The translations under genes and the position numbers were made by a program. Positions 1 to 50,489 of a stretch of 50,489 nt of DNA are shown here, piece by piece. This stretch comes from a virus. Location of the stretch: positions 1-50,489 of the IMG/VR virus record IMGVR_UViG_3300000101_000024; one strand, written 5' to 3'. Each line of letters starts with the position of its first letter. The stretch's first letter is position 1. Below the pieces are notes generated by a model that worked only from the letters and a program-made list of their open reading frames with translations, was not told the origin of the DNA and made no database searches.

Positions 1-757
1 AAACAAAATCAGGACTAAAGCCTACGCCATCAACGTTCATAGCTTGTGTATTACCTGTGTACAACACAGTGTTAAACCCTGTGGCTTGAGTGGTAGGAGT
101 CATCGGCAAGTAGAAACCATTCGTGCCGTATGTGCCTGTGTAATTTTTAGGCTTCCAAGTACCGTTGGCATCGTACTCACCGAAGTCATCAGCAGTTAAT
201 TGCTGACCGTCTATCATCTGTACCTCGGTTAAGTAACCATCCAAATACTGAGCATTTAACCGAGCGAAAACTCCGATTTCTTGAGTTACGTTATTGTTTA
301 CGGCTGTATCAGTGTTTTGAGCAAGATCATTACTTATGTTAAATGAAGTAATTTGTGCTCCGTTTACATAAACTTTAGTTCTGTTTGATGCTGTGCCTTG
401 TGTTGTATCAAAGGCTACTACTACATGATGCCATGCTGACGGATCACGATAGAGAGCATTGGTAAATCTGATGTTAGTGCTCCCTGTTTGTATAGCTAAT
501 GAGTCTGGGTAATTGTTGTCATACTTTATGACTAGCTCTCCTGTATCGCTTGCAGATGTGCCTGCTGAAAATACAGTAAATCCTGTGCTTCCTAGTGCGC
601 CTCGCTTTGCCCACCAGCTAAGAGTCCAAGTCCTTCTGTTGCCTGCACTCAATGGCGTTCTAGCTAAATAAGCACTGGCAGAACTACGCAGTCTCAGACT
701 ATCTGTGATCTCATAGTCATCACCAGAAGACCCAAAACCTGCTTGAAGTAAACTCAT
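1..757 (-). CDS. LamG-like tail fibre/adhesin protein, 3'-truncated by the window edge
   Basis: The reading frame is open from an ATG at 757 to the window edge, giving 252 codons of the N-terminal part. The start overlaps the stop of the upstream fibre gene as ATGA. The sequence looks like a concanavalin A/LamG-type jelly roll: TWTLSWWAKRG near residues 43-53, WHHVVVAFD at 109-117 and KVYVNG at 128-133, the usual core strands of such domains in phage fibres. The likely role is glycan or surface binding at the virion tip. It follows the 387-residue fibre gene in the same operon. The fold call rests on motif pattern only. The C-terminal part lies outside the window. Confidence 0.75.
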   Translation of the reverse strand, partial: MSLLQAGFGSSGDDYEITDSLRLRSSASAYLARTPLSAGNRRTWTLSWWAKRGALGSTGFTVFSAGTSASDTGELVIKYDNNYPDSLAIQTGSTNIRFTNALYRDPSAWHHVVVAFDTTQGTASNRTKVYVNGAQITSFNISNDLAQNTDTAVNNNVTQEIGVFARLNAQYLDGYLTEVQMIDGQQLTADDFGEYDANGTWKPKNYTGTYGTNGFYLPMTPTTQATGFNTVLYTGNTQAMNVDGVGFSPDFV

Positions 758-1917
758 CCAAAGCTCCTGCTCACAGATACATAAGCATTAGTTCCGTTAT
801 CAAAGTAACTTAACGTGTAAGTGCCTGCGACTGATATTGCTGTCAGGTCTGTTGCGTTGATTTTAGTGTTAGCGTGAGCAGAGATAGCATGACCACCAGA
901 GTTAATTAAAAGTATGAACCCACTCTGTCCTGCGGTGTGATTGGTAAAGGTTAATGCCCCTGCACCACTCGGTGTGCATTGAAAGTTGTTTGTGACGTTT
1001 AGGTCAAACGATAGATCGTTGTCTGTGGTGACCGTTCCTCTGAATGGAGCAGTCAAGGTGTCAGCTGTATCAGCTTTCAGGATATCCGCGTCAAATGCCT
1101 CTACATTGGTTCCGATAACCAAACCAAGGTTTGTCCTAGCGTCTGCTGCGCTTGAGGCTCCTGTGCCTCCCTCAGCCACAGCTAGGTCTGTTGTAAGAGT
1201 GAGAGCTCCTGTGATTGCAACTCCGGTGTTTGATGTGGCGAGTTTAGCAGAGTTATCATAATACAAAGTTACTGCGCCATCTGCAGTAGCAACAACCATA
1301 GACTCTGTGCCAGCACCTTTTGTTAAATTTATGCTAGCTCCGTTGGTTCCTATTATAAGGTTGCCAGTTCCAGCTTCATTAACATAACTATTGCTGCCAT
1401 CATGATAAATTTGCAGATCATCAGCTGTGCCAAAATTCGCTTTGACATTGTCGTTGAAATCCAAATCCCCAGTCATCGTGCCACCTGTGGTGCTGAGCAA
1501 AGCAACTTCTGCGACTGCTGCGCCAGCACCTGCACCATCTGTGTAAATTAATTTCGTTGCTCCTGTGCCAATTGTAACATTAGCCCCAGAACCTTGGGAT
1601 ATCGTTATTGATTGGCTACCAGTTGTTGCATTTTCCACTACCCAAACTTTGCTGACTGTGTTAGGAGCAAGAGTTACAACTCTTGTAGTTGTTAAATCTG
1701 CACTGGAGGTTATTTTAAGATAGAGAGCACGAACACCATCAGAAGTAGCATCAGCCATAGTTATGGTGGTGTCTGCATTTCCGATAGCTTCTGTGCCGTA
1801 ACCTAGTGCCTCACCAATTAACTCTAAGTTACTATTGGTGATTGTGCCCCAAGTCCCGGATTTTTCTCCGGTGGCCATCTCCTCCAATCGGAGGTTGTTA
1901 ACGTATGAACTAGCCAT
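754..1917 (-). CDS. Tail fibre-like protein
   Basis: This 387-residue protein begins with a conserved virion-attachment-like segment (NNLRLEEMATGEKSGTWG). It continues with low-complexity beta-rich repeats typical of phage fibres: TGGTMTGDLDFNDN near residues 142-155, then DDLQIYHDGSNSYVNE and GNLIIGT. Segments of the form 'GTMTGDL' and 'LQIYHDGSNS' are common in fibres of marine phages. No enzymatic motif and no signal peptide were seen. The C-terminal third (GAGALTFTNHTAGQSGFILLINSG) probably forms a beta-rich tip. It is followed with an ATGA overlap by the LamG-like gene, so the two probably build one fibre complex. Assignment to fibres is good; receptor specificity cannot be read. Confidence 0.75.
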   Translation of the reverse strand: MASSYVNNLRLEEMATGEKSGTWGTITNSNLELIGEALGYGTEAIGNADTTITMADATSDGVRALYLKITSSADLTTTRVVTLAPNTVSKVWVVENATTGSQSITISQGSGANVTIGTGATKLIYTDGAGAGAAVAEVALLSTTGGTMTGDLDFNDNVKANFGTADDLQIYHDGSNSYVNEAGTGNLIIGTNGASINLTKGAGTESMVVATADGAVTLYYDNSAKLATSNTGVAITGALTLTTDLAVAEGGTGASSAADARTNLGLVIGTNVEAFDADILKADTADTLTAPFRGTVTTDNDLSFDLNVTNNFQCTPSGAGALTFTNHTAGQSGFILLINSGGHAISAHANTKINATDLTAISVAGTYTLSYFDNGTNAYVSVSRSFG

Positions 1918-1931
1918 TTACTAATTCTCCT

Positions 1932-2351
1932 TTAAGCTATTCTTATTATAGCGTTTGCACCTGCGGCAGGAAACACAATTCTGAAAGTTCCTGAAGAAAC
2001 TGTGAAATCTCCTCCGAAATCTAAAACAGCAATCGCTTTATCAGAGTTTGTATCATTATAAATCAAAGCACCTCTGGCAGTGAAAGAAGCTGAAGTCCAC
2101 TCAGGATCATCAGAATCAAAATAAGCAGTTGTTCCAGAGGTCGACACGACTTTATTTGCAAGAGTGTTCCCTCCAGTTGTGTATCCATTGCCGTTTGCAA
2201 CTTCATTTGAAGTTGTATAAGCAGTTGTTGCTGCCCCTAAAGATGCTGAACTTGTATAAAGTGCTATTTTAATTGTATCTGCAACTAAATCATGCTGTTC
2301 ATCAAGACATTCAGCTTTGAATGATGTGCACATTGCTTGTGATATTGCCAT
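1932..2351 (-). CDS. Small virion structural protein, function unknown
   Basis: This is a 139-residue protein rich in Thr, Ser, Ala and Gly, with a short N-terminal helix (AISQAMCTSFKAECLDEQHDL) followed by a beta-rich body ending in FRIVFPAAGANAIIRIA. It lies between the adaptor-like gene and the tail fibre gene, with no other class of gene nearby, so a role in the tail or at the fibre attachment site is likely. No catalytic motif was seen. The start is one base upstream of the next gene block, and the gene is co-transcribed with it. I do not recognise the family with certainty. Confidence 0.6.
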   Translation of the reverse strand: MAISQAMCTSFKAECLDEQHDLVADTIKIALYTSSASLGAATTAYTTSNEVANGNGYTTGGNTLANKVVSTSGTTAYFDSDDPEWTSASFTARGALIYNDTNSDKAIAVLDFGGDFTVSSGTFRIVFPAAGANAIIRIA

Positions 2352-2975
2352 TTAAATACCTCCGTTGTATTCTGAAATGTAATTTCTGTTCATTTCCTGT
2401 TGGAAAAGGGTGATTGCCTCGTCAAATTGAGCCTTGTACAAGTTTAACGTTTCTGCTGCTTTAAGAAAAGCAGAAGTTTCCATTAAACAAGCAGGAAGCA
2501 GAACTGCCTCTGCATTATCACCAATCCAGCTGTTAGCATTAGTTGAAGAAAGTCCAGCTTCTGGAGCTATATAATCAACTTCATAAGCAAAAGTTGCATT
2601 AGGAGTTGGTGCCACTGTTAAAACTATTCCGCTTGTTGTGGCTTTGTCTGTTGAATAAACTCTAGGAACTCCTGTTGTTGATGAATTTGGCCAATAATCT
2701 TTTAAATAAGAGTCAATCCTGTGGTCTAAATACACAACATTGTTGCTGTTGGTTATTTGAATCTGCCGAATCATCCTAGCATCAGCAACTGTGTATTCCG
2801 AAGTTCCTATGACCATATTGGCTGTGGCTGAAGTTCTATAACAAGGCAGATTAGGAAGCCTTTGGAATATCATCGCTTCAGCTTGATCTATAATTTGGTC
2901 TATTGATGCACTTAATTCAGAAGAATCATCTTCCATAAAATTTTGTATATTCGATACCAAAGTTGTATAATTCAT
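2352..2975 (-). CDS. Head-tail adaptor-like protein
   Basis: This 207-residue protein starts with an alpha-helical stretch (LVSNIQNFMEDDSSELSA, then IDQIIDQAEAMIFQRLP). A beta segment with a hydrophobic 'Y-L-D-H-R' element follows, and a C-terminal helix ends in FQQEMNRNYISEYN. Early IDQIIDQAE helices plus a late helix are the pattern of phage head-tail adaptor proteins of podoviruses (T7 gp11/SU10 adaptor-like). It sits in the same minus operon as a second adaptor-like gene (3808-4488), so one may be the ring on the portal and the other a tail-machine component. Assignment is from pattern and context. Confidence 0.55.
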   Translation of the reverse strand: MNYTTLVSNIQNFMEDDSSELSASIDQIIDQAEAMIFQRLPNLPCYRTSATANMVIGTSEYTVADARMIRQIQITNSNNVVYLDHRIDSYLKDYWPNSSTTGVPRVYSTDKATTSGIVLTVAPTPNATFAYEVDYIAPEAGLSSTNANSWIGDNAEAVLLPACLMETSAFLKAAETLNLYKAQFDEAITLFQQEMNRNYISEYNGGI

Positions 2976-3806
2976 TTATTCACCCCATGCAGCTGTAGAC
3001 CAAGCATCTTCACCCCAACCTTGGGCGACTTGTATGCTCACACTTCCTATCGCTCCTGTGCCTGCTAATCCAGTCTCAATCACAGCGATCTCTGAAATTT
3101 CATTCCCTGTTGTTCCTGTGCTTCCAACTCCTGCGTTGCCTGAAACAGAGGTTTGTACGTTACCATCACCCTCTTCTGTGACAGGAGCGACAACACCTGT
3201 TGCTTCCACTCCCGTCTCAACAATTATTAACTCAACAGTTTCTGTTCCTATTGCTCCTGTTGCTTCTACGCCTGTCTCAACAATGCCAGCTTCAGGAGTT
3301 TCTGTGCCTATCTCGCCTGTGCCTGCAACGCCTGTCTCAACAATGCCAGCTTCAGGAACTTCTGTTCCTGTCTCGCCTGTGCCTGCAACGCCTGATACGT
3401 TGGCATCTAATGTTATAAATAATGTAAAGACACCAATTATTCCAGTTGCTGTTGCAGAAGAAGCAGTGACGCTCGAATCAACACCAACAACAGCAGACCC
3501 AATAAAACCAGTCGCAGGAACTCCAACAGGAGGTCTTTGTTGTGCTGGTATAAACGGATCAAAAGAATAACCAATAGGGACATCTACATTCTCAGGATCT
3601 GTGTTGGGTCTGGGTTTAAAAAGTGCAGTTGCATCTATTACATTTTTTGCTGGCGTAAGCTGAGGATGTTTTGGGTCATACTCTTCTGGCTCAACTCGGA
3701 ATCCTTCCCAAGTTGTTTGCAGATCTTTGTATGGAACCTGAAAGCCAGAAACATCACTTATTGCTTGTGACTTTTTTCCTTTTGCTTTACGCGCAGTTGA
3801 TGCCAT
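2976..3806 (-). CDS. Repeat-rich virion structural protein
   Basis: This 276-residue protein has three zones. The basic N-terminus (ASTARKAKGKKSQ) leads into a conserved-looking segment (VPYKDLQTTWEGFRVEPEEYDPKHP). From about residue 100 there are tandem 20-residue repeats of the type ETGVAGTGEIGTETPEAGIV. The end is Trp-rich (GWGEDAWSTAAWGE). The Gly/Thr/Val repeats suggest an extended beta structure on the virion, and the W-G-x-x-x-W tail resembles ends of other tail-machine proteins; the 626-residue protein at 46366-48246 has a similar GWGVSSWGDSTWG stretch. It lies between two adaptor-like genes. Molecular role unknown, probably in the tail. Confidence 0.6.
   Translation of the reverse strand: MASTARKAKGKKSQAISDVSGFQVPYKDLQTTWEGFRVEPEEYDPKHPQLTPAKNVIDATALFKPRPNTDPENVDVPIGYSFDPFIPAQQRPPVGVPATGFIGSAVVGVDSSVTASSATATGIIGVFTLFITLDANVSGVAGTGETGTEVPEAGIVETGVAGTGEIGTETPEAGIVETGVEATGAIGTETVELIIVETGVEATGVVAPVTEEGDGNVQTSVSGNAGVGSTGTTGNEISEIAVIETGLAGTGAIGSVSIQVAQGWGEDAWSTAAWGE
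3041..3400 (-). repeat. 60-bp in-frame tandem repeats
   Basis: Units start at about 3181, 3241, 3301 and 3361 with an exact 60-bp period. More diverged copies extend back to about 3041. The strand shown shares the core CCTGTCTCAACAATGCCAGC in the two best copies. The unit encodes 20 residues (ETGVxGTGxIGTExPEAGIV), so copy number can change without breaking the frame. Confidence 0.9.
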
Positions 3807-3807
3807 A

Positions 3808-4488
3808 TCAGTATAAATTCATCCCTGTAGGTCTGACTCTTAATGTAACACCATCATTGTCTGTGTCTGATGCATACTCAAATGATTGTTCATATGCTTG
3901 TGCAAGTACCGCGAAACGTTCTGGTTGATATTTCAAAGCCAGCTTGCTTGCCAGTCCTGCGCATATACAATCCGACCACCGATAAGGAATATCAGCATCT
4001 TGATTGCTAGCATTAACATCTTCCAATTGATTGATTGACCAATAAACAAGGCTGTAATCATTGCTGTCTGGGACTTGCCACATGTACATTACAGGAGTGT
4101 ACTGTTTGTCTAGCATGTATTGAGTTGGCTTGCCAGAAGAGCTTTTGTCTGGAAGCTGATTGTAATCAGCAATACTTATGCGTTCTACAACTGTATCTGT
4201 TGTTGTGCCTCCTGTTGTTTGACGAACAACAACGTCTATTAAATCTATCGTTCCAGCAGGAAGAGTGTAGGTGGTTGTTCCATTAACCAAAGCCAATGTG
4301 TTGTTCTGAACTGCCCAATAATTTATTCCTCTATTAGACCACTCGCTAAAAAGCAAATTAAGACTTCTGCGAGCTGCAAGAGACTGATAGCCTGTTAAAG
4401 ACTGAGCATCCATGCCGCATCGTTCAAATGCCTCTGCTATAATTTCTTCAATATCTGGTTGAAAAGCGACTGTATTTGAAGTTGCCAT
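3808..4488 (-). CDS. Tail accessory/head-completion protein, P22 gp4-like
   Basis: This 226-residue protein is mostly helical at both ends. EIIAEAFERCGMDAQSLTGY leads into RRSLNLLFSEWSNRGINYWAV, the recognisable opening of P22 gp4-type adaptor proteins. A beta hairpin region (TTTYTLPAGTIDLIDVVV) follows, then a helical C-terminus (YRWSDCICAGLASKLALKY). Proteins of this family bind below the portal after packaging and connect it to the tail nozzle. It is separated by one base from the repeat-rich gene, in the late operon. Family call from recognisable motif order; moderately sure. Confidence 0.65.
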   Translation of the reverse strand: MATSNTVAFQPDIEEIIAEAFERCGMDAQSLTGYQSLAARRSLNLLFSEWSNRGINYWAVQNNTLALVNGTTTYTLPAGTIDLIDVVVRQTTGGTTTDTVVERISIADYNQLPDKSSSGKPTQYMLDKQYTPVMYMWQVPDSNDYSLVYWSINQLEDVNASNQDADIPYRWSDCICAGLASKLALKYQPERFAVLAQAYEQSFEYASDTDNDGVTLRVRPTGMNLY

Positions 4489-4506
4489 AAAATCTCCTAA
4501 GAGAAA

Positions 4507-4535
4507 GATCGAGCGAACAAGTCGCTCTTTCTTTT
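4507..4535 (-). other. Intergenic hairpin
   Basis: On the plus strand GAGCGA (4511-4516) pairs with TCGCTC (4522-4527) around a 5-base loop, flanked by GAAAGA and TCTTTC that can extend the stem over a small bulge. It lies between the gp4-like gene and the gene at 4534-4947. On the transcribed (minus) strand the stem is followed by ATCTTTCTC, so it could be a weak terminator or an RNA-processing or stability element. Positions are read by eye. Confidence 0.5.
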
Positions 4536-4947
4536 AATACTCTTTTACAACCCTTAACACGACCTGATAAGAATCTCCGACAGCACCTGAGCCATCTGTT
4601 GAGAATTTTATATCTCCTGTTGGGTTTGTGCCATAAGACTTAGTTGAAGGTAAACCGCCGAATTTTGTAAAATCATGATAGCCAATATCATCATCACCAA
4701 TATTCATCATGATAATATTAACATCAGCAGCAGCAAGTATCCTGACAGTCATGCTTTTTATAACCCACCAACCCTCAATGATTCTGACTCCAACACAAGG
4801 CTCACCATCTGAGCTAGGCGAAAGAGCAGAAACATCAATTTTGGTGACTGCGCTCTCATTTCCTGTATCTACAAATTGATACTGAAAAGCGAACACAGCC
4901 TCCCGAGGATTGTCGGCTATCGTAGTTGTGCTTACGATATCAGCCAT
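4534..4947 (-). CDS. Virion structural protein, function unknown
   Basis: This 137-residue, acidic, beta-rich protein has no recognisable motif. It starts MADIVSTTTIADNPREAV and ends in a DSYQVVLRVVKEY strand. Its location between the capsid genes and the adaptor genes suggests a capsid decoration or minor head protein. A weak similarity in style to the next gene (Thr/Ala-rich, single beta domain) is noted, but no repeat relation was demonstrated. It begins 10 bases downstream of the 174-residue gene and is probably translated from the same RNA. Confidence 0.55.
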   Translation of the reverse strand: MADIVSTTTIADNPREAVFAFQYQFVDTGNESAVTKIDVSALSPSSDGEPCVGVRIIEGWWVIKSMTVRILAAADVNIIMMNIGDDDIGYHDFTKFGGLPSTKSYGTNPTGDIKFSTDGSGAVGDSYQVVLRVVKEY

Positions 4948-4957
4948 CTAATCCCCC

Positions 4958-5482
4958 TTATGAGCTACTACCATCAGTCCCGAATGATGGGTCGTATACA
5001 TGGTAGTGAATGCGGAATGTTAAACTGCCGCCTGTTGCAGCTGCAGCACCTACGCCACCAGTAATTTTTACTGGGTAACTTGTACTCATCACGAAACCAA
5101 ATTCGTCACCGACTGTGGCAGTAGCAAAATTGAATACTGTATGTCCTGCATCAGCATCACCATTATCAATGATTCCATCAGTATCTGATGCTGGAGAGTC
5201 GCTTTTGACTTCAATCCAACCCAGATCAAATGTAGGATTTGTACCACCTGTGGCATCAGCCTCAGCTTCAATGTTAGTTATTATCGCGTTTTTAGGAAGT
5301 ATTAATGCAAGCGCAGAGTTTCCTGTTGCAGCTGATCCTCTTCGGAGAACTGTTGTGGTTGCTGCTGTTGGGTCTGCCATGTGTGCTGTTGCAACAAGAC
5401 TTACTGCTCCTGCTACTTCTGGATTGCTGGTCTGTTGAGCTTTTCCTACTCTTACTGGACCTGAGAAAGTTGTTCTAGCCAT
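4958..5482 (-). CDS. Probable capsid decoration/minor head protein
   Basis: This 174-residue protein begins MARTTFSGPVRVGK, a 'TTFSGPVR' opening seen in phage head proteins. It continues with Ala/Thr-rich beta segments (ALALILPKNAIITNIEAEAD, then GGSLTFRIHYHVYDPSFG). It has no catalytic residues or membrane segments. It is the first gene downstream of the major capsid gene, separated from it by a strong hairpin (5535-5555), which would allow different expression from the capsid. The call is by position and composition. Confidence 0.55.
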   Translation of the reverse strand: MARTTFSGPVRVGKAQQTSNPEVAGAVSLVATAHMADPTAATTTVLRRGSAATGNSALALILPKNAIITNIEAEADATGGTNPTFDLGWIEVKSDSPASDTDGIIDNGDADAGHTVFNFATATVGDEFGFVMSTSYPVKITGGVGAAAATGGSLTFRIHYHVYDPSFGTDGSSS

Positions 5483-5534
5483 GATATTTTCCTGTCTTTT
5501 TTAATGCCTGCCTAAGCAGTCAGGATTTAAGAAT

Positions 5535-5555
5535 GGGGAGAGCTAGGCTCTCCCC
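5535..5555 (-). terminator. Strong hairpin downstream of the major capsid gene
   Basis: GGGGAGAGC (5535-5543) pairs perfectly with GCTCTCCCC (5547-5555) around a 3-base loop. It lies 15 bases after the capsid stop codon. On the transcribed strand it is followed by ATTCTTAAATCC, which is only weakly U-rich. A partial terminator or a 3'-end stabiliser for the capsid mRNA is more likely than full termination. Confidence 0.65.
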
Positions 5556-5569
5556 CTAACACTTGTGGA

Positions 5570-6478
5570 TTAAGCTCCTTCGGAACCGAACACACCACGC
5601 CAGTCAGTAAACCCGAACGAATATCGCTCGCGTACTTTATAGCGGACATTGCCAGTTTCAAAATCGCCTTCCATGCCCTTCTTAAGCGGTGAACGCTGGA
5701 AGTGCTTAAGACCATCAGGAACATCCGTCACTAGGAAGAATGCATCTGAATCGGTCAAACGACGCATAACATGATAACCTTGAGGTAGATAACCACCATG
5801 CCGGATCGCGTTAATGTCGTTGTCAGCTGTTCCAGTTCTTAACTGAGACTCAAGCAATCGCTCTGCAACAAAACTGTAAGCAGTTGGGATAACCAACATT
5901 TGCCCTTGTGCTGCAATTCTCAAACCACGATCATCTTTCATATCAGCGATTTGGATAAGCATTTGCTCCAAAGAAGTCTCTGAAAGGTCTGCTGCAGTTG
6001 CTAATGTGTTTGACTGATTGCCATTCCTAGTCGGATGGTTAGTCGCGCACAAAGTAACTCCATCCCCACCAGTTACACCTGAACCTGCAAAAGCATTGTT
6101 CAAAACATTAGCAGCTTTGATTTCCTTTGTGGAAGCCATTGAGCGTGCTAGTGCTTTTGTGTAACGAGAAGCGATCGAACCATAAAGACCATCCTCTTCA
6201 GCTTCTTCAGTAATACTGAAAGCCAAAGCAATCGTCTCATGCTGGTAACGTGCAGTCCACTGTTGAGATGCGGCATCGTAAGATACTGCAGACCCTTCAG
6301 CTTTTACTGGTGCATTACCAAAGCCTTCCAACAGAACATCTTCTTCAAATGCTTTTTGAGAAGAGCTTGTTGAGAAAACTGAATTCCACTCAGGTGGATA
6401 ACTATCGTACTCTAAGCCAAAGAGGGTGTTTAGTCCTGGCTCGAGCATTTTCGCAAATTGCGCTCTATTCATTGCCAT
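5570..6478 (-). CDS. Major capsid protein, Mu gpT-like
   Basis: This 302-residue protein has the order typical of the gpT/HK97-fold family: N-terminal arm (GLNTLFGLEYDSYPPEW), HETIALAFSITEEAEEDGLYG near residues 80-100, then KEIKAANVLNNAF and GVTLCATNHPTRNG. The next block is DLSETSLEQMLIQIADMKDDRG, close to the conserved segment of Mu-like head subunits. The length fits the family. It is preceded by a likely decoration gene and the scaffold, and followed by a hairpin, as expected for the most abundant virion protein. A separate maturation protease was not found. Assignment is strong. Confidence 0.85.
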   Translation of the reverse strand: MAMNRAQFAKMLEPGLNTLFGLEYDSYPPEWNSVFSTSSSQKAFEEDVLLEGFGNAPVKAEGSAVSYDAASQQWTARYQHETIALAFSITEEAEEDGLYGSIASRYTKALARSMASTKEIKAANVLNNAFAGSGVTGGDGVTLCATNHPTRNGNQSNTLATAADLSETSLEQMLIQIADMKDDRGLRIAAQGQMLVIPTAYSFVAERLLESQLRTGTADNDINAIRHGGYLPQGYHVMRRLTDSDAFFLVTDVPDGLKHFQRSPLKKGMEGDFETGNVRYKVRERYSFGFTDWRGVFGSEGA

Positions 6479-6492
6479 TTTTTAAATCCTCC

Positions 6493-7044
6493 TTAGATTC
6501 CGGCTGTCTGCTTCAAGACATGCTCATTAATGAGCACTTCCATAACAGCATTGGCGCCAAAACTATTTTCCGGTGCATCATAAAGTGCAACGATTTTAGT
6601 TTGAGCTGTGCCAGCTGCCATAGTTCCTGAAATTTCAAAACCAGACGTTCCTGTTGTTGTAGAACCTGCACCAGCTACAATATCAGCACAGTTGCCGATG
6701 TTTGTTTGGGCAGTAGTTCCTGCGGACTGTGCCTTGTAAACAATATACGGATCATCATACACATAAGCGATGATGTCTGTTGCTACTGTTCCTGTTGGCC
6801 AGTATTCACTGTAAATATAAGAGCCATCACTTGCAGTGTATGAACATCCTCCAAATACACCAATAATATTTACTTCAGTTGCTGCTGCAGGCTGAAGAGT
6901 TCCATCGGCAGCCATAATAACAGCGTCACCAGTGAAAATATTCTCTGCAAGTCCAGAAGTAATAGTGTATTTGTTTGAACGAGGTGCATTACCGCTCATG
7001 TGGCGAAGTGGGACGAACCCAAAGGCTGCATCTGCATTTGCCAT
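6493..7044 (-). CDS. Capsid-associated (decoration-like) protein
   Basis: This 183-residue beta-rich protein starts MANADAAFGFVPLRHMSGN, an opening common in phage head proteins encoded directly before the major capsid gene. The middle (VIMAADGTLQPAAATEVN, then IIGVFGGCSYTASDGS) resembles a small barrel, and a Gly/Ala/Thr-rich loop follows at about residues 125-155. No enzyme signature was seen. It is separated from the capsid gene by 14 bases, so equal expression is likely. The role as a decoration or head-stabilising protein is inferred from position and fold style. Confidence 0.6.
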   Translation of the reverse strand: MANADAAFGFVPLRHMSGNAPRSNKYTITSGLAENIFTGDAVIMAADGTLQPAAATEVNIIGVFGGCSYTASDGSYIYSEYWPTGTVATDIIAYVYDDPYIVYKAQSAGTTAQTNIGNCADIVAGAGSTTTGTSGFEISGTMAAGTAQTKIVALYDAPENSFGANAVMEVLINEHVLKQTAGI

Positions 7045-7073
7045 TTTCGCTACTCCTTAAAAAAAATTAGCAG

Positions 7074-7559
7074 TTAATCGTCAGCCATGACATTAATGTC
7101 GCGACCCCGACTACTTGTTGTTTCCCGATTCTGTTGAATCGGAATGCCCCCAGATCTTGCCATCGCATCAAGTTCTCCAGGAATTGACTGATTCTGCTCT
7201 ACGTTACGATCATGCATGTAATCTTTCATAGATTTAAATCTGTCTCGTGGCATTTCACATAAGATCATGCCTTCAATTCCTATCGATCCTGCCCACTGCC
7301 CATGATTAATAGTTGGGTATCTCTTATCTTTCACAGTATCAGCAGGGCGAGGGTTCCAGCCAGCCCGCATACGTTTGTACACGTTGTCTGGATTTTCCTT
7401 ACCCTGAATCGAGGTAGCTATCCACCGTTGGACCATCCCATCTCTGGGTTCGGGTGCGTCTAACAGTGATGGTGGTTTCCATGCTGTGTCTGGTCTAGCC
7501 TCTTCAGCACGTTTGTTGGAACGAGTCTCTTGTGCACGCACATTTCTTTTTTCAGTCAT
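7074..7559 (-). CDS. Conserved-looking hypothetical protein of the head module
   Basis: This 161-residue hydrophilic protein has a charged N-terminus (TEKRNVRAQETRSNKRAEEA) and a distinct middle: GMVQRWIATSIQGKENPDNV, then RAGWNPRPADT and a GILCEMP-like stretch (GMILCEMPRDRFKSM). It ends in a disordered-looking acidic tail. It sits between scaffold and capsid genes, only 2 bases from the scaffold gene. Proteins of this pattern occur there in other phages, to my memory, without known function. Possibly a minor head or assembly factor. Confidence 0.55.
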   Translation of the reverse strand: MTEKRNVRAQETRSNKRAEEARPDTAWKPPSLLDAPEPRDGMVQRWIATSIQGKENPDNVYKRMRAGWNPRPADTVKDKRYPTINHGQWAGSIGIEGMILCEMPRDRFKSMKDYMHDRNVEQNQSIPGELDAMARSGGIPIQQNRETTSSRGRDINVMADD

Positions 7560-7561
7560 GT

Positions 7562-8458
7562 TTAACTCCTATTTTGCCGACGAACTTCTTCGGCATATAA
7601 TTTAAGGCTTTTCTCGTCTTGAATTCCAAGTTCCCTTGCCATTCTCAACTGATCTTGTGACATTTTGACTCGATTCCCCTTATAAACTCCAGATCCGCCA
7701 GCAGTTGGGGCGACAGGTGCTCTGCTTTTTCCTCTAGGACTTTTAGGTTCTTCTGACCCTGATTTTAACTCGGGAAAGATTTTTTGTAAACGATTATTAA
7801 GTATTTCGTAATATTCTGCAGAATCTTTGTCATAACCTTCAAGATCCAATTGGGCATCTATGCTCCTAGCGAGCTCAGTTTCCCTTTCATATCCTGAGGC
7901 TTTAAACCAACGATTCTTCTCCCACCAGTCCATTGCCCTTTGAGGAGCTGGAGTTTGGACTTGCTGTTGAGCACGACCAACTGTCGGGGAGACTGTTTCT
8001 TGTTGACGCTGCATTTTTTGAAGCTCTGCAATCCTCATAGCAGCTCTCATGTCTGCTATTTGTTCAGTGAATTCAAGCTGTGCATTCGTATCGCCTTCTT
8101 CAACTGATTTTGCGAGTGCTGCTTTGGTCTGCTGATAACGTGTGTTGAAGTCGTTTTCAGCTCGTTGGCTACTACCTTGCTCCAATCGTGCGAGCCTAGA
8201 TTTTAGCTGAGCAACTTCTTCTTGCTGCTCTGCAGTTTGCAACTCTGCTTTCCTTCTTTGTTCAACAAGTTTTTTAATTCTGTTTTGAACTTTTTTACTA
8301 TATTCCTCAGGATCAGCTTTCTGCTCAGGCTCCTCAACAGGCTCCTTTGCTTCTGGCTCTAATTCGATCTCCAAAGATTCTTCAGGCTCTTCACCTGCTT
8401 GTGTTTTGGCTTGCTGGACTTCAGCTTCCAATTCTGCTAAAATATCATCTTGTGACAT
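7562..8458 (-). CDS. Scaffolding protein
   Basis: This 298-residue protein has a strongly acidic N-terminal third (long runs of Glu/Pro: EPEESLEIELEPEAKEPVEE). A long coiled coil follows at about residues 50-150 (KKVQNRIKKLVEQRRKAELQ, then EEVAQLKSRLARLEQ). The C-terminus is basic (KSPRGKSRAPV, ending RRQNRS), which in scaffolds binds the coat protein. Composition, length and position just upstream of the capsid gene fit a podovirus scaffold. No protease motif was seen. The call is from architecture, not a sequence family. Confidence 0.75.
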   Translation of the reverse strand: MSQDDILAELEAEVQQAKTQAGEEPEESLEIELEPEAKEPVEEPEQKADPEEYSKKVQNRIKKLVEQRRKAELQTAEQQEEVAQLKSRLARLEQGSSQRAENDFNTRYQQTKAALAKSVEEGDTNAQLEFTEQIADMRAAMRIAELQKMQRQQETVSPTVGRAQQQVQTPAPQRAMDWWEKNRWFKASGYERETELARSIDAQLDLEGYDKDSAEYYEILNNRLQKIFPELKSGSEEPKSPRGKSRAPVAPTAGGSGVYKGNRVKMSQDQLRMARELGIQDEKSLKLYAEEVRRQNRS

Positions 8459-8482
8459 GGTTGGCGTCCTCCATGGTTGCGC

Positions 8483-8866
8483 CTATTCGACGTATGAAGT
8501 TATAATGGCATCGTTAGGAAGGATAGATGTTACTTCATCATCATTCAACAACAACATTTTAACTCCGTTAATTACGAGCTTCTGTCCGGCATACTTGCCA
8601 TAAGTAACTCGGCTACCGACATTTGGCCAAGAGCCTTTCCAAGCCTGACCTGAGTCGCGATCTCTGTAAGCCAAATCCCCAATAGACAAAATATGACCAT
8701 GGGCTATAAGATATTGCTCGTTGTCTTGACTTATGTTTGCGAGCAGAATCCCACCTTTGGTTTTTGTTTTGGCTTCGTTAGGTTTGACTAAAACTTTCCA
8801 ACCCATTGGTTTTGGATATTCCTCTGGGCTTAATTCTTTTACTTCTTCTTCATGCTGATGAGACAT
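8483..8866 (-). CDS. GroES-like co-chaperonin
   Basis: This 127-residue protein matches the Cpn10 pattern. The N-terminal beta strand with PMGWKVLVKPNEAK (about 20-33) aligns with the 'PLHDRVIVKRKE' strand of GroES. The mobile loop follows (TKTKGGILLANISQDN, about 34-49), where GGI(V/L)L is the GroEL contact. Then come GHILSIGDLAYRD, PNVGSRVTYGKYAGQKLVI and LLLNDDEVTSIL at the end. It is somewhat longer than bacterial GroES and has an acidic, His-containing N-terminal extension. Phage co-chaperonins such as T4 gp31 replace GroES in folding the coat protein by host GroEL; its place next to scaffold and capsid genes fits that. Confidence 0.8.
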   Translation of the reverse strand: MSHQHEEEVKELSPEEYPKPMGWKVLVKPNEAKTKTKGGILLANISQDNEQYLIAHGHILSIGDLAYRDRDSGQAWKGSWPNVGSRVTYGKYAGQKLVINGVKMLLLNDDEVTSILPNDAIITSYVE

Positions 8867-8868
8867 GT

Positions 8869-9066
8869 TTATTCATCCTTTTCGTCTAGTTGCTTTAAAG
8901 TTTCGTCAATCAGCTCACAGGCTGTTTCCAGCCCTTCAGCAAAACCGACGTTTCGAGAATACGATTCAAAGTCGCTCATACGACCTTCAACCATATTATT
9001 CGCTATCGCTGTTTTCTCTTTCCTGAGATTGTTTTTGATTAGGCTCAGCAGATCTGTCACTGTCAT
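8869..9066 (-). CDS. Small helical protein, function unknown
   Basis: This 65-residue, entirely helical, acidic protein (TVTDLLSLIKNNLRKEKTA to DETLKQLDEKDE) sits directly before the co-chaperonin gene. The pattern 'LL-x2-IK-x3-R', then G-x-A-x-G-x2-TA recalls a small family found in many marine podoviruses near the scaffold gene, from memory only. Its 5' 71 bases overlap the 55-codon frame at 8996-9163 in another frame. No catalytic motif was seen. Confidence 0.6.
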   Translation of the reverse strand: MTVTDLLSLIKNNLRKEKTAIANNMVEGRMSDFESYSRNVGFAEGLETACELIDETLKQLDEKDE

Positions 9067-9163
9067 TTTCTTTTAACCCTGTTTCAGTTTGCATTGAAAT
9101 GCCTTTAACAAAAACGTTAACAACGTTTTGCTCTTCCCAAGTGATCTTTTTAGAATCACTCAT
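8996..9163 (-). CDS. Small acidic protein, overlapping gene
   Basis: This 55-codon frame begins at ATG 9163, which shares its first base with the stop of the preceding lysine-rich gene (TAATG). That suggests translational coupling. The product starts SDSKKITWEEQNVVNVFVKG and becomes polar and probably disordered after residue 25. Its last 71 bases overlap the next gene in a different frame, unusual for this compact but mostly non-overlapping operon. The N-terminal half is the likelier functional part. Supported by the coupling, but no family is recognised. Confidence 0.45.
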   Translation of the reverse strand: MSDSKKITWEEQNVVNVFVKGISMQTETGLKENDSDRSAEPNQKQSQERENSDSE

Positions 9164-9252
9164 TAACCGTATGTTCTCTTTTTAGGTCTTCTTGCAGTTC
9201 TTGCAGTTCTTGTCTCTTCCTTTTTCTTCTTCTTCTTCTTTTTCCCGTACAT
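9163..9252 (-). CDS. Tiny lysine-rich peptide
   Basis: This is a 29-residue peptide: MYG, eight consecutive lysines, then Glu/Thr/Arg-rich sequence ending KKRTYG. It is preceded by a very good ribosome-binding site (AAAGGAGACAAAAAC then ATG). Its stop overlaps the next start as TAATG. The extreme positive charge suggests binding to DNA or RNA, or neutralising charge in the capsid. It lies between scaffold-side genes and internal-protein genes. Similar tiny K-rich genes occur in marine podoviruses, to my memory. Confidence 0.65.
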   Translation of the reverse strand: MYGKKKKKKKKEETRTARTARRPKKRTYG

Positions 9253-9299
9253 GTTTTTGTCTCCTTTTGACATTAATGAAGAAAAAGAGCTTCGGTTGA

Positions 9300-10232
9300 T
9301 CATGGCATGACCATCCTAGACTCATCAATATACCGCTCAACAGCTGGCAATGCACCAGCCACTGGAGCAACTCCGTAAACAATTTTTAAAAGGTCTCCGA
9401 GAGTTCCCATCTTCTCAGGACCAGGACGATCATAATTACGTATTCCAACATCATTATAAACAGGAGTGTCTGGCGGCAGATCTTTAAGATTAATCTCTTC
9501 TGCGCTCGCATTTCTAAGCTCTGTTAAATATGGCTGATCTCCAAAACCTAAATTTTCAAGAGCTCTCGACCTGTGACGGCTTTCATGCGCAACCACTCGT
9601 AGAGACCCATCTTCATCGAGCTTAACTGTGATCATTGGGTTTTCGGCAACTCCTTGATATTGCCCTCTTGAATAATCTTTGTATGACTTGCCTCCGCTGG
9701 CATCAAAAATGTTTGTTCCTTTTGGAATTTCTTTGTTTTTAAAAAGCTCTTCGAGGTATTTTATCTTACCAAGACTTATTGATGCTTGCTCATCTATTAC
9801 ATCAGGATCCATTTTAGGATACATTTTTTTCAGAGCTTCAGGATTGTCTGAGTACAAAGGTGGATTGAGTAATCTGTGCGTTTTGGGAGTAACCATCGCC
9901 ATGTGGGCTTCTTGGTAATTTGCAGCATCACCATAGTAATCATTCTTTTTACTCTGCATTGCTAATGTTTGAATCGCATTAGGGTCAAAAAAATCAACAC
10001 TCCTTTGAACATCTTGCGCAGGTTGTTGTAAAAATGCATTAATCGGGTCACCCATCTCCTCAACAGCATAATCAAGCGAGTCTCGGTCTGGTCGGAAACT
10101 CTGACTCGGATCAAGATCTTCGCCAGCCTTTAACTTATTGGTTTCGAAATTTTTACTTTGCTTGGTCAAAAGATTATCTATAAACTCTACAACCTCTTCC
10201 CCAATAGCTTTTATTGCTTTTCCTGCGGCCAT
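9300..10232 (-). CDS. Probable internal virion protein with HESRHRSRAL motif
   Basis: This 310-residue protein has an amphipathic N-terminus (MAAGKAIKAIGEEVVEFIDN) shared in style with two other genes downstream. A Pro/Asp-rich middle follows. Near residues 205-225 a segment, VKLDEDGSLRVVAHESRHRSRALENLG, resembles the 'HEGRHRARAL' modules found in large phage-delivered proteins. A hydrophobic stretch near the C-terminus (LLKIVYGVAPVAGALPAVERY) could insert in a membrane. Position between head genes suggests packaging in the capsid and delivery to the host. Enzymatic activity is not established. Confidence 0.5.
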   Translation of the reverse strand: MAAGKAIKAIGEEVVEFIDNLLTKQSKNFETNKLKAGEDLDPSQSFRPDRDSLDYAVEEMGDPINAFLQQPAQDVQRSVDFFDPNAIQTLAMQSKKNDYYGDAANYQEAHMAMVTPKTHRLLNPPLYSDNPEALKKMYPKMDPDVIDEQASISLGKIKYLEELFKNKEIPKGTNIFDASGGKSYKDYSRGQYQGVAENPMITVKLDEDGSLRVVAHESRHRSRALENLGFGDQPYLTELRNASAEEINLKDLPPDTPVYNDVGIRNYDRPGPEKMGTLGDLLKIVYGVAPVAGALPAVERYIDESRMVMP

Positions 10233-10257
10233 CTCGCTACCTCATATTATTTTTCAA

Positions 10258-11253
10258 TCAGAATTTCATTCCAGCTGGCGGCAAGTCCTCCGTCAGCAGA
10301 TTATTTTTTTTCAAATACTCTTTTATCTCGCTTTTAGATAAATTGTACTCGTCTTTAAGCTGTGTTAACATGTCGTGAGCAACACCTCCTGTATTAACAT
10401 CATCAAGATCTATTTCGCCATCTAAATAATCTTTGACATCATCTGCATCATTTAAAAACATTTCTGCTGAATCCAACCCACCTCCTTCATTAATCATTTC
10501 CCCAACTTCTTCAATTTGCTCATCAGTGGCTTTTGCAACATCATTAGGCAAGTTTAAATCTAGCAAATCCTCTGGATCCAAATCTGAAATAAATGAGCGA
10601 TAATTTTCACTACCTACTTGAAAATTTATGTTTTTCTCAGCTATTTTGAAAGAGCTAAGATCAAAGTAATTTTTTGGAAGTTCTGCTGTTATTTTTTTCA
10701 CAACAGGAGCAATGTTTTCTACGACTTTTGGGCTAGGGCTCGTCGGAACATCTAAAAGTTTTAAAGCTCCTGCTCCTGGGAGTGAAGCAGCTCCTGCACC
10801 AATAGCAATTCTTTTAACCGCATCTCTTCTCCCGACATCTGTCGGCAGGTTTTTTGATTTATTTCCTAGGTTTTGTATGAATCTCTTAACAGGTGTTGTT
10901 AATGCTCTCGTCAATGGGTATGCCTCTAAAGCAGAGACTCCTGCAACAAGGGTTGGTATAATATAATCTGTAGCTTTTTCTGCTTGCTCATATCCTGTTT
11001 TAACCTCATCAGCAGCATAAATCAAACCTGCAGGAGTGAAGTCTGCAACACCCATCATATCAGCAAACCCATAACTGGGATTATTTGAGCCTGTTAAACC
11101 TTCTGCCATGTCTCGGGCAGTTTGTGGCGTAGAAGCAACGCCCATGCTCTCAAGATAATCAGCAATCACATCCGAGTGCTCTTGCCTCAAAGATGGTTCA
11201 AAAGTTTTAAGATCACCGTATTTCTCAAAATCGTCATTAGGTTTAACTGCCAT
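10258..11253 (-). CDS. Probable internal virion protein with internal twin-arginine-like segment
   Basis: This is a 331-residue protein. A predicted helical N-terminal part precedes a hydrophobic stretch at about 97-112 (YIIPTLVAGVSALEAYP). Then a twin-arginine-like element occurs at 141-147 (GRRDAVK), directly followed by a small-residue hydrophobic run (IAIGAGAASLPGAGALKLL). The C-terminal half is acidic (SDLDPEDLLDLNLP, then DDVKDYLDGEIDLDDVNTGG). The RR site is deep inside the chain, so an ordinary export signal is unlikely unless the protein is processed. Its stop overlaps nothing; its start abuts the stop of the 159-residue gene. Function unknown. Confidence 0.5.
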   Translation of the reverse strand: MAVKPNDDFEKYGDLKTFEPSLRQEHSDVIADYLESMGVASTPQTARDMAEGLTGSNNPSYGFADMMGVADFTPAGLIYAADEVKTGYEQAEKATDYIIPTLVAGVSALEAYPLTRALTTPVKRFIQNLGNKSKNLPTDVGRRDAVKRIAIGAGAASLPGAGALKLLDVPTSPSPKVVENIAPVVKKITAELPKNYFDLSSFKIAEKNINFQVGSENYRSFISDLDPEDLLDLNLPNDVAKATDEQIEEVGEMINEGGGLDSAEMFLNDADDVKDYLDGEIDLDDVNTGGVAHDMLTQLKDEYNLSKSEIKEYLKKNNLLTEDLPPAGMKF

Positions 11254-11732
11254 CAGAACTCTTTCTTTATCCTAGCCATAATGTTGTAATCATCAGTTTG
11301 TGGTTGGTAAGACCCACTTATGTTAACTCCACTCGGTAAATTAACAAAAGCATCATAACTGTTAACCATCCCACTCGGTCCATAAGTCACAGAAGCTGGC
11401 TCACCGAACTCTTGCAACCTAGGAGAGAAATTTTCTTTGCCTCGGTAGTAACTTCCGGAAACTCCTCCTCCGAAAGATGTTCCACTCGGTAGGTTCACTG
11501 AACCACCCAATCGGCCACCGCCTTGTGTTTGCCTCTGGACAACGTCTCGGGACTCTGCTCCGCCAACTCCCACATTTGCGTCTATGCTTGGTGTAAAGTC
11601 CAAAGCACCAAAGCTGTAACTTGTTGGTTCGTATTGCTGGTCTTCGTTTTGCAATTTAATGCCGAGTTGATCCTCGATTGCTTCTGCTTTCATCCCTAAA
11701 GAGAAAAGGAAATTGACAAGATTATTATTCAC
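11253..11732 (-). CDS. Glycine-rich beta protein of the head module
   Basis: This 159-residue protein has a helical start (NNNLVNFLFSLGMKAEAIEDQ) followed by a Gly/Ser-rich body with two related beta hairpins: GGSVNLPSGTSFGGGVSGSY and DAFVNLPSGVNISGSY. It ends in alternating hydrophobic residues with a terminal Phe (YNIMARIKKEF). Two-residue alternation and a C-terminal aromatic residue are features of outer-membrane beta strands, but there is no signal peptide. It overlaps the next gene by 4 bases. A membrane-conduit or virion role is a guess. Confidence 0.5.
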   Translation of the reverse strand: MNNNLVNFLFSLGMKAEAIEDQLGIKLQNEDQQYEPTSYSFGALDFTPSIDANVGVGGAESRDVVQRQTQGGGRLGGSVNLPSGTSFGGGVSGSYYRGKENFSPRLQEFGEPASVTYGPSGMVNSYDAFVNLPSGVNISGSYQPQTDDYNIMARIKKEF

Positions 11733-11920
11733 ACCTGACCTCCGGAAAGTTGTTCTGCTAAAATCTCCAAAGTTTCTTTAAATCCTTTGTCGAGTTCTTT
11801 TGCTGCCATGGCGAATTTTTTAGGACTCAAGTCCTCGGTTTTTAATCCTCTGCGCTCCAAGAAACTCTTTGCTGCGCGGATCTCTGCGTTTGCTACTTTT
11901 TTAATTGATGCTTTTGCCAT
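11729..11920 (-). CDS. Small basic helical protein
   Basis: This 63-residue protein (AKASIKKVANAEIRAAKSFL to LEILAEQLSGGQV) is helical and basic at the N-terminus, with no cysteines or membrane segment. It overlaps the Gly-rich gene by 4 bases, indicating coupled translation. The LSPKKFAMAAKELDKGF segment is well-behaved coding sequence. Function unknown; probably virion-associated because all neighbours are. Confidence 0.55.
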   Translation of the reverse strand: MAKASIKKVANAEIRAAKSFLERRGLKTEDLSPKKFAMAAKELDKGFKETLEILAEQLSGGQV

Positions 11921-11946
11921 TATAACTTGCCTAATGATAAGATTAA

Positions 11947-12573
11947 TTAATCAACCAATTGTCGTGTTAATTTGTCTAATTCTGGGTCTTCTATTAATTC
12001 TGGTTGAATTTTCAATATTTTATTTTTTAAAAGCGGAGCTTTTATTTCATCTTTCACATAGTTCGAAAGGTCATATTCATTTGTGAAAACGTCTTGTTGG
12101 AATCGAGAGCCTTGATTGTCCAAGTAGTTTTGCAGACCATTAGCGATGACAGATCCATCATCCCCAGCTTCATAAAATTCATCTAAAAATTCGTCTAAAT
12201 TTTTATATCCTGAAATATTATCAACTAAACCAGACTCTCTGATAAAATTAACATAATCAACATCATCACTAAACATTTCTCTAGTCATTTGACCGAGGGG
12301 AATAGTATCATCATTTTTGTTTGCCGTTGATGTGTCAAATTTATTGTTTATATCAGAAATAATTTCATCAAATTTACCTTCTGCGAACAGCTTCCTTAAA
12401 CTTTTTGTCGCCAAAGCTGCTGCTCCCAAAGAGACAAGTCCTCCAGCTGGAGCTGCTGTTCCTCTTTTAAGGAAATCTCTTCTCGAGACATCTACTTCAT
12501 TGTCTGAAGGAAGTGCTCCTAGCTTCTTTTTTATAAATTTTGCTGCTCCTGATATTAATTTGCCAGCCGCCAT
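11947..12573 (-). CDS. Probable internal virion protein with twin-arginine motif
   Basis: This 208-residue protein begins MAAGKLISGAAKFIKKKLGA. At residues 30-36 it has SRRDFLK, a perfect match to the twin-arginine consensus (S/T-R-R-x-F-L-K). A 19-residue small hydrophobic run follows (TAAPAGGLVSLGAAALATK). The rest is acidic and helical (SDVDYVN-type stretches). Tat signals normally lie at the N-terminus with a short basic n-region; here 29 residues precede the RR pair, within the range of long n-regions. It may be a phage protein delivered to the host and moved to or across the membrane, or the motif may serve another binding. Inference only. Confidence 0.55.
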   Translation of the reverse strand: MAAGKLISGAAKFIKKKLGALPSDNEVDVSRRDFLKRGTAAPAGGLVSLGAAALATKSLRKLFAEGKFDEIISDINNKFDTSTANKNDDTIPLGQMTREMFSDDVDYVNFIRESGLVDNISGYKNLDEFLDEFYEAGDDGSVIANGLQNYLDNQGSRFQQDVFTNEYDLSNYVKDEIKAPLLKNKILKIQPELIEDPELDKLTRQLVD

Positions 12574-12579
12574 ATTATA

Positions 12580-12837
12580 TCACCACGCTTTGCACGACCA
12601 ATACCGTGCTTTTGTTTTAGGTCCAGGAGTTTCGCAATTGTGACGTGAGCGGAAATTGCTTCTGCGTCCTGGCTGATTCTTTTTGATCCTCATGTTAGGA
12701 TCCCCAAATGTGACTCGTTTAACCCGATCACCATCCTTAACGTAAACAACAGACTTCTTTTTGCCGTAAGATGTTTCACCTTTGGCTATTCTGCGTGGCT
12801 TGTTAAGAGTTACTTTGCGTCCTTTGTACTCAGCCAT
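12580..12837 (-). CDS. Small basic Cys-containing protein of the pre-portal cluster
   Basis: This 85-residue protein has pI clearly basic. The N-terminal part forms a small beta domain (YKGRKVTLNKPRRIAKGE, then KKSVVYVKDGDRVKRVTFGD). The C-terminal part (RSRHNCETPGPKTKARYWSC) carries two Cys and an aromatic end. The C-terminal 'ARHNC-x10-YWSC' pattern is one I recall from many marine phages without assigned function; the two Cys plus His could bind zinc. It abuts the 225-residue gene. Head-packaged or DNA-binding role possible. Confidence 0.6.
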   Translation of the reverse strand: MAEYKGRKVTLNKPRRIAKGETSYGKKKSVVYVKDGDRVKRVTFGDPNMRIKKNQPGRRSNFRSRHNCETPGPKTKARYWSCKAW

Positions 12838-13514
12838 TATTTTTTAATATCATCATACAATTTTTTAAAATTTATTAGGTCCATTGTGCTGTTGGTGTGT
12901 TTTGTTTTGTAATCCCAAAATGATTTTTCCAACCCTTTTTTAGTTTCAGATATGAATTTTACAACCCTATCAGTGTCATGGTCTTTCCCAAAATCTAAAT
13001 TGTCAAGATTGGCATAAACATTTGTTTTAGGTCCATATCCTGAGTCTTCAAGAAGTTTGGCCATGTTTTTGCTGCTGATGTTAAATTTATTTTTGAGATT
13101 TTCTAGACTTTCATATATAGATGGAAAAAATTCTCCATAATTTTGGTGTTTCCCATCTGAGAAATAATGAAGGAATGCTTCTCCCATTGCTTGATCTTTT
13201 GTATCAGTCTCTGGGAGTATGTCTGTGACATCTATGCGGTTTTCGTCGTAAAAATCAGGATCCATTCTGTATTGATGTTCTTGACTCACAATATCAAGCT
13301 GATCATCAATTAATTTGAAATCAGGATCATCAAGCAGATGACCGAAATAATAATCCCCACCTTGACCAGACATTGCTTGTTTATTTGCGTCCTGAACCAT
13401 CAGTCTTCTTGACAGCATCGGGGCATCGGAAAGCCTCGCGGCAGTGTCAACCTTTGGGACTACATTATCAACAAGTTTGCTGAGGACACCTTTTACTATT
13501 TTAGCTCCTGCCAT
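12837..13514 (-). CDS. Probable internal virion protein, MA-x-x-K N-terminus
   Basis: This 225-residue acidic protein opens with MAGAKIVKGVLSKLVDNVVP, an amphipathic helix similar to those of the 310- and 208-residue proteins. The rest (EFFPSIYESLENLKNKFNIS and other charged helices) shows no motif. Its stop overlaps the start of the small basic gene by one base, and its own start overlaps the stop of the 57-residue gene as TAATG. Shared N-terminus suggests a common virion-targeting tag. Function unknown. Confidence 0.55.
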   Translation of the reverse strand: MAGAKIVKGVLSKLVDNVVPKVDTAARLSDAPMLSRRLMVQDANKQAMSGQGGDYYFGHLLDDPDFKLIDDQLDIVSQEHQYRMDPDFYDENRIDVTDILPETDTKDQAMGEAFLHYFSDGKHQNYGEFFPSIYESLENLKNKFNISSKNMAKLLEDSGYGPKTNVYANLDNLDFGKDHDTDRVVKFISETKKGLEKSFWDYKTKHTNSTMDLINFKKLYDDIKK

Positions 13515-13687
13515 TAAGATTTCCTCGCTTTCGCTTTTGCACGCTCTGATAAATCTTTTTTGTGAACAAGATATTTACTAGATGATGTATGAGTTTTACC
13601 AGACATAATTCTACCTTTCGCATCTTTGTGAGTTGCACCTTCGTGTTCAGTTCCGTCTCGGAAAAAATGTTTTACACTTTTAGCCAC
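13514..13687 (-). CDS. Small basic protein, GTG start
   Basis: This 57-residue protein starts at GTG 13687 with a good ribosome-binding site (AGGAGAAACGAAAC then GTG). It overlaps the preceding gene's end by 8 bases and the next gene as TAATG. The sequence is rich in His, Lys and Ser (KHFFRDGTEHEGATHKDAKG, ending AKAKARKS), resembling a compact beta hairpin plus a basic tail. It is too short and has an alternative start, so it is easily missed. Function unknown. Confidence 0.65.
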   Translation of the reverse strand: MAKSVKHFFRDGTEHEGATHKDAKGRIMSGKTHTSSSKYLVHKKDLSERAKAKARKS

Positions 13688-13991
13688 GTTTCGTTTCTCC
13701 TGATTTTTTCTTTTTACCTTTTAAAATATCCGCATCTGCTTTGCGAGCACCACCTTTGCCAGTTGCAAAAGATCTGACCCGACCAATCGCCCATGATGTT
13801 GGTGTTTGTCCTGGCTTTGAGCCGGAGGAATAAAAAGCACCCATGCCGCGCTTTGCGACTTTCCGGAGTTTGTCTTTGGAGATGCCTGAAGATTTGCTGT
13901 ATTTATCAATCGCAGTATTTAAAGAACTACCACCTTTAGGCGAGTCTTTTTTTGCGGGTTTCGCTGGCTTTTTTGTACTTTTTTGTGACAT
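13680..13991 (-). CDS. Small basic protein of the pre-portal cluster
   Basis: This 103-residue, very basic protein has a Lys/Pro-rich disordered N-terminus (STKKPAKPAKKDSPKGG). A conserved-looking core follows (DKLRKVAKRGMGAFYSSGSK, then TPTSWAIGRVRSFATGKGGA, ending in a Lys-rich tail). The 'W-A-x-G-R-V-x-S-F' core with following 'ARKADADI' occurs in a family of phage and other proteins of unknown function, to my memory. Histone-like charge suggests nucleic-acid contact in the capsid. Its start overlaps the previous gene by 56 bases. Confidence 0.6.
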   Translation of the reverse strand: MSQKSTKKPAKPAKKDSPKGGSSLNTAIDKYSKSSGISKDKLRKVAKRGMGAFYSSGSKPGQTPTSWAIGRVRSFATGKGGARKADADILKGKKKKSGETKRG

Positions 13992-14172
13992 TTTTAGACC
14001 TTTTCTTAGCTATCCTGTCCATATCCGCTTTGGTAAGTTTACCCTCTTTGTACTTCTTTGCGGTACTTTTTATTTCAGCCTCTTGTGCTTTTGGATTTTT
14101 TGCCCCTCGCACATAGCTTTTGTTTACCCCACCTTTGGTTTTTGGTTGTTTTGCAAATTTACGCTTTTGCAT
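13936..14172 (-). CDS. Small basic protein of the pre-portal cluster
   Basis: This 78-residue Lys/Arg-rich protein (QKRKFAKQPKTKGGVNKSYV to SETRKKRLA) contains SYVRGAKNPKAQEAEIKSTA, a helix-forming core seen in several small phage proteins of unknown function, from memory. It overlaps the genes on both sides (14 and 56 bases), so translation is probably coupled. Composition suggests binding nucleic acid. Confidence 0.6.
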   Translation of the reverse strand: MQKRKFAKQPKTKGGVNKSYVRGAKNPKAQEAEIKSTAKKYKEGKLTKADMDRIAKKRSKNVTKKYKKASETRKKRLA

Positions 14173-14308
14173 TCTTTTTCACCTTTTTGTTTCCTGTGTA
14201 CCCAGAAGCATAAGCTGCACGTGCTTGTCGCTCCGCAAGGGCACGAGTTTTGTATACTTTCCCTCTTTCTCCCCACTGGTAACCACCTTTTACTTTACGA
14301 ACTGGCAT
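14159..14308 (-). CDS. Small conserved-looking basic protein
   Basis: This 49-residue protein starts at ATG 14308 (PVRKVKGGYQWGERGKVYKT) and ends in KKVKKNAKA. The 'VKGGYxWG-x2-GK-x-Y-x-x-RAxAExQxRA' pattern is one I recognise as a common small phage protein with no known function. It overlaps the next gene by 14 bases. Found by hand because it is short. Reading frame and composition are convincing. Confidence 0.7.
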   Translation of the reverse strand: MPVRKVKGGYQWGERGKVYKTRALAERQARAAYASGYTGNKKVKKNAKA

Positions 14309-14316
14309 TGATGATT

Positions 14317-14592
14317 TTAATACTCCATCTCTGGACCGCCATGCCCTAAAACTTCATCCATGATCGAGCTCATGTCGCCACCTTTGACTTTTATGACTTT
14401 GACTTTGACTCCATCTTCTTCCATATCATCTTCTGACTCTTCTCCAATCCCATACTCCATCTGCTGGCAAATTAAAAGAAAATTCACCAACTGGTCATCA
14501 GTCATGTCCAATCCTGCGCTGTCGTGAGCAAAGCCCATCTTTTCCATGAACAGCTCTGCGTTTTGCTCCATGTTGTCTACATTAATTTCCAT
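14317..14592 (-). CDS. Small acidic protein, function unknown
   Basis: This 91-residue acidic protein (Asp/Glu-rich around residues 50-62, SEDDMEEDGVKV) contrasts with its basic neighbours. It begins EINVDNMEQNAELFMEKMGF and contains VNFLLICQQMEYGIGEE. It could be a chaperone or binding partner for the basic proteins downstream, which is speculation from charge. It is separated by one base from the 128-residue gene upstream. Confidence 0.55.
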   Translation of the reverse strand: MEINVDNMEQNAELFMEKMGFAHDSAGLDMTDDQLVNFLLICQQMEYGIGEESEDDMEEDGVKVKVIKVKGGDMSSIMDEVLGHGGPEMEY

Positions 14593-14593
14593 T

Positions 14594-14980
14594 TTATCTT
14601 CCTCTCGATTTCATCATAGCATCCAGCTCTGGGTTTGAAATTTGACCTTGTGCTGGCGGCATTGGTTGGTTGATTTGTCTTGATCTCATCATAGCTTCTA
14701 GTTCTGGGTTTGAAATTTGTCCTTGTCCTCGGAGATTGGCCATGTAATTTTGCATCGCATCTTGAGAACCAGAATCTTTCAGCCCTGATTTTATCTCTTC
14801 AACTTTGCGCATTAAATACTCCATCATGCTTTGCTCATCAGTACCCATCGGTGCGGACTGTGCCATCATCCCTAATTCCTGAGAACCAATTCCTCCCAGT
14901 GCTCCGCTGAACTCTGAAGGATTGACAGGTTGCTGGAGCGCAGTAACTCGCGCCATCATCTCATCAATTGTTTCTGCCAT
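14594..14980 (-). CDS. Repeat-containing protein upstream of the pre-portal cluster
   Basis: This 128-residue, Met/Gln-rich protein contains two near-identical segments of the form GQISNPELEAMMRSR (75-bp repeat, 14611-14650 and 14686-14725). A helical middle (EQSMMEYLMRKVEEIKSGLK) precedes them. Such duplicated 'NPELxAMMxSR' elements look like short binding peptides. It overlaps the portal gene end by 17 bases. Function unknown; probably a head or assembly protein. Confidence 0.5.
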   Translation of the reverse strand: MAETIDEMMARVTALQQPVNPSEFSGALGGIGSQELGMMAQSAPMGTDEQSMMEYLMRKVEEIKSGLKDSGSQDAMQNYMANLRGQGQISNPELEAMMRSRQINQPMPPAQGQISNPELDAMMKSRGR

Positions 14981-17417
14981 TTATAATCTCCTGTTGAATT
15001 TTTATTGCGTTTTTCTCTCGCTCAATCTGCAAATCAGCCTCCAGTTTAGCAATTTTTGCTTGGAGATCTGCTTCGAGTTTAACTTGTTGAATTTGAATGT
15101 TCTGTGCAGCTTTGGCTTGGTCAATCTGCATATCAGACTGAGCTTTGGCTTGGTCGACTTGAATTTCAGCCTGTGTTTTGGCTTGAAGTGCTTGTGCCTC
15201 TAATTCTGCCAACTGCTTGGCATAGTCCAAAGGATTCTGTTGACCTTGCTGTTGACCTTGTCTTAATGACTGAATTGCTTGCATCTGAGGTGCTTGCTGA
15301 ACGACTTGTGCAGCTCGTTGGCTGATTATCATGTCTGCCCTCGGATCAATATCCTCAAATTTAAAGTCTTTGTCTCTTAAATCAGGAACATCTGGTAGCG
15401 GAACAGCGATGCTGGATTGCATTCGGTTTCTGTAAAGCAACGCAACGTGCTCGGCAATGTGTGCGATCAAAACTGGCTGAAGTGCTTTTGCTCCTGGATT
15501 TCCTGCCAGACTCGGATCTTGTAAAAACTGCATGTGAACAGCGATGTGCGCGTCATGATCTTGCTCAGGAAAAGCACGGATTGGTTTGCCGTACATGACT
15601 GACATATTCTCATCAATCGGATCCAACCTAGGAGCTGTTTCTGGCTTTTTCAAAATCTCATCAATCCCAGGAATCCGGATCGCTTCGTACATACGTTTGT
15701 AAGCTTCGTACATATCATGCAACTGAGGTGCGGATTGTGCCATTTGCAGAATCGCTTGTGCTTGTGCAATTCTTTGTGCAGTGCTGAAAATGTTCGGGTC
15801 GCTGACTGGGACAATATCTATGCGTTCATTAAAGTCAGCAGCATAAACCGTTTCCGAAGCACCTGCGACTGCGAACTGAAACGAATCTGGCAAGTAAAGT
15901 TCGTTCAGCTTTGCGAGCATCTTGAACTCTTGACCTTGCGAGTAATGAAGTCGTTTGTGGATTGCGGAGAATGATTTTGATCCCTGCTCAATCAGAGCAA
16001 CCGTTGAACCGACTGGTGCGTTCGGATTAACATCACCAACATTTAAATCTGCAGTGCTTGCAAACCGGCGACCAGCATCAACAATAAATCCGAGCAAATT
16101 AAATAAAGCACTGGATGGTTCTTTAAATGGGAGAGGCATGATTGCTTTGTTAACATCATCAACTGTCGAGTCCAGATCAACAAACTCTCCAGGATTTATG
16201 TCAATCTCACCACCACTCACTCTGCCTTTTAATTTAAAGCCACCTTGCATGTTTGAGAATGCAGCTGAATCCAAAAGTGCTCTCAGAGCTCCTGTTGCAG
16301 CCTTGCCCAAACCACCAATCAGGTGATAAAGTCCAAAGCCATAAAACCCAACTCCTGGCAAGAACTTATAACTCACAAACCAGTTCCTGCGGTCTTTGTC
16401 CTCGTCATCTTCGTACCAGTTTCTGCGTACAGAAACAACTTTCTGAGAGTCGTAGTCGATTGTGATAACATAAGGAAATGCGACAACATCACTCTCGTCG
16501 TCCTCGTCATCATCTTCTGAGATCCCATCAATACCAGAGAATGTTTCATAAACGTGCATCTCAAGCAATGTCATCACTTCATCTTGGGAATCGTCTTGGT
16601 AAGGATTAACACCTTCAATGTCTTCAGTTGTGGAGCCTGAGGGATCAACATCACCACCTGAATATTCAATAGACTTATACCAACCCGACTCAACGTATTT
16701 GTTGAAGTCGTTGCGCGGCATTCTTATCACCTGTGAATAACGTGGCGAAGTGTAAAGGTCTTTGCTCTCAGGAGCAACAACAAAATCTTCTGCGTTAACA
16801 AATTGAGAACATTGGCGATCGAGATTCGGATCCCACCAAACTTTCTTAAATGTCTGACCAACAAGTGGTAGCTGGAACAACATTTGATCGAGCTCAGGGA
16901 AATACTCCGGCATCTGCTGAGTGATCTGATAATTCATGAACTCACGAACTCTACGAGCTTGCTCTTCAGTTTCTTCGTTCGGTTCACCGATAATTGTCGT
17001 TTTAACAGGACCACCAGAAGGATACAACTCGGTTATGGCTCTTGCGTTAAACTGCGTTGCAGCTTCTGCGATCATAGGATGAACAACTGTGCTTAATCCT
17101 CTGCTTGCTCTTTCCTCTTCTGATTCTTCAAGACCACCGTCTGGGTCTAAAGTTTTAAGACCCTGTTTGTATCTTTGCTCCCACTGTGAGCGAGCAGACT
17201 TGTCTGATTCGTAATAACCAACAAGTTCTGAGGCTTTGCGGTCAAGTTGACGTTGGTCAATAACCTCTGCCAAGTTTTGATCAAAAACAGTTTGCTCTTC
17301 TGGAGTCTCGTCCAAAGCAGGATCTCCGATAAGAACATCACCGTCTGGTAAATTTTCAATTTGAAGCTCGTCTGGTGGTGCACCTTCTGCGAAGGGAATT
17401 ACTTTTTCTTCAGCCAT
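14964..17417 (-). CDS. Portal protein
   Basis: This 817-residue protein has the architecture of podovirus portals: acidic N-terminus, then the clip/stem/wing region with GLSTVVHPMIAEAATQFNAR (about 103-122), FVVAPESKDLYTSPRYSQ and GFYGFGLYHLIGGLGKAATG. The C-terminal ~120 residues are a long Gln/Ala-rich coiled coil with repeated KAQ/DQAK units (AEIQVDQAKAQSDMQIDQAK). The size is close to P22-type portals. It follows the terminase large subunit by an overlapping start (8 bases). It forms the dodecameric packaging and ejection channel. Confident from length, order and motifs. Confidence 0.85.
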   Translation of the reverse strand: MAEEKVIPFAEGAPPDELQIENLPDGDVLIGDPALDETPEEQTVFDQNLAEVIDQRQLDRKASELVGYYESDKSARSQWEQRYKQGLKTLDPDGGLEESEEERASRGLSTVVHPMIAEAATQFNARAITELYPSGGPVKTTIIGEPNEETEEQARRVREFMNYQITQQMPEYFPELDQMLFQLPLVGQTFKKVWWDPNLDRQCSQFVNAEDFVVAPESKDLYTSPRYSQVIRMPRNDFNKYVESGWYKSIEYSGGDVDPSGSTTEDIEGVNPYQDDSQDEVMTLLEMHVYETFSGIDGISEDDDEDDESDVVAFPYVITIDYDSQKVVSVRRNWYEDDEDKDRRNWFVSYKFLPGVGFYGFGLYHLIGGLGKAATGALRALLDSAAFSNMQGGFKLKGRVSGGEIDINPGEFVDLDSTVDDVNKAIMPLPFKEPSSALFNLLGFIVDAGRRFASTADLNVGDVNPNAPVGSTVALIEQGSKSFSAIHKRLHYSQGQEFKMLAKLNELYLPDSFQFAVAGASETVYAADFNERIDIVPVSDPNIFSTAQRIAQAQAILQMAQSAPQLHDMYEAYKRMYEAIRIPGIDEILKKPETAPRLDPIDENMSVMYGKPIRAFPEQDHDAHIAVHMQFLQDPSLAGNPGAKALQPVLIAHIAEHVALLYRNRMQSSIAVPLPDVPDLRDKDFKFEDIDPRADMIISQRAAQVVQQAPQMQAIQSLRQGQQQGQQNPLDYAKQLAELEAQALQAKTQAEIQVDQAKAQSDMQIDQAKAAQNIQIQQVKLEADLQAKIAKLEADLQIEREKNAIKIQQEIINGRNN

Positions 17418-18924
17418 ACATTGTTACCCTCTTTCTGGGTGATTCATAACTGTCGTCATCATAATCTTCCGAATGAGTGACGAACCAACCTTTGCGCAGT
17501 CTTAACCATGCTTGCGTGCAAGTATCAACTATATCGTCATTTTCCGTTGCTGGAAAGGCTGCACAAGTGTCAATTAAATCTTTCGCCCAATTTTTATCTG
17601 ATGGATAGTAAATTCTGCCGTCTTCCAGCAAAGCTGAACTGGCATGTGCTCGTGCTTCTTTGTCGCGGTCTGGTGAGTATTCAATCACCGGAACACCTGC
17701 AACCCTCAAGTCCTGTATCAGACTTTGGCCAGATGCCTTTTTTTCTATAAGCACCGCGTCTGGTTCATACGAATTATACGCCTCTTGAGCAATCCTCCTC
17801 AACTCCGGATAAGTAACTCTGTCATACCACATCTCCAGAACCATCGCGTTCATTTGTCCGTTGCGTCGGAAAACACCCCATGTTGTGCGTGCAGAGTAAG
17901 AACTTTTTTCTTTTGTGCTAAAAGCAGTATCCCAAGATTGTATGACATATTCAATTTCCGGTAACTTTTGTCGCTCCCATGGCACCCACCATTCAGCTTT
18001 TAATATGCCGCCACCTTTTGGCATTGGGCGTTGCTGTAACTGACCAGCAGAAGCATAAGTTCCCAAAGACCTTTCGAGCTGAGAAAGTGTAACTTCATCA
18101 ATCCTCGCTGGCCAAAGCAACTCACCTTCCTCAGTCCTCGGGTCTGTGAAGCCAAGCGAAGAATGAGTATGAGTCGGGTGTCCAATCTCATAACGTGCAG
18201 GAAGGCAAAGGTGATCCCAGTCTTGACCGAGCTCGTTTGCAAGTATGTGCCCAGTAAGGTCTTGCTCATGAACTCTCTGCATTATGATTATGAAAGCACC
18301 TGTCTTCGGATCATTGAGTCGGGATTGCATTGCTTGGTCCCACCAATCCAAAACTCCCTGCCGGACAGTTGAAGACTCTGCTTCCCGAACATTGTGAGGG
18401 TCGTCAATCACAATTATATCTCCACCCTCTCCTGTCAATGCCCCATCCACAGAAGTTGCAATTCTTTGCCCTGTTCTGTTGTTCTCAAAACGTTGCTTTT
18501 GGTTTTGGTCTCCGGTTAATTCAAAAGTATCTCCGAAGTGATCCCGATACCAAGATGAATCAATCAATCTCCTGCATTTAACTGAATCTCGGATGGAAAG
18601 AGAGCTCGCGTAAGATGCAAACAAAAAACGTTTTTCGGGTTGGATGGTCCATGTCCATGCTGGCAAAGCCACTGCCACCGATATCGACTTCATGTGCCGA
18701 GGTGGGATGTTGATAATCAGTCTCCGGATTTTACCTTCAACAACAGCCTGCAAATGTTCGCTGATTGCGTCTATGTGCCAGTTGTCGTTAAACTCACGTC
18801 CTGGCTCAATCGTTCCCCAAGACTTCTTGGTAAATTCCTTCAACGATCTCCTCATCTTCTCCGCTCTCACTTCCTTCAATGACAGCGTGTTCAAGAACTC
18901 GTTCAATTGTGTTGAGGTCGTCAT
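17410..18924 (-). CDS. terL: Terminase large subunit
   Basis: This is a 504-residue packaging ATPase and nuclease. The variant Walker A is NIPPRHMKS (72-80); Walker B is IIVIDDPH (170-177); the coupling motif is IIIMQRVHEQDL (213-224). The nuclease acidic residues lie in QSWDTAF (329-335), VLIEKKASG and NDDIVDTCTQAW near the C-terminus. The first ATG (18924) has a poor ribosome-binding site and overlaps the small-subunit gene by 119 bases. The ATG at 18855 (MRRSLKEF) is preceded by CGGAGAAG and is a likelier start, since family members usually begin there. It drives DNA into the prohead through the portal encoded next. Confidence 0.92.
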   Translation of the reverse strand: MTTSTQLNEFLNTLSLKEVRAEKMRRSLKEFTKKSWGTIEPGREFNDNWHIDAISEHLQAVVEGKIRRLIINIPPRHMKSISVAVALPAWTWTIQPEKRFLFASYASSLSIRDSVKCRRLIDSSWYRDHFGDTFELTGDQNQKQRFENNRTGQRIATSVDGALTGEGGDIIVIDDPHNVREAESSTVRQGVLDWWDQAMQSRLNDPKTGAFIIIMQRVHEQDLTGHILANELGQDWDHLCLPARYEIGHPTHTHSSLGFTDPRTEEGELLWPARIDEVTLSQLERSLGTYASAGQLQQRPMPKGGGILKAEWWVPWERQKLPEIEYVIQSWDTAFSTKEKSSYSARTTWGVFRRNGQMNAMVLEMWYDRVTYPELRRIAQEAYNSYEPDAVLIEKKASGQSLIQDLRVAGVPVIEYSPDRDKEARAHASSALLEDGRIYYPSDKNWAKDLIDTCAAFPATENDDIVDTCTQAWLRLRKGWFVTHSEDYDDDSYESPRKRVTMYG

Positions 18925-19372
18925 TTGTTATCCGGTTAATGTCTAAAACTCTTGTTTGCTCTACTTGTGCTTTTATTTCTACAGCTTTTAAATCTGGCAC
19001 GCATTTGCCCAACAGAGTCTTTGCCGCCAGAACTCTCAGCTCTGGGTCTGCGGAAATTTTACCAGACTTTGTTGCAATGCCTTCTGCGTCTTTTGTATAA
19101 ACTGGGAACATTTCTTTGCCTTGCATAACCGACGCAAGGAATCCCACCGGATCAGCCTGACCCATGATCCAATTAATCGTTGTGTGATGGTTCCATTTGT
19201 AGCGTTTGCGTCTTGCTGGCTTTTGAACGTCCATGGGCTCAACCGATTGGAATCTTCCTTCCCAAGTCTCCGGATTAACAGGACGACCATCTTTCACCGG
19301 ACGTTGCACAATTGTTTGTTCTTTTTTTTGCTTTGGCGGTCTGCCAATTCGTTTTTTGTTCTCTGTCGGCAT
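18806..19372 (-). CDS. terS: Probable terminase small subunit
   Basis: This 188-residue protein starts at ATG 19372 (PTENKKRIGRPPKQKKEQ), with an alternative in-frame TTG at 19408. An AT-hook-like GRPPK element sits in the basic N-terminus, and the middle (WIMGQADPVGFLASVMQGKE, then DPELRVLAAKTLLGKCVPDL) is helical. The C-terminus is acidic (EGSESGEDEEIVEGIYQEVL). The gene lies directly upstream of terL and is the first gene of the late operon, as for small terminases. The 'GFLASVM' and 'LRVLAAKTLLGKCVPDLKAV' segments recall the small subunits of marine podoviruses from memory. It would recognise the packaging site. Confidence 0.7.
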   Translation of the reverse strand: MPTENKKRIGRPPKQKKEQTIVQRPVKDGRPVNPETWEGRFQSVEPMDVQKPARRKRYKWNHHTTINWIMGQADPVGFLASVMQGKEMFPVYTKDAEGIATKSGKISADPELRVLAAKTLLGKCVPDLKAVEIKAQVEQTRVLDINRITNDDLNTIERVLEHAVIEGSESGEDEEIVEGIYQEVLGND

Positions 19373-19427
19373 ATTTTTACGTTGCGAACCTTTCTGTTCA
19401 GTGGTCAACTGTTTTAAAACTGGAGTT

Positions 19428-19433
19428 ATTATG
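19428..19433 (-). promoter_or_regulatory. Possible weak -10 box of the late operon
   Basis: On the minus strand CATAAT followed by AAC occurs at 19433-19428, matching the ATAATAAC end of the other promoters here. It lies 55 bases upstream of the ATG at 19372, with an AGAAAGG site in between. No convincing -35 box exists: the position 17 bp away falls in the T-run of the preceding terminator. Activity may need a phage activator, or the late operon may be read by another route. Confidence 0.35.
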
Positions 19434-19448
19434 TCTTATTTTTAAAAA

Positions 19449-19476
19449 TAAAAAAAGCCCAGCATTTCAGCTGGGC
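19449..19476 (-). terminator. Intrinsic terminator of the small-gene unit
   Basis: GCCCAGC (19457-19463) pairs with GCTGGGC (19470-19476) around a 6-base loop. Read on the minus strand, the stem is followed by seven T (19456-19450), then an A. It lies 20 bases after the stop of the last small gene (19496) and before the late operon, so it separates the early-type small genes from the terminase genes. Confidence 0.9.
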
Positions 19477-19495
19477 AGAAGGAAGTAAGATTTAA

Positions 19496-19684
19496 TTATA
19501 TCTCAGGACGCCACCTCCCAGTTTTTATTTCATTATCTGAGAAAACACACTCACCAGTTATCCAAGTCCCATCAGCCAAGTATATCGCTTCACCACAACC
19601 AACAGCCCACTCAACCAAGACAACTGCAAAAAATAACGCCACAACCAAAAACAATCCAAAATTAATTAATGCTCGTATTATCAT
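19496..19684 (-). CDS. Small membrane protein
   Basis: This 62-residue protein has a single N-terminal membrane helix (ALINFGLFLVVALFFAVVLV, residues 5-24) and a short C-terminal part (GCGEAIYLADGTWITGECVF) with two Cys. The N-terminus is MIIR, so the C-terminal domain could lie outside the cytoplasm. It is the last gene of a four-gene unit with an early-type promoter. A host-envelope or superinfection-related role is conceivable but not shown. Confidence 0.65.
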   Translation of the reverse strand: MIIRALINFGLFLVVALFFAVVLVEWAVGCGEAIYLADGTWITGECVFSDNEIKTGRWRPEI

Positions 19685-19706
19685 TTTAATATTCTCCTTG
19701 TTGTTA

Positions 19707-19889
19707 TTAGAAAGAGGACAACCAGCCCTCTTGATTTTCCCATTTTATAAAGTCAGCTTTTGCAGCGCTAAGTGCATCATTTTCAGACATCTCACAATTT
19801 TCTTCTAGACTAATCGCCCAAGTTTTAATCCAATTTTTTTCAAAGATTTTCTGCTGTTTCTCAGTCATGTTTGGATATAAGGTTTCCAT
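19707..19889 (-). CDS. Small helical protein, function unknown
   Basis: This 60-residue acidic helical protein (TEKQQKIFEKNWIKTWAISL to ENQEGWLSSF) has conserved-looking Trp residues. Its ribosome-binding site (AGAGGAGAATATTAAA then ATG) lies within the end of the preceding gene. No known family was recognised. It probably acts early, by operon membership. Confidence 0.55.
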   Translation of the reverse strand: METLYPNMTEKQQKIFEKNWIKTWAISLEENCEMSENDALSAAKADFIKWENQEGWLSSF

Positions 19890-19890
19890 T

Positions 19891-20019
19891 TTAATATTCT
19901 CCTCTTGAGATCATTTTTCTATCAAACTGTCTTTGCTTCTTGTTGCCTCTTTTTTTAAGAGCTTTCTCCCAGCCTCTGCTGATGGAATGAACTTTTGATT
20001 TTTTATCTTTAACTTTCAT
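19891..20019 (-). CDS. Tiny basic protein
   Basis: This 42-residue Lys/Arg-rich protein (KVKDKKSKVHSISRGWEKAL to RKMISRGEY) is encoded with a very strong ribosome-binding site (AGAGGAGGCTTAAT then ATG). It fits tightly between its neighbours, with a one-base gap to each. Basic charge suggests RNA or DNA binding. It is below usual gene-finder length limits. Function unknown. Confidence 0.6.
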   Translation of the reverse strand: MKVKDKKSKVHSISRGWEKALKKRGNKKQRQFDRKMISRGEY

Positions 20020-20020
20020 A

Positions 20021-20353
20021 TTAAGCCTCCTCTGTTTCCAAAAGTGTTATTGTGCCGTCCTTCCAATGAAATCCCACACCATCAAAATCAACCTCGGAGA
20101 ATCCGCAAGAGTCAACTCGGAAGAATCCTTTTCCGGTTTGAATTAAATCACCAACAGAAGTCGAACGGCAACCCTCACCAGAGAAATGATTCGTGATGTT
20201 GTCGCTCTCGTACCAACCACGATCAATGTTTTGGGTCATTGCGTAAGCGTCATTGAGTGCAACGTCATTGTTAAGAGTTGGAACATCCACAGTTGCAACA
20301 AGCTCAAATTTTTCTTGTCTGTCGTGTTTTTGATAAACGTTAACTAATGTCAT
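20021..20353 (-). CDS. Hypothetical early protein
   Basis: This 110-residue beta-rich protein (TLVNVYQKHDRQEKFELVAT, ending DGTITLLETEEA) is the first gene of the minus-strand small-gene unit. It has a perfect leader: promoter, 5' hairpin and AGAAAGGAAACAAA ribosome-binding site as in the plus-strand early genes. It contains two Cys (EGCRSTSV and DSCGFSEVDF). Not recognised. The expression signals point to early synthesis. Confidence 0.6.
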   Translation of the reverse strand: MTLVNVYQKHDRQEKFELVATVDVPTLNNDVALNDAYAMTQNIDRGWYESDNITNHFSGEGCRSTSVGDLIQTGKGFFRVDSCGFSEVDFDGVGFHWKDGTITLLETEEA

Positions 20354-20374
20354 TTTGTTTCCTTTCTCAGTTTC

Positions 20375-20426
20375 GGGAACTATTTCCCAATGCAGTTATT
20401 ATCCCTCTTTTTGGCAGTTAAGGCAA
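20375..20426 (-). promoter_or_regulatory. Sigma-70-type promoter with 5'-terminal hairpin (minus strand)
   Basis: Read on the minus strand, TTGCCT (20426-20421), exactly 17 bases, GATAAT (20403-20398), then a GGGAA/TTCCC stem (20388-20384 with 20379-20375) starting about 10 bases after the -10 box. AGAAAGGAAACAAA then ATG follow. This is the same module as on the plus strand. Confidence 0.85.
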
Positions 20427-20604
20427 CAACTTTCGAACTTTTCTTTCTGTGTTAAATCAACTGCTTACAATAAAACGAAACCAAACACTGGGTAACGTTT
20501 CTGTTTAGGTTTTACTTTGGATTCGTCTTTAAGTATTTGATTGCATTAAACAAAACAACCAAACGAAGCCAGAAACCACAAATTCTCTGAAATTTTAATT
20601 TATT

Positions 20605-20633
20605 TTTTTGTTGTGATTTCTCTCCCTTATAAT
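20605..20633 (+). promoter_or_regulatory. Probable promoter of the replication operon
   Basis: TATAAT (20628-20633) followed by AAC matches the -10 end of the other modules. At the 17-bp position the -35 box is only TTTTTG (20605-20610), so it is weaker in the -35 element. The upstream stretch is AT-rich. The first gene starts at 20777. Confidence 0.55.
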
Positions 20634-20668
20634 AACATTCAATTTTTCAAGGACGGGTCCAAAAACAA

Positions 20669-20702
20669 CCGAAACCGCAAAGACTGGGTTCTTTGGTTTC
20701 GG
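20669..20702 (+). promoter_or_regulatory. Stable 12-bp leader hairpin
   Basis: CCGAAACC (20669-20676) plus AAAG (20679-20682) pairs with CTTT (20691-20694) plus GGTTTCGG (20695-20702), with a 2-base bulge (GC) and an 8-base loop. It lies in the 5' untranslated leader between the promoter and the GTG at 20777. It may act as an attenuator, RNA-stability element or protein-binding site. No T-run follows, so simple termination is unlikely. Confidence 0.7.
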
Positions 20703-20776
20703 GTGGTAAAGTTTTTGTTTCTTTTTGTTCCGCGTTCAGGCATAATAAATCTTCAACAAATGAGAAAGGACAGAAA

Positions 20777-21136
20777 GTGCCAAAAGTTTATGTAGTGAAT
20801 CGACCCACCCGAAACAAGTTCGGTTGGACACCTGATTTGTCCGATGCCACACGTTATGGTGCACTTGAGGTTGTGTTCGAACCAAACGACCAACCCCAGT
20901 TTGTGCCAGCCCCAAGCATCCGCAAAGCACGTGAGATTATGAAAGACTTCAGCTCGGAGGATTATCTCCTCTGGCCAGGAGGTGGGGATCCAATCGCGGT
21001 GATGATCTGTTGTATGATTGCCTCTGAAAAAGCCCCAACAGTGAGAGTGCTCCGATGGGAGCGCAACATGGAGGAAGGTGAGCGTGACAGGCGCAAAGGT
21101 TGGTACATGCCTGTGGCTCTTGAACTCCGCAAATAA
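20777..21136 (+). CDS. First protein of the replication operon, function unknown
   Basis: This 119-residue protein starts at GTG 20777, directly after AGAAAGGACAGAAA, the ribosome-binding pattern of all early genes here. The frame is open further upstream, but without a start signal. It begins PKVYVVNRPTRNKFGWTPDL and contains GDPIAVMICCMIASE and a charged end. The 'VYVVNRP' opening and 'DYLLWPGGGDPIA' core look like a conserved phage family seen before primase or SSB genes in marine phages, from memory. Function not known. Confidence 0.7.
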   Translation: MPKVYVVNRPTRNKFGWTPDLSDATRYGALEVVFEPNDQPQFVPAPSIRKAREIMKDFSSEDYLLWPGGGDPIAVMICCMIASEKAPTVRVLRWERNMEEGERDRRKGWYMPVALELRK

Positions 21137-21148
21137 GAAAGGAAATAT

Positions 21149-21748
21149 ATGCAAGATGCAATAGATCTGCTCGCGGATGTAGCACCAGCATCCAATGAAG
21201 AAATAGGTGCGTTAGCGGAACTGGCTCAGAAGATGGTTTATCTTGAAAATGAGATAGAGCGTGACGAGGAGTCATTGAAGCAAAAAAAGCAGAATCTCAG
21301 AATGTTGGCAGAACGTGATATACCAGACATGATGCAAGAGCTCAATGTGAGGTCGTTTGAATTAACAGACGGCAGTGCAATCGAGATCAAGCCCATCATC
21401 CAAGCCTCAATCCCCTCGGCAGGTGCAATCGAACGTGCCAAAGAGGAAAGCGTGCGTGCGGAACTGGTAGTGCTGCAACAGCAGTGTTTTAATTGGTTGC
21501 GTGACAATGGTGGTGGCGACTTAATTAAAAGCGCAGTTGAGGTTAAGTTTGGGCGTGGCGAGGAGCAAGACTGTAAGAACTTCACAGAACAACTCCAAGG
21601 CAACAACCTGAACTACAAGCAAGCAACATCCGTGCATCCTCAAACTCTTAATGGTTTTATGAAAGAGCGCATTGAAGAGGGCAAGGACATACCGATGGAA
21701 CTTTTCCGCGTATTCACTGGCAGGCGTGCCAACATTAAAAAAAGGTAA
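21149..21748 (+). CDS. Coiled-coil early protein, possibly DNA-replication accessory
   Basis: This 199-residue protein has an N-terminal coiled coil (ELAQKMVYLENEIERDEESL and following, residues 25-55). A C-terminal domain has WLRDNGGGDLIKSAVEVKFG (about 114-133) and a typical end (IPMELFRVFTGRRANIKKR). The 'WLR-NGGGDLIK' and 'ELFRVFxGRRAxI' elements are conserved in a phage family that precedes single-strand-binding genes, to my memory. Role in replication or recombination is inferred from the neighbours. AGAAAGGAAATAT then ATG is its ribosome-binding site. Confidence 0.6.
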   Translation: MQDAIDLLADVAPASNEEIGALAELAQKMVYLENEIERDEESLKQKKQNLRMLAERDIPDMMQELNVRSFELTDGSAIEIKPIIQASIPSAGAIERAKEESVRAELVVLQQQCFNWLRDNGGGDLIKSAVEVKFGRGEEQDCKNFTEQLQGNNLNYKQATSVHPQTLNGFMKERIEEGKDIPMELFRVFTGRRANIKKR

Positions 21749-21754
21749 AACATT

Positions 21755-22552
21755 ATGGCTAAAAAAGAAGTAGCAAAAAAAGGTAGCACAGAGTTAGCAG
21801 CATTCGATGAATCAGTACTGCTCGCAGACGCTGGGTTGGGATTGGAGAATGTCACAAAAGACGATATCATGATTCCGCGCTTGAGTATCCTGCAAGCACT
21901 CAGCCCCCAAGTCAACAAGCGCGATGGTGCTTACATCGAAGGTGCCGAGCAAGGTTCAATTTTAAACAATGTGGCGGATGTTGTTGTGGACGGTGCAACA
22001 GGTATCACAGTCGTGCCGATCAGTTTCCGCAAAGCACATCTAGAGTGGAAAGCCGACAGAGGTGGGTTTGTTGCTGACCATGGTCCGAGCAGTGCATGCT
22101 TAACGGCTTGTGAGCGTGGATCACGTGGCGAGTACATTACCTCGGAAGGCAATGAGATTGTCCCAACCTCGGAGTTTTTTGTGTTTGTGATTAATGCAGA
22201 AGGTGAGTACTCTCCAGCTTCAATCAGCATGTCCAAGAGCCAAAGCAAAAAAGCTCGACAGTGGAATGCAATGATGCAAGGACTCACAATCCCAGTCCAA
22301 GACAAACGAGTTCCAGCAGCAGCTTTTTGGACTGCGTACCAACTCACAACTGTGCCGCAAGAAAATGATCAAGGTGCTTGGTTCGGGTGGTCGATTAAAA
22401 TGTTGCACGACGCAAACAGCGGAGGCATCATTCAGCAGCACCCAGCAGGGAAAGAGATTTACTTAGCAGCACGTGCTTTCATGCAACAAATCAAAGACGG
22501 TGAAGTGCAGGTGAAGCAAGAAGAATCAGAGGTAACTTCAGAAGACTTCTAA
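21755..22552 (+). CDS. Probable DNA-binding replication protein
   Basis: This 265-residue protein has an acidic C-terminus (KQEESEVTSEDF), a feature of single-stranded-DNA-binding proteins. Its body contains IMIPRLSILQALSPQVNKRD, GITVVPISFRKAHLEWKAD and ISMSKSQSKKARQWNAMMQG. 'PRLxILQALSPQ' openings are typical of a phage family associated with single-strand binding or annealing, from memory. It lies between the coiled-coil gene and the primase gene. Acidic-tail evidence and position support an SSB-like role; the OB fold is not proved. Confidence 0.5.
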   Translation: MAKKEVAKKGSTELAAFDESVLLADAGLGLENVTKDDIMIPRLSILQALSPQVNKRDGAYIEGAEQGSILNNVADVVVDGATGITVVPISFRKAHLEWKADRGGFVADHGPSSACLTACERGSRGEYITSEGNEIVPTSEFFVFVINAEGEYSPASISMSKSQSKKARQWNAMMQGLTIPVQDKRVPAAAFWTAYQLTTVPQENDQGAWFGWSIKMLHDANSGGIIQQHPAGKEIYLAARAFMQQIKDGEVQVKQEESEVTSEDF

Positions 22553-22560
22553 AAAAAAGA

Positions 22561-22578
22561 GGGGAGCTACGGCTCCCC
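22561..22578 (+). terminator. Hairpin with UACG tetraloop before the primase gene
   Basis: GGGGAGC (22561-22567) pairs with GCTCCCC (22572-22578) around TACG, a UNCG-type tetraloop closed by C-G, among the most stable RNA loops known. No plus-strand T-run follows. On the minus strand it is followed by TCTTTTTTTT, so it would act best as a terminator of antisense RNA. CTTTC/GAAAG just downstream (22581-22593) could also hide the AGAAAGG site. Confidence 0.7.
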
Positions 22579-22605
22579 GACTTTCTCAGAAAGGAAAGCT
22601 ACAGC

Positions 22606-24141
22606 ATGGAAGAGTCGATTGTAAAACGTTTCATGAGTTTGTTCCAAGGCTACACAAAAGCCCACGGACAATACAGCGTGAAGCGCACAGAGGCAGATGG
22701 TAAAAAAGCAGGCAGAGCAATCACAATCTCTGAGGGACCAACACAGCTTCATTTTGAATCTCACCTGAACGGAAAAGAATACATCCTCGGAATCATTATG
22801 TTGCGCGACGACAACTCGTGCAGCTTTGGTGCGATTGATATTGACATCCGTGGTGATGTTAAGTTGAATGAAACTTTGGATGATTTAGAAAAGAAAATAG
22901 AAAAAACTCCATTGGTGTTGTGTCGTTCTAAAAGTGGCGGTGCACATTTGTATTTATTTTGCGACCCTCCGATTGCCGCTGTCGACATGGTTGCCAAGTT
23001 AAATGAGTTTGCCGCTACGCTTGGTTACGGAGGTGCGGAGATTTTCCCAAAGCAAATCAGCCGAGCCAATGCGCAAGACCGAGGCAACTGGATAAACCTC
23101 GCGTACTGGAATGGAGACAAAAGCGAACGCTACGCAATACACAAAGGCAAGAAGTTATCACTCGAGAAGTTTTTAAATCTTGCTGAGAAAAAAAGAACAA
23201 CATGGGAAAAGCTCCAGACATTTGAACCAGAGCTGACAAGCAAGTTTGATGATGGACCACCTTGCCTACAACACATCATGACGATGGGATTCCCAGAGGG
23301 CAGTCGCAACATATCGCTTTTTAATGTCGGAGTTTATTTCCGGAAGAAGAACCCAGACGACTGGCAAGAGGACTTGTTTGCGTTTAATTATGAAATAGAA
23401 AACTCTTTGCCGAGCTCCGAGGTGAATGGATTGATAAAGTCTGTGAGCAAAAAAGATTATGCTTACACCTGCAAGCAATCCCCAATATGCAACTACTGCG
23501 AGAAGCCCAAGTGCATGAAGCGAGAGTTCGGGATTGGTGGATTCTCAGGTGGTGCAAATATGCAGATCGACTCAATCACAAAGTATGAAACCGAAAACAG
23601 AAGCTCTGTGCGTTGGTACTTAGAGATGCAAGGTGAGCGCATCGAGGTCACAACACAACAACTCCTCGACCAAGGTCAGCTGCAAAAAATATGCATGGAA
23701 AAACTCAACAAGTGTCCATCAAAGATGGCTGGACCAAAATGGGAGCAACGCATAAATGAATTGTTGACAACTGTTGAGATTGTTCAAGACCCAGACGATG
23801 CATCCCCACAAGGTCAGTTTGAGAAAATCCTTGATTCATTTTTAACAGGAAAAGTTCGCGCACGCCACAAAGATGAAATAATGAACGGCAAACCTTACTA
23901 TGACGAAGAAGCAGGCAAGATGTTTTTCCGCTCAGAAGATTTGTTTTTGTTTTTAGAGGCAAGACGTTTCAGATACTTAACTCAACATCAGGTTTGGAGT
24001 TGGTTGCGTGAGTCGGGTGGCGACAGAGCATCTTGGCGTTTAAAGAAAAAGCCTGTGAAGGTTTGGTCAGTGCCAGCTCCAGACTTTTATGACGAATCAG
24101 ACGAACTCGACATACCGTCTAATCTTCAAGATTCTTTTTGA
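22606..24141 (+). CDS. AEP-superfamily primase (PrimPol-like)
   Basis: This 511-residue protein has the archaeo-eukaryotic primase motifs. Motif I is FGAIDIDIRGD (about 74-84, the D-x-D metal site); motif II is CRSKSGGAHLYLF (about 106-118, the S-x-H pattern); a basic segment INLAYW follows near 162. Then a Cys cluster occurs at about 289-303 (CKQSPICNYCEKPKC), probably a zinc site, followed by a C-terminal domain to 511. The class resembles TOTE-type or phage PrimPol primases. It starts after AGAAAGGAAAG and overlaps the helicase gene as TGATG. It would make primers for the polymerase at 31680-34493. Confidence 0.8.
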   Translation: MEESIVKRFMSLFQGYTKAHGQYSVKRTEADGKKAGRAITISEGPTQLHFESHLNGKEYILGIIMLRDDNSCSFGAIDIDIRGDVKLNETLDDLEKKIEKTPLVLCRSKSGGAHLYLFCDPPIAAVDMVAKLNEFAATLGYGGAEIFPKQISRANAQDRGNWINLAYWNGDKSERYAIHKGKKLSLEKFLNLAEKKRTTWEKLQTFEPELTSKFDDGPPCLQHIMTMGFPEGSRNISLFNVGVYFRKKNPDDWQEDLFAFNYEIENSLPSSEVNGLIKSVSKKDYAYTCKQSPICNYCEKPKCMKREFGIGGFSGGANMQIDSITKYETENRSSVRWYLEMQGERIEVTTQQLLDQGQLQKICMEKLNKCPSKMAGPKWEQRINELLTTVEIVQDPDDASPQGQFEKILDSFLTGKVRARHKDEIMNGKPYYDEEAGKMFFRSEDLFLFLEARRFRYLTQHQVWSWLRESGGDRASWRLKKKPVKVWSVPAPDFYDESDELDIPSNLQDSF

Positions 24142-25601
24142 TGCGCAATGTCCAAATAATACTTGGACCTCCAGGAACAGGCAAAACCACAACGTTGTTG
24201 AAAATTGTTGAGGATGCTTTGGCTCGTGGAGTGCCGCCAGAAAAAATTGCATACTTGGCATTCACGCGCAAAGCTGCATACGAGGCACAATCACGCGCAA
24301 TGAAGCAGTTCGGATTTGAGGAAGCACGTTTTCCTTTTTTCCGTACACTGCACTCACTCGCATTTAAAGAACTAGGATTGCGCAGAGACGAGGTCATGAC
24401 CAATAGCCATTACCGAAAACTCGGCAAAGCACTCGGTGTTGAGTTCCGAGGGATTTATGATGAGGACTTGGGAATTCATACTGGGGACGGTTTGGGGGAC
24501 AAGTGTTCGAGGATCGAGAGTTTGGCTCGTGTTGGTTTGCGTTCAGCAGAAGAACAGTATCACCTCTCACCTGTGAACGACTTAACACTTCATGCTGTTC
24601 GCCAGTACGACAACTCTTTGCGGATGTACAAAAGAGAACTAGGGTTGTACGACTTCACCGACATGCTTGAGTCTTACAGCTCAGAACTCGACATCGACAT
24701 ATTCATACTGGATGAGGCACAGGACTTGAGTTCGTTGCAATATAAAATGGCAATCAAAGCCGCAACCAACGCAAAGGAAGTCTACATTGCTGGGGATGAT
24801 GATCAGGCGATTTTTGGTTGGGCTGGGGCAGATGTGAATAAGTTTTTAAACCTTAAAGGCAACCGAGTGGTTCTGCCTCAAAGCTACCGCATTCCGACAT
24901 CTGTTCACCACTTGGCACTTGATATTGTGAAGCGAATTAAAAACAGATATGTTAAACCTTGGTCACCACGAACCGACAAAGGCTATGTGGAGTACATTGT
25001 TGATGAGCAACAGATTGATTTCTCCTCAGGAGGGACTTGGTTGTGTTTGGCTCGGAGCAAGTATTTAATGAGTCGGTATAAAAAATCAGTTCGCCAGCAA
25101 GGCTATGGATATTCTTATGGCGGCAAAAACTCTTTGGACTCAGAAGAGACCCGAGCAATCTCGAGTTGGGAAAGACTGCGAGCAGGCACCAGCATCACTC
25201 GGCACGAGGCAAAGAGCATGATACAATTTTTCTCGCACCCACCAAGGTTAAAAAAGAAAGACAGTTATTTGCTGAAAGATTTAGGATTGCCAGAGGCTGC
25301 AAAAAGTTACGACTGGATGCAAATGCTGAGAGAGATTCCACCAGAGGAGCGTGAGTATCTGCGTTCATGTTTGCGCAATGGGGAAAGGTTTTTCTCAGAG
25401 CCACGCATTGTCATTTCTACAATCCATCAATCCAAAGGTGGCGAAGCAGACAATGTTGTGTTGATGACTGACATGGGCAGATTGAGTTGGGAGAACTCAC
25501 ATCGGGATGAGGAGAACAGAGTTTGGTACGTTGCGCTGACCAGAACTCGCAAGAATCTGTTCATAATCAGACCAAGAGGACTCAGGCATTATGAAATTTA
25601 A
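24141..25601 (+). CDS. Superfamily 1 (UvrD/Rep-like) DNA helicase
   Basis: This 486-residue protein starts at ATG 24141, overlapping the primase stop (TGATG). Motifs are: Walker A LGPPGTGKTT (7-16); motif Ia AYLAFTRKAA (about 40); Walker B FILDEAQD (about 190); motif III GDDDQAIFGWAGA (about 218); motif IV LPQSYRIP; motif V STIHQSKGGEADNVVL (about 427); motif VI VWYVALTRTR (about 468). All are intact. It is shorter than UvrD, suggesting reduced 1B/2B domains. It probably unwinds DNA at the phage fork or assists primase. Confidence 0.88.
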   Translation: MRNVQIILGPPGTGKTTTLLKIVEDALARGVPPEKIAYLAFTRKAAYEAQSRAMKQFGFEEARFPFFRTLHSLAFKELGLRRDEVMTNSHYRKLGKALGVEFRGIYDEDLGIHTGDGLGDKCSRIESLARVGLRSAEEQYHLSPVNDLTLHAVRQYDNSLRMYKRELGLYDFTDMLESYSSELDIDIFILDEAQDLSSLQYKMAIKAATNAKEVYIAGDDDQAIFGWAGADVNKFLNLKGNRVVLPQSYRIPTSVHHLALDIVKRIKNRYVKPWSPRTDKGYVEYIVDEQQIDFSSGGTWLCLARSKYLMSRYKKSVRQQGYGYSYGGKNSLDSEETRAISSWERLRAGTSITRHEAKSMIQFFSHPPRLKKKDSYLLKDLGLPEAAKSYDWMQMLREIPPEEREYLRSCLRNGERFFSEPRIVISTIHQSKGGEADNVVLMTDMGRLSWENSHRDEENRVWYVALTRTRKNLFIIRPRGLRHYEI

Positions 25602-25645
25602 TTGCAAGCATTTGATTTTAAAAGAAAAGAAAACTGATATAATTG

Positions 25646-25698
25646 TTGCCTTTCTGCCATAAAAGAGGGATAATAACTGTATTGGGAATGTCTCCCAA
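25646..25698 (+). promoter_or_regulatory. Sigma-70-type promoter with 5'-terminal hairpin
   Basis: TTGCCT (25646-25651), 17 bases, GATAAT (25669-25674) then AAC. Eight bases later TTGGGA (25682-25687) pairs with TCCCAA (25693-25698). AGAAAGGAAATAAAA and ATG 25719 follow. Spacer and flanks (CTGCCATAAAAGAGG) nearly match the modules at 26521 and 35181. Confidence 0.9.
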
Positions 25699-25718
25699 AA
25701 CTGAGAAAGGAAATAAAA

Positions 25719-26096
25719 ATGACACAACGAACAGTAAAATACGAAAGCCCAGCTCACAAAATCTTTGAAGGCAAAGGTGAGTACAAAGACGGTGATGTTA
25801 TTGCAATCGCATATGAGTCAAGAAATCACGGAACTTTGCATCGTTTCTACACTTTGGGCAGTGTTGTTGAGTACGCGATTGATAATTGCCAATGCCCATT
25901 TGAGGCAGTTGAAAAAGCAAAAGAACGTGGTGAGGATCTTCACTGGGCAAACCAAAATTCAAGCATGCTTACTAGCCATGACCGCCCACAAGAATATTCA
26001 TTCATGCAAAAACACGGCGATAAAATTAAATTCCATGGCAAGACTTTTGAGATTGTCTCAACACCGAATAACAACATATCTCTTAAATTAATATAA
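25719..26096 (+). CDS. Hypothetical early protein
   Basis: This 125-residue protein (TQRTVKYESPAHKIFEGKGE to NNNISLKLI) is served by its own promoter module and perfect AGAAAGGAAATAAAA site. Beta-rich ends flank a helical middle (VVEYAIDNCQCPFEAVEKAK) with two Cys. Not recognised. It is followed by a terminator-like hairpin, so it is probably made as a single-gene transcript in high amounts. Confidence 0.6.
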   Translation: MTQRTVKYESPAHKIFEGKGEYKDGDVIAIAYESRNHGTLHRFYTLGSVVEYAIDNCQCPFEAVEKAKERGEDLHWANQNSSMLTSHDRPQEYSFMQKHGDKIKFHGKTFEIVSTPNNNISLKLI

Positions 26097-26102
26097 TCAT
26101 CG

Positions 26103-26132
26103 GGGGAGCTCCGGCTCCCCTACCAACTTTTT
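26103..26132 (+). terminator. Intrinsic terminator with UCCG tetraloop
   Basis: GGGGAGC (26103-26109) pairs with GCTCCCC (26114-26120) around TCCG, a UNCG-type loop. TACCAAC then TTTTTT (26127-26132, approximately) follows. It is nearly the same stem as at 22561-22578. It ends the transcript of the 125-residue gene, possibly with read-through into the next gene. Confidence 0.8.
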
Positions 26133-26147
26133 TAGAAAGGAAACAAA

Positions 26148-26495
26148 ATGAATACATGCAGCGAACCAAAAGTAGTTATTAAACAGAAAACCACGACTCT
26201 TGAATCTATCGAGTGGAAGTTGCTTTGGTACACTGATGGTGCGGAAAAATCTTACGCAATAACAATTGAGGAAAGTACAAAAGCATCACACCTTGAGATG
26301 TGGGCTGTGGATGAACACACAGACGAGCTATATTTACAAATGTCGTTTGAGGTCAACACACGAGGAAAAATAGTGAATCTTTTTAAAGAGTCGGGCATGG
26401 TTGCTGACTGCATAAAAGCCATAGGATTCGGTGTCTTAGAATTATCAGATACTTCAGGTTGGTTCAGAAATGATTTACCTGAATATCTAAAATAA
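26148..26495 (+). CDS. Hypothetical early protein
   Basis: This 115-residue protein starts NTCSEPKVVIKQKTTTLESI, and alternating beta strands run through the middle (YAITIEESTKASHLEMWAVD). It ends in SGWFRNDLPEYLK. It has the AGAAAGGAAACAAA site directly after the upstream terminator. No motif or family was recognised. Confidence 0.6.
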   Translation: MNTCSEPKVVIKQKTTTLESIEWKLLWYTDGAEKSYAITIEESTKASHLEMWAVDEHTDELYLQMSFEVNTRGKIVNLFKESGMVADCIKAIGFGVLELSDTSGWFRNDLPEYLK

Positions 26496-26520
26496 AACAA
26501 AAATAAATATGGCAGAAGGC

Positions 26521-26576
26521 TTGACTTTCTGTCATAAAAGAGAGATAATTACTTTACTGACTAAATAACTAGTCAG
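26521..26576 (+). promoter_or_regulatory. Sigma-70-type promoter with 5'-terminal hairpin
   Basis: TTGACT (26521-26526), 17 bases, GATAAT (26544-26549). Eight bases later CTGACTA (26557-26563) pairs perfectly with TAGTCAG (26570-26576). The stem sequence is completely different from the GGGA/TCCC stems elsewhere, while its position is the same. AGAAAGGAACAAA then ATG 26595 follow. Confidence 0.92.
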
Positions 26577-26594
26577 ATTTAAGAAAGGAACAAA

Positions 26595-26951
26595 ATGAAA
26601 AATCCAAGCCAAATTTATTTAGAAGCACACACAGCAGGAATGACAGCAGCACAAAACTGCACCCCAACAGCCATGGTTGTTAATTATGTTTCCAATGGCG
26701 AAAAAGTTCGTGAAGTTGTGGAAGAAGGTGTTTGTGGTTTTGCTTGGGTCAAGATGCCCAACCGAGGCAAGTTTGTAAATTTTTTGAAGCAGGAAGGGAT
26801 TGGTCGCAAAAATGAATGGGAAGGTGGATACCACATTTGGATTGGCGACTTTAACCAGTCAATGGAAAGAAAGTCATCGTATGCTCGCGCGTTCTCAAAA
26901 GTTCTCAACGAGAATGGAATCAAATCAACCTCACAATCAAGGATGGACTAA
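26595..26951 (+). CDS. Conserved-looking hypothetical early protein
   Basis: This 118-residue protein contains EGVCGFAWVKMPNRGKFVNF (about 43-62), GGYHIWIGDFNQS (about 77-89) and SYARAFSKVLNENGIKS. The 'GFAWV', 'IWI-x2-FNQS' and 'YA-AF-x3-L-x2-GI' order is a small family I recall from many marine phages, of unknown function. It has its own promoter. Aromatic-rich strands suggest a compact single domain. Confidence 0.65.
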   Translation: MKNPSQIYLEAHTAGMTAAQNCTPTAMVVNYVSNGEKVREVVEEGVCGFAWVKMPNRGKFVNFLKQEGIGRKNEWEGGYHIWIGDFNQSMERKSSYARAFSKVLNENGIKSTSQSRMD

Positions 26952-26953
26952 TT

Positions 26954-27439
26954 TTGGATATTCAAAAAAAGTGCGCAAGGTTGGCGAAATCTATGAAGCT
27001 CGAGTGTGTACCGATGGAGCGGGATTTGGTACACATAATTACCGACTATAAAAAATTCAAACAGAAGTACGGAATCGAATGGCATGAGTTCCACAAAGCA
27101 GGCAACATTAATTTCGGGTGGCAACAAACTTGGGAAGAGTTGGTAGAGTTGAAAGAAAAATTTAAATCACAAGGAGATATAAAAATGCAAGAAGTTGAAG
27201 TAAAAGTTGAAACCGCAAACAAAGAAGAGAGAGGTCGCAAGTCTGCATACAAAGGCAAAACTCTTATCGCAAAGACTCAGGAGAACAAACGCAGGAAAGG
27301 CAGTGCTGGGCAAGTTTCCCTGCAGATAATTATCGACAACTCCCCGATAGTTTATGAAGCATACATCGCGGCAGGAGGCAGACGCCAAGACTTGGCTCAT
27401 GATATAAAAGAAGACAGAGTTGAAGTTAAGGAGAGCTGA
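26954..27439 (+). CDS. Hypothetical basic protein with possible second internal start
   Basis: The 161-codon frame opens with TTG 26954, two bases after the upstream stop. It has in-frame ATG 27185, preceded by an excellent AAGGAGATATAAAA site, that would yield an 84-residue protein (QEVEVKVETANKEERGRKSA to KEDRVEVKES). The N-terminal 77 residues (YGIEWHEFHKAGNINFGWQQ) look coding too. Either one long protein or a long and a short form are made. The C-terminal part is basic, then beta-helical. Function unknown. The stop overlaps the flavoprotein start (TGATG). Confidence 0.55.
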   Translation: MDIQKKCARLAKSMKLECVPMERDLVHIITDYKKFKQKYGIEWHEFHKAGNINFGWQQTWEELVELKEKFKSQGDIKMQEVEVKVETANKEERGRKSAYKGKTLIAKTQENKRRKGSAGQVSLQIIIDNSPIVYEAYIAAGGRRQDLAHDIKEDRVEVKES

Positions 27440-28407
27440 TGTTAATTTATGGAGCTGGACTGGCAGGTCTTTTGGCAGCAAATGTTTTCCGGAGATTCAC
27501 TCCCACTGTTTGTGAGTCGCAAAGCAAGTTGCCCAACAACCATGGAGCTCTGTTGCGATTCAGAACAGATCGTGTTGGGGTGGCGAGCAACATACCTTTT
27601 AAAAAAGTCAAAGTCCAAAAAGCAATCAAGTATGATGGTGTGTTAACAACAACACCAAACATTCAACTCAGCAACATGTACTCACAAAAAGTAACTGGGG
27701 CTGTGCTTGATCGTTCAATAAATAATCTTGACTCTGTTGAAAGGTACATCGCACCATGGGAGCTTATAAATTTGCTTTCTCGTAATTGTTCGATAGAATA
27801 CAATATGGGATTGACGATGGATGAAATAACAGAAGCAAACGGAGTTGGTGTTCCGATAATATCTACAGTCCCGATGCCTGTGTTAATGAAAATTGTGGAT
27901 TGGCAGGATGTGCCTGAATTCCCTAAGCAAAAAATTTATACACAAACTGCTAGGATTGAAAACACAGAGTGCTCAGTCAACCAAACAATTTATTATCCCG
28001 ACCCACTCACAAGTCATTATCGGGTATCAGTTGTTGGCGACACAGTCATTTCAGAATCAATCCGGAGCCCAGATGGTAGTGCAGGAGCAAACATCATGAC
28101 GATGCTGATGGAGGACTTTGGCATCAGACCTCGCAAGCTCGTTGATATAAAATCTTCAAAACAAGAGTACGGTAAAATACGTCCAATTGACGAACAGTTG
28201 CGCAAGCAATTTATTTTCGAGATGACCACCAAGTACAACATCTACTCGGTTGGACGTTTCGCGACTTGGCGGCAGTTGTTGATGGATGATGTTGTTGAGG
28301 ATTTACAAATCATAGAAAATTTTCTTGAGAAGAGTTCTGATTATTCTCGTTGGATGCATTCTCAAAAAACTTGGCAGGAAACACTAACCCTTAAGAAAGG
28401 AACATAA
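27439..28407 (+). CDS. FAD-binding flavoprotein
   Basis: This 322-residue protein has a Rossmann dinucleotide site at its start: LIYGAGLAGLLAANVF (2-17, GxGxxG). The segment NNHGALLRFRTDRVGVA (33-49) follows, and a near-C-terminal IYSVGRFATWRQLLMDD, the second FAD-contact region of glutathione-reductase-type flavoproteins. It is short for an oxidoreductase, with no obvious disulphide or NAD(P) domain. It lies one base before ThyX, itself flavin-dependent. It might supply a reduced flavin, or modify nucleotides. The substrate is not known. Confidence 0.65.
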   Translation: MLIYGAGLAGLLAANVFRRFTPTVCESQSKLPNNHGALLRFRTDRVGVASNIPFKKVKVQKAIKYDGVLTTTPNIQLSNMYSQKVTGAVLDRSINNLDSVERYIAPWELINLLSRNCSIEYNMGLTMDEITEANGVGVPIISTVPMPVLMKIVDWQDVPEFPKQKIYTQTARIENTECSVNQTIYYPDPLTSHYRVSVVGDTVISESIRSPDGSAGANIMTMLMEDFGIRPRKLVDIKSSKQEYGKIRPIDEQLRKQFIFEMTTKYNIYSVGRFATWRQLLMDDVVEDLQIIENFLEKSSDYSRWMHSQKTWQETLTLKKGT

Positions 28408-28408
28408 A

Positions 28409-29062
28409 ATGAAAGTTGAATTAGTTAGTTACACTAAGGACGCAGTTGACCTTTTGTTGTTTACCAAGAACACCCGACTCATGCCTGATGATGATGCATA
28501 CAAAAGGATTGCTGAATGGGAGTGGGAGAAAAAACAAGCAGAGCTAGATTACATGCTCAACACAATCCGCTCGTCTTGGGAGTTTATAGATTATACTTTT
28601 AATGTTAGAGATGTAACAAGAGGATTCACTCATCAGTTCGTGCGCACTCGGCAAGCATCATATGCCCAGCAATCTCAGCGCACTGTGGACATGAGTGGGT
28701 TCAGTTATTACACTCCACCAGAGATTGAAAAAGATGAAGATGCAAAAACATATTACGATGAGTGCATGAAGACAATAAATTATTATTACCAGAAACTCCG
28801 CAAGCACGTCCCAGCAGAAGATGCTCGTGGCGTATTGCCAACAAACATTCATACAAACATTGTAGCGAAATTCAATTTGCGCACATTGAGTGAAATGGCC
28901 AAGTCCCGACTCTCACCAAGAGCGCAAGGCGAGTACCAAGAAGTGTTCAAGCTGATGGTGGCTGAGGTTGTTAAAGTCCATCCTTGGGCAGAACCTTTTT
29001 TAACACCAACTGAATGGGCTGCACCCTCGATGGGCAAAGCTCTAAATCCAAAGAAAGGATAA
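28409..29062 (+). CDS. thyX: Flavin-dependent thymidylate synthase-like protein (ThyX)
   Basis: This 217-residue protein has the ThyX signature region FVRTRQASYAQQSQR (about 76-90), corresponding to R-H-R-x2-S-x-N-x2-S-x-R. The His is Thr, and the Asn position is Ala (AQQ), so the motif is divergent. Further ThyX features are EFIDYTFNVRDVTRGFTHQF before it and ARGVLPTNIHTNIVAKFNLR (about 140-159). Normal length for the family. The enzyme makes dTMP from dUMP with folate and FAD. The altered motif leaves room for another pyrimidine substrate. It follows the flavoprotein gene with an AGAAAGGAACATAAA site. Confidence 0.8.
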   Translation: MKVELVSYTKDAVDLLLFTKNTRLMPDDDAYKRIAEWEWEKKQAELDYMLNTIRSSWEFIDYTFNVRDVTRGFTHQFVRTRQASYAQQSQRTVDMSGFSYYTPPEIEKDEDAKTYYDECMKTINYYYQKLRKHVPAEDARGVLPTNIHTNIVAKFNLRTLSEMAKSRLSPRAQGEYQEVFKLMVAEVVKVHPWAEPFLTPTEWAAPSMGKALNPKKG

Positions 29063-29066
29063 CGTC

Positions 29067-29261
29067 ATGCCAGAAAAATATAACCAAGCTGTTGTTGATC
29101 AAGTTCACGAGCTGCATGAAAGTGGAGGAAATTACAAACAAATATCTAGGATCATGGGATGGGGTCAAAATCCCAGACGTGTTCGTTACATAATAAACAA
29201 CAGGAAACCAAGTCCTAAATCTTTGTTCGCCAAGATTCAAGACCTTTTTACTCGTTTGTAA
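29067..29261 (+). CDS. Small helix-turn-helix protein
   Basis: This 64-residue protein has a central segment (VVDQVHELHESGGNYKQISR followed by IMGWGQNPRRVRYIINNRK) that fits a homeodomain-like or resolvase-type helix-turn-helix: helix, 'GxNYKQIS' turn and recognition helix ending at NNR. It could regulate phage or host transcription. It directly precedes a promoter module (29264). Confidence 0.6.
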   Translation: MPEKYNQAVVDQVHELHESGGNYKQISRIMGWGQNPRRVRYIINNRKPSPKSLFAKIQDLFTRL

Positions 29262-29263
29262 AC

Positions 29264-29292
29264 TTTACTTTTTCCGCCAGATAGAGTATAAT
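29264..29292 (+). promoter_or_regulatory. Sigma-70-type promoter without leader hairpin
   Basis: TTTACT (29264-29269), 17 bases, TATAAT (29287-29292) then AAC. The leader is short (about 20 bases) with AGAAAGGAAATCAA before ATG 29321, and no GGGA/TCCC stem. The -35 box begins 3 bases after the stop of the helix-turn-helix gene. Confidence 0.85.
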
Positions 29293-29320
29293 AACTATTC
29301 CAACTGAGAAAGGAAATCAA

Positions 29321-29479
29321 ATGAATAAATACGTTATGAAGATTGTTGATGAGTGCGGGTTTGGACACACTTTAGACTTTGATGATCGGATGGCTTTATT
29401 GAATGAGCTTAATGACTGGGTGAAGACTCATGAGTCTGGTGAAACTCCTTTATATGAAATAACGATTGAAACTATTTAG
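29321..29479 (+). CDS. Small early protein
   Basis: This 52-residue acidic protein (NKYVMKIVDECGFGHTLDFD to LYEITIETI) has a beta-alpha-beta look. It is placed immediately after a strong promoter and an ideal ribosome-binding site, so the gene is real despite its length. Not recognised. The next gene's ribosome-binding site begins in its stop region. Confidence 0.7.
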   Translation: MNKYVMKIVDECGFGHTLDFDDRMALLNELNDWVKTHESGETPLYEITIETI

Positions 29480-29491
29480 AAAGGAAACAAA

Positions 29492-29986
29492 GTGAACATA
29501 TTTTACGTACACCATTACCCTATGATCGCTGCACGCATGCATTGTGACAAACATTGCGTTAAGATGATACTTGAGACAGCACAACTTCTCAGCACCGCAC
29601 ACCGAGAGTTAGATGGTGATGATTATGCTGATGTGACTGGATTGTACAAGTCTGCTTTTAAAAATCATCCCTGTGCAATTTGGATTCGTCAGTCCCGTAA
29701 ACATTATCGTTGGGCGTATGATCTTTTTGTTGAGTTGTGCAAAGAGTACACTCATCGTTATGGCAAAGTCCACAAGACCGATCAGATGTTGCGCAATGCT
29801 CTTAAAAGCATTCCGGACAACTGCCCAGATGTTGCTTGGAATCAGCCACCACAGTGCATGCCAGAGCAGTACAAACAACACCCGAATCTTGCAGTCAAAG
29901 CATACCGAGATTATATTGTTGGTGAGAAAATTTCTTTCGCAACCGCATACACAAACAGGGAGACTCCATCATGGATAAACGCGTAA
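29492..29986 (+). CDS. Conserved CDKHCVKM-family phage protein
   Basis: This 164-residue protein contains MHCDKHCVKMILETAQLLST (17-36), then HPCAIWIRQSRKHYRWAYDL (about 59-78). A KYGKVHK-like element follows (HRYGKVHKTDQ), and PPQCMPEQYK lies near 119-128. It has several conserved-looking His and Cys. The 'CDKHVVKMILETAQLLS' family is common in marine phages; some databases label it as a DNA glycosylase-like protein, but I cannot confirm that. It overlaps the HAD gene by 16 bases. DNA repair or nucleotide metabolism is possible. Confidence 0.6.
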   Translation: MNIFYVHHYPMIAARMHCDKHCVKMILETAQLLSTAHRELDGDDYADVTGLYKSAFKNHPCAIWIRQSRKHYRWAYDLFVELCKEYTHRYGKVHKTDQMLRNALKSIPDNCPDVAWNQPPQCMPEQYKQHPNLAVKAYRDYIVGEKISFATAYTNRETPSWINA

Positions 29987-30405
29987 TCATTTCTGATCTT
30001 GACGGGACTTTGGGTGACTATGGTCACAGGATAAAATTTTACAAAGACCGAGACTACAAACAATTTAACAAACAAGGAATCAACGACAAGCCAATCGAGT
30101 CAATATGCAATATTCTTCGTGGGCTTAATAATGATGATACTGAAATCGCAGTCATAACTGCACGTGAAGAAACAGAAAGGAAGATGACTGAGAAGTGGCT
30201 GAGGCTGAACGACATCCCATTTGATAAACTTTTGATGCGTGGGATAGGTGATCAAAGATCAGACTGGGATGTTAAAGAAAGATTGTTCGAGGACAACTAT
30301 GATTGGCGAGATGTCTGGTTCGTTTTGGAAGATCGCAAGGGTTGCGTTGATATGTGGCGTGGCCAAGGTCTGACTTGTTTGCAAGTTGCTCCAGGAGACT
30401 TCTGA
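29971..30405 (+). CDS. HAD-superfamily phosphatase, Pnkp 3'-phosphatase-like
   Basis: This 144-residue protein has all HAD motifs: IISDLDGTLGD (6-16, nucleophile Asp and D-x-D), VITAREE (about 64-70, motif II Thr), Lys in the KMTEKWLRLN region, and WFVLEDRKGCVDMWRGQG (about 116-133, acidic motif IV). The layout matches the phosphatase domain of T4 polynucleotide kinase (DLDGT, TAR, DD/ED-R). It probably removes 3' phosphates from nucleic acids or dephosphorylates nucleotides. No kinase domain is attached. Confidence 0.8.
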   Translation: MDKRVIISDLDGTLGDYGHRIKFYKDRDYKQFNKQGINDKPIESICNILRGLNNDDTEIAVITAREETERKMTEKWLRLNDIPFDKLLMRGIGDQRSDWDVKERLFEDNYDWRDVWFVLEDRKGCVDMWRGQGLTCLQVAPGDF

Positions 30406-30623
30406 TGAATGATTTAAAATTAAATGGGAATGACATAGAGCTGAATGGTCATAAAGTTGCTAGAGTTTTTCATGTTGTTGGCACTTTGCGAGAGCAACTC
30501 GAAAAAGCTATAAACGATATTGACACAGCACCTAAAGGGATGAATGAGATTTACCAGAATGCTTATCGGGATGGATGGCAAGATGGTTACAACAAAGGGA
30601 TGGAGGGAGCACAAGATGAGTGA
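30405..30623 (+). CDS. Small helical protein, function unknown
   Basis: This 72-residue protein starts at ATG 30405, overlapping the previous stop (TGATG), with AGGAGACTTC upstream. It begins NDLKLNGNDIELNGHKVARV, and a helical end (YQNAYRDGWQDGYNKGMEGA) follows. An in-frame upstream extension has no start signal and was dropped. Not recognised. Confidence 0.6.
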   Translation: MNDLKLNGNDIELNGHKVARVFHVVGTLREQLEKAINDIDTAPKGMNEIYQNAYRDGWQDGYNKGMEGAQDE

Positions 30624-30939
30624 AGTTTCACCAGCAGACTGTTTGGGAGAAGCAATGAACACTTTCCGAGAGCGTAGCAAAGTTTACGGGAAGAATTATT
30701 TACAACATGGCAAAGTCATGATGGCGTTGTTCCCGAATGGAATGGAGCTGAAGACTGAGGAAGATTGGAACAGGTTTGGGATCATTAACATGATTGTCTC
30801 AAAACTAACACGCTACTCTCAGAGCTGGCCAAGTGCTCACATAGACTCGATTCATGATTTGGGAGTTTATGCATTCATGCTGGAATCATTAGACATTAAT
30901 GATAAAATGGCAAACAGCTTGACAAAGGAGCTAGATTGA
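30616..30939 (+). CDS. DUF6378-like protein
   Basis: This 107-residue protein has the recognisable order FRERSKVYGKNYLQHGKVMM, ALFPNGMELKTEEDWNRFGI, INMIVSKLTRYSQSW and HDLGVYAFMLES. That fits a phage family I recall as DUF6378, which resembles MazG-like helical folds. A nucleotide pyrophosphohydrolase role is only suggested. ATG 30616 overlaps the previous gene's end (ATGAGTGA), as for the nuclease gene at 37995. Confidence 0.65.
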   Translation: MSEVSPADCLGEAMNTFRERSKVYGKNYLQHGKVMMALFPNGMELKTEEDWNRFGIINMIVSKLTRYSQSWPSAHIDSIHDLGVYAFMLESLDINDKMANSLTKELD

Positions 30940-31088
30940 TGAGCGAAGGAGTTGAAAAGACTTGTGGCAAGTGTCTTAAGCGTCCTGCGCAAAGATTGAT
31001 ATTAATGAGAAATGGTCGGAAGCAGTGGCGGTGTGATGTCTGCCAGCAAAGGAAAAATGTTTCCGGATTTAAAAGGAGAGCTGCATGA
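30939..31088 (+). CDS. Small zinc-ribbon protein
   Basis: This 49-residue protein has two Cys pairs (CGKC near residues 9-12; CDVC near residues 32-35), a typical four-Cys zinc ribbon, and a basic C-terminus (FKRRAA). It starts at ATG 30939, overlapping the previous stop, and its own stop overlaps the exonuclease start (ATGA). Probable nucleic-acid-binding role. Too short for most gene finders. Confidence 0.7.
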   Translation: MSEGVEKTCGKCLKRPAQRLILMRNGRKQWRCDVCQQRKNVSGFKRRAA

Positions 31089-31618
31089 TTGTTTTTGATT
31101 TAGAGACAACAGGTCTTCCGAAAGCAGAAGGTTCTGACCTAGACATCCAGCCCAAGATAATAGAGTTCGGTGGGGTTAAGTTGGATGAAGATTTAAACGA
31201 GATTGGCAGGTTGGAGTTTTTCTGCAATCCTGGACACCCACTCGACCCAATCATAACAAAGATCACAAAGATCACAGACGATGATTTAAAAAATGAAAAG
31301 CCATTCATAGCCAACTACAAACCTCTGTGTGATTTTTTCTTAGGCGAAACAAAAATCGTTGCACACAATTTACCATTCGACCGCAAGATTCTTAAATTTG
31401 AACTTGAGCGCAATGATAAGTTAACAAAGTTCCCATGGCCACCTGAACACATCTGCACAGTTGAGATTGGTAAGTCTGTTTGGGGGAGTTTCCGGAAACT
31501 CGCGGATATTTATTTCGAGGTCACAGGTCAAGAGCACAAAGGTGCTCACAGGTCAATTGCTGATGTTTTGGCAACTGTTGAAATTTTAAAGTGGTATAAA
31601 AAAGAGGGGCACATATAA
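31085..31618 (+). CDS. DnaQ-like 3'-5' exonuclease (DEDDh)
   Basis: This 177-residue exonuclease has Exo I FDLETTGLP (4-12), Exo II IVAHNLPFDRKILKFE (about 91-106) and Exo III GAHRSIADVLAT (about 153-164), with the H-x4-D arrangement of the DEDDh group. The length is that of a single catalytic domain. It directly precedes the DnaE-like polymerase gene, so it probably provides proofreading in trans, like the epsilon subunit. Confidence 0.88.
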   Translation: MIVFDLETTGLPKAEGSDLDIQPKIIEFGGVKLDEDLNEIGRLEFFCNPGHPLDPIITKITKITDDDLKNEKPFIANYKPLCDFFLGETKIVAHNLPFDRKILKFELERNDKLTKFPWPPEHICTVEIGKSVWGSFRKLADIYFEVTGQEHKGAHRSIADVLATVEILKWYKKEGHI

Positions 31619-31683
31619 TGGATCCGATAACTGCTAATATAATCGCTTGTGTTATTGTTTATTTTGTTTTTAATGTTTTATGA
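31618..31683 (+). CDS. 21-residue membrane peptide between dnaQ- and dnaE-like genes
   Basis: ATG 31618 overlaps the exonuclease stop (TAATG), and its own TGA (31681-31683) overlaps the polymerase start (ATGA at 31680). A GAGGGGC ribosome-binding site lies just upstream. The peptide is DPITANIIACVIVYFVFNVL after Met, almost entirely hydrophobic: a single potential membrane helix. The tight overlaps on both sides argue it is translated. It may also just couple translation of the two genes. Function unknown. Confidence 0.55.
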   Translation: MDPITANIIACVIVYFVFNVL

Positions 31684-34493
31684 TTAACATACGTAACAGA
31701 ACTGAGTATTGTTTCCGCAAAGCATTTGGTTCTGTAGATAATGTCATTGCCGCGACATCAGAAGATGCAATCGGGATCTGCGACTCTGGGACTTGGGGTC
31801 ATGTTAACTTCAGCAAAGCCTGTAAAAAGTTAAACAAAAAAGCTCTGTTCGGAGTTGAGATCCCAGTTGTTGAGGATGCAACAGAGCGATCAAAGCAACC
31901 AACTAACGAGATGGCGTTCATCGCCAAGAACAATGAAGGTCTGGCTGAGATTTATCAGCTCGTGACCAAAAGTACCGACAAGCAACATTTTTATTATTTT
32001 CCGCGTTTGAGTTATGAGCACTTGTTCGACATCAGCGACAATATTATAATCCTCAGCGGAACAACTCCCAACTGGGGGCTGTTGCCTTTGACGAAAAAAG
32101 AAAACCTTTACATAGAGCTGAACCCGATGAGTGTGCGCAAGGCATTGGACTTTGCAGAGCGTAAAGATTTTAAAGTTGTGGCGACATCAGATAATTTTTA
32201 CCCAGCAGTCAAAGACAAAAAAGCGTATGAGGTGCTTGTTGGTCGGAACCGTACAGACCGCACTGCACCTATGCACATTTTAAATGAGTGGGAGTGGCAG
32301 GAGTCATTGCCATGGGCTCCAAAAGAAGCAATCGCGAGCACATACGAGATAGCCAAGAGTTGTGATGTTGATTTGCCAACCGCGACTAATGTTACTTTCA
32401 GCAGCAAGAAAACTCTTAAACAAATGTGTGAGGAAGGTGCTGTTAAGAAAAAGATAGATTTGTCTGATGAGGTTTATGCTGCTAGGCTGAGTCGGGAACT
32501 GGCAATGATTGCTCGGAAAAAGTTTGAAGATTATTTTTTCGTGATAGCTGACATGATTGAGTATTCAAAAAAGCACATGCTTGTTGGACCAGCAAGAGGT
32601 TCTTCAGCAGGATCGTTGGTTTGTTATCTGACAGACATAACTGATGTCGATCCTATCGAGCATGATCTTTTGTTTGAGCGTTTTATCGACATCACTCGTG
32701 AAGACTTGCCTGATATTGATATTGACTTCCAAGATGACCGCAGGGAGATGGTTTTTGATTATCTCCGAGATAAGTACGGTGCAGAGAAAGTTGCACACTT
32801 AGGGACTGTCTCCCGATACAAAGCAAAGAGCACTATCGCAGAAGTCGCCAAAGAACTCGGCATACCTGCTTGGGAGGTGAATGATTTGAAGGGTGCAATC
32901 ATTGAGCGGAGTTCTGGTGATTCGCGTGCAGCTTTTTGTATCTTGGACACATTTAATGAATTAGATGTTGGGCGTGAGGTGATGAGGAAATATCCTCAAA
33001 TGAAAGTTGCAGCAGACATGGAGAACCATGCTCGTCACACTGGTGTTCATGCAGCAGGGATGATTGTCACAGAGCACCCAGTCAGCAGGTACTGTTCAGT
33101 TTCTGCTCAAACAGGTGCAGCACAGATTGATAAAAAAGACGCAGAGGAACTTAATCTTTTAAAGATTGATGCACTGGGTTTGCGTACGCTGTCGGTTTTG
33201 CAAGATGTTCTTGATCAGATTGGTTGGGACAGAGACTCATTGATTAATTTTCCTCTTGAGGATGAGAAGTCGTTTGAGATTCTTAACTCTGGCAGATACG
33301 CAGGCATTTTCCAATTTGAAGGTTATGCACTGCAATCAGTCACCCATCAAATGAAAGTGCATAGCTTTGAAGACATTGCCGCCATAACTGCTTTGGCTCG
33401 TCCTGGACCACTTAACTCTGGAGGCACAACTGAGTATATAAAACGTCACACTGGTGAGGCTCCTGTCGAGTATCTTCACCCACTCACTGAAAAGATCACA
33501 AAGGTCACCAATGGTGTTGTTGTTTATCAAGAACAGGTGATGACGATTGCTCGGGATGTTGGAAAGTTATCTTGGGAAGATGTTTCAACTCTGCGCAAGG
33601 CAATGTCTAAATCTTACGGAAAGGAATATTTTGACACTTTTTGGGAGAGATTCAAAATCGGTGCGGCAGAGAATGGAATCAAAGAAGACCAAGCACAGCG
33701 TATTTGGGATAATATTAATACCATGGGTAGTTGGGCTTTCAATCGCAGTCATGCTATTGCTTATGGGATGGTTTCTTATTGGTGCTGTGTTCTTAAGTCT
33801 AGGTACCCTCTTGAGTTTGCTGCTGCATGTTTGCGGAATGTCAAAGACGACGACCAAGGAGTCAGGCTGTTGCGAGAGGTTGCGAAAGAGGGACTAGTTT
33901 ACAAACCTTTTGACAAATTCAAATCTGAAATAAATTGGTCTGTTCAGGATGGAGAACTGATTGGTGGGTTAATCGGGATAAAAGGCATTGGTCCTAAAAT
34001 GGCAGAAGGAATCATTGAGCGCAGAAAACTAATGCAACCATTGACCCCACGTCAAGAAAAACTTTTGAACGAAGGCACAACTCCGTACGATGATATCTTT
34101 GAGTGTGAGCGCAGGTTCGGTCACATTAAGCAGAATCCAGAACAGCACAACATAAAAACAAAGATCGTGGACATAGAATATTTGGATGCTGACACTCCAG
34201 GAACTTTTGTTTTCTTCGGCAAGCTGAAAGAGAAAAACTTACGAGACATGAACGAGACTGTCAACTTGGCAAAACGAGGAGGCAGAAGAGTTGAAACAAA
34301 TAACCTCTGGTTGAATTTAACTTTTGAGGATGATACTGGTCCAATCATCGCAACCATCGACAGATTTAAATATAACAAGATGGGCAAGCAAATAGTTGAA
34401 GATGGGAGGCTTGGTGATTGGTATCTGGTTAAAGGAACAATCAGAGCTGGGTTCAGGAAGATTTATGTCGACAAATGGAAAAAGTTGTCATAA
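31680..34493 (+). CDS. C-family DNA polymerase (DnaE-like)
   Basis: This 937-residue protein has the PolIII alpha order. A PHP-like N-terminus (ICDSGTWGHVNFSKACKKLN) has lost its metal-binding His residues (INIRNRTEY instead of H-x-H). GPARGSSAGSL (about 303) and PDIDIDF (about 344-350) hold the first two catalytic Asp. KIDALGLRTL (about 498) has the third Asp. GVVVYQEQVMTIA, WAFNRSHAIAYGMVSYW and a helix-hairpin-helix (LIGIKGIGPKMAEGII, about 765) follow, then a short OB-like C-terminus. It is shorter than bacterial DnaE (about 1160). It is the phage replicative polymerase. Confidence 0.92.
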   Translation: MINIRNRTEYCFRKAFGSVDNVIAATSEDAIGICDSGTWGHVNFSKACKKLNKKALFGVEIPVVEDATERSKQPTNEMAFIAKNNEGLAEIYQLVTKSTDKQHFYYFPRLSYEHLFDISDNIIILSGTTPNWGLLPLTKKENLYIELNPMSVRKALDFAERKDFKVVATSDNFYPAVKDKKAYEVLVGRNRTDRTAPMHILNEWEWQESLPWAPKEAIASTYEIAKSCDVDLPTATNVTFSSKKTLKQMCEEGAVKKKIDLSDEVYAARLSRELAMIARKKFEDYFFVIADMIEYSKKHMLVGPARGSSAGSLVCYLTDITDVDPIEHDLLFERFIDITREDLPDIDIDFQDDRREMVFDYLRDKYGAEKVAHLGTVSRYKAKSTIAEVAKELGIPAWEVNDLKGAIIERSSGDSRAAFCILDTFNELDVGREVMRKYPQMKVAADMENHARHTGVHAAGMIVTEHPVSRYCSVSAQTGAAQIDKKDAEELNLLKIDALGLRTLSVLQDVLDQIGWDRDSLINFPLEDEKSFEILNSGRYAGIFQFEGYALQSVTHQMKVHSFEDIAAITALARPGPLNSGGTTEYIKRHTGEAPVEYLHPLTEKITKVTNGVVVYQEQVMTIARDVGKLSWEDVSTLRKAMSKSYGKEYFDTFWERFKIGAAENGIKEDQAQRIWDNINTMGSWAFNRSHAIAYGMVSYWCCVLKSRYPLEFAAACLRNVKDDDQGVRLLREVAKEGLVYKPFDKFKSEINWSVQDGELIGGLIGIKGIGPKMAEGIIERRKLMQPLTPRQEKLLNEGTTPYDDIFECERRFGHIKQNPEQHNIKTKIVDIEYLDADTPGTFVFFGKLKEKNLRDMNETVNLAKRGGRRVETNNLWLNLTFEDDTGPIIATIDRFKYNKMGKQIVEDGRLGDWYLVKGTIRAGFRKIYVDKWKKLS

Positions 34494-34541
34494 GTGATTA
34501 AATTAAAAAAGCTAATAGATACAAGGTTCTTAAGGAAGATG

Positions 34542-34597
34542 TTGCTTTCTCTGAAGAAATGGAGTATAATAAATGTAATGGGAAATGTTTTCTCCCA
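34542..34597 (+). promoter_or_regulatory. Sigma-70-type promoter with 5'-terminal hairpin
   Basis: TTGCTT (34542-34547), 17 bases, TATAAT (34565-34570). Nine bases later TGGGA (34579-34583) pairs with TCCCA (34593-34597). AGAAAGGAAATAAAA and ATG 34638 follow. It lies inside an upstream in-frame extension of the peptidase gene, which is therefore not coding. Confidence 0.88.
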
Positions 34598-34637
34598 GAT
34601 TATGATGCTCTTTAAAATTCTGAGAAAGGAAATAAAA

Positions 34638-35135
34638 ATGATTTATCTTGATCTTAAAGATAAACCTGCTCCAAGCAAGAGAGAGGTTTTTGATAGTAGA
34701 GGTAATAGGCGTAGAACTTGGTGTGGTCCGTATGTTGCAGCAGCAGTCTGCAAAACTGACTACGAGACTGTCTACCAAACCTTTCGGAAAGTAACTGGCA
34801 AACGCCACGTTGCAGGAACTCATTCATCAGTTGTGAAGGCAGTTATGCATAAGCATGGAGTTAAATCCGGAAGAATAGTTTATCTGACATCCAAATCTTT
34901 TTTGGGAGAGGCAAAAACTGGTGCCAAGAAAAAGCTGCATCATTTCTTGCGGGAGAATGCAGAGAATAAACTCTACGTTGTTTGCGTCGCAAACCATTGG
35001 GTTGTTGTTGATGGGCGAGACAAGACTGCCACCGACAGTTGGCATTCAGGCGAGTGGGTTCCGATCAGCGAGTTCTCTCACAAAAACCGATTAGTCAAAT
35101 ACTTTTGGCCAATCACTTCTAGACCTAGATTCTAG
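34638..35135 (+). CDS. Papain-like cysteine peptidase-type protein
   Basis: This 165-residue protein starts at ATG 34638 after a promoter module and ideal ribosome-binding site. RRRTWCGPYVAAAVCKTDYE places Cys29 at the N-terminus of a helix, as in papain/C39-like folds. NHWVVVDGRDKTATDSW has the His (about 120), followed by Asp or Asn candidates. No signal peptide and no cell-wall-binding domain, so it acts in the cytoplasm or is a virion component. Host-protein cleavage or deubiquitinase-like activity is unproven. It is followed by a strong terminator. Confidence 0.65.
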   Translation: MIYLDLKDKPAPSKREVFDSRGNRRRTWCGPYVAAAVCKTDYETVYQTFRKVTGKRHVAGTHSSVVKAVMHKHGVKSGRIVYLTSKSFLGEAKTGAKKKLHHFLRENAENKLYVVCVANHWVVVDGRDKTATDSWHSGEWVPISEFSHKNRLVKYFWPITSRPRF

Positions 35136-35142
35136 CAAACAT

Positions 35143-35179
35143 CCTCCCCCCATCGGGGGAGGAATTTTTTTATTTTTTT
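35143..35179 (+). terminator. Strong intrinsic terminator
   Basis: CCTCCCCC (35143-35150) pairs with GGGGGAGG (35155-35162) around CATC, followed by AATTTTTTTATTTTTTT. It ends the peptidase transcript. The next promoter begins two bases after the T-run (35181). Confidence 0.95.
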
Positions 35180-35180
35180 G

Positions 35181-35234
35181 TTGACTTAACTGCCAGAAAG
35201 AGGGATAATAACTGTAATGGGAAAAACAACTCCC
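35181..35234 (+). promoter_or_regulatory. Sigma-70-type promoter with short leader hairpin
   Basis: TTGACT (35181-35186), 17 bases, GATAAT (35204-35209) then AAC. GGGA (35219-35222) pairs with TCCC (35231-35234), a weak 4-bp stem. AGAAAGGAAAATAAA and ATG 35257 follow. The spacer is nearly the same as at 20404-20420 on the other strand. Confidence 0.92.
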
Positions 35235-35256
35235 TAAATTAAGAAAGGAAAATAAA

Positions 35257-36099
35257 ATGACAAGTCTGATCAAACGCGAAGTCTATATCGGAACAGGAAA
35301 CTTAACCGGATTTTACACATTGCACAAAGTTGTTTACTCTTATGCTCTTCCTGGCAAAACTGGTGGTTTCTTTTATTTAGACAACTACATAAAGAATTTA
35401 TCTACTGATGCTAAAAAAGCTGACCAGATGGCCAAAGAATATGCAAAAAGAACTGGTTGTGTTATGATTTCTGGTGCTGACTTTGAGCTTGACGAGCACA
35501 CCAACAATGAGTTGCTTAACAAACGAGTCGTTGCTTTCATCAAAGAACAAAACGTTTTCAGCTTTGGCAAATATCGCGGCAGAACATTTTCTGATATTGC
35601 TGAGAGCGACCCTCAGTACATTCAGTGGTTGAAGTCTGAGGAAGTTAACATCAAAGTCAAGCAACCTGCTTTTAAACTATCAATCCTCGCCATTCAACAA
35701 CTATGCGAAGAGGGTGTTCTTTCAATCCCAGAGAAAACTGTTGAGCCAGTGATACAGGGAGTTGAGAAAAATCCTTCTGACCACATTGGCACAATTGGTG
35801 ATAAAGTCGAGCTTGAATTAAAAATTGTTATGCGCAAAAATGTTTCTACCAACTTCGGTGGATCAACTCTGTTAATTATGATTGACGAAAACGACAATGT
35901 TGTGAAAACATTCACAAATGCGAGTTGGTTGGACGAAGAGGCTGAAGACAAGGATGGAACTTACTTCCGAGAAGCAGTTATCAAAGGTGACCGTATTAAA
36001 ATCAAAGGCACGATTTCTGCTCACCAAGAGTATAATGGAGAGAAATCAACTTTAATTAAACGACCTAAGTTAGTCACTAATTTAAAGGAGGCAGCATGA
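35257..36099 (+). CDS. OB-fold and exoX-C-type fusion protein
   Basis: This 280-residue protein has a middle segment VFSFGKYRGRTFSDIAESDP followed by QYIQWL (about 98-123). That matches the short domain at the C-terminus of exodeoxyribonuclease X and in related phage proteins. The C-terminal part (GDKVELELKIVMRKN, then GDRIKIKGTISAHQEYNGEK) has the pattern of an OB fold, with 'KGT-x-H-x-EYxG-KST'. It could bind single-stranded DNA as a replication accessory factor. It starts a transcript with the helicase and nuclease genes. Confidence 0.6.
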   Translation: MTSLIKREVYIGTGNLTGFYTLHKVVYSYALPGKTGGFFYLDNYIKNLSTDAKKADQMAKEYAKRTGCVMISGADFELDEHTNNELLNKRVVAFIKEQNVFSFGKYRGRTFSDIAESDPQYIQWLKSEEVNIKVKQPAFKLSILAIQQLCEEGVLSIPEKTVEPVIQGVEKNPSDHIGTIGDKVELELKIVMRKNVSTNFGGSTLLIMIDENDNVVKTFTNASWLDEEAEDKDGTYFREAVIKGDRIKIKGTISAHQEYNGEKSTLIKRPKLVTNLKEAA

Positions 36100-36311
36100 G
36101 AGAGCCAAAAGAATACAAATACAAAAAATTTACAGGCACTGTTGTTAAGAAAATTTATTATGATGTCTTTGTTGAGATTGCTTATGATCAGGATGAAGAT
36201 GAGATCTCAGAAGAAGACATCATGAAAAAGTTGATAGAAGAGGCAAAAAATGAACGACCTATTGATCAAGAATATGTCGTAATTGAAGAAGACATACAAT
36301 CAATTCACTAA
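36096..36311 (+). CDS. Small acidic protein, function unknown
   Basis: This 71-residue protein begins REPKEYKYKKFTGTVVKKIY and becomes strongly acidic (DEDEISEEDIMKKLIEEA). It overlaps both neighbours by one to four bases, so it is translationally coupled with the OB-fold protein and the helicase. It could be an acidic binding partner. Not recognised. Confidence 0.6.
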   Translation: MREPKEYKYKKFTGTVVKKIYYDVFVEIAYDQDEDEISEEDIMKKLIEEAKNERPIDQEYVVIEEDIQSIH

Positions 36312-38002
36312 TGCAAATAAACAAAGCACATGCAAATTATTGCATAGCAAAAGTAAACCTAGACTCCGAAACAGTGCAAAGACTCTCTGCCCTTCCAGGA
36401 TTTAAAAAGTGGATCGGCAGAGAGTTGCTTTTTGCTGCCACTGGTGCAAACATAGATCACATCCGGAAGTTTTGGCCAGATGCCAGTTGGGATGATTCTG
36501 CTTCGGGCATCCTTAACAAATACATACAAAAACTCAAAGACGCAGAAACCATACGCAAGCTAAAAGTCTCCGCACCTCCGGAGAAAGATGATTTCATGTT
36601 CAAAACAAAACCATTCGACCACCAACGTTCTGCATTCTATATGTCTCGGGACAATGAGTCGTTTGCGCTTTTGATGGAGCAAGGAACAGGGAAAACAAAA
36701 GTCATCATTGACAACAGCGCGTATTTGTATGGTGCTGGGAAAATTAACTGCTTGGTGGTTATTGCCCCGAATGGTGTTCACAGAAACTGGATCCGCAAAG
36801 AGATCCCCGATCATATGCCGGAGTGGTGCAAACACAAATGTGCTTATTATTATTCAGGGATGAAGAAAAAAGACCTTGAAGCATTTGAAGAGGTTATGTT
36901 CGCAGAGGATTGTCTTAAAATTTTCACATTCAATGTTGAGGCGTTTGTGAGCAAAACTGCTGTTGAGTTGATAAACAAAATTATGCTGGCAAATGATGCG
37001 ATGCTGGTTGTGGACGAAAGTTCCAGAATTAAACGTCCAGGAGCAAAACGAACCAAAGTCATCACCAAACTCTCAAACCTAGCCAAATACAAAAGGATAA
37101 TGACTGGCACTCCTGTGACAAAAGGACCAGAGGACATTTACAGCCAGTTTAAATTTTTAGACCCTCAGATATTGGGCTATGACAGCTTTTACTCGTTTAA
37201 AGCACGTTACTGTATAATGGGTGGGTTTGAGAATCGGCAAATTGTTTCTTATCAGCATGTGGACGAGTTAACCAAAAATATAGAGGGACACTCTTATCGG
37301 GTTTTGAAAAAAGACTGCCTAGACCTGCCTGATAAAATCTACCAAAGATATCCTGTTGAGATGTCTGTTAAGCAACGCAAACTCTATGACCAAATGCGCA
37401 AGCAATATATCGCAGAGCTTGATGGGGATCAGATTGATGCACCTGCAGCAATAACTCGTTTGCTAAGGCTACAACAAATCGTTTGCGGATGGTTCCCGAC
37501 AGAAACTGGAGTCAAGCCAATTGAGGACAAAAATCCCAGATTAAATGCTCTTCTGGAGATATTAAGCGACATTGACTCCAAAGTTATTGTGTGGGCACGA
37601 TTTAAAGCTGATTTGAAGGCTATAGAAGGTGCGTTAGGTAGTGCTGCGGTTGCTTACCATGGAGAAGTCTCAAACGACGACAGAGCGGATGCTGTAGAGC
37701 GTTTTCAGAATGACCCGAAAATAAGATATTTCGTCGGACAACCGCAGTCTGGCGGCATTGGCTTAACTTTAACTGCTGCAGATTATGCAGTTTATTACTC
37801 TAACAGTTTTGATTTGGAGACTAGGCTGCAATCCGAAGACAGATGCCACAGGATCGGTACAAAGAACAATGTGACTTATATAGATATTGAAGCACCCAAG
37901 ACCATTGACGCCAAAATCATCAAAGCACTGCGTAGCAAAAAGAACTTGGCAGATGTTATAACAAAAGATCCGATATCTATGTTTTTGGTTGAAGATGAGT
38001 GA
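36311..38002 (+). CDS. SNF2-family (superfamily 2) helicase
   Basis: This 563-residue protein has: motif I LLMEQGTGKTKVIID (about 119-133); motif Ia VVIAPNGVHRNW (about 149); motif II VVDESSRIKR (about 231, DESS instead of DExH); motif III MTGTPVTKGP; motif IV-like SKVIVWARFKAD; motif V GGIGLTLTAADY; motif VI SEDRCHRIGTKNNV. It has a ~100-residue N-terminal extension with FRFWP-like segment (IDHIRKFWPDASWDD). Such phage enzymes remodel DNA during replication or recombination. It overlaps the nuclease gene by 8 bases. Confidence 0.88.
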   Translation: MQINKAHANYCIAKVNLDSETVQRLSALPGFKKWIGRELLFAATGANIDHIRKFWPDASWDDSASGILNKYIQKLKDAETIRKLKVSAPPEKDDFMFKTKPFDHQRSAFYMSRDNESFALLMEQGTGKTKVIIDNSAYLYGAGKINCLVVIAPNGVHRNWIRKEIPDHMPEWCKHKCAYYYSGMKKKDLEAFEEVMFAEDCLKIFTFNVEAFVSKTAVELINKIMLANDAMLVVDESSRIKRPGAKRTKVITKLSNLAKYKRIMTGTPVTKGPEDIYSQFKFLDPQILGYDSFYSFKARYCIMGGFENRQIVSYQHVDELTKNIEGHSYRVLKKDCLDLPDKIYQRYPVEMSVKQRKLYDQMRKQYIAELDGDQIDAPAAITRLLRLQQIVCGWFPTETGVKPIEDKNPRLNALLEILSDIDSKVIVWARFKADLKAIEGALGSAAVAYHGEVSNDDRADAVERFQNDPKIRYFVGQPQSGGIGLTLTAADYAVYYSNSFDLETRLQSEDRCHRIGTKNNVTYIDIEAPKTIDAKIIKALRSKKNLADVITKDPISMFLVEDE

Positions 38003-38414
38003 GAGTAATTTTTGGAAATATGTGAGGAGCTCTCTGCCTGATGTTAAGATGTACCGAGTTGAGAACAGAGTTTCGGAGGGGATGCCTGATCTTCATTACA
38101 TTCGGGATGGGAACTCAGGGTGGATAGAATTAAAATACTTAGAAGATTGGCCAAAGCGCAACAACATACAAGTCGGGTTAAGACTGAATCAGAGCTTCTG
38201 GCTCGATGAGTACAAAACCCTCAAAGGTCATTGCTGGATAATGATCCGGATCGGCAGGGACTTTGTTGGCTTGATTGATGGATCAGAGGCAAAGAAAGTT
38301 TACGAGAAAATGCCTGTCCCAGAGTTTTTAAAATGTCTGACTTATAAAAAGTTCGGCAAGATGACCAAAGCTGACTGGGCAGAGCTTGCTGACATTATCA
38401 CGGACCAACCATAA
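37995..38414 (+). CDS. VRR-NUC endonuclease
   Basis: This 139-residue protein starts at ATG 37995 (overlapping the helicase stop, ATGAGTGA). It has the VRR-NUC core: YRVENRVSEGMPDLHYIRDG and SGWIELKYLEDWP, giving the PD-(D/E)xK residues D (in GMPDL) and E-x-K (in IELKY). Phage VRR-NUC proteins cleave branched DNA such as Holliday junctions. It is last in the plus-strand operon and overlaps the convergent internal-protein gene by 17 bases. Confidence 0.85.
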   Translation: MSESNFWKYVRSSLPDVKMYRVENRVSEGMPDLHYIRDGNSGWIELKYLEDWPKRNNIQVGLRLNQSFWLDEYKTLKGHCWIMIRIGRDFVGLIDGSEAKKVYEKMPVPEFLKCLTYKKFGKMTKADWAELADIITDQP

Positions 38415-40605
38415 CTGCCTCTTGGAGCTTTGATCTTAAAGCTGGTGAGGCAGACTGGGTTATGTCTCTTAAAGTTGAAGACTCAGGCTCGTCCTGTATT
38501 GTTTCAATCGCAGAAGGTCTTACGGAGGTTTGCACTGTTTGTGAGAGCAAAGGTCTGTTCATACGGGCAACTTGCTGGCTTGTAGCGTTTTCAGCAATAT
38601 TAACTGCCCTTCTGACTTGCAATCCTGTGGCAGTTGCCTCTCCTGCTCCAAAAGGTAGCATCTTGATGGCATTTAACAAACCTTTCTGCATCATTGCAGA
38701 CATTATTGCGTAGCCTGTGCCTGATGGGTTGAGTTTTATCTCTGCCCAAAGGGTTGGCATAACATCTTGCCGGAATTTAGAGATCTGTTTCAGCTCTTCT
38801 GGGGAGAAAAACTGCTCTACTAATTTTCTATTCTTAACGAAAATCTCATCATAATTATTAACGATGTTGCCTCTCGTGATGCCAGATGTGCCAGAGCCTG
38901 AGAATGCTTTTTCTAAAATTCCATCTTTTATTAAAGCAATTATTTCTTCGCCACCTTCCCTCTCTCCTAAATTTTGTTTTATTTTTTGCATGGCCAGAAC
39001 AAGCCCTTTTTTAGGATTGAATTTTGCATGCCCAAACAAAAGTCTGACAGCATCTGTTGGATCTGCTTTTGTATTTGTGAGTGTTTCTAAAATTGTGTTA
39101 GCAGCTCTGTCCCAAGAATCTCTCGCAGAGCCTTTCCCTGTCAGACCGATATACCTTCTGTAAAGATCAGTCGCGTTTTTAAGCTCTTTCAGCACTGCTT
39201 CATCCCCAGCGATCAATCCTCTTTCAACACCGTCATACACAGAAGCATCAAGTATTGCTTTCATCTTTCCTAAAGCCATTGCCTCTGGAGATCCTGCCTG
39301 CGCAGTTCTTACAGCTCTGGCAAGGGATTTTTGGTAACCATGCAGAATATTCAATGGAGATCCTTTGAACTTAGGATTGCTGGCGATTTTGGTTACGCGT
39401 TTAAGATACTCTAGCTCTCTTTTGAGCAGAGGCATGTCTGTCAATTCACGAGCAGTTATCCCCAAACCTTCTTCGCCACCTTTAATGATGCTGTCTAGCA
39501 TTTCCCTAGCTGTAATGACAACACCCTCTGGTTTCATTATGACAGGGATTTCTGAAGTTGCAATAGTCTTGTATGCTCGGGAAGATTCTTCTTTAAGTCC
39601 AATTGCACCTGCTTGTGCTATGTTTTGAATTGACTCTGCTGCTGCAGTAGGGACATCTCCTGCTCCAGACATTGTGCCTGAGCCGAACTCTTTTTGCAAT
39701 CTTTCAGCCTCTGCTCTTATAACTCCGAGTTGCTTTTCATCAAAGCCCTGCATAATTTCAGAAGAATATTTCTCACTTCCTGGAGCATTACGCATCATAT
39801 CTTCTAATTCGAGTTGCTCTGTGACTCTTGATGTTGGACCCTGTTTCCGGTCTGGGAGCTTTGCACTTCGTTGCCCTTCGGTTAAAGGGAATGCAGAGGC
39901 TTGTTTTGCTTCTGGAGTTATTTTCTGAATTATTTTCTCAGGCTCAAACTTCGGGAAAATTAATTTTGCACCCTCTGCTGTTTTTGTCGCTGTTTTCACA
40001 GCACCTTTTGCTGCTGCACTTACAACTGGGGGCAATAAAGTATCTGCTGCAACTCCTATTGCGGTGGCCAATCCTACTTCTTGACCAACATCTGTTAAGT
40101 CTCTTTTTTTACCTTTTGAAGTTTCCGGAGCCAAAGCTGATTCCCCAGCTATGCTTGCTGCTTCGGTTGCAGGATAAGTTGTTAATCCTCGCCGGACAGT
40201 CTCTTTAAGTCCTTTTGCCGCAGCTACATATTTACTGGCTGGGAGATATTTAACAACCTCACCTGTGAACGTAGCAATGTCTGGCAGTCCCAATCCTGGC
40301 TTGTTGATGTAATAAGGCTGATCATTCCAAACAATCATCGGGTTGTTAAATTTATCTGAGAACACCCCACCGAATCTTTCATCTCCGGAAAAAGACTTCT
40401 TCATTATCTCAGCTTTGGAGGCATCGTCTTTCACGAACATGCTTTTAACATTAGGAATTAAAGACTCAAAGAATCCAACATCTTCGATTTCTGTCGCTTG
40501 AGGGATGTCCGGAAACTCTATGCCTGAAGAAGTATCTTTAACAACAGGTTCTAAGGGTGATGGTATTGTATCCTCATCATTTATTAATTTTTCATTTATA
40601 GCCAT
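38398..40605 (-). CDS. Large internal virion (ejection) protein
   Basis: This 735-residue protein has no enzymatic motif seen. It has a long helical body with Ala-rich segments that could insert in membrane (VGQEVGLATAIGVAADTLLP, about 180-200), and long charged helices (e.g. GDERFGGVFSDKF). It is the last gene of the late operon and the largest of the candidates for DNA ejection. Podovirus internal head proteins of this size are encoded next to the tail hub. It converges with the nuclease gene, overlapping by 17 bases. Confidence 0.6.
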   Translation of the reverse strand: MAINEKLINDEDTIPSPLEPVVKDTSSGIEFPDIPQATEIEDVGFFESLIPNVKSMFVKDDASKAEIMKKSFSGDERFGGVFSDKFNNPMIVWNDQPYYINKPGLGLPDIATFTGEVVKYLPASKYVAAAKGLKETVRRGLTTYPATEAASIAGESALAPETSKGKKRDLTDVGQEVGLATAIGVAADTLLPPVVSAAAKGAVKTATKTAEGAKLIFPKFEPEKIIQKITPEAKQASAFPLTEGQRSAKLPDRKQGPTSRVTEQLELEDMMRNAPGSEKYSSEIMQGFDEKQLGVIRAEAERLQKEFGSGTMSGAGDVPTAAAESIQNIAQAGAIGLKEESSRAYKTIATSEIPVIMKPEGVVITAREMLDSIIKGGEEGLGITARELTDMPLLKRELEYLKRVTKIASNPKFKGSPLNILHGYQKSLARAVRTAQAGSPEAMALGKMKAILDASVYDGVERGLIAGDEAVLKELKNATDLYRRYIGLTGKGSARDSWDRAANTILETLTNTKADPTDAVRLLFGHAKFNPKKGLVLAMQKIKQNLGEREGGEEIIALIKDGILEKAFSGSGTSGITRGNIVNNYDEIFVKNRKLVEQFFSPEELKQISKFRQDVMPTLWAEIKLNPSGTGYAIMSAMMQKGLLNAIKMLPFGAGEATATGLQVRRAVNIAENATSQQVARMNRPLLSQTVQTSVRPSAIETIQDEPESSTLRDITQSASPALRSKLQEAVMVGP

Positions 40606-42708
40606 TTATTCCAGCTCCAAATCTGGTTGCACACCTCTCCAACCTTTAATAATTAAAGCACCTTGATTTTTGAAAAGTTTTGTTCCACGTTTACCGTTTA
40701 CTTCATTAAGAATAACAGCACCATCTGGGATAGATTCGTACCACTCTTTTCTATCCGCAACCCAAGCAGCAGTATCTGCTTCATCATTTCCTGTGTTATA
40801 CTTTTCATCTTTTTGGGTGGGTGAAAACTTTTCATATATCCCAAGATCTTTCTCTTTTATAGCTTCGTCAATTTCGGTAGCCGACAACCCCTGTACTGCT
40901 AGGTCTCTGAACATTATAGCATCTGCTGCTTGGTTCTGAGATTGTCTGTATAACTTGTACATAGTTAAGTAGTTCGTAGCTGCTGGATTGGCTAAATCCA
41001 AAATAGCTCTTTGGTAGGCTTTGAATTCCATATCCGAGGTTGAACCAGAACCAACTGGACGCATTTTAGGAGCAAGTGCAAAAGAAAGTGCTTCAAGGTA
41101 TTTTTGATCTTGGACCAGTTCTGACTCTACACCAAAAACATTAGTCAGCACACTTCTTATCTCTGATATCCGACCTTGGAATCCACCTGTTAAATCAGGA
41201 TTCTGCATCAGAATCGTCATAGCAGCCTCAAGACTAGGAACAATATCGTCTCTTGTGGTTCTTGTTTTTGAAATTAGTTCATCTCCTTTTTCAACTCTTT
41301 TTTTCCGCCCAACAACTTCTTGTGGGGCTGGTGATCCTGTTGGTGATCTAAGGATAACTCCTAGCCCACTGCCAGGATCTGGAGTGTAGAAACTTACGTA
41401 TTGATCTCCAATAATAACAGGCTCTCCTAGTTTAGAATCATTTTCAGTTGTTATTTTATTAAGAAGATCATTAAATTCTGGACTGTCCTCAGTTACACCG
41501 AATTTTTTAAGCGTCTCTATGGCTTGTTCTCTGGTTTGGAAAGTTGCTTGTGGTCCTTGAACTCTGCTTTTTCCTCTTGCTTGCTTTGGAAGAGACTCTT
41601 TAACTGCATAACGACCTGTTGTATCAGCATTTACAGCATCTTCCTCAACTCTGACCAGCCGTTCGTCAATCTCAGTTTCTGGATTGTCTTTTATTTGAGT
41701 GTCAACAACTGATATGAATTTCTTTTTAAGGATGGAGGAGACATCTGGCATTATTACATTTTCAATAACATTACCAGCATTGTCTGAGACAGTGTAGTTA
41801 TACATCGCAGCACCCTCATTACTCCTAACCAAAATCCCTTCTTCATCAACTACTGGTGCTCCTTTTTTATAAGAACGCCCAACACCAGTGCCTTTGGGTG
41901 GTTTAATCATTTGAGCAATTTGAATTGCTTGTGCTGGCATTTCTGATTCAGCTTTTCTGCGTGCCTCAAAATCTTTCATCAAGTACTGAGCCGGAACCAA
42001 AGATGCTGTAGATGCGGCACCAAGTGCTGTGGCTCCTGGCTTGCTGGCTTCTGCCGCCATATTCGTGAAGAACTGAAAAGCCAACAACGCAGGATCAACT
42101 CCTTTTAGCTCTGGTTGTAGCGTTTTGGCTATTTCCACTGCCGCCCGAACATTGTCTGCTCCTCCGAGTGCTTTCAGTGCACCTGCGGAAAGATCATCAA
42201 GACGTGTGTTTGAGGCTCCGAGTGTTGGGGTGCCCGACTCAGCAGAAGTTTCAGCATCTACTTTAGGGGGAGGAAGTTTATCGCTGCTGATTATCTCTGA
42301 GCCGAGCGAAGAAAGAATTGACGTATTGTCTGCTTCGAACAGAGGAGCTTGTGTGCTGTTGTCAGTGTTGAATGCATTTATGTCTGGGAGATTTGATCTT
42401 TGCTGGGTATATCCTCCAACATCGACATTCTGGGTGAGCTGGTTTATCTCTTCACCAACTCTTTGCAGTGCATCTTTAACTTCTCGTCGCTCTTCAATAG
42501 TTTTTGAATTAACGTACTGCAACTTCAGCTGATCGTAATTCCTGAGTCTTGTTTCTAAAAGTTTATCAGGACTCAAATTTTGAGAAATGTATTGAGGAGC
42601 AGGAGGAGCAAAATTACCCATCCCGAGCCTTGTGTCATTTCGTCTTGTTTTGTCCATTAAATAAGAGTTAGTTCTGTTAAGCTGTTCTAGCTCTGCTCTG
42701 GATGCCAT
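40606..42708 (-). CDS. Large internal virion protein
   Basis: This 700-residue protein starts ASRAELEQLNRTNSYLMDKT. A long helical region follows, including GALKALGGADNVRAAVEIAK (about 176-195) and AFQFFTNMAAEASKPGATAL (about 212-231). The C-terminal part contains FQGRISEIRSVLTNVFGVES. No lytic transglycosylase motif was found. It abuts the 735-residue gene without a gap. It is most likely packaged in the head and ejected ahead of or with the DNA. Function inferred from size and position. Confidence 0.6.
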   Translation of the reverse strand: MASRAELEQLNRTNSYLMDKTRRNDTRLGMGNFAPPAPQYISQNLSPDKLLETRLRNYDQLKLQYVNSKTIEERREVKDALQRVGEEINQLTQNVDVGGYTQQRSNLPDINAFNTDNSTQAPLFEADNTSILSSLGSEIISSDKLPPPKVDAETSAESGTPTLGASNTRLDDLSAGALKALGGADNVRAAVEIAKTLQPELKGVDPALLAFQFFTNMAAEASKPGATALGAASTASLVPAQYLMKDFEARRKAESEMPAQAIQIAQMIKPPKGTGVGRSYKKGAPVVDEEGILVRSNEGAAMYNYTVSDNAGNVIENVIMPDVSSILKKKFISVVDTQIKDNPETEIDERLVRVEEDAVNADTTGRYAVKESLPKQARGKSRVQGPQATFQTREQAIETLKKFGVTEDSPEFNDLLNKITTENDSKLGEPVIIGDQYVSFYTPDPGSGLGVILRSPTGSPAPQEVVGRKKRVEKGDELISKTRTTRDDIVPSLEAAMTILMQNPDLTGGFQGRISEIRSVLTNVFGVESELVQDQKYLEALSFALAPKMRPVGSGSTSDMEFKAYQRAILDLANPAATNYLTMYKLYRQSQNQAADAIMFRDLAVQGLSATEIDEAIKEKDLGIYEKFSPTQKDEKYNTGNDEADTAAWVADRKEWYESIPDGAVILNEVNGKRGTKLFKNQGALIIKGWRGVQPDLELE

Positions 42709-42717
42709 TGTTTTCCT

Positions 42718-43716
42718 TTAAGGTGTTCTAGGTCTACTCATGAAGTATGCACTTCCGAGAGCACCCAAACCACCAATTGTTTGTCCGTAAATGCTAGGTG
42801 TTTGAACAAACTGTTGACCTTGCTGCAGACTTGTTTGTGTTGTTTCGTATGGTATGCCTTTTAATGCACCCAATGCGTAGTTGACCATTTGGAATGGATA
42901 CTCACGTTGTTCAACAAAGTCCGCATATGCCAAGTCCAGAGCCATTTGGTCTAAACTCCTTTGTGCCTCTCCGGAACTTATCATTCCAGAAGCAGCTTGT
43001 TGTTGAAGACCTTGCACTGCTGGAGCAAAACTCGCTATCTGACTTACTGCACCTGTTCTTGCAGACTCTTGAGTCTCGAATGCACCACGTTGCGCTTGCT
43101 CTGCCGCAAACCTAGCTGTCCGGTCTGCTTCGCGTTGTTGTGCTGCGAATCCCAAACCTTCAACCCCAGCTCTTTTCCTCAAGTCTCCGGATTGCCTTGC
43201 TGCTTCAGAAGCAGTCATTATCTCTCCGAGATATTGCCTTGATCCTCCGAATGCCCCAGACCCAACTGCTTTGGCTCGGTCTGAGATTTGCTTCTGCTCC
43301 ATTTGACGTTGTATTTCCTCAACAGCAGGATCAACTGCTTGTTGGTAAATGTCCATGAAGGGTTTGGCTTGATCCATTGTTAATGGTGATCCCATTAACT
43401 GCTCTGTGCTCATAGCATTGTAGCCTTGCCCGAGTTGCTGTGCTCGGGATGCTGCTTCATCTATGTAAGGTTTATATGCACCAGAGTCTTCTGTCAGTAT
43501 CCTTGCAGCTTCCTGCTCTGCTGGGGTCAGCTTTGACCCATCATAACTCGCTATCCTAGGAGCCTGAAATGCAGGATAAGGACTTTTGGCCAGCTCTGCT
43601 GCTTGCTGGAAAAGTGTTTGACCACCAGCAGAAACCCACTCAGGGATCTCTGTTCCGGTGATTACTAGTTTCGGATCTGGTAGGGTCTCAACCCCAGTTG
43701 TACATGCACCGCCCAT
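42718..43716 (-). CDS. Internal virion/tail protein, FGGSRQ-type
   Basis: This 332-residue protein carries AVGSGAFGGSRQYLGEIMTA (about 151-170), a motif I recall from DNA-transfer proteins of podoviruses. The N-terminus is GGACTTGVETLPDPKLVITG, a lipoprotein-like look but with no hydrophobic signal. Gln/Ala-rich helices follow (AAQQREADRTARFAAEQAQR). The 'AFGGSRQ' loop is conserved in phages. It likely forms part of the ejection channel. It lies just before the 700-residue gene. Confidence 0.6.
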   Translation of the reverse strand: MGGACTTGVETLPDPKLVITGTEIPEWVSAGGQTLFQQAAELAKSPYPAFQAPRIASYDGSKLTPAEQEAARILTEDSGAYKPYIDEAASRAQQLGQGYNAMSTEQLMGSPLTMDQAKPFMDIYQQAVDPAVEEIQRQMEQKQISDRAKAVGSGAFGGSRQYLGEIMTASEAARQSGDLRKRAGVEGLGFAAQQREADRTARFAAEQAQRGAFETQESARTGAVSQIASFAPAVQGLQQQAASGMISSGEAQRSLDQMALDLAYADFVEQREYPFQMVNYALGALKGIPYETTQTSLQQGQQFVQTPSIYGQTIGGLGALGSAYFMSRPRTP

Positions 43717-44157
43717 TTAACTCTCCACGAAAACACAACCTGCTTTTGTCATGCCAAGACGCTCAAACAGTTTATCTTTCCTGTCTAAGTCTCCGGAAAA
43801 TATATGCCCTAATCTTACCGGAATTTTAACCTCTTGACCTATTTTAATAAATTCTTTGATTAATTTTATAGCCACACTGCTGCTACGATGCATCGGGTAA
43901 ACATAAAACCACAAGTCTGCTAAGTATTTTTCCTCCGACCACCAGTCGCTGGTAATGATTCCACCAACAGAGCCTAACAATTTGTTTTCTTTTGTCATCG
44001 CCACAAGCACAACCCCTCGGTTGATTGTTTCATTGACTTTAAATGCTAGCTTTTCTGGTAATATATCTGGTACTTTTAACTCAGTCTCATTGTGCATACT
44101 GTAAAGCATAGCCAGCACAGGACTCAGGTCTAATATGTTAGCCCTTCTTATTTCCAT
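43717..44157 (-). CDS. GNAT-family N-acetyltransferase
   Basis: This 146-residue protein has the GNAT order: EIRRANILDLSPVLAMLY at the start, GVVLVAMTKENKLLGSVGGI, WWSEEKYLADLWFYVYPMHR (strand 4 and motif A), RSSSVAIKLIKEFIKI and a final KLFERLGMTKAGCVFVE. The acetyl-CoA loop (Q/R-x-x-G-x-G/A) is R-S-S-S-V-A, a degenerate form. It lies in the structural cluster, so it may modify a virion or host protein. It overlaps the next gene by one base. Confidence 0.75.
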   Translation of the reverse strand: MEIRRANILDLSPVLAMLYSMHNETELKVPDILPEKLAFKVNETINRGVVLVAMTKENKLLGSVGGIITSDWWSEEKYLADLWFYVYPMHRSSSVAIKLIKEFIKIGQEVKIPVRLGHIFSGDLDRKDKLFERLGMTKAGCVFVES

Positions 44158-44498
44158 TAAATCCCGCCCAATGCTCCTGCTGGCTCTGATTCAGCTTCTT
44201 GATCCTGCATTCCTGTTGCCATAGCATCAATCATCTCTTTGAACTCAGGCAAAAGTTTTAAAAGAACTGCCGCAGTCTCAGGATTTATAGCTTGGTCCAG
44301 AGCTTCTAGCTCTTGTGGTGTGAAATTGCTCAGCCTTGCAAGCAGAACACCTTGTATCGCTGTATCAGGCTGCATCATAGCCTCTCTTGCCTCAGGAGGC
44401 AGAGCTGACATAGGATCCATATTTGCCCCTTCCATCGGAGGCATTTCAGGTGCTGCCGCCATCTGTTCTTTCATCATCATTTCTTCCATCATTGCCAT
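44157..44498 (-). CDS. Methionine-rich structural-cluster protein
   Basis: This 113-residue protein has a Met-rich N-terminal 50 residues (AMMEEMMMKEQMAAAPEMPP) and a helical body (LARLSNFTPQELEALDQAIN). The first residues resemble the Met/Glu-rich starts of tail-assembly proteins. It is flanked by the GNAT gene (one-base overlap) and the 540-residue gene. Function unknown. Confidence 0.5.
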   Translation of the reverse strand: MAMMEEMMMKEQMAAAPEMPPMEGANMDPMSALPPEAREAMMQPDTAIQGVLLARLSNFTPQELEALDQAINPETAAVLLKLLPEFKEMIDAMATGMQDQEAESEPAGALGGI

Positions 44499-46121
44499 TT
44501 AAATCTCCTGTTTGTCTTCGTAAAGTATTGACCAGTCTGTCTCTTTGCAGAACAAACCCACTGTCCAACAAACAGGCTCGAATATTTTCCTGTAAATTTT
44601 ACCAAGATAATCTGGCTTGTCTCTTTGACCGTATATGTATGCGATCTCGTTCGCTCGGTGAGAAGCAATGTGTTTCCATAACTTAACACCTTTGCCTTTG
44701 CGGAGTTTCTTAACAACACCAACTGCCCAGAAATGATATCCTGCGACGTGCTGCGGAGTTAAATGCTCTCTGGTAAATTTGTAATCAAGGATTACATCTC
44801 TTGTGGTTAAAAGACCTTGCCTTCTTAGCTCATTACAGATAACCCTTCCAGCGACTTTTTTGATTGCTTTGACAGGTGCTTTAACAATTTTCTTAGCACC
44901 ACTGACGACTGAAGAGCCAAGGTCTTTAATTTCTCCGGCAAGGTCTGAGGCGAGTTGCTTTCTTTTTTCATTAATTTTGGAACCAGCTTTTTGCACTGGT
45001 TCGGCTAGGAATGTTGAAGCAATCCAACCCCCAACTGGTCCAGCAAGAGCTGTTCCTATAGCATAAGCAAAAGCAGCAGACCCTCCTGCCTTAACAGCCT
45101 CAACTGGTTTCATCCCCATAGCTATGTTAATGCCTGTGGAAACAAGAGCCATAGTTCCGGCTTGAGACCAAGTCGATTGCGAGGTAAATCTGTTATTCAC
45201 GCCATCCCAATAAGTCGGTGTTTGGGATCCAGAGCCTATGGCAACAGACCCTCCTTGTGGAGATTTAAGATTTGAACCTGATGCTTTGCCTGATGCTGAA
45301 TCTACTTTTATTCCACTATTTTGCAATGCAGTTTCATTATAAACAATAGAGCCATCGCTCAGAGGTTGACCTGCGGAACCACCTGTTCCTAAATTTGGAG
45401 AATTAAGTTCATTAAATGTATTCAGATTACCAGAGGCAGCAGCTGCTTCTTTAGAAGCAAGTTCTGGTATGAAAACAGAGTCTTTAGGGATGCCCCCAGC
45501 TTTGCTCATGTCCCAACCTGCGTTAAGACTTTTGTTGACTACTTCTCCAGGAAGAGGATCGCCGAAATAAGGGACAGAAGTTTTTCCACCAGCTATTATC
45601 TTATCAGTGATTCCCCCAGCTATATAAGGGTCAGTGATAGCTTGTGCAATGTTTGAACCGACCACACCAGCTGTTTGTGCTGCGATTGGCTTGGCAATAT
45701 CTTCCCAACTAGGAGCACCTGAAGGCAACTGTCCTGTTTCTCGAGCTTCGTTGTATTGATCCACCAGATCTTGATCTATCGGAGATGTTGGGTCGTAAAT
45801 CCTTTCCCCACTTTGAACTTGCTTTGCCCATTCAAAAATAGGCATAGCAGTTGTCCCATAAACATTTTGAAGATTTTGCGGGTCTGGTGGTGTTTGAGAC
45901 TCAACTTGGAAAACTGGGTAATTAAATGCACCCGACGATCCAGGAGGCAATTCAGGAGTGAACCCTTGATTCATAGATCTGAGGACTGTTGGGTCGACTG
46001 TTGGGTCTATCTTTCTAGGTTGGCCATATTTGTCAAGACCTCCTAGTGCTCCTATGCCTTCTGTGCCTTCTGTGCCTTTTACTATATCTGTCTCAGACAG
46101 GTTGTATGGATTGACTGCCAT
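44499..46121 (-). CDS. Virion protein with conserved C-terminal domain
   Basis: This 540-residue protein has a Gly/Ser/Thr-rich, probably extended N-terminal 300 residues. A hydrophobic segment follows (GGSAAFAYAIGTALAGPVGG, about 351-370). The C-terminal domain starts VICNELRRQGLLTTRDVILD, with GYHFWAVGVVKKLRKGKGVK further on. The 'VICTELxRQGLL...GYxxWAxxxV' domain recurs in marine phage proteins, from memory, without known function. The hydrophobic segment suggests membrane insertion on infection. It abuts the 82-residue gene. Confidence 0.6.
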   Translation of the reverse strand: MAVNPYNLSETDIVKGTEGTEGIGALGGLDKYGQPRKIDPTVDPTVLRSMNQGFTPELPPGSSGAFNYPVFQVESQTPPDPQNLQNVYGTTAMPIFEWAKQVQSGERIYDPTSPIDQDLVDQYNEARETGQLPSGAPSWEDIAKPIAAQTAGVVGSNIAQAITDPYIAGGITDKIIAGGKTSVPYFGDPLPGEVVNKSLNAGWDMSKAGGIPKDSVFIPELASKEAAAASGNLNTFNELNSPNLGTGGSAGQPLSDGSIVYNETALQNSGIKVDSASGKASGSNLKSPQGGSVAIGSGSQTPTYWDGVNNRFTSQSTWSQAGTMALVSTGINIAMGMKPVEAVKAGGSAAFAYAIGTALAGPVGGWIASTFLAEPVQKAGSKINEKRKQLASDLAGEIKDLGSSVVSGAKKIVKAPVKAIKKVAGRVICNELRRQGLLTTRDVILDYKFTREHLTPQHVAGYHFWAVGVVKKLRKGKGVKLWKHIASHRANEIAYIYGQRDKPDYLGKIYRKIFEPVCWTVGLFCKETDWSILYEDKQEI

Positions 46122-46369
46122 TAGCTTATTATTCCTTTTCCTTTAAGATCAGTTATCAGCGTGCCCAAAACATCTGCTAGTTCAGCTGTTGTTGTTGAGT
46201 TTGCATCGTAGGCTCTATCCAGAGTCACATTAGAAACATCGTAAAAACTCGGTGAAGCAGTTGAATTTAACTCTTTTATCTGCAACTCCAAAGTATTAAT
46301 AAGCCTATCAGCCCAGTTCTGGCTCCAATCAACAGGAGGTGTTGGTAGTTTTGTGTTCAGTTTACTCAT
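46121..46369 (-). CDS. Small virion protein of the tail-hub region
   Basis: This 82-residue protein starts SKLNTKLPTPPVDWSQNWAD and ends in TLITDLKGKGIIS. It has a helical-beta character and the element NVTLDRAYDANSTTTAELAD. It overlaps the gp10-like gene by 4 bases. Similar short 'NVTLxRxxDAxxTTxAELAxVLGTLIxDL' proteins follow tail-nozzle genes in marine phages, to my memory. Role unknown, probably structural. Confidence 0.55.
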   Translation of the reverse strand: MSKLNTKLPTPPVDWSQNWADRLINTLELQIKELNSTASPSFYDVSNVTLDRAYDANSTTTAELADVLGTLITDLKGKGIIS

Positions 46370-48246
46370 CTTAAACCATCCTGTCTCATGTTAACTCTAA
46401 AATCACCCAACTCCCAAGATTCATTGGTTCCTGTGTTCTCGAATTTAAGAGCCATCTGTCTGCCTTTTGCACGAACACTTATTTTATTAGAATCTGATGT
46501 AAATGGAAATGGTCCTTTTGTCACAGTCGAAGCATTTGGGTATTTTTCTGAGGTTATTGTTAGGTTAAGACTGCCTGTCATCGTTGCATCGGGTATAACT
46601 TTATCAACTAACATTAAAAAATCACCATCTTGCGACATCTCTACCACAGAACTCTGTATATAAGCAGAAAGTGCTGAGCCGTCCGCATTGCTGGTTGTTT
46701 CATGATTGTATTGATAGCCGTCATAAGTGAACGCGAATGGCAACTGGCGAGTTCCGAGGGAATCATGCCAACAAGTTCTGGGCATAGTTCCGATTGACCA
46801 AACTTTTAACTCATAATTGAACGTAACATAAGAGGTTGGCTCTGGATCTGTTGGGTTGTTCGCAACTTCTTCATTGGTTACATAGAACCAAGTCACTTCA
46901 TTAAATTTTTTGTTATGAGCTACGAAAGATTTCTCTGAATAAGTTAACGCCATCCTGTCAAAAACAAAAAACTTCACTGAGCAAGGTATTTCAGCCATAG
47001 CTCCGTTGTAGAAAAAGAATGTGTCTCTGCCCATCCAATAAATATCACCATCAACATTAGCCACAACGTTTTTGCCTGCAGCACCACAATTGGTTCCTAA
47101 AAGCCTGAAGCTGAAAGTAAAAGGTGGTCCTACAAAATTCATCCCGTAAACAGCTTCATCAGTCGTTATGAACATCTCATCCCGAGTCGGAGTCATAGAG
47201 ATTATTCTAGTCCCTATCTCCAAACGCTGATCACCAGCTGTATTGGTGTCTGTTGGAGTCCAATCTTTAAAATCTTCTTGGTCGGACCATCGCACAAGCA
47301 TCGGATCTTGATCACCACCACCCAAAGGTGTACAACCACCACAAACCAAGTGCCTATCAGGGAAAGAAACTGCTGCCACCCGACTTTTGGCAGGGACATC
47401 AGAAGCACCACCCAAGCCAGAAACAAGAGTTGCGGCTGAAGGGAATCCACCAGACAAGTCCCAATAATAAAGTGCACCATTACGTACCAATGCAATTAAA
47501 TCTTCACCCCAAGTCACAAGAGACCATTGAGAGTTTTCAGTGCTTCCTGCACTTATTGTCCTCGGAGTTCCCCAAGTTGAGTCTCCCCAAGACGACACTC
47601 CCCATCCTGCATTTTGTATTGATGTGCCTGTTCCTAGTGCTGCAGCAGCACCTATCTTATAAGTCGCGGTTATTGTGCCTCCTGCAGACCCAGAGGAGGT
47701 CGCTGCAGTGCCGAAGTCAACAGTGTAAGAGTTTGCATCAATAACAGTCAACTGATAGCCGTAAACGTCGTTAATCGTGGCTGCAGAAATTCCATTGGTT
47801 GCTCCTGCTCCTGAAAAAACCACCCAATCTCCTGTTGTAGCTCCATGGCTTGTATCTGCGACAGTTACAACAGAGCTCCCACTCACAGTTGTTAGTGGAT
47901 TTGAAAGTCCAGCTTGTGTTGCTCTGACAGGAGTTATATCGTAGAGCAAAAGCTGATAAACAATATAAAGATGATTGTCTGTACCAACAGCCAAATAACC
48001 TTGCCCATCAGACAAAGCACTCCAAAAATTAAGGTTGCGTGGCACTCCGTATGGTCTGACTGGGTCTGTGTAGCCATTAATGCTATGGTACATTATCTCT
48101 TGAGCCCAACCACCGATCTTTTGCGCATAGCCATTAACAAATCTGACTTTGTCGCCATCTGTCCAAAACGGACCATTTTTACCAGCACTGTAAGGTGTTA
48201 TGTCTTTTACTATCCCAGCATTAAATTTTAAAAGTTTCAGAGGCAT
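46366..48246 (-). CDS. Tail nozzle/stabilisation protein, P22 gp10-like
   Basis: This 626-residue beta-rich protein starts PLKLLKFNAGIVKDITPYSA, then WTDGDKVRFVNGYAQKIGGW. That is the recognised opening of phage stabilisation (tail hub) proteins of the P22 gp10 type. Trp-rich repeats GWGVSSWGDSTWGT (about 211-224) occur, and regular beta-propeller-like blades such as ISMTPTRDEMFITTDEAVYG. It forms the tail tube below the adaptor. It is followed by the 82-residue gene and preceded by the endolysin gene. Confidence 0.75.
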   Translation of the reverse strand: MPLKLLKFNAGIVKDITPYSAGKNGPFWTDGDKVRFVNGYAQKIGGWAQEIMYHSINGYTDPVRPYGVPRNLNFWSALSDGQGYLAVGTDNHLYIVYQLLLYDITPVRATQAGLSNPLTTVSGSSVVTVADTSHGATTGDWVVFSGAGATNGISAATINDVYGYQLTVIDANSYTVDFGTAATSSGSAGGTITATYKIGAAAALGTGTSIQNAGWGVSSWGDSTWGTPRTISAGSTENSQWSLVTWGEDLIALVRNGALYYWDLSGGFPSAATLVSGLGGASDVPAKSRVAAVSFPDRHLVCGGCTPLGGGDQDPMLVRWSDQEDFKDWTPTDTNTAGDQRLEIGTRIISMTPTRDEMFITTDEAVYGMNFVGPPFTFSFRLLGTNCGAAGKNVVANVDGDIYWMGRDTFFFYNGAMAEIPCSVKFFVFDRMALTYSEKSFVAHNKKFNEVTWFYVTNEEVANNPTDPEPTSYVTFNYELKVWSIGTMPRTCWHDSLGTRQLPFAFTYDGYQYNHETTSNADGSALSAYIQSSVVEMSQDGDFLMLVDKVIPDATMTGSLNLTITSEKYPNASTVTKGPFPFTSDSNKISVRAKGRQMALKFENTGTNESWELGDFRVNMRQDGLR

Positions 48247-48696
48247 TTAAACTATCTCAAAGTGTGGTGCATCAATAAAAGGTCTTCTCCCTTGAGATCT
48301 CCTTAAATCAATGTACTCGTTCATAAGATCTTCAGAACTCATGTTCGAATTGGTTAAGTTTTTATGCCAAGCAGCACCCCAACGCAACTCAATGTCTAGC
48401 TCTTCTGCTGCTTGACCCATAGCATCTGCTATTTCATCATAAACTTGAAGCTCCCAAGAGACTCTTGGTCCTATGTAAGCAACCAGATCAACTGCATTCC
48501 CTGTTATGTGTTTGCTTTTAAGAGTTTGACTCGCTCCACGATCATAAAGCTCTTGCTGTTTCTCTGCAGTTCGCAAACCCTCTGTGACTCCGAAATCAAC
48601 TTCCGTTATGTTTATTGCACGATTAACAACATCAATTAAATCTTTATTGATGCCTTGTAGTTTGGAGATACTGCGTTTTGATAACTTAAACGCCAT
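48247..48696 (-). CDS. Endolysin, M15-type L-alanyl-D-glutamate peptidase
   Basis: This 149-residue enzyme has VTEGLRTAEKQQELYDRGAS (37-56), SKHITGNAVD (61-70) with the zinc ligands His63 and Asp70, and DAPHFEIV with His145 at the end. That is the S-x-H-x(6)-D and P-H-F pattern of VanY/M15C endolysins such as T5. No separate cell-wall-binding domain and no signal peptide. It needs a holin, encoded just upstream. It cleaves the peptide bridge of peptidoglycan at lysis. Confidence 0.88.
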   Translation of the reverse strand: MAFKLSKRSISKLQGINKDLIDVVNRAINITEVDFGVTEGLRTAEKQQELYDRGASQTLKSKHITGNAVDLVAYIGPRVSWELQVYDEIADAMGQAAEELDIELRWGAAWHKNLTNSNMSSEDLMNEYIDLRRSQGRRPFIDAPHFEIV

Positions 48697-48698
48697 AT

Positions 48699-48854
48699 TT
48701 ATTTGTCTTTGTTGTTAATCATATCAAAAAGTATTTTTACTTTGTCTTCTAGCACCTTAACTCGTATAGTTATCTCTGCACGAAAAGCTATAGCTATAGC
48801 AGCTACTGCAATAAATCCTGATATAACAGGCCAAAAATCCATAAAGCTATTCAT
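48699..48854 (-). CDS. Small membrane protein of the lysis cassette
   Basis: This 51-residue protein starts at ATG 48854, next to the holin stop (TAA then ATG). It has a transmembrane helix (WPVISGFIAVAAIAIAFRAE, about 8-27) and a charged, coiled C-terminus (VKVLEDKVKILFDMINNKDK). It is in the lysis cassette between the holin and endolysin genes. It could be an accessory holin, a pinholin-like or spanin-like protein. Easily missed because of length. Confidence 0.65.
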   Translation of the reverse strand: MNSFMDFWPVISGFIAVAAIAIAFRAEITIRVKVLEDKVKILFDMINNKDK

Positions 48855-49256
48855 TTACTTAGCCACGTGTTTATATTTCTCAAAACTACGAAGTCCACCT
48901 AGCCCTAACATGCCCATCAACACAGTCATTAACTGCCCCATGTCAAACTCAGGTAAAGCAGGGATCTCCATGCCGTAGGCAGCAACGATAAAAATAGCCA
49001 GAGGCTGAATGACAAAATGATAAGCAAAGGCAGTGCCGCATACCCAACCCACAAAAGGTCTCCAGCCACCTTTCCAAACAGAGCCACTAGCTGCTTCCGC
49101 TTTGTTGACTTCAACTTGTGCGAGAGCGAGTTCTTGCGCGTGCCTGTCCGCCATCGTTGAAATCTCATGTGCTAATGCTGCTTTCTGATCTTTATCTTCA
49201 ACAAACTTGTCTAAAAGCCCTGTTACAGGGCCAATAAGTGCATTAAGTAGAGCCAT
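48855..49256 (-). CDS. Holin, 3-TM type
   Basis: This 133-residue protein has an N-terminal helical region with charged residues (QELALAQVEVNKAEAASGSV). Then GGWRPFVGWVCGTAFAYHFV (about 63-82), LAIFIVAAYGMEIPALPEFD, and DMGQLMTVLMGMLGLGGLRS give the hydrophobic helices and PEFD linker of 3-TM holins. The end is FEKYKHVAK. It makes the pores for the endolysin at the programmed time. GTAAGGAGATAGC is its ribosome-binding site. Confidence 0.85.
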   Translation of the reverse strand: MALLNALIGPVTGLLDKFVEDKDQKAALAHEISTMADRHAQELALAQVEVNKAEAASGSVWKGGWRPFVGWVCGTAFAYHFVIQPLAIFIVAAYGMEIPALPEFDMGQLMTVLMGMLGLGGLRSFEKYKHVAK

Positions 49257-49265
49257 GCTATCTCC

Positions 49266-49403
49266 TTACCGATCACACTTGCAAACATTAATGAATTTAG
49301 ATATTAACCAAACGAATGCTTGTTTGATTTTAATAAAAATCCAAGTGAAAATATCTTTTACTGTTTTTAAAACAAAAACTAAGCTCTTTAATAATTTACT
49401 CAT
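49266..49403 (-). CDS. Tiny amphipathic protein of the lysis region
   Basis: This 45-residue, strongly hydrophobic and basic protein (SKLLKSLVFVLKTVKDIFTW to FINVCKCDR) has an ideal AGGAGGCTCAA ribosome-binding site before ATG 49403, and ends before the holin gene by 9 bases. It looks like an amphipathic membrane-active peptide, with a CKC pair at the end. It could be a holin partner or a spanin-like peptide. Function unknown. Confidence 0.6.
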   Translation of the reverse strand: MSKLLKSLVFVLKTVKDIFTWIFIKIKQAFVWLISKFINVCKCDR

Positions 49404-49415
49404 TTGAGCCTCCTA

Positions 49416-49625
49416 TTAATTAATTCCAATCATCTTTTTAAAAAATAAAGTTATCAAAGCTCCTATCGCGCCAGCAGAAAACATCATAACGTAAATCCCG
49501 CCTTTGCCTTGATTCAACATGGCATTAACCTCTGACATGTCTTTACGGAGCAGTGCTATCTCAGATCTGAGATTTTTAACGTCTGCTTGCAGTGCGCCAA
49601 ATTCTTTGCTGCTTATTTTTTCCAT
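49416..49625 (-). CDS. Small coiled-coil membrane protein
   Basis: This 69-residue protein has an N-terminal coiled coil (LQADVKNLRSEIALLRKDMS) followed by a C-terminal membrane segment (GIYVMMFSAGAIGALITLFF, about 43-62) and a KKMIGIN tail. Coiled coil plus C-terminal membrane helix fits an anchored cytoplasmic regulator of holin timing or a holin itself. It is co-transcribed with the lysis cassette. No SAR or lipobox seen. Confidence 0.65.
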   Translation of the reverse strand: MEKISSKEFGALQADVKNLRSEIALLRKDMSEVNAMLNQGKGGIYVMMFSAGAIGALITLFFKKMIGIN

Positions 49626-49630
49626 ATTAA

Positions 49631-49900
49631 TTATTTGTTCTTTCTTTCTTCAAGTAATTTTACTCTTACTTTAAGGTCGTGTATGTGATTGATCAACTCT
49701 TCTTTCAGATCGTGCCTTGCGAAAGCATTCCCAGGACTAGGGACAATAACTCCTTGTGGAGTTATCAACTGCATTTGATTAGCACGAATTAACTGAATGT
49801 CTGATGTAATCTCCCCAATGCTTGATATCACCCACCACATAGCTCCTAGCAAAACTGGAACTAAACTAGCCAGTGCTTTTGCTATGTCGAAATTTTTCAC
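49631..49900 (-). CDS. Small membrane-anchored protein
   Basis: This 89-residue protein starts KNFDIAKALASLVPVLLGAM with a membrane helix (ALASLVPVLLGAMWWVISSI, about 9-28). It has a conserved-looking loop TPQGVIVPSPGNAFARHDLK, and a C-terminal coiled coil (EELINHIHDLKVRVKLLEER). It could bridge the membrane in the manner of a spanin or holin regulator. It overlaps the previous gene's stop by one base. Function unknown. Confidence 0.6.
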   Translation of the reverse strand: MKNFDIAKALASLVPVLLGAMWWVISSIGEITSDIQLIRANQMQLITPQGVIVPSPGNAFARHDLKEELINHIHDLKVRVKLLEERKNK

Positions 49901-50442
49901 TACTCAGGCCAATTTTGAGAGCTGACAATGCTTATGAAATCAGTCATATTCGATGCAGCTCCGATAGCATCTTCTAGTCTCGAGCACTCAGCTACTATAG
50001 CAGCACGTTGAGTGACGGTTGCCGAAGGTATTGCCACATCTCTTTCAACTTTACGAGTCACCATCCAATCAGTCTGAGCTAGCATCGTACCTGCTGTGTG
50101 TTTAACCTGTGCTGTCCAAGAGTACTTCAAACCTCTAGTCACCAGACGCTCAGTAGTGTCTACCATTACAGGATTTAGTGGATCAGAGTTGTCTAGCTCT
50201 TGCGCCCATAGTGGATCACCGTTCTCATCAACTTCTTCTACATCCTCTAGTGCTTTAGGCAAGGTTGCATCACCATTCCAATAGAACCTGTCATCAGCCC
50301 GTACTGGGTCATCTACCCAAGTGATACCAACCGCAGTCTTCTCATCTTCAGTTGATCTTTGTAGCCAGTTGGATGGATAGACTGTGCCACCTATCTCGAA
50401 GCTGGAGTTCTGTCTTAGTGCTTTGCTTCCTAAGTAGTACAT
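49900..50442 (-). CDS. Tail fibre assembly-like protein
   Basis: This 180-residue protein begins YYLGSKALRQNSSFEIGGTV and has YPSNWLQRSTEDEKTAVGIT, the opening of tail-fibre-related proteins. A C-terminal helical part runs DVAIPSATVTQRAAIVAECS, then RLEDAIGAASNMTDFISIVS and NWPE at the end, a common pattern of fibre-assembly proteins. A GAGGTAATT site precedes its ATG. It probably acts on the fibre encoded at the window edge. Confidence 0.65.
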   Translation of the reverse strand: MYYLGSKALRQNSSFEIGGTVYPSNWLQRSTEDEKTAVGITWVDDPVRADDRFYWNGDATLPKALEDVEEVDENGDPLWAQELDNSDPLNPVMVDTTERLVTRGLKYSWTAQVKHTAGTMLAQTDWMVTRKVERDVAIPSATVTQRAAIVAECSRLEDAIGAASNMTDFISIVSSQNWPE

Positions 50443-50444
50443 AA

Positions 50445-50489
50445 TTACCTCGCGTTAGAATTCTTAAATGGGTTTTCGGCAAATGCCAT
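50445..50489 (-). CDS. 3' end of a fibre-like gene cut by the window edge
   Basis: The minus-strand frame enters from the window edge with MAFAENPFKNSNAR and stops at TAA 50447-50445. Such 'NPFKNS' ends are found on fibre or adhesin proteins. The left-edge LamG gene cannot be joined directly with it: the joining frame is shifted and gives an early stop, so some sequence between the two ends is missing or they are different genes. Only 14 residues are visible. Confidence 0.5.
   Translation of the reverse strand: MAFAENPFKNSNAR

What the first reader, a model, noticed from the sequence alone, without database searches (positions are those of the whole stretch)
9300..13514. Block of probable internal head proteins with a shared MA-x-x-K N-terminus and twin-arginine-like segments
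Three proteins (310, 208 and 225 residues) begin MAAGKAIKAI, MAAGKLISGA and MAGAKIVKGV: a small-residue, Lys, amphipathic start that may be a common packaging or targeting tag. The 208-residue protein also has SRRDFLK (30-36), a perfect Tat consensus, followed by a small hydrophobic run. The 331-residue protein has GRRDAVK (141-147) followed by a similar run. Phages rarely encode Tat substrates. One possibility is that these are ejected into the host and moved to the inner membrane or periplasm via Tat; another is that the motif has been reused for assembly.
Basis: partly seen in the sequence, partly recalled or inferred. Interest (0 to 1): 0.7.

Follow-up and report, generated by a model that had tools for sequence, protein, structure and literature searches.

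The report
Phage cargo proteins with export-signal mimic
A marine bacteriophage carries, between its portal and capsid genes, a set of variable proteins that share short targeting segments, one of which closely resembles the bacterial twin-arginine export signal but usually sits in the middle of the protein, suggesting that these viruses mimic a host export address to place their own cargo at the host membrane.

Summary
The window is a CRP-901-type marine phage; the block is the variable cassette between portal and GroES/scaffold/capsid genes. Residues 141-147 of the 331-residue protein and 30-36 of the 208-residue protein belong to one conserved module of about 40 residues, D-x-S-R-R-x-F-[LVM]-K, then 11-22 uncharged, weakly hydrophobic residues, often ending GALSxLPxGK. 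It is joined to unrelated C-terminal domains in 20 non-redundant sequences (18 RR, 2 KR, second Arg 20/20). NCBI's Tat-signal model scores the 208-residue protein above its curated cut-off. A KR form is fixed in a pelagiphage protein family next to a related portal. RR is kept in the 331 family wherever the C-domain is present, apart from one KR, but the only homologue of the 208-residue protein has KR. The proposed MA-x-x-K tag is weak; a better shared tag is F[LI]xxLxxK, near protein ends in unrelated cassette proteins (19/89 versus 1/71 control clusters). Presence in virions is not shown; relatives' cassettes encode ADP-ribosyltransferases of the polyvalent class. Best reading: an internal Tat-type signal that docks cargo at the inner membrane. 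A packaging role is the main rival.

The parts
10258..11253 (-). 331-aa protein: N-terminal 'DFTP' hairpin domain (res. ~20-130), FIQNLGNK tag (125-132), RR module (~135-180), acidic variable C-domain (~190-331)
   Evidence: AF2 helical N-domain only, rest low confidence
10714..10852 (-). RR module of the 331-aa protein (about res. 134-180): KNLPTDVGRRDAVKRIAIGAGAASLPGAGALKLL...
   Evidence: module HMM E 8e-10; member of the seed set
11947..12573 (-). 208-aa protein: amphipathic N-terminus, RR module, acidic C-domain
   Evidence: one 57% homologue (L003/L002) with KR
12379..12507 (-). RR module of the 208-aa protein (res. 23-65), SDNEVDVSRRDFLKRGTAAPAGGLVSLGAAALATKSLRKLFAE
   Evidence: module HMM E 6e-12, in seed set; TIGR01409 19.3 bits vs cut-off 16.7
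9300..10232 (-). 310-aa protein: N-terminal helix VVEFIDNLLTK, HESRHRSRAL motif domain, hydrophobic C-terminal tail LLKIVYGVAPVAGALP
   Evidence: cluster of 22 in cassettes
11253..11732 (-). 159-aa protein with the F[LI]xxLxxK tag at its N-terminus (NFLFSLGMK, PSSM 16.9)
12837..13514 (-). 225-aa protein, MAGAKIVKGV start; no relative in the loci then held
11729..11920 (-). 63-aa conserved cassette protein with a tag-like site AKSFLERRGLKT (PSSM 9.2)
12580..12837 (-). 85-aa HVA1-type protein, cassette marker conserved in relatives
14964..17417 (-). portal protein, upstream border of the cassette
   Evidence: PHROG 1216; 73-74% identical to CRP-901/902
8483..8866 (-). GroES-like co-chaperonin, downstream border of the cassette
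   Evidence: Pfam Cpn10

Best explanation
The block is a variable cargo cassette of a CRP-901-type phage. Its 331- and 208-residue proteins carry a genuine Tat-type signal segment placed internally or after a long N-terminal leader, which joins an N-terminal anchoring part (a weakly hydrophobic 'DFTP' hairpin plus the FLxxLxxK tag, or an amphipathic helix) to an exchangeable acidic C-terminal domain. Proposed action: once the protein is in the host cytoplasm (most likely ejected with the DNA, possibly made late), the S-R-R-x-F-L-K segment and its weakly hydrophobic stretch dock at the inner membrane through the host TatBC receptor, and the C-domain is moved to or anchored at the membrane/periplasmic side, as with the internal Tat signal of the Streptomyces Rieske protein. 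Shown here: the module, its residue-specific conservation, its modularity, and its occurrence within one head-gene lineage. Inferred: virion location, Tat dependence, and the fate of the C-domain.
For: Twenty non-redundant modules have S at -1 in 15/20, R or K then R with the second R in 20/20, F at +3 in 13/20, L/V/M/I at +4 in 18/20 and K at +5 in 11/20, then 11-22 uncharged residues of GRAVY 0.8-2.1. This is the canonical S-R-R-x-F-L-K with a weakly hydrophobic h-region described in PMC6708511. Lys is twice as common as Arg in the carriers, so 20/20 Arg at the second position is not a generic basic flank (P about 3e-10 if interchangeable, ignoring relatedness); KR is tolerated and RK is not in thylakoid Tat tests, the pattern seen. 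NCBIfam TIGR01409 scores above its curated cut-off for the window's 208-aa protein (19.3 vs 16.7) and a relative of the 331-aa protein (22.1) and is the commonest model in the family, 8 of 21 members at E<=1. The module is shared between proteins whose C-domains are otherwise unalignable (33-37 residues aligned, E down to about 1e-8) and occurs on separate genes: L257 has the N-domain and the RR+C-domain as two adjacent genes, and the 208-aa protein and one L019 protein lack the N-domain. Precedent for internal Tat signals: the Streptomyces Rieske protein (PMC13186574).
Against: RR lies at residue 120-253 in most carriers and beyond 900 in some pelagiphage proteins, far from the N-terminus. 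KR, known from only one native Tat substrate, is the rule in the pelagiphage family, whose uncharged stretch is only about 12 residues. The part after the h-region (GALSxLPxGK) is conserved beyond what Tat needs and there is no regular AxA site. In the 331 family the module is confined to one head-gene lineage although CRP-3, of the other lineage, also infects a Rhodobacteraceae host. No virion or export data exist.
Confidence: 0.4

Rival explanations
1. The RR module, like the FLxxLxxK tag, is an assembly element: a short helix recognised by the phage's own portal, scaffold or capsid protein that loads the cargo into the prohead. The Tat resemblance is incidental or inherited from a captured signal.
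For: Within the 331 family the FLxxLxxK tag is in 28 of 31 members with CRP-901-type head genes and in 0 of 11 with CRP-3-type heads (p about 9e-8, relatedness not corrected), and the RR module is likewise absent from the CRP-3-type members; the KR form sits beside related portal or TerL genes in 47 pelagiphage loci. The specific GALSxLPxGK half suggests a partner protein. Tags lie near protein ends (15/19 vs 28% expected).
Against: The RR module is absent from many cassette proteins and from short N-domain-only versions that keep the tag, so it is not the general packaging signal; the residue pattern matches Tat at every position.
Confidence: 0.3
2. The segment is a Tat-independent membrane-active helix: ejected cargo inserts the basic-flanked hydrophobic helix into the inner membrane directly, together with the DFTP hairpin and the hydrophobic C-terminal tails of other cassette proteins.
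For: Similar x-P-x-A-G-A-L-S-x-L hydrophobic stretches occur in the N-domain and at the C-termini of other cassette proteins; best 19-residue windows average 1.2-1.4 on the Kyte-Doolittle scale.
Against: A plain basic flank would allow Lys at the second position; none of 20 has it.
Confidence: 0.2
3. Chance resemblance: Arg pairs before small-residue runs in Ala/Gly-rich proteins.
For: Individual matches are short; a generic RR-x-phi-phi regular expression gives many chance hits (27 vs 13.8 in shuffles).
Against: The module profile finds 28 ORFs at E<1e-3 in forward and none in reversed sequences, including carriers not in the seed; RR is kept across about 30% identity.
Confidence: 0.03
4. An internal translation start just before RR yields a second product with an ordinary N-terminal Tat signal.
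For: The position would then be normal.
Against: No conserved start codon or Shine-Dalgarno site precedes the RR in 19 relatives; the window's own gene has no ATG/GTG/TTG in the 16 codons before it.
Confidence: 0.02

Closest known systems
Tat (twin-arginine) signal peptides; TIGR01409 / PF10518
   Same: S-R-R-x-F-L-K consensus, weakly hydrophobic uncharged stretch, basic residue after it, second Arg invariant, occasional KR
   Different: internal rather than N-terminal in most carriers, no regular AxA cleavage site, conserved GALSxLPxGK half, carried by phage proteins, KR the rule in pelagiphages
Internal Tat signal of the Streptomyces Rieske protein (PMC13186574)
   Same: hydrophobic N-terminal part, internal Tat signal, C-terminal domain after it
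   Different: N-part here is only weakly hydrophobic; C-domains vary and match no redox family; Tat use untested
Polyvalent proteins of phages (Iyer et al. 2017, PMC5512222)
   Same: cassette position beside portal/terminase genes; relatives' cassettes hold ART-PolyVal (PF18760) proteins; the DFTP N-domain also occurs in a 1292-aa CRP-3 protein with a cell-wall hydrolase domain
   Different: the window's own carriers are small and match no known polyvalent domain; that paper's main text does not mention twin-arginine
T4 capsid targeting sequence on internal head proteins (Mullaney and Black 1996, cited in PMC10052503)
   Same: a short shared tag on otherwise unrelated cargo proteins is what the FLxxLxxK motif would be
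   Different: motif, phage lineage and position differ (from general knowledge); packaging is not shown; no prohead protease site identified here

Membership tests
Tat signal peptide | S/T-R-R-x-F-L-K type motif with near-invariant RR | tested here: met
   18 RR, 2 KR of 20; F 13/20; TIGR01409 above cut-off for 2 of 10 proteins scanned. KR is the rule in the pelagiphage family
Tat signal peptide | weakly hydrophobic uncharged h-region of about 13 residues or more | tested here: met
   11-22 residues (3 of 20 have 11-12), GRAVY 0.8-2.1 in CRP-901-type carriers; about 12 in pelagiphages
Tat signal peptide | position near the N-terminus | tested here: not met
   residue 25-47 in the 208-aa protein, its homologue, one L019 protein and one L257 protein; 120-253 in nearly all others; beyond 900 in some pelagiphage proteins. 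Internal Tat signals are known
Tat signal peptide | AxA signal peptidase site | tested here: inconclusive
   ALA / VLA at the h-region end in the 208-aa protein and its homologue; not regular in the 331 family
Tat signal peptide | TatABC-dependent export | not testable with these tools
   needs a reporter assay
Packaged phage cargo / polyvalent protein | gene among head/packaging genes | tested here: met
   between portal and GroES/scaffold/capsid
Packaged phage cargo / polyvalent protein | multiple known effector domains in one protein | tested here: not met
   no Pfam or PHROG domain in the 331- and 208-aa proteins; only in relatives' cassettes
Packaged phage cargo / polyvalent protein | presence in the virion and ejection | not testable with these tools
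   no mass-spectrometry data found in the papers searched
CRP-901-type phage genus (PMC10149686) | homologous capsid, portal and TerL with the same gene order | tested here: met
   portal 73-74% identity to CRP-901/902; capsid 85%; order as in L005/L006. Replication genes were not compared

The most novel reading that the evidence does not exclude
An abundant marine phage lineage (CRP-901-type and HTVC023P-type pelagiphages) uses internal Tat-signal mimics on exchangeable virion cargo, so that proteins ejected with the genome are re-routed by the host's own folded-protein export machine to the inner membrane or periplasm.
Probability: 0.2. Interest if true: 0.85.

Novelty: new variant of a known kind. 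Interest (0 to 1): 0.55.

Why it matters
[quoted passage not shown] A short module that is conserved while the domains after it change points to delivery as the conserved function, and it gives a directly testable handle: whether a phage uses the host Tat system to place its proteins, or whether a Tat-like helix has been reused as a packaging tag. The FLxxLxxK tag offers a way to predict cargo proteins in uncultured marine phages.

Tried and rejected
Internal translation start before RR: no conserved start or SD. MA-x-x-K as the tag: weak. A generic RR plus hydrophobic regular expression is too noisy alone. DNA pattern for RRxFLKxGAG with AGR codons: one hit in IMG/VR, not informative. Search of bacterial/archaeal genomes with the close 331-family alignment: no relative. 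tblastn of a hand-written consensus of the module and of the 310-aa protein in annotated phages: none. AlphaFold2: 208-aa protein mean pLDDT 40, 331-aa 55, helical N-domain only. Foldseek gave only A0A646QVY5, a 1292-residue protein (E 9e-4; same length as CRP-3 gp36). PDB sequence search: mainly designed helical proteins, not informative. Profile-profile comparison of pelagiphage and CRP-901 modules (prob 92%) is not relied on because one of 30 column-shuffled controls scored higher. GAL/GALP tripeptide enrichment was seen but not developed.
Full report
Setting. The window is a 50.5-kb virus record whose portal is 73-74% identical to Roseobacter phages CRP-901/902 and about 40% to pelagiphages HTVC023P/HTVC027P, with the same order TerL-portal-variable block-GroES-scaffold-like-capsid. 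It is therefore a CRP-901-type phage (PMC10149686). The finding lies in the variable block between portal (14964-17417, minus) and GroES (8483-8866, minus).

Observation. Two RR-x-hydrophobic-hydrophobic-[KRQ] sites followed by a weakly hydrophobic acid-free run occur in the window's 69 non-overlapping ORFs; 0.05 are expected from shuffles.

The 331-residue protein family. Neighbour- and domain-based searches of IMG/VR gave 52 entries with a homologous N-domain, a few of them re-fetched copies. Members with an acidic C-domain in phages with CRP-901-type heads carry, between the two parts, [SPGN][RK]R plus a hydrophobic stretch, e.g. PRRTFVQGAVATPVAGALSKLPLGK, SRREFVKKAGGSALAAGALSTLPLTK, SRRKFLKDTATVGALGAIS. 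Counting three further members found with the module profile, two of them (L295, L296) identical at the module and counted once, 20 of 21 have RR and one has KR. Short homologues stop at or soon after the end of the N-domain and lack it; L004 stops just after GRRAANKKR. In L257 the N-domain and the RR+C-domain are adjacent separate genes. The module thus belongs with the C-domain and is movable.

The 208-residue protein. Its only homologue found (57% identity over its whole length, in L002/L003) has SKRNFIKKGAAAP. It is the same module with the N-domain replaced by an amphipathic leader; L019 has a similar protein with GRRGFLTGAVAAPIVGAISQIP.

Module statistics. Among 20 modules less than 80% identical: D at -3 in 14, S at -1 in 15, R/K at 0 (18/2), R at +1 in 20, F at +3 in 13, L/V/M/I at +4 in 18, K at +5 in 11, then 11-22 uncharged residues of GRAVY 0.8-2.1. 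Carriers have twice as much Lys as Arg. A profile of the module recovers 28 ORFs at E<1e-3 and none in reversed sequences; it includes its seeds by construction, but L257, L294, L295/L296 and L014 are new. Between several proteins with unrelated C-domains only the 33-37 module residues align. TIGR01409 passes its curated cut-off for the window's 208-aa protein and for L286, and is the commonest NCBIfam model in the family; PF10518 stays below its cut-off for the 208-aa protein and reaches only E 0.09 in the family.

Pelagiphages. HTVC027P gp42, between TerL and portal, contains DDPSKRKFIKLGAGLMSLPIIGKYLKF with the Ser at residue 735. Its relatives from 47 loci, 26 distinct sequences printed with the reference included, keep [SK]KRK[FT][MI]K, with one DRRKFMK and one cut off by the contig end, and every locus holds a homologue of the window's portal or TerL. 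So the motif spans the Roseobacter and SAR11 branches of one head lineage, with KR as the rule in the latter.

A second shared motif. [FW][LIVF]xx[LI]xxK ends the N-domain of the 331 family. A matrix built only from that family finds it in 19 of 89 other cassette protein clusters against 1 of 71 control clusters (p=7e-5), mostly within 40 residues of the N-terminus or 15 of the C-terminus. In the window it marks the 159-aa and 63-aa proteins; the 208- and 225-aa proteins score below the threshold, and the window's 310-aa protein scores only 0.6 although the median member of its cluster scores 12. In the 331 family the tag is in 28 of 31 members with CRP-901-type heads and 0 of 11 with CRP-3-type heads; L177, one of the three exceptions, is an artefact of the search interval. 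(A first Fisher test used 13 CRP-3-type members; 11 is the correct count.)

Cargo. No direct virion evidence exists. Relatives' cassettes contain ART-PolyVal proteins (L093 above Pfam's cut-off, L101 just below), and the 331 N-domain occurs in CRP-3 gp36 with a cell-wall hydrolase domain. These are the classes that Iyer et al. infer to be packaged and injected (PMC5512222).

Mechanism. In favour of Tat: every position of the consensus, the second-Arg rule with KR tolerated (PMC6708511), weak hydrophobicity, and the precedent of an internal Tat signal after membrane segments in the Streptomyces Rieske protein (PMC13186574). Against: internal position, KR as the rule and a short stretch in pelagiphages, the extra conserved GALSxLPxGK half, no regular AxA site, and restriction to one head lineage, which a packaging role would explain. 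I commit to an internal Tat-type membrane-docking signal at 0.4, packaging 0.3, Tat-independent membrane helix 0.2. The shuffle and Fisher p-values do not correct for relatedness.

Novelty. I found no description of such a module in the literature held, which is a partial library. It is a variant of a known signal type in an unusual place and carrier.

Noticed in passing
window 9300-10232 (-): 310-aa protein family (cluster of 22 in cassettes) has a HE[SG]RHRSRAL.xLG motif reminiscent (from memory, untested) of ParB/Srx-type boxes, and a hydrophobic C-terminal tail ...GVAPVAGALP.
   Followed up: partly
window 11253-11732 (-): 159-aa protein looks beta-rich and ends ...YNIMARIKKEF, like an outer-membrane beta-barrel C-terminal strand; in L003 (6194-6586) the same N-terminal tag (MN.DL.NFL.SLG.K) precedes a different C-terminus.
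   Followed up: no
window 9300-13514 (-): The 310-, 331-, 159-, 208- and 225-residue proteins contain no cysteine at all.
   Followed up: no
cassette proteins of L011, L021, L101, L014, L190, L257: Several unrelated cassette proteins end in a Gly/Ala-rich hydrophobic stretch of the type P-x-A-G-A-L-S-x-L followed by acidic residues, close to the second half of the RR module.
   Followed up: partly
cassette proteins of many loci: GAL / GALP tripeptides are enriched in cassette families over controls (GALP 19 vs 1), in several just after an amphipathic N-terminal helix; could mark a processing site or a docking motif.
   Followed up: partly
L004 3442-3891: A 92%-identical relative of the 331-aa protein has lost the whole C-domain, ending right after GRRAANKKR and a few bases before the next gene.
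   Followed up: yes
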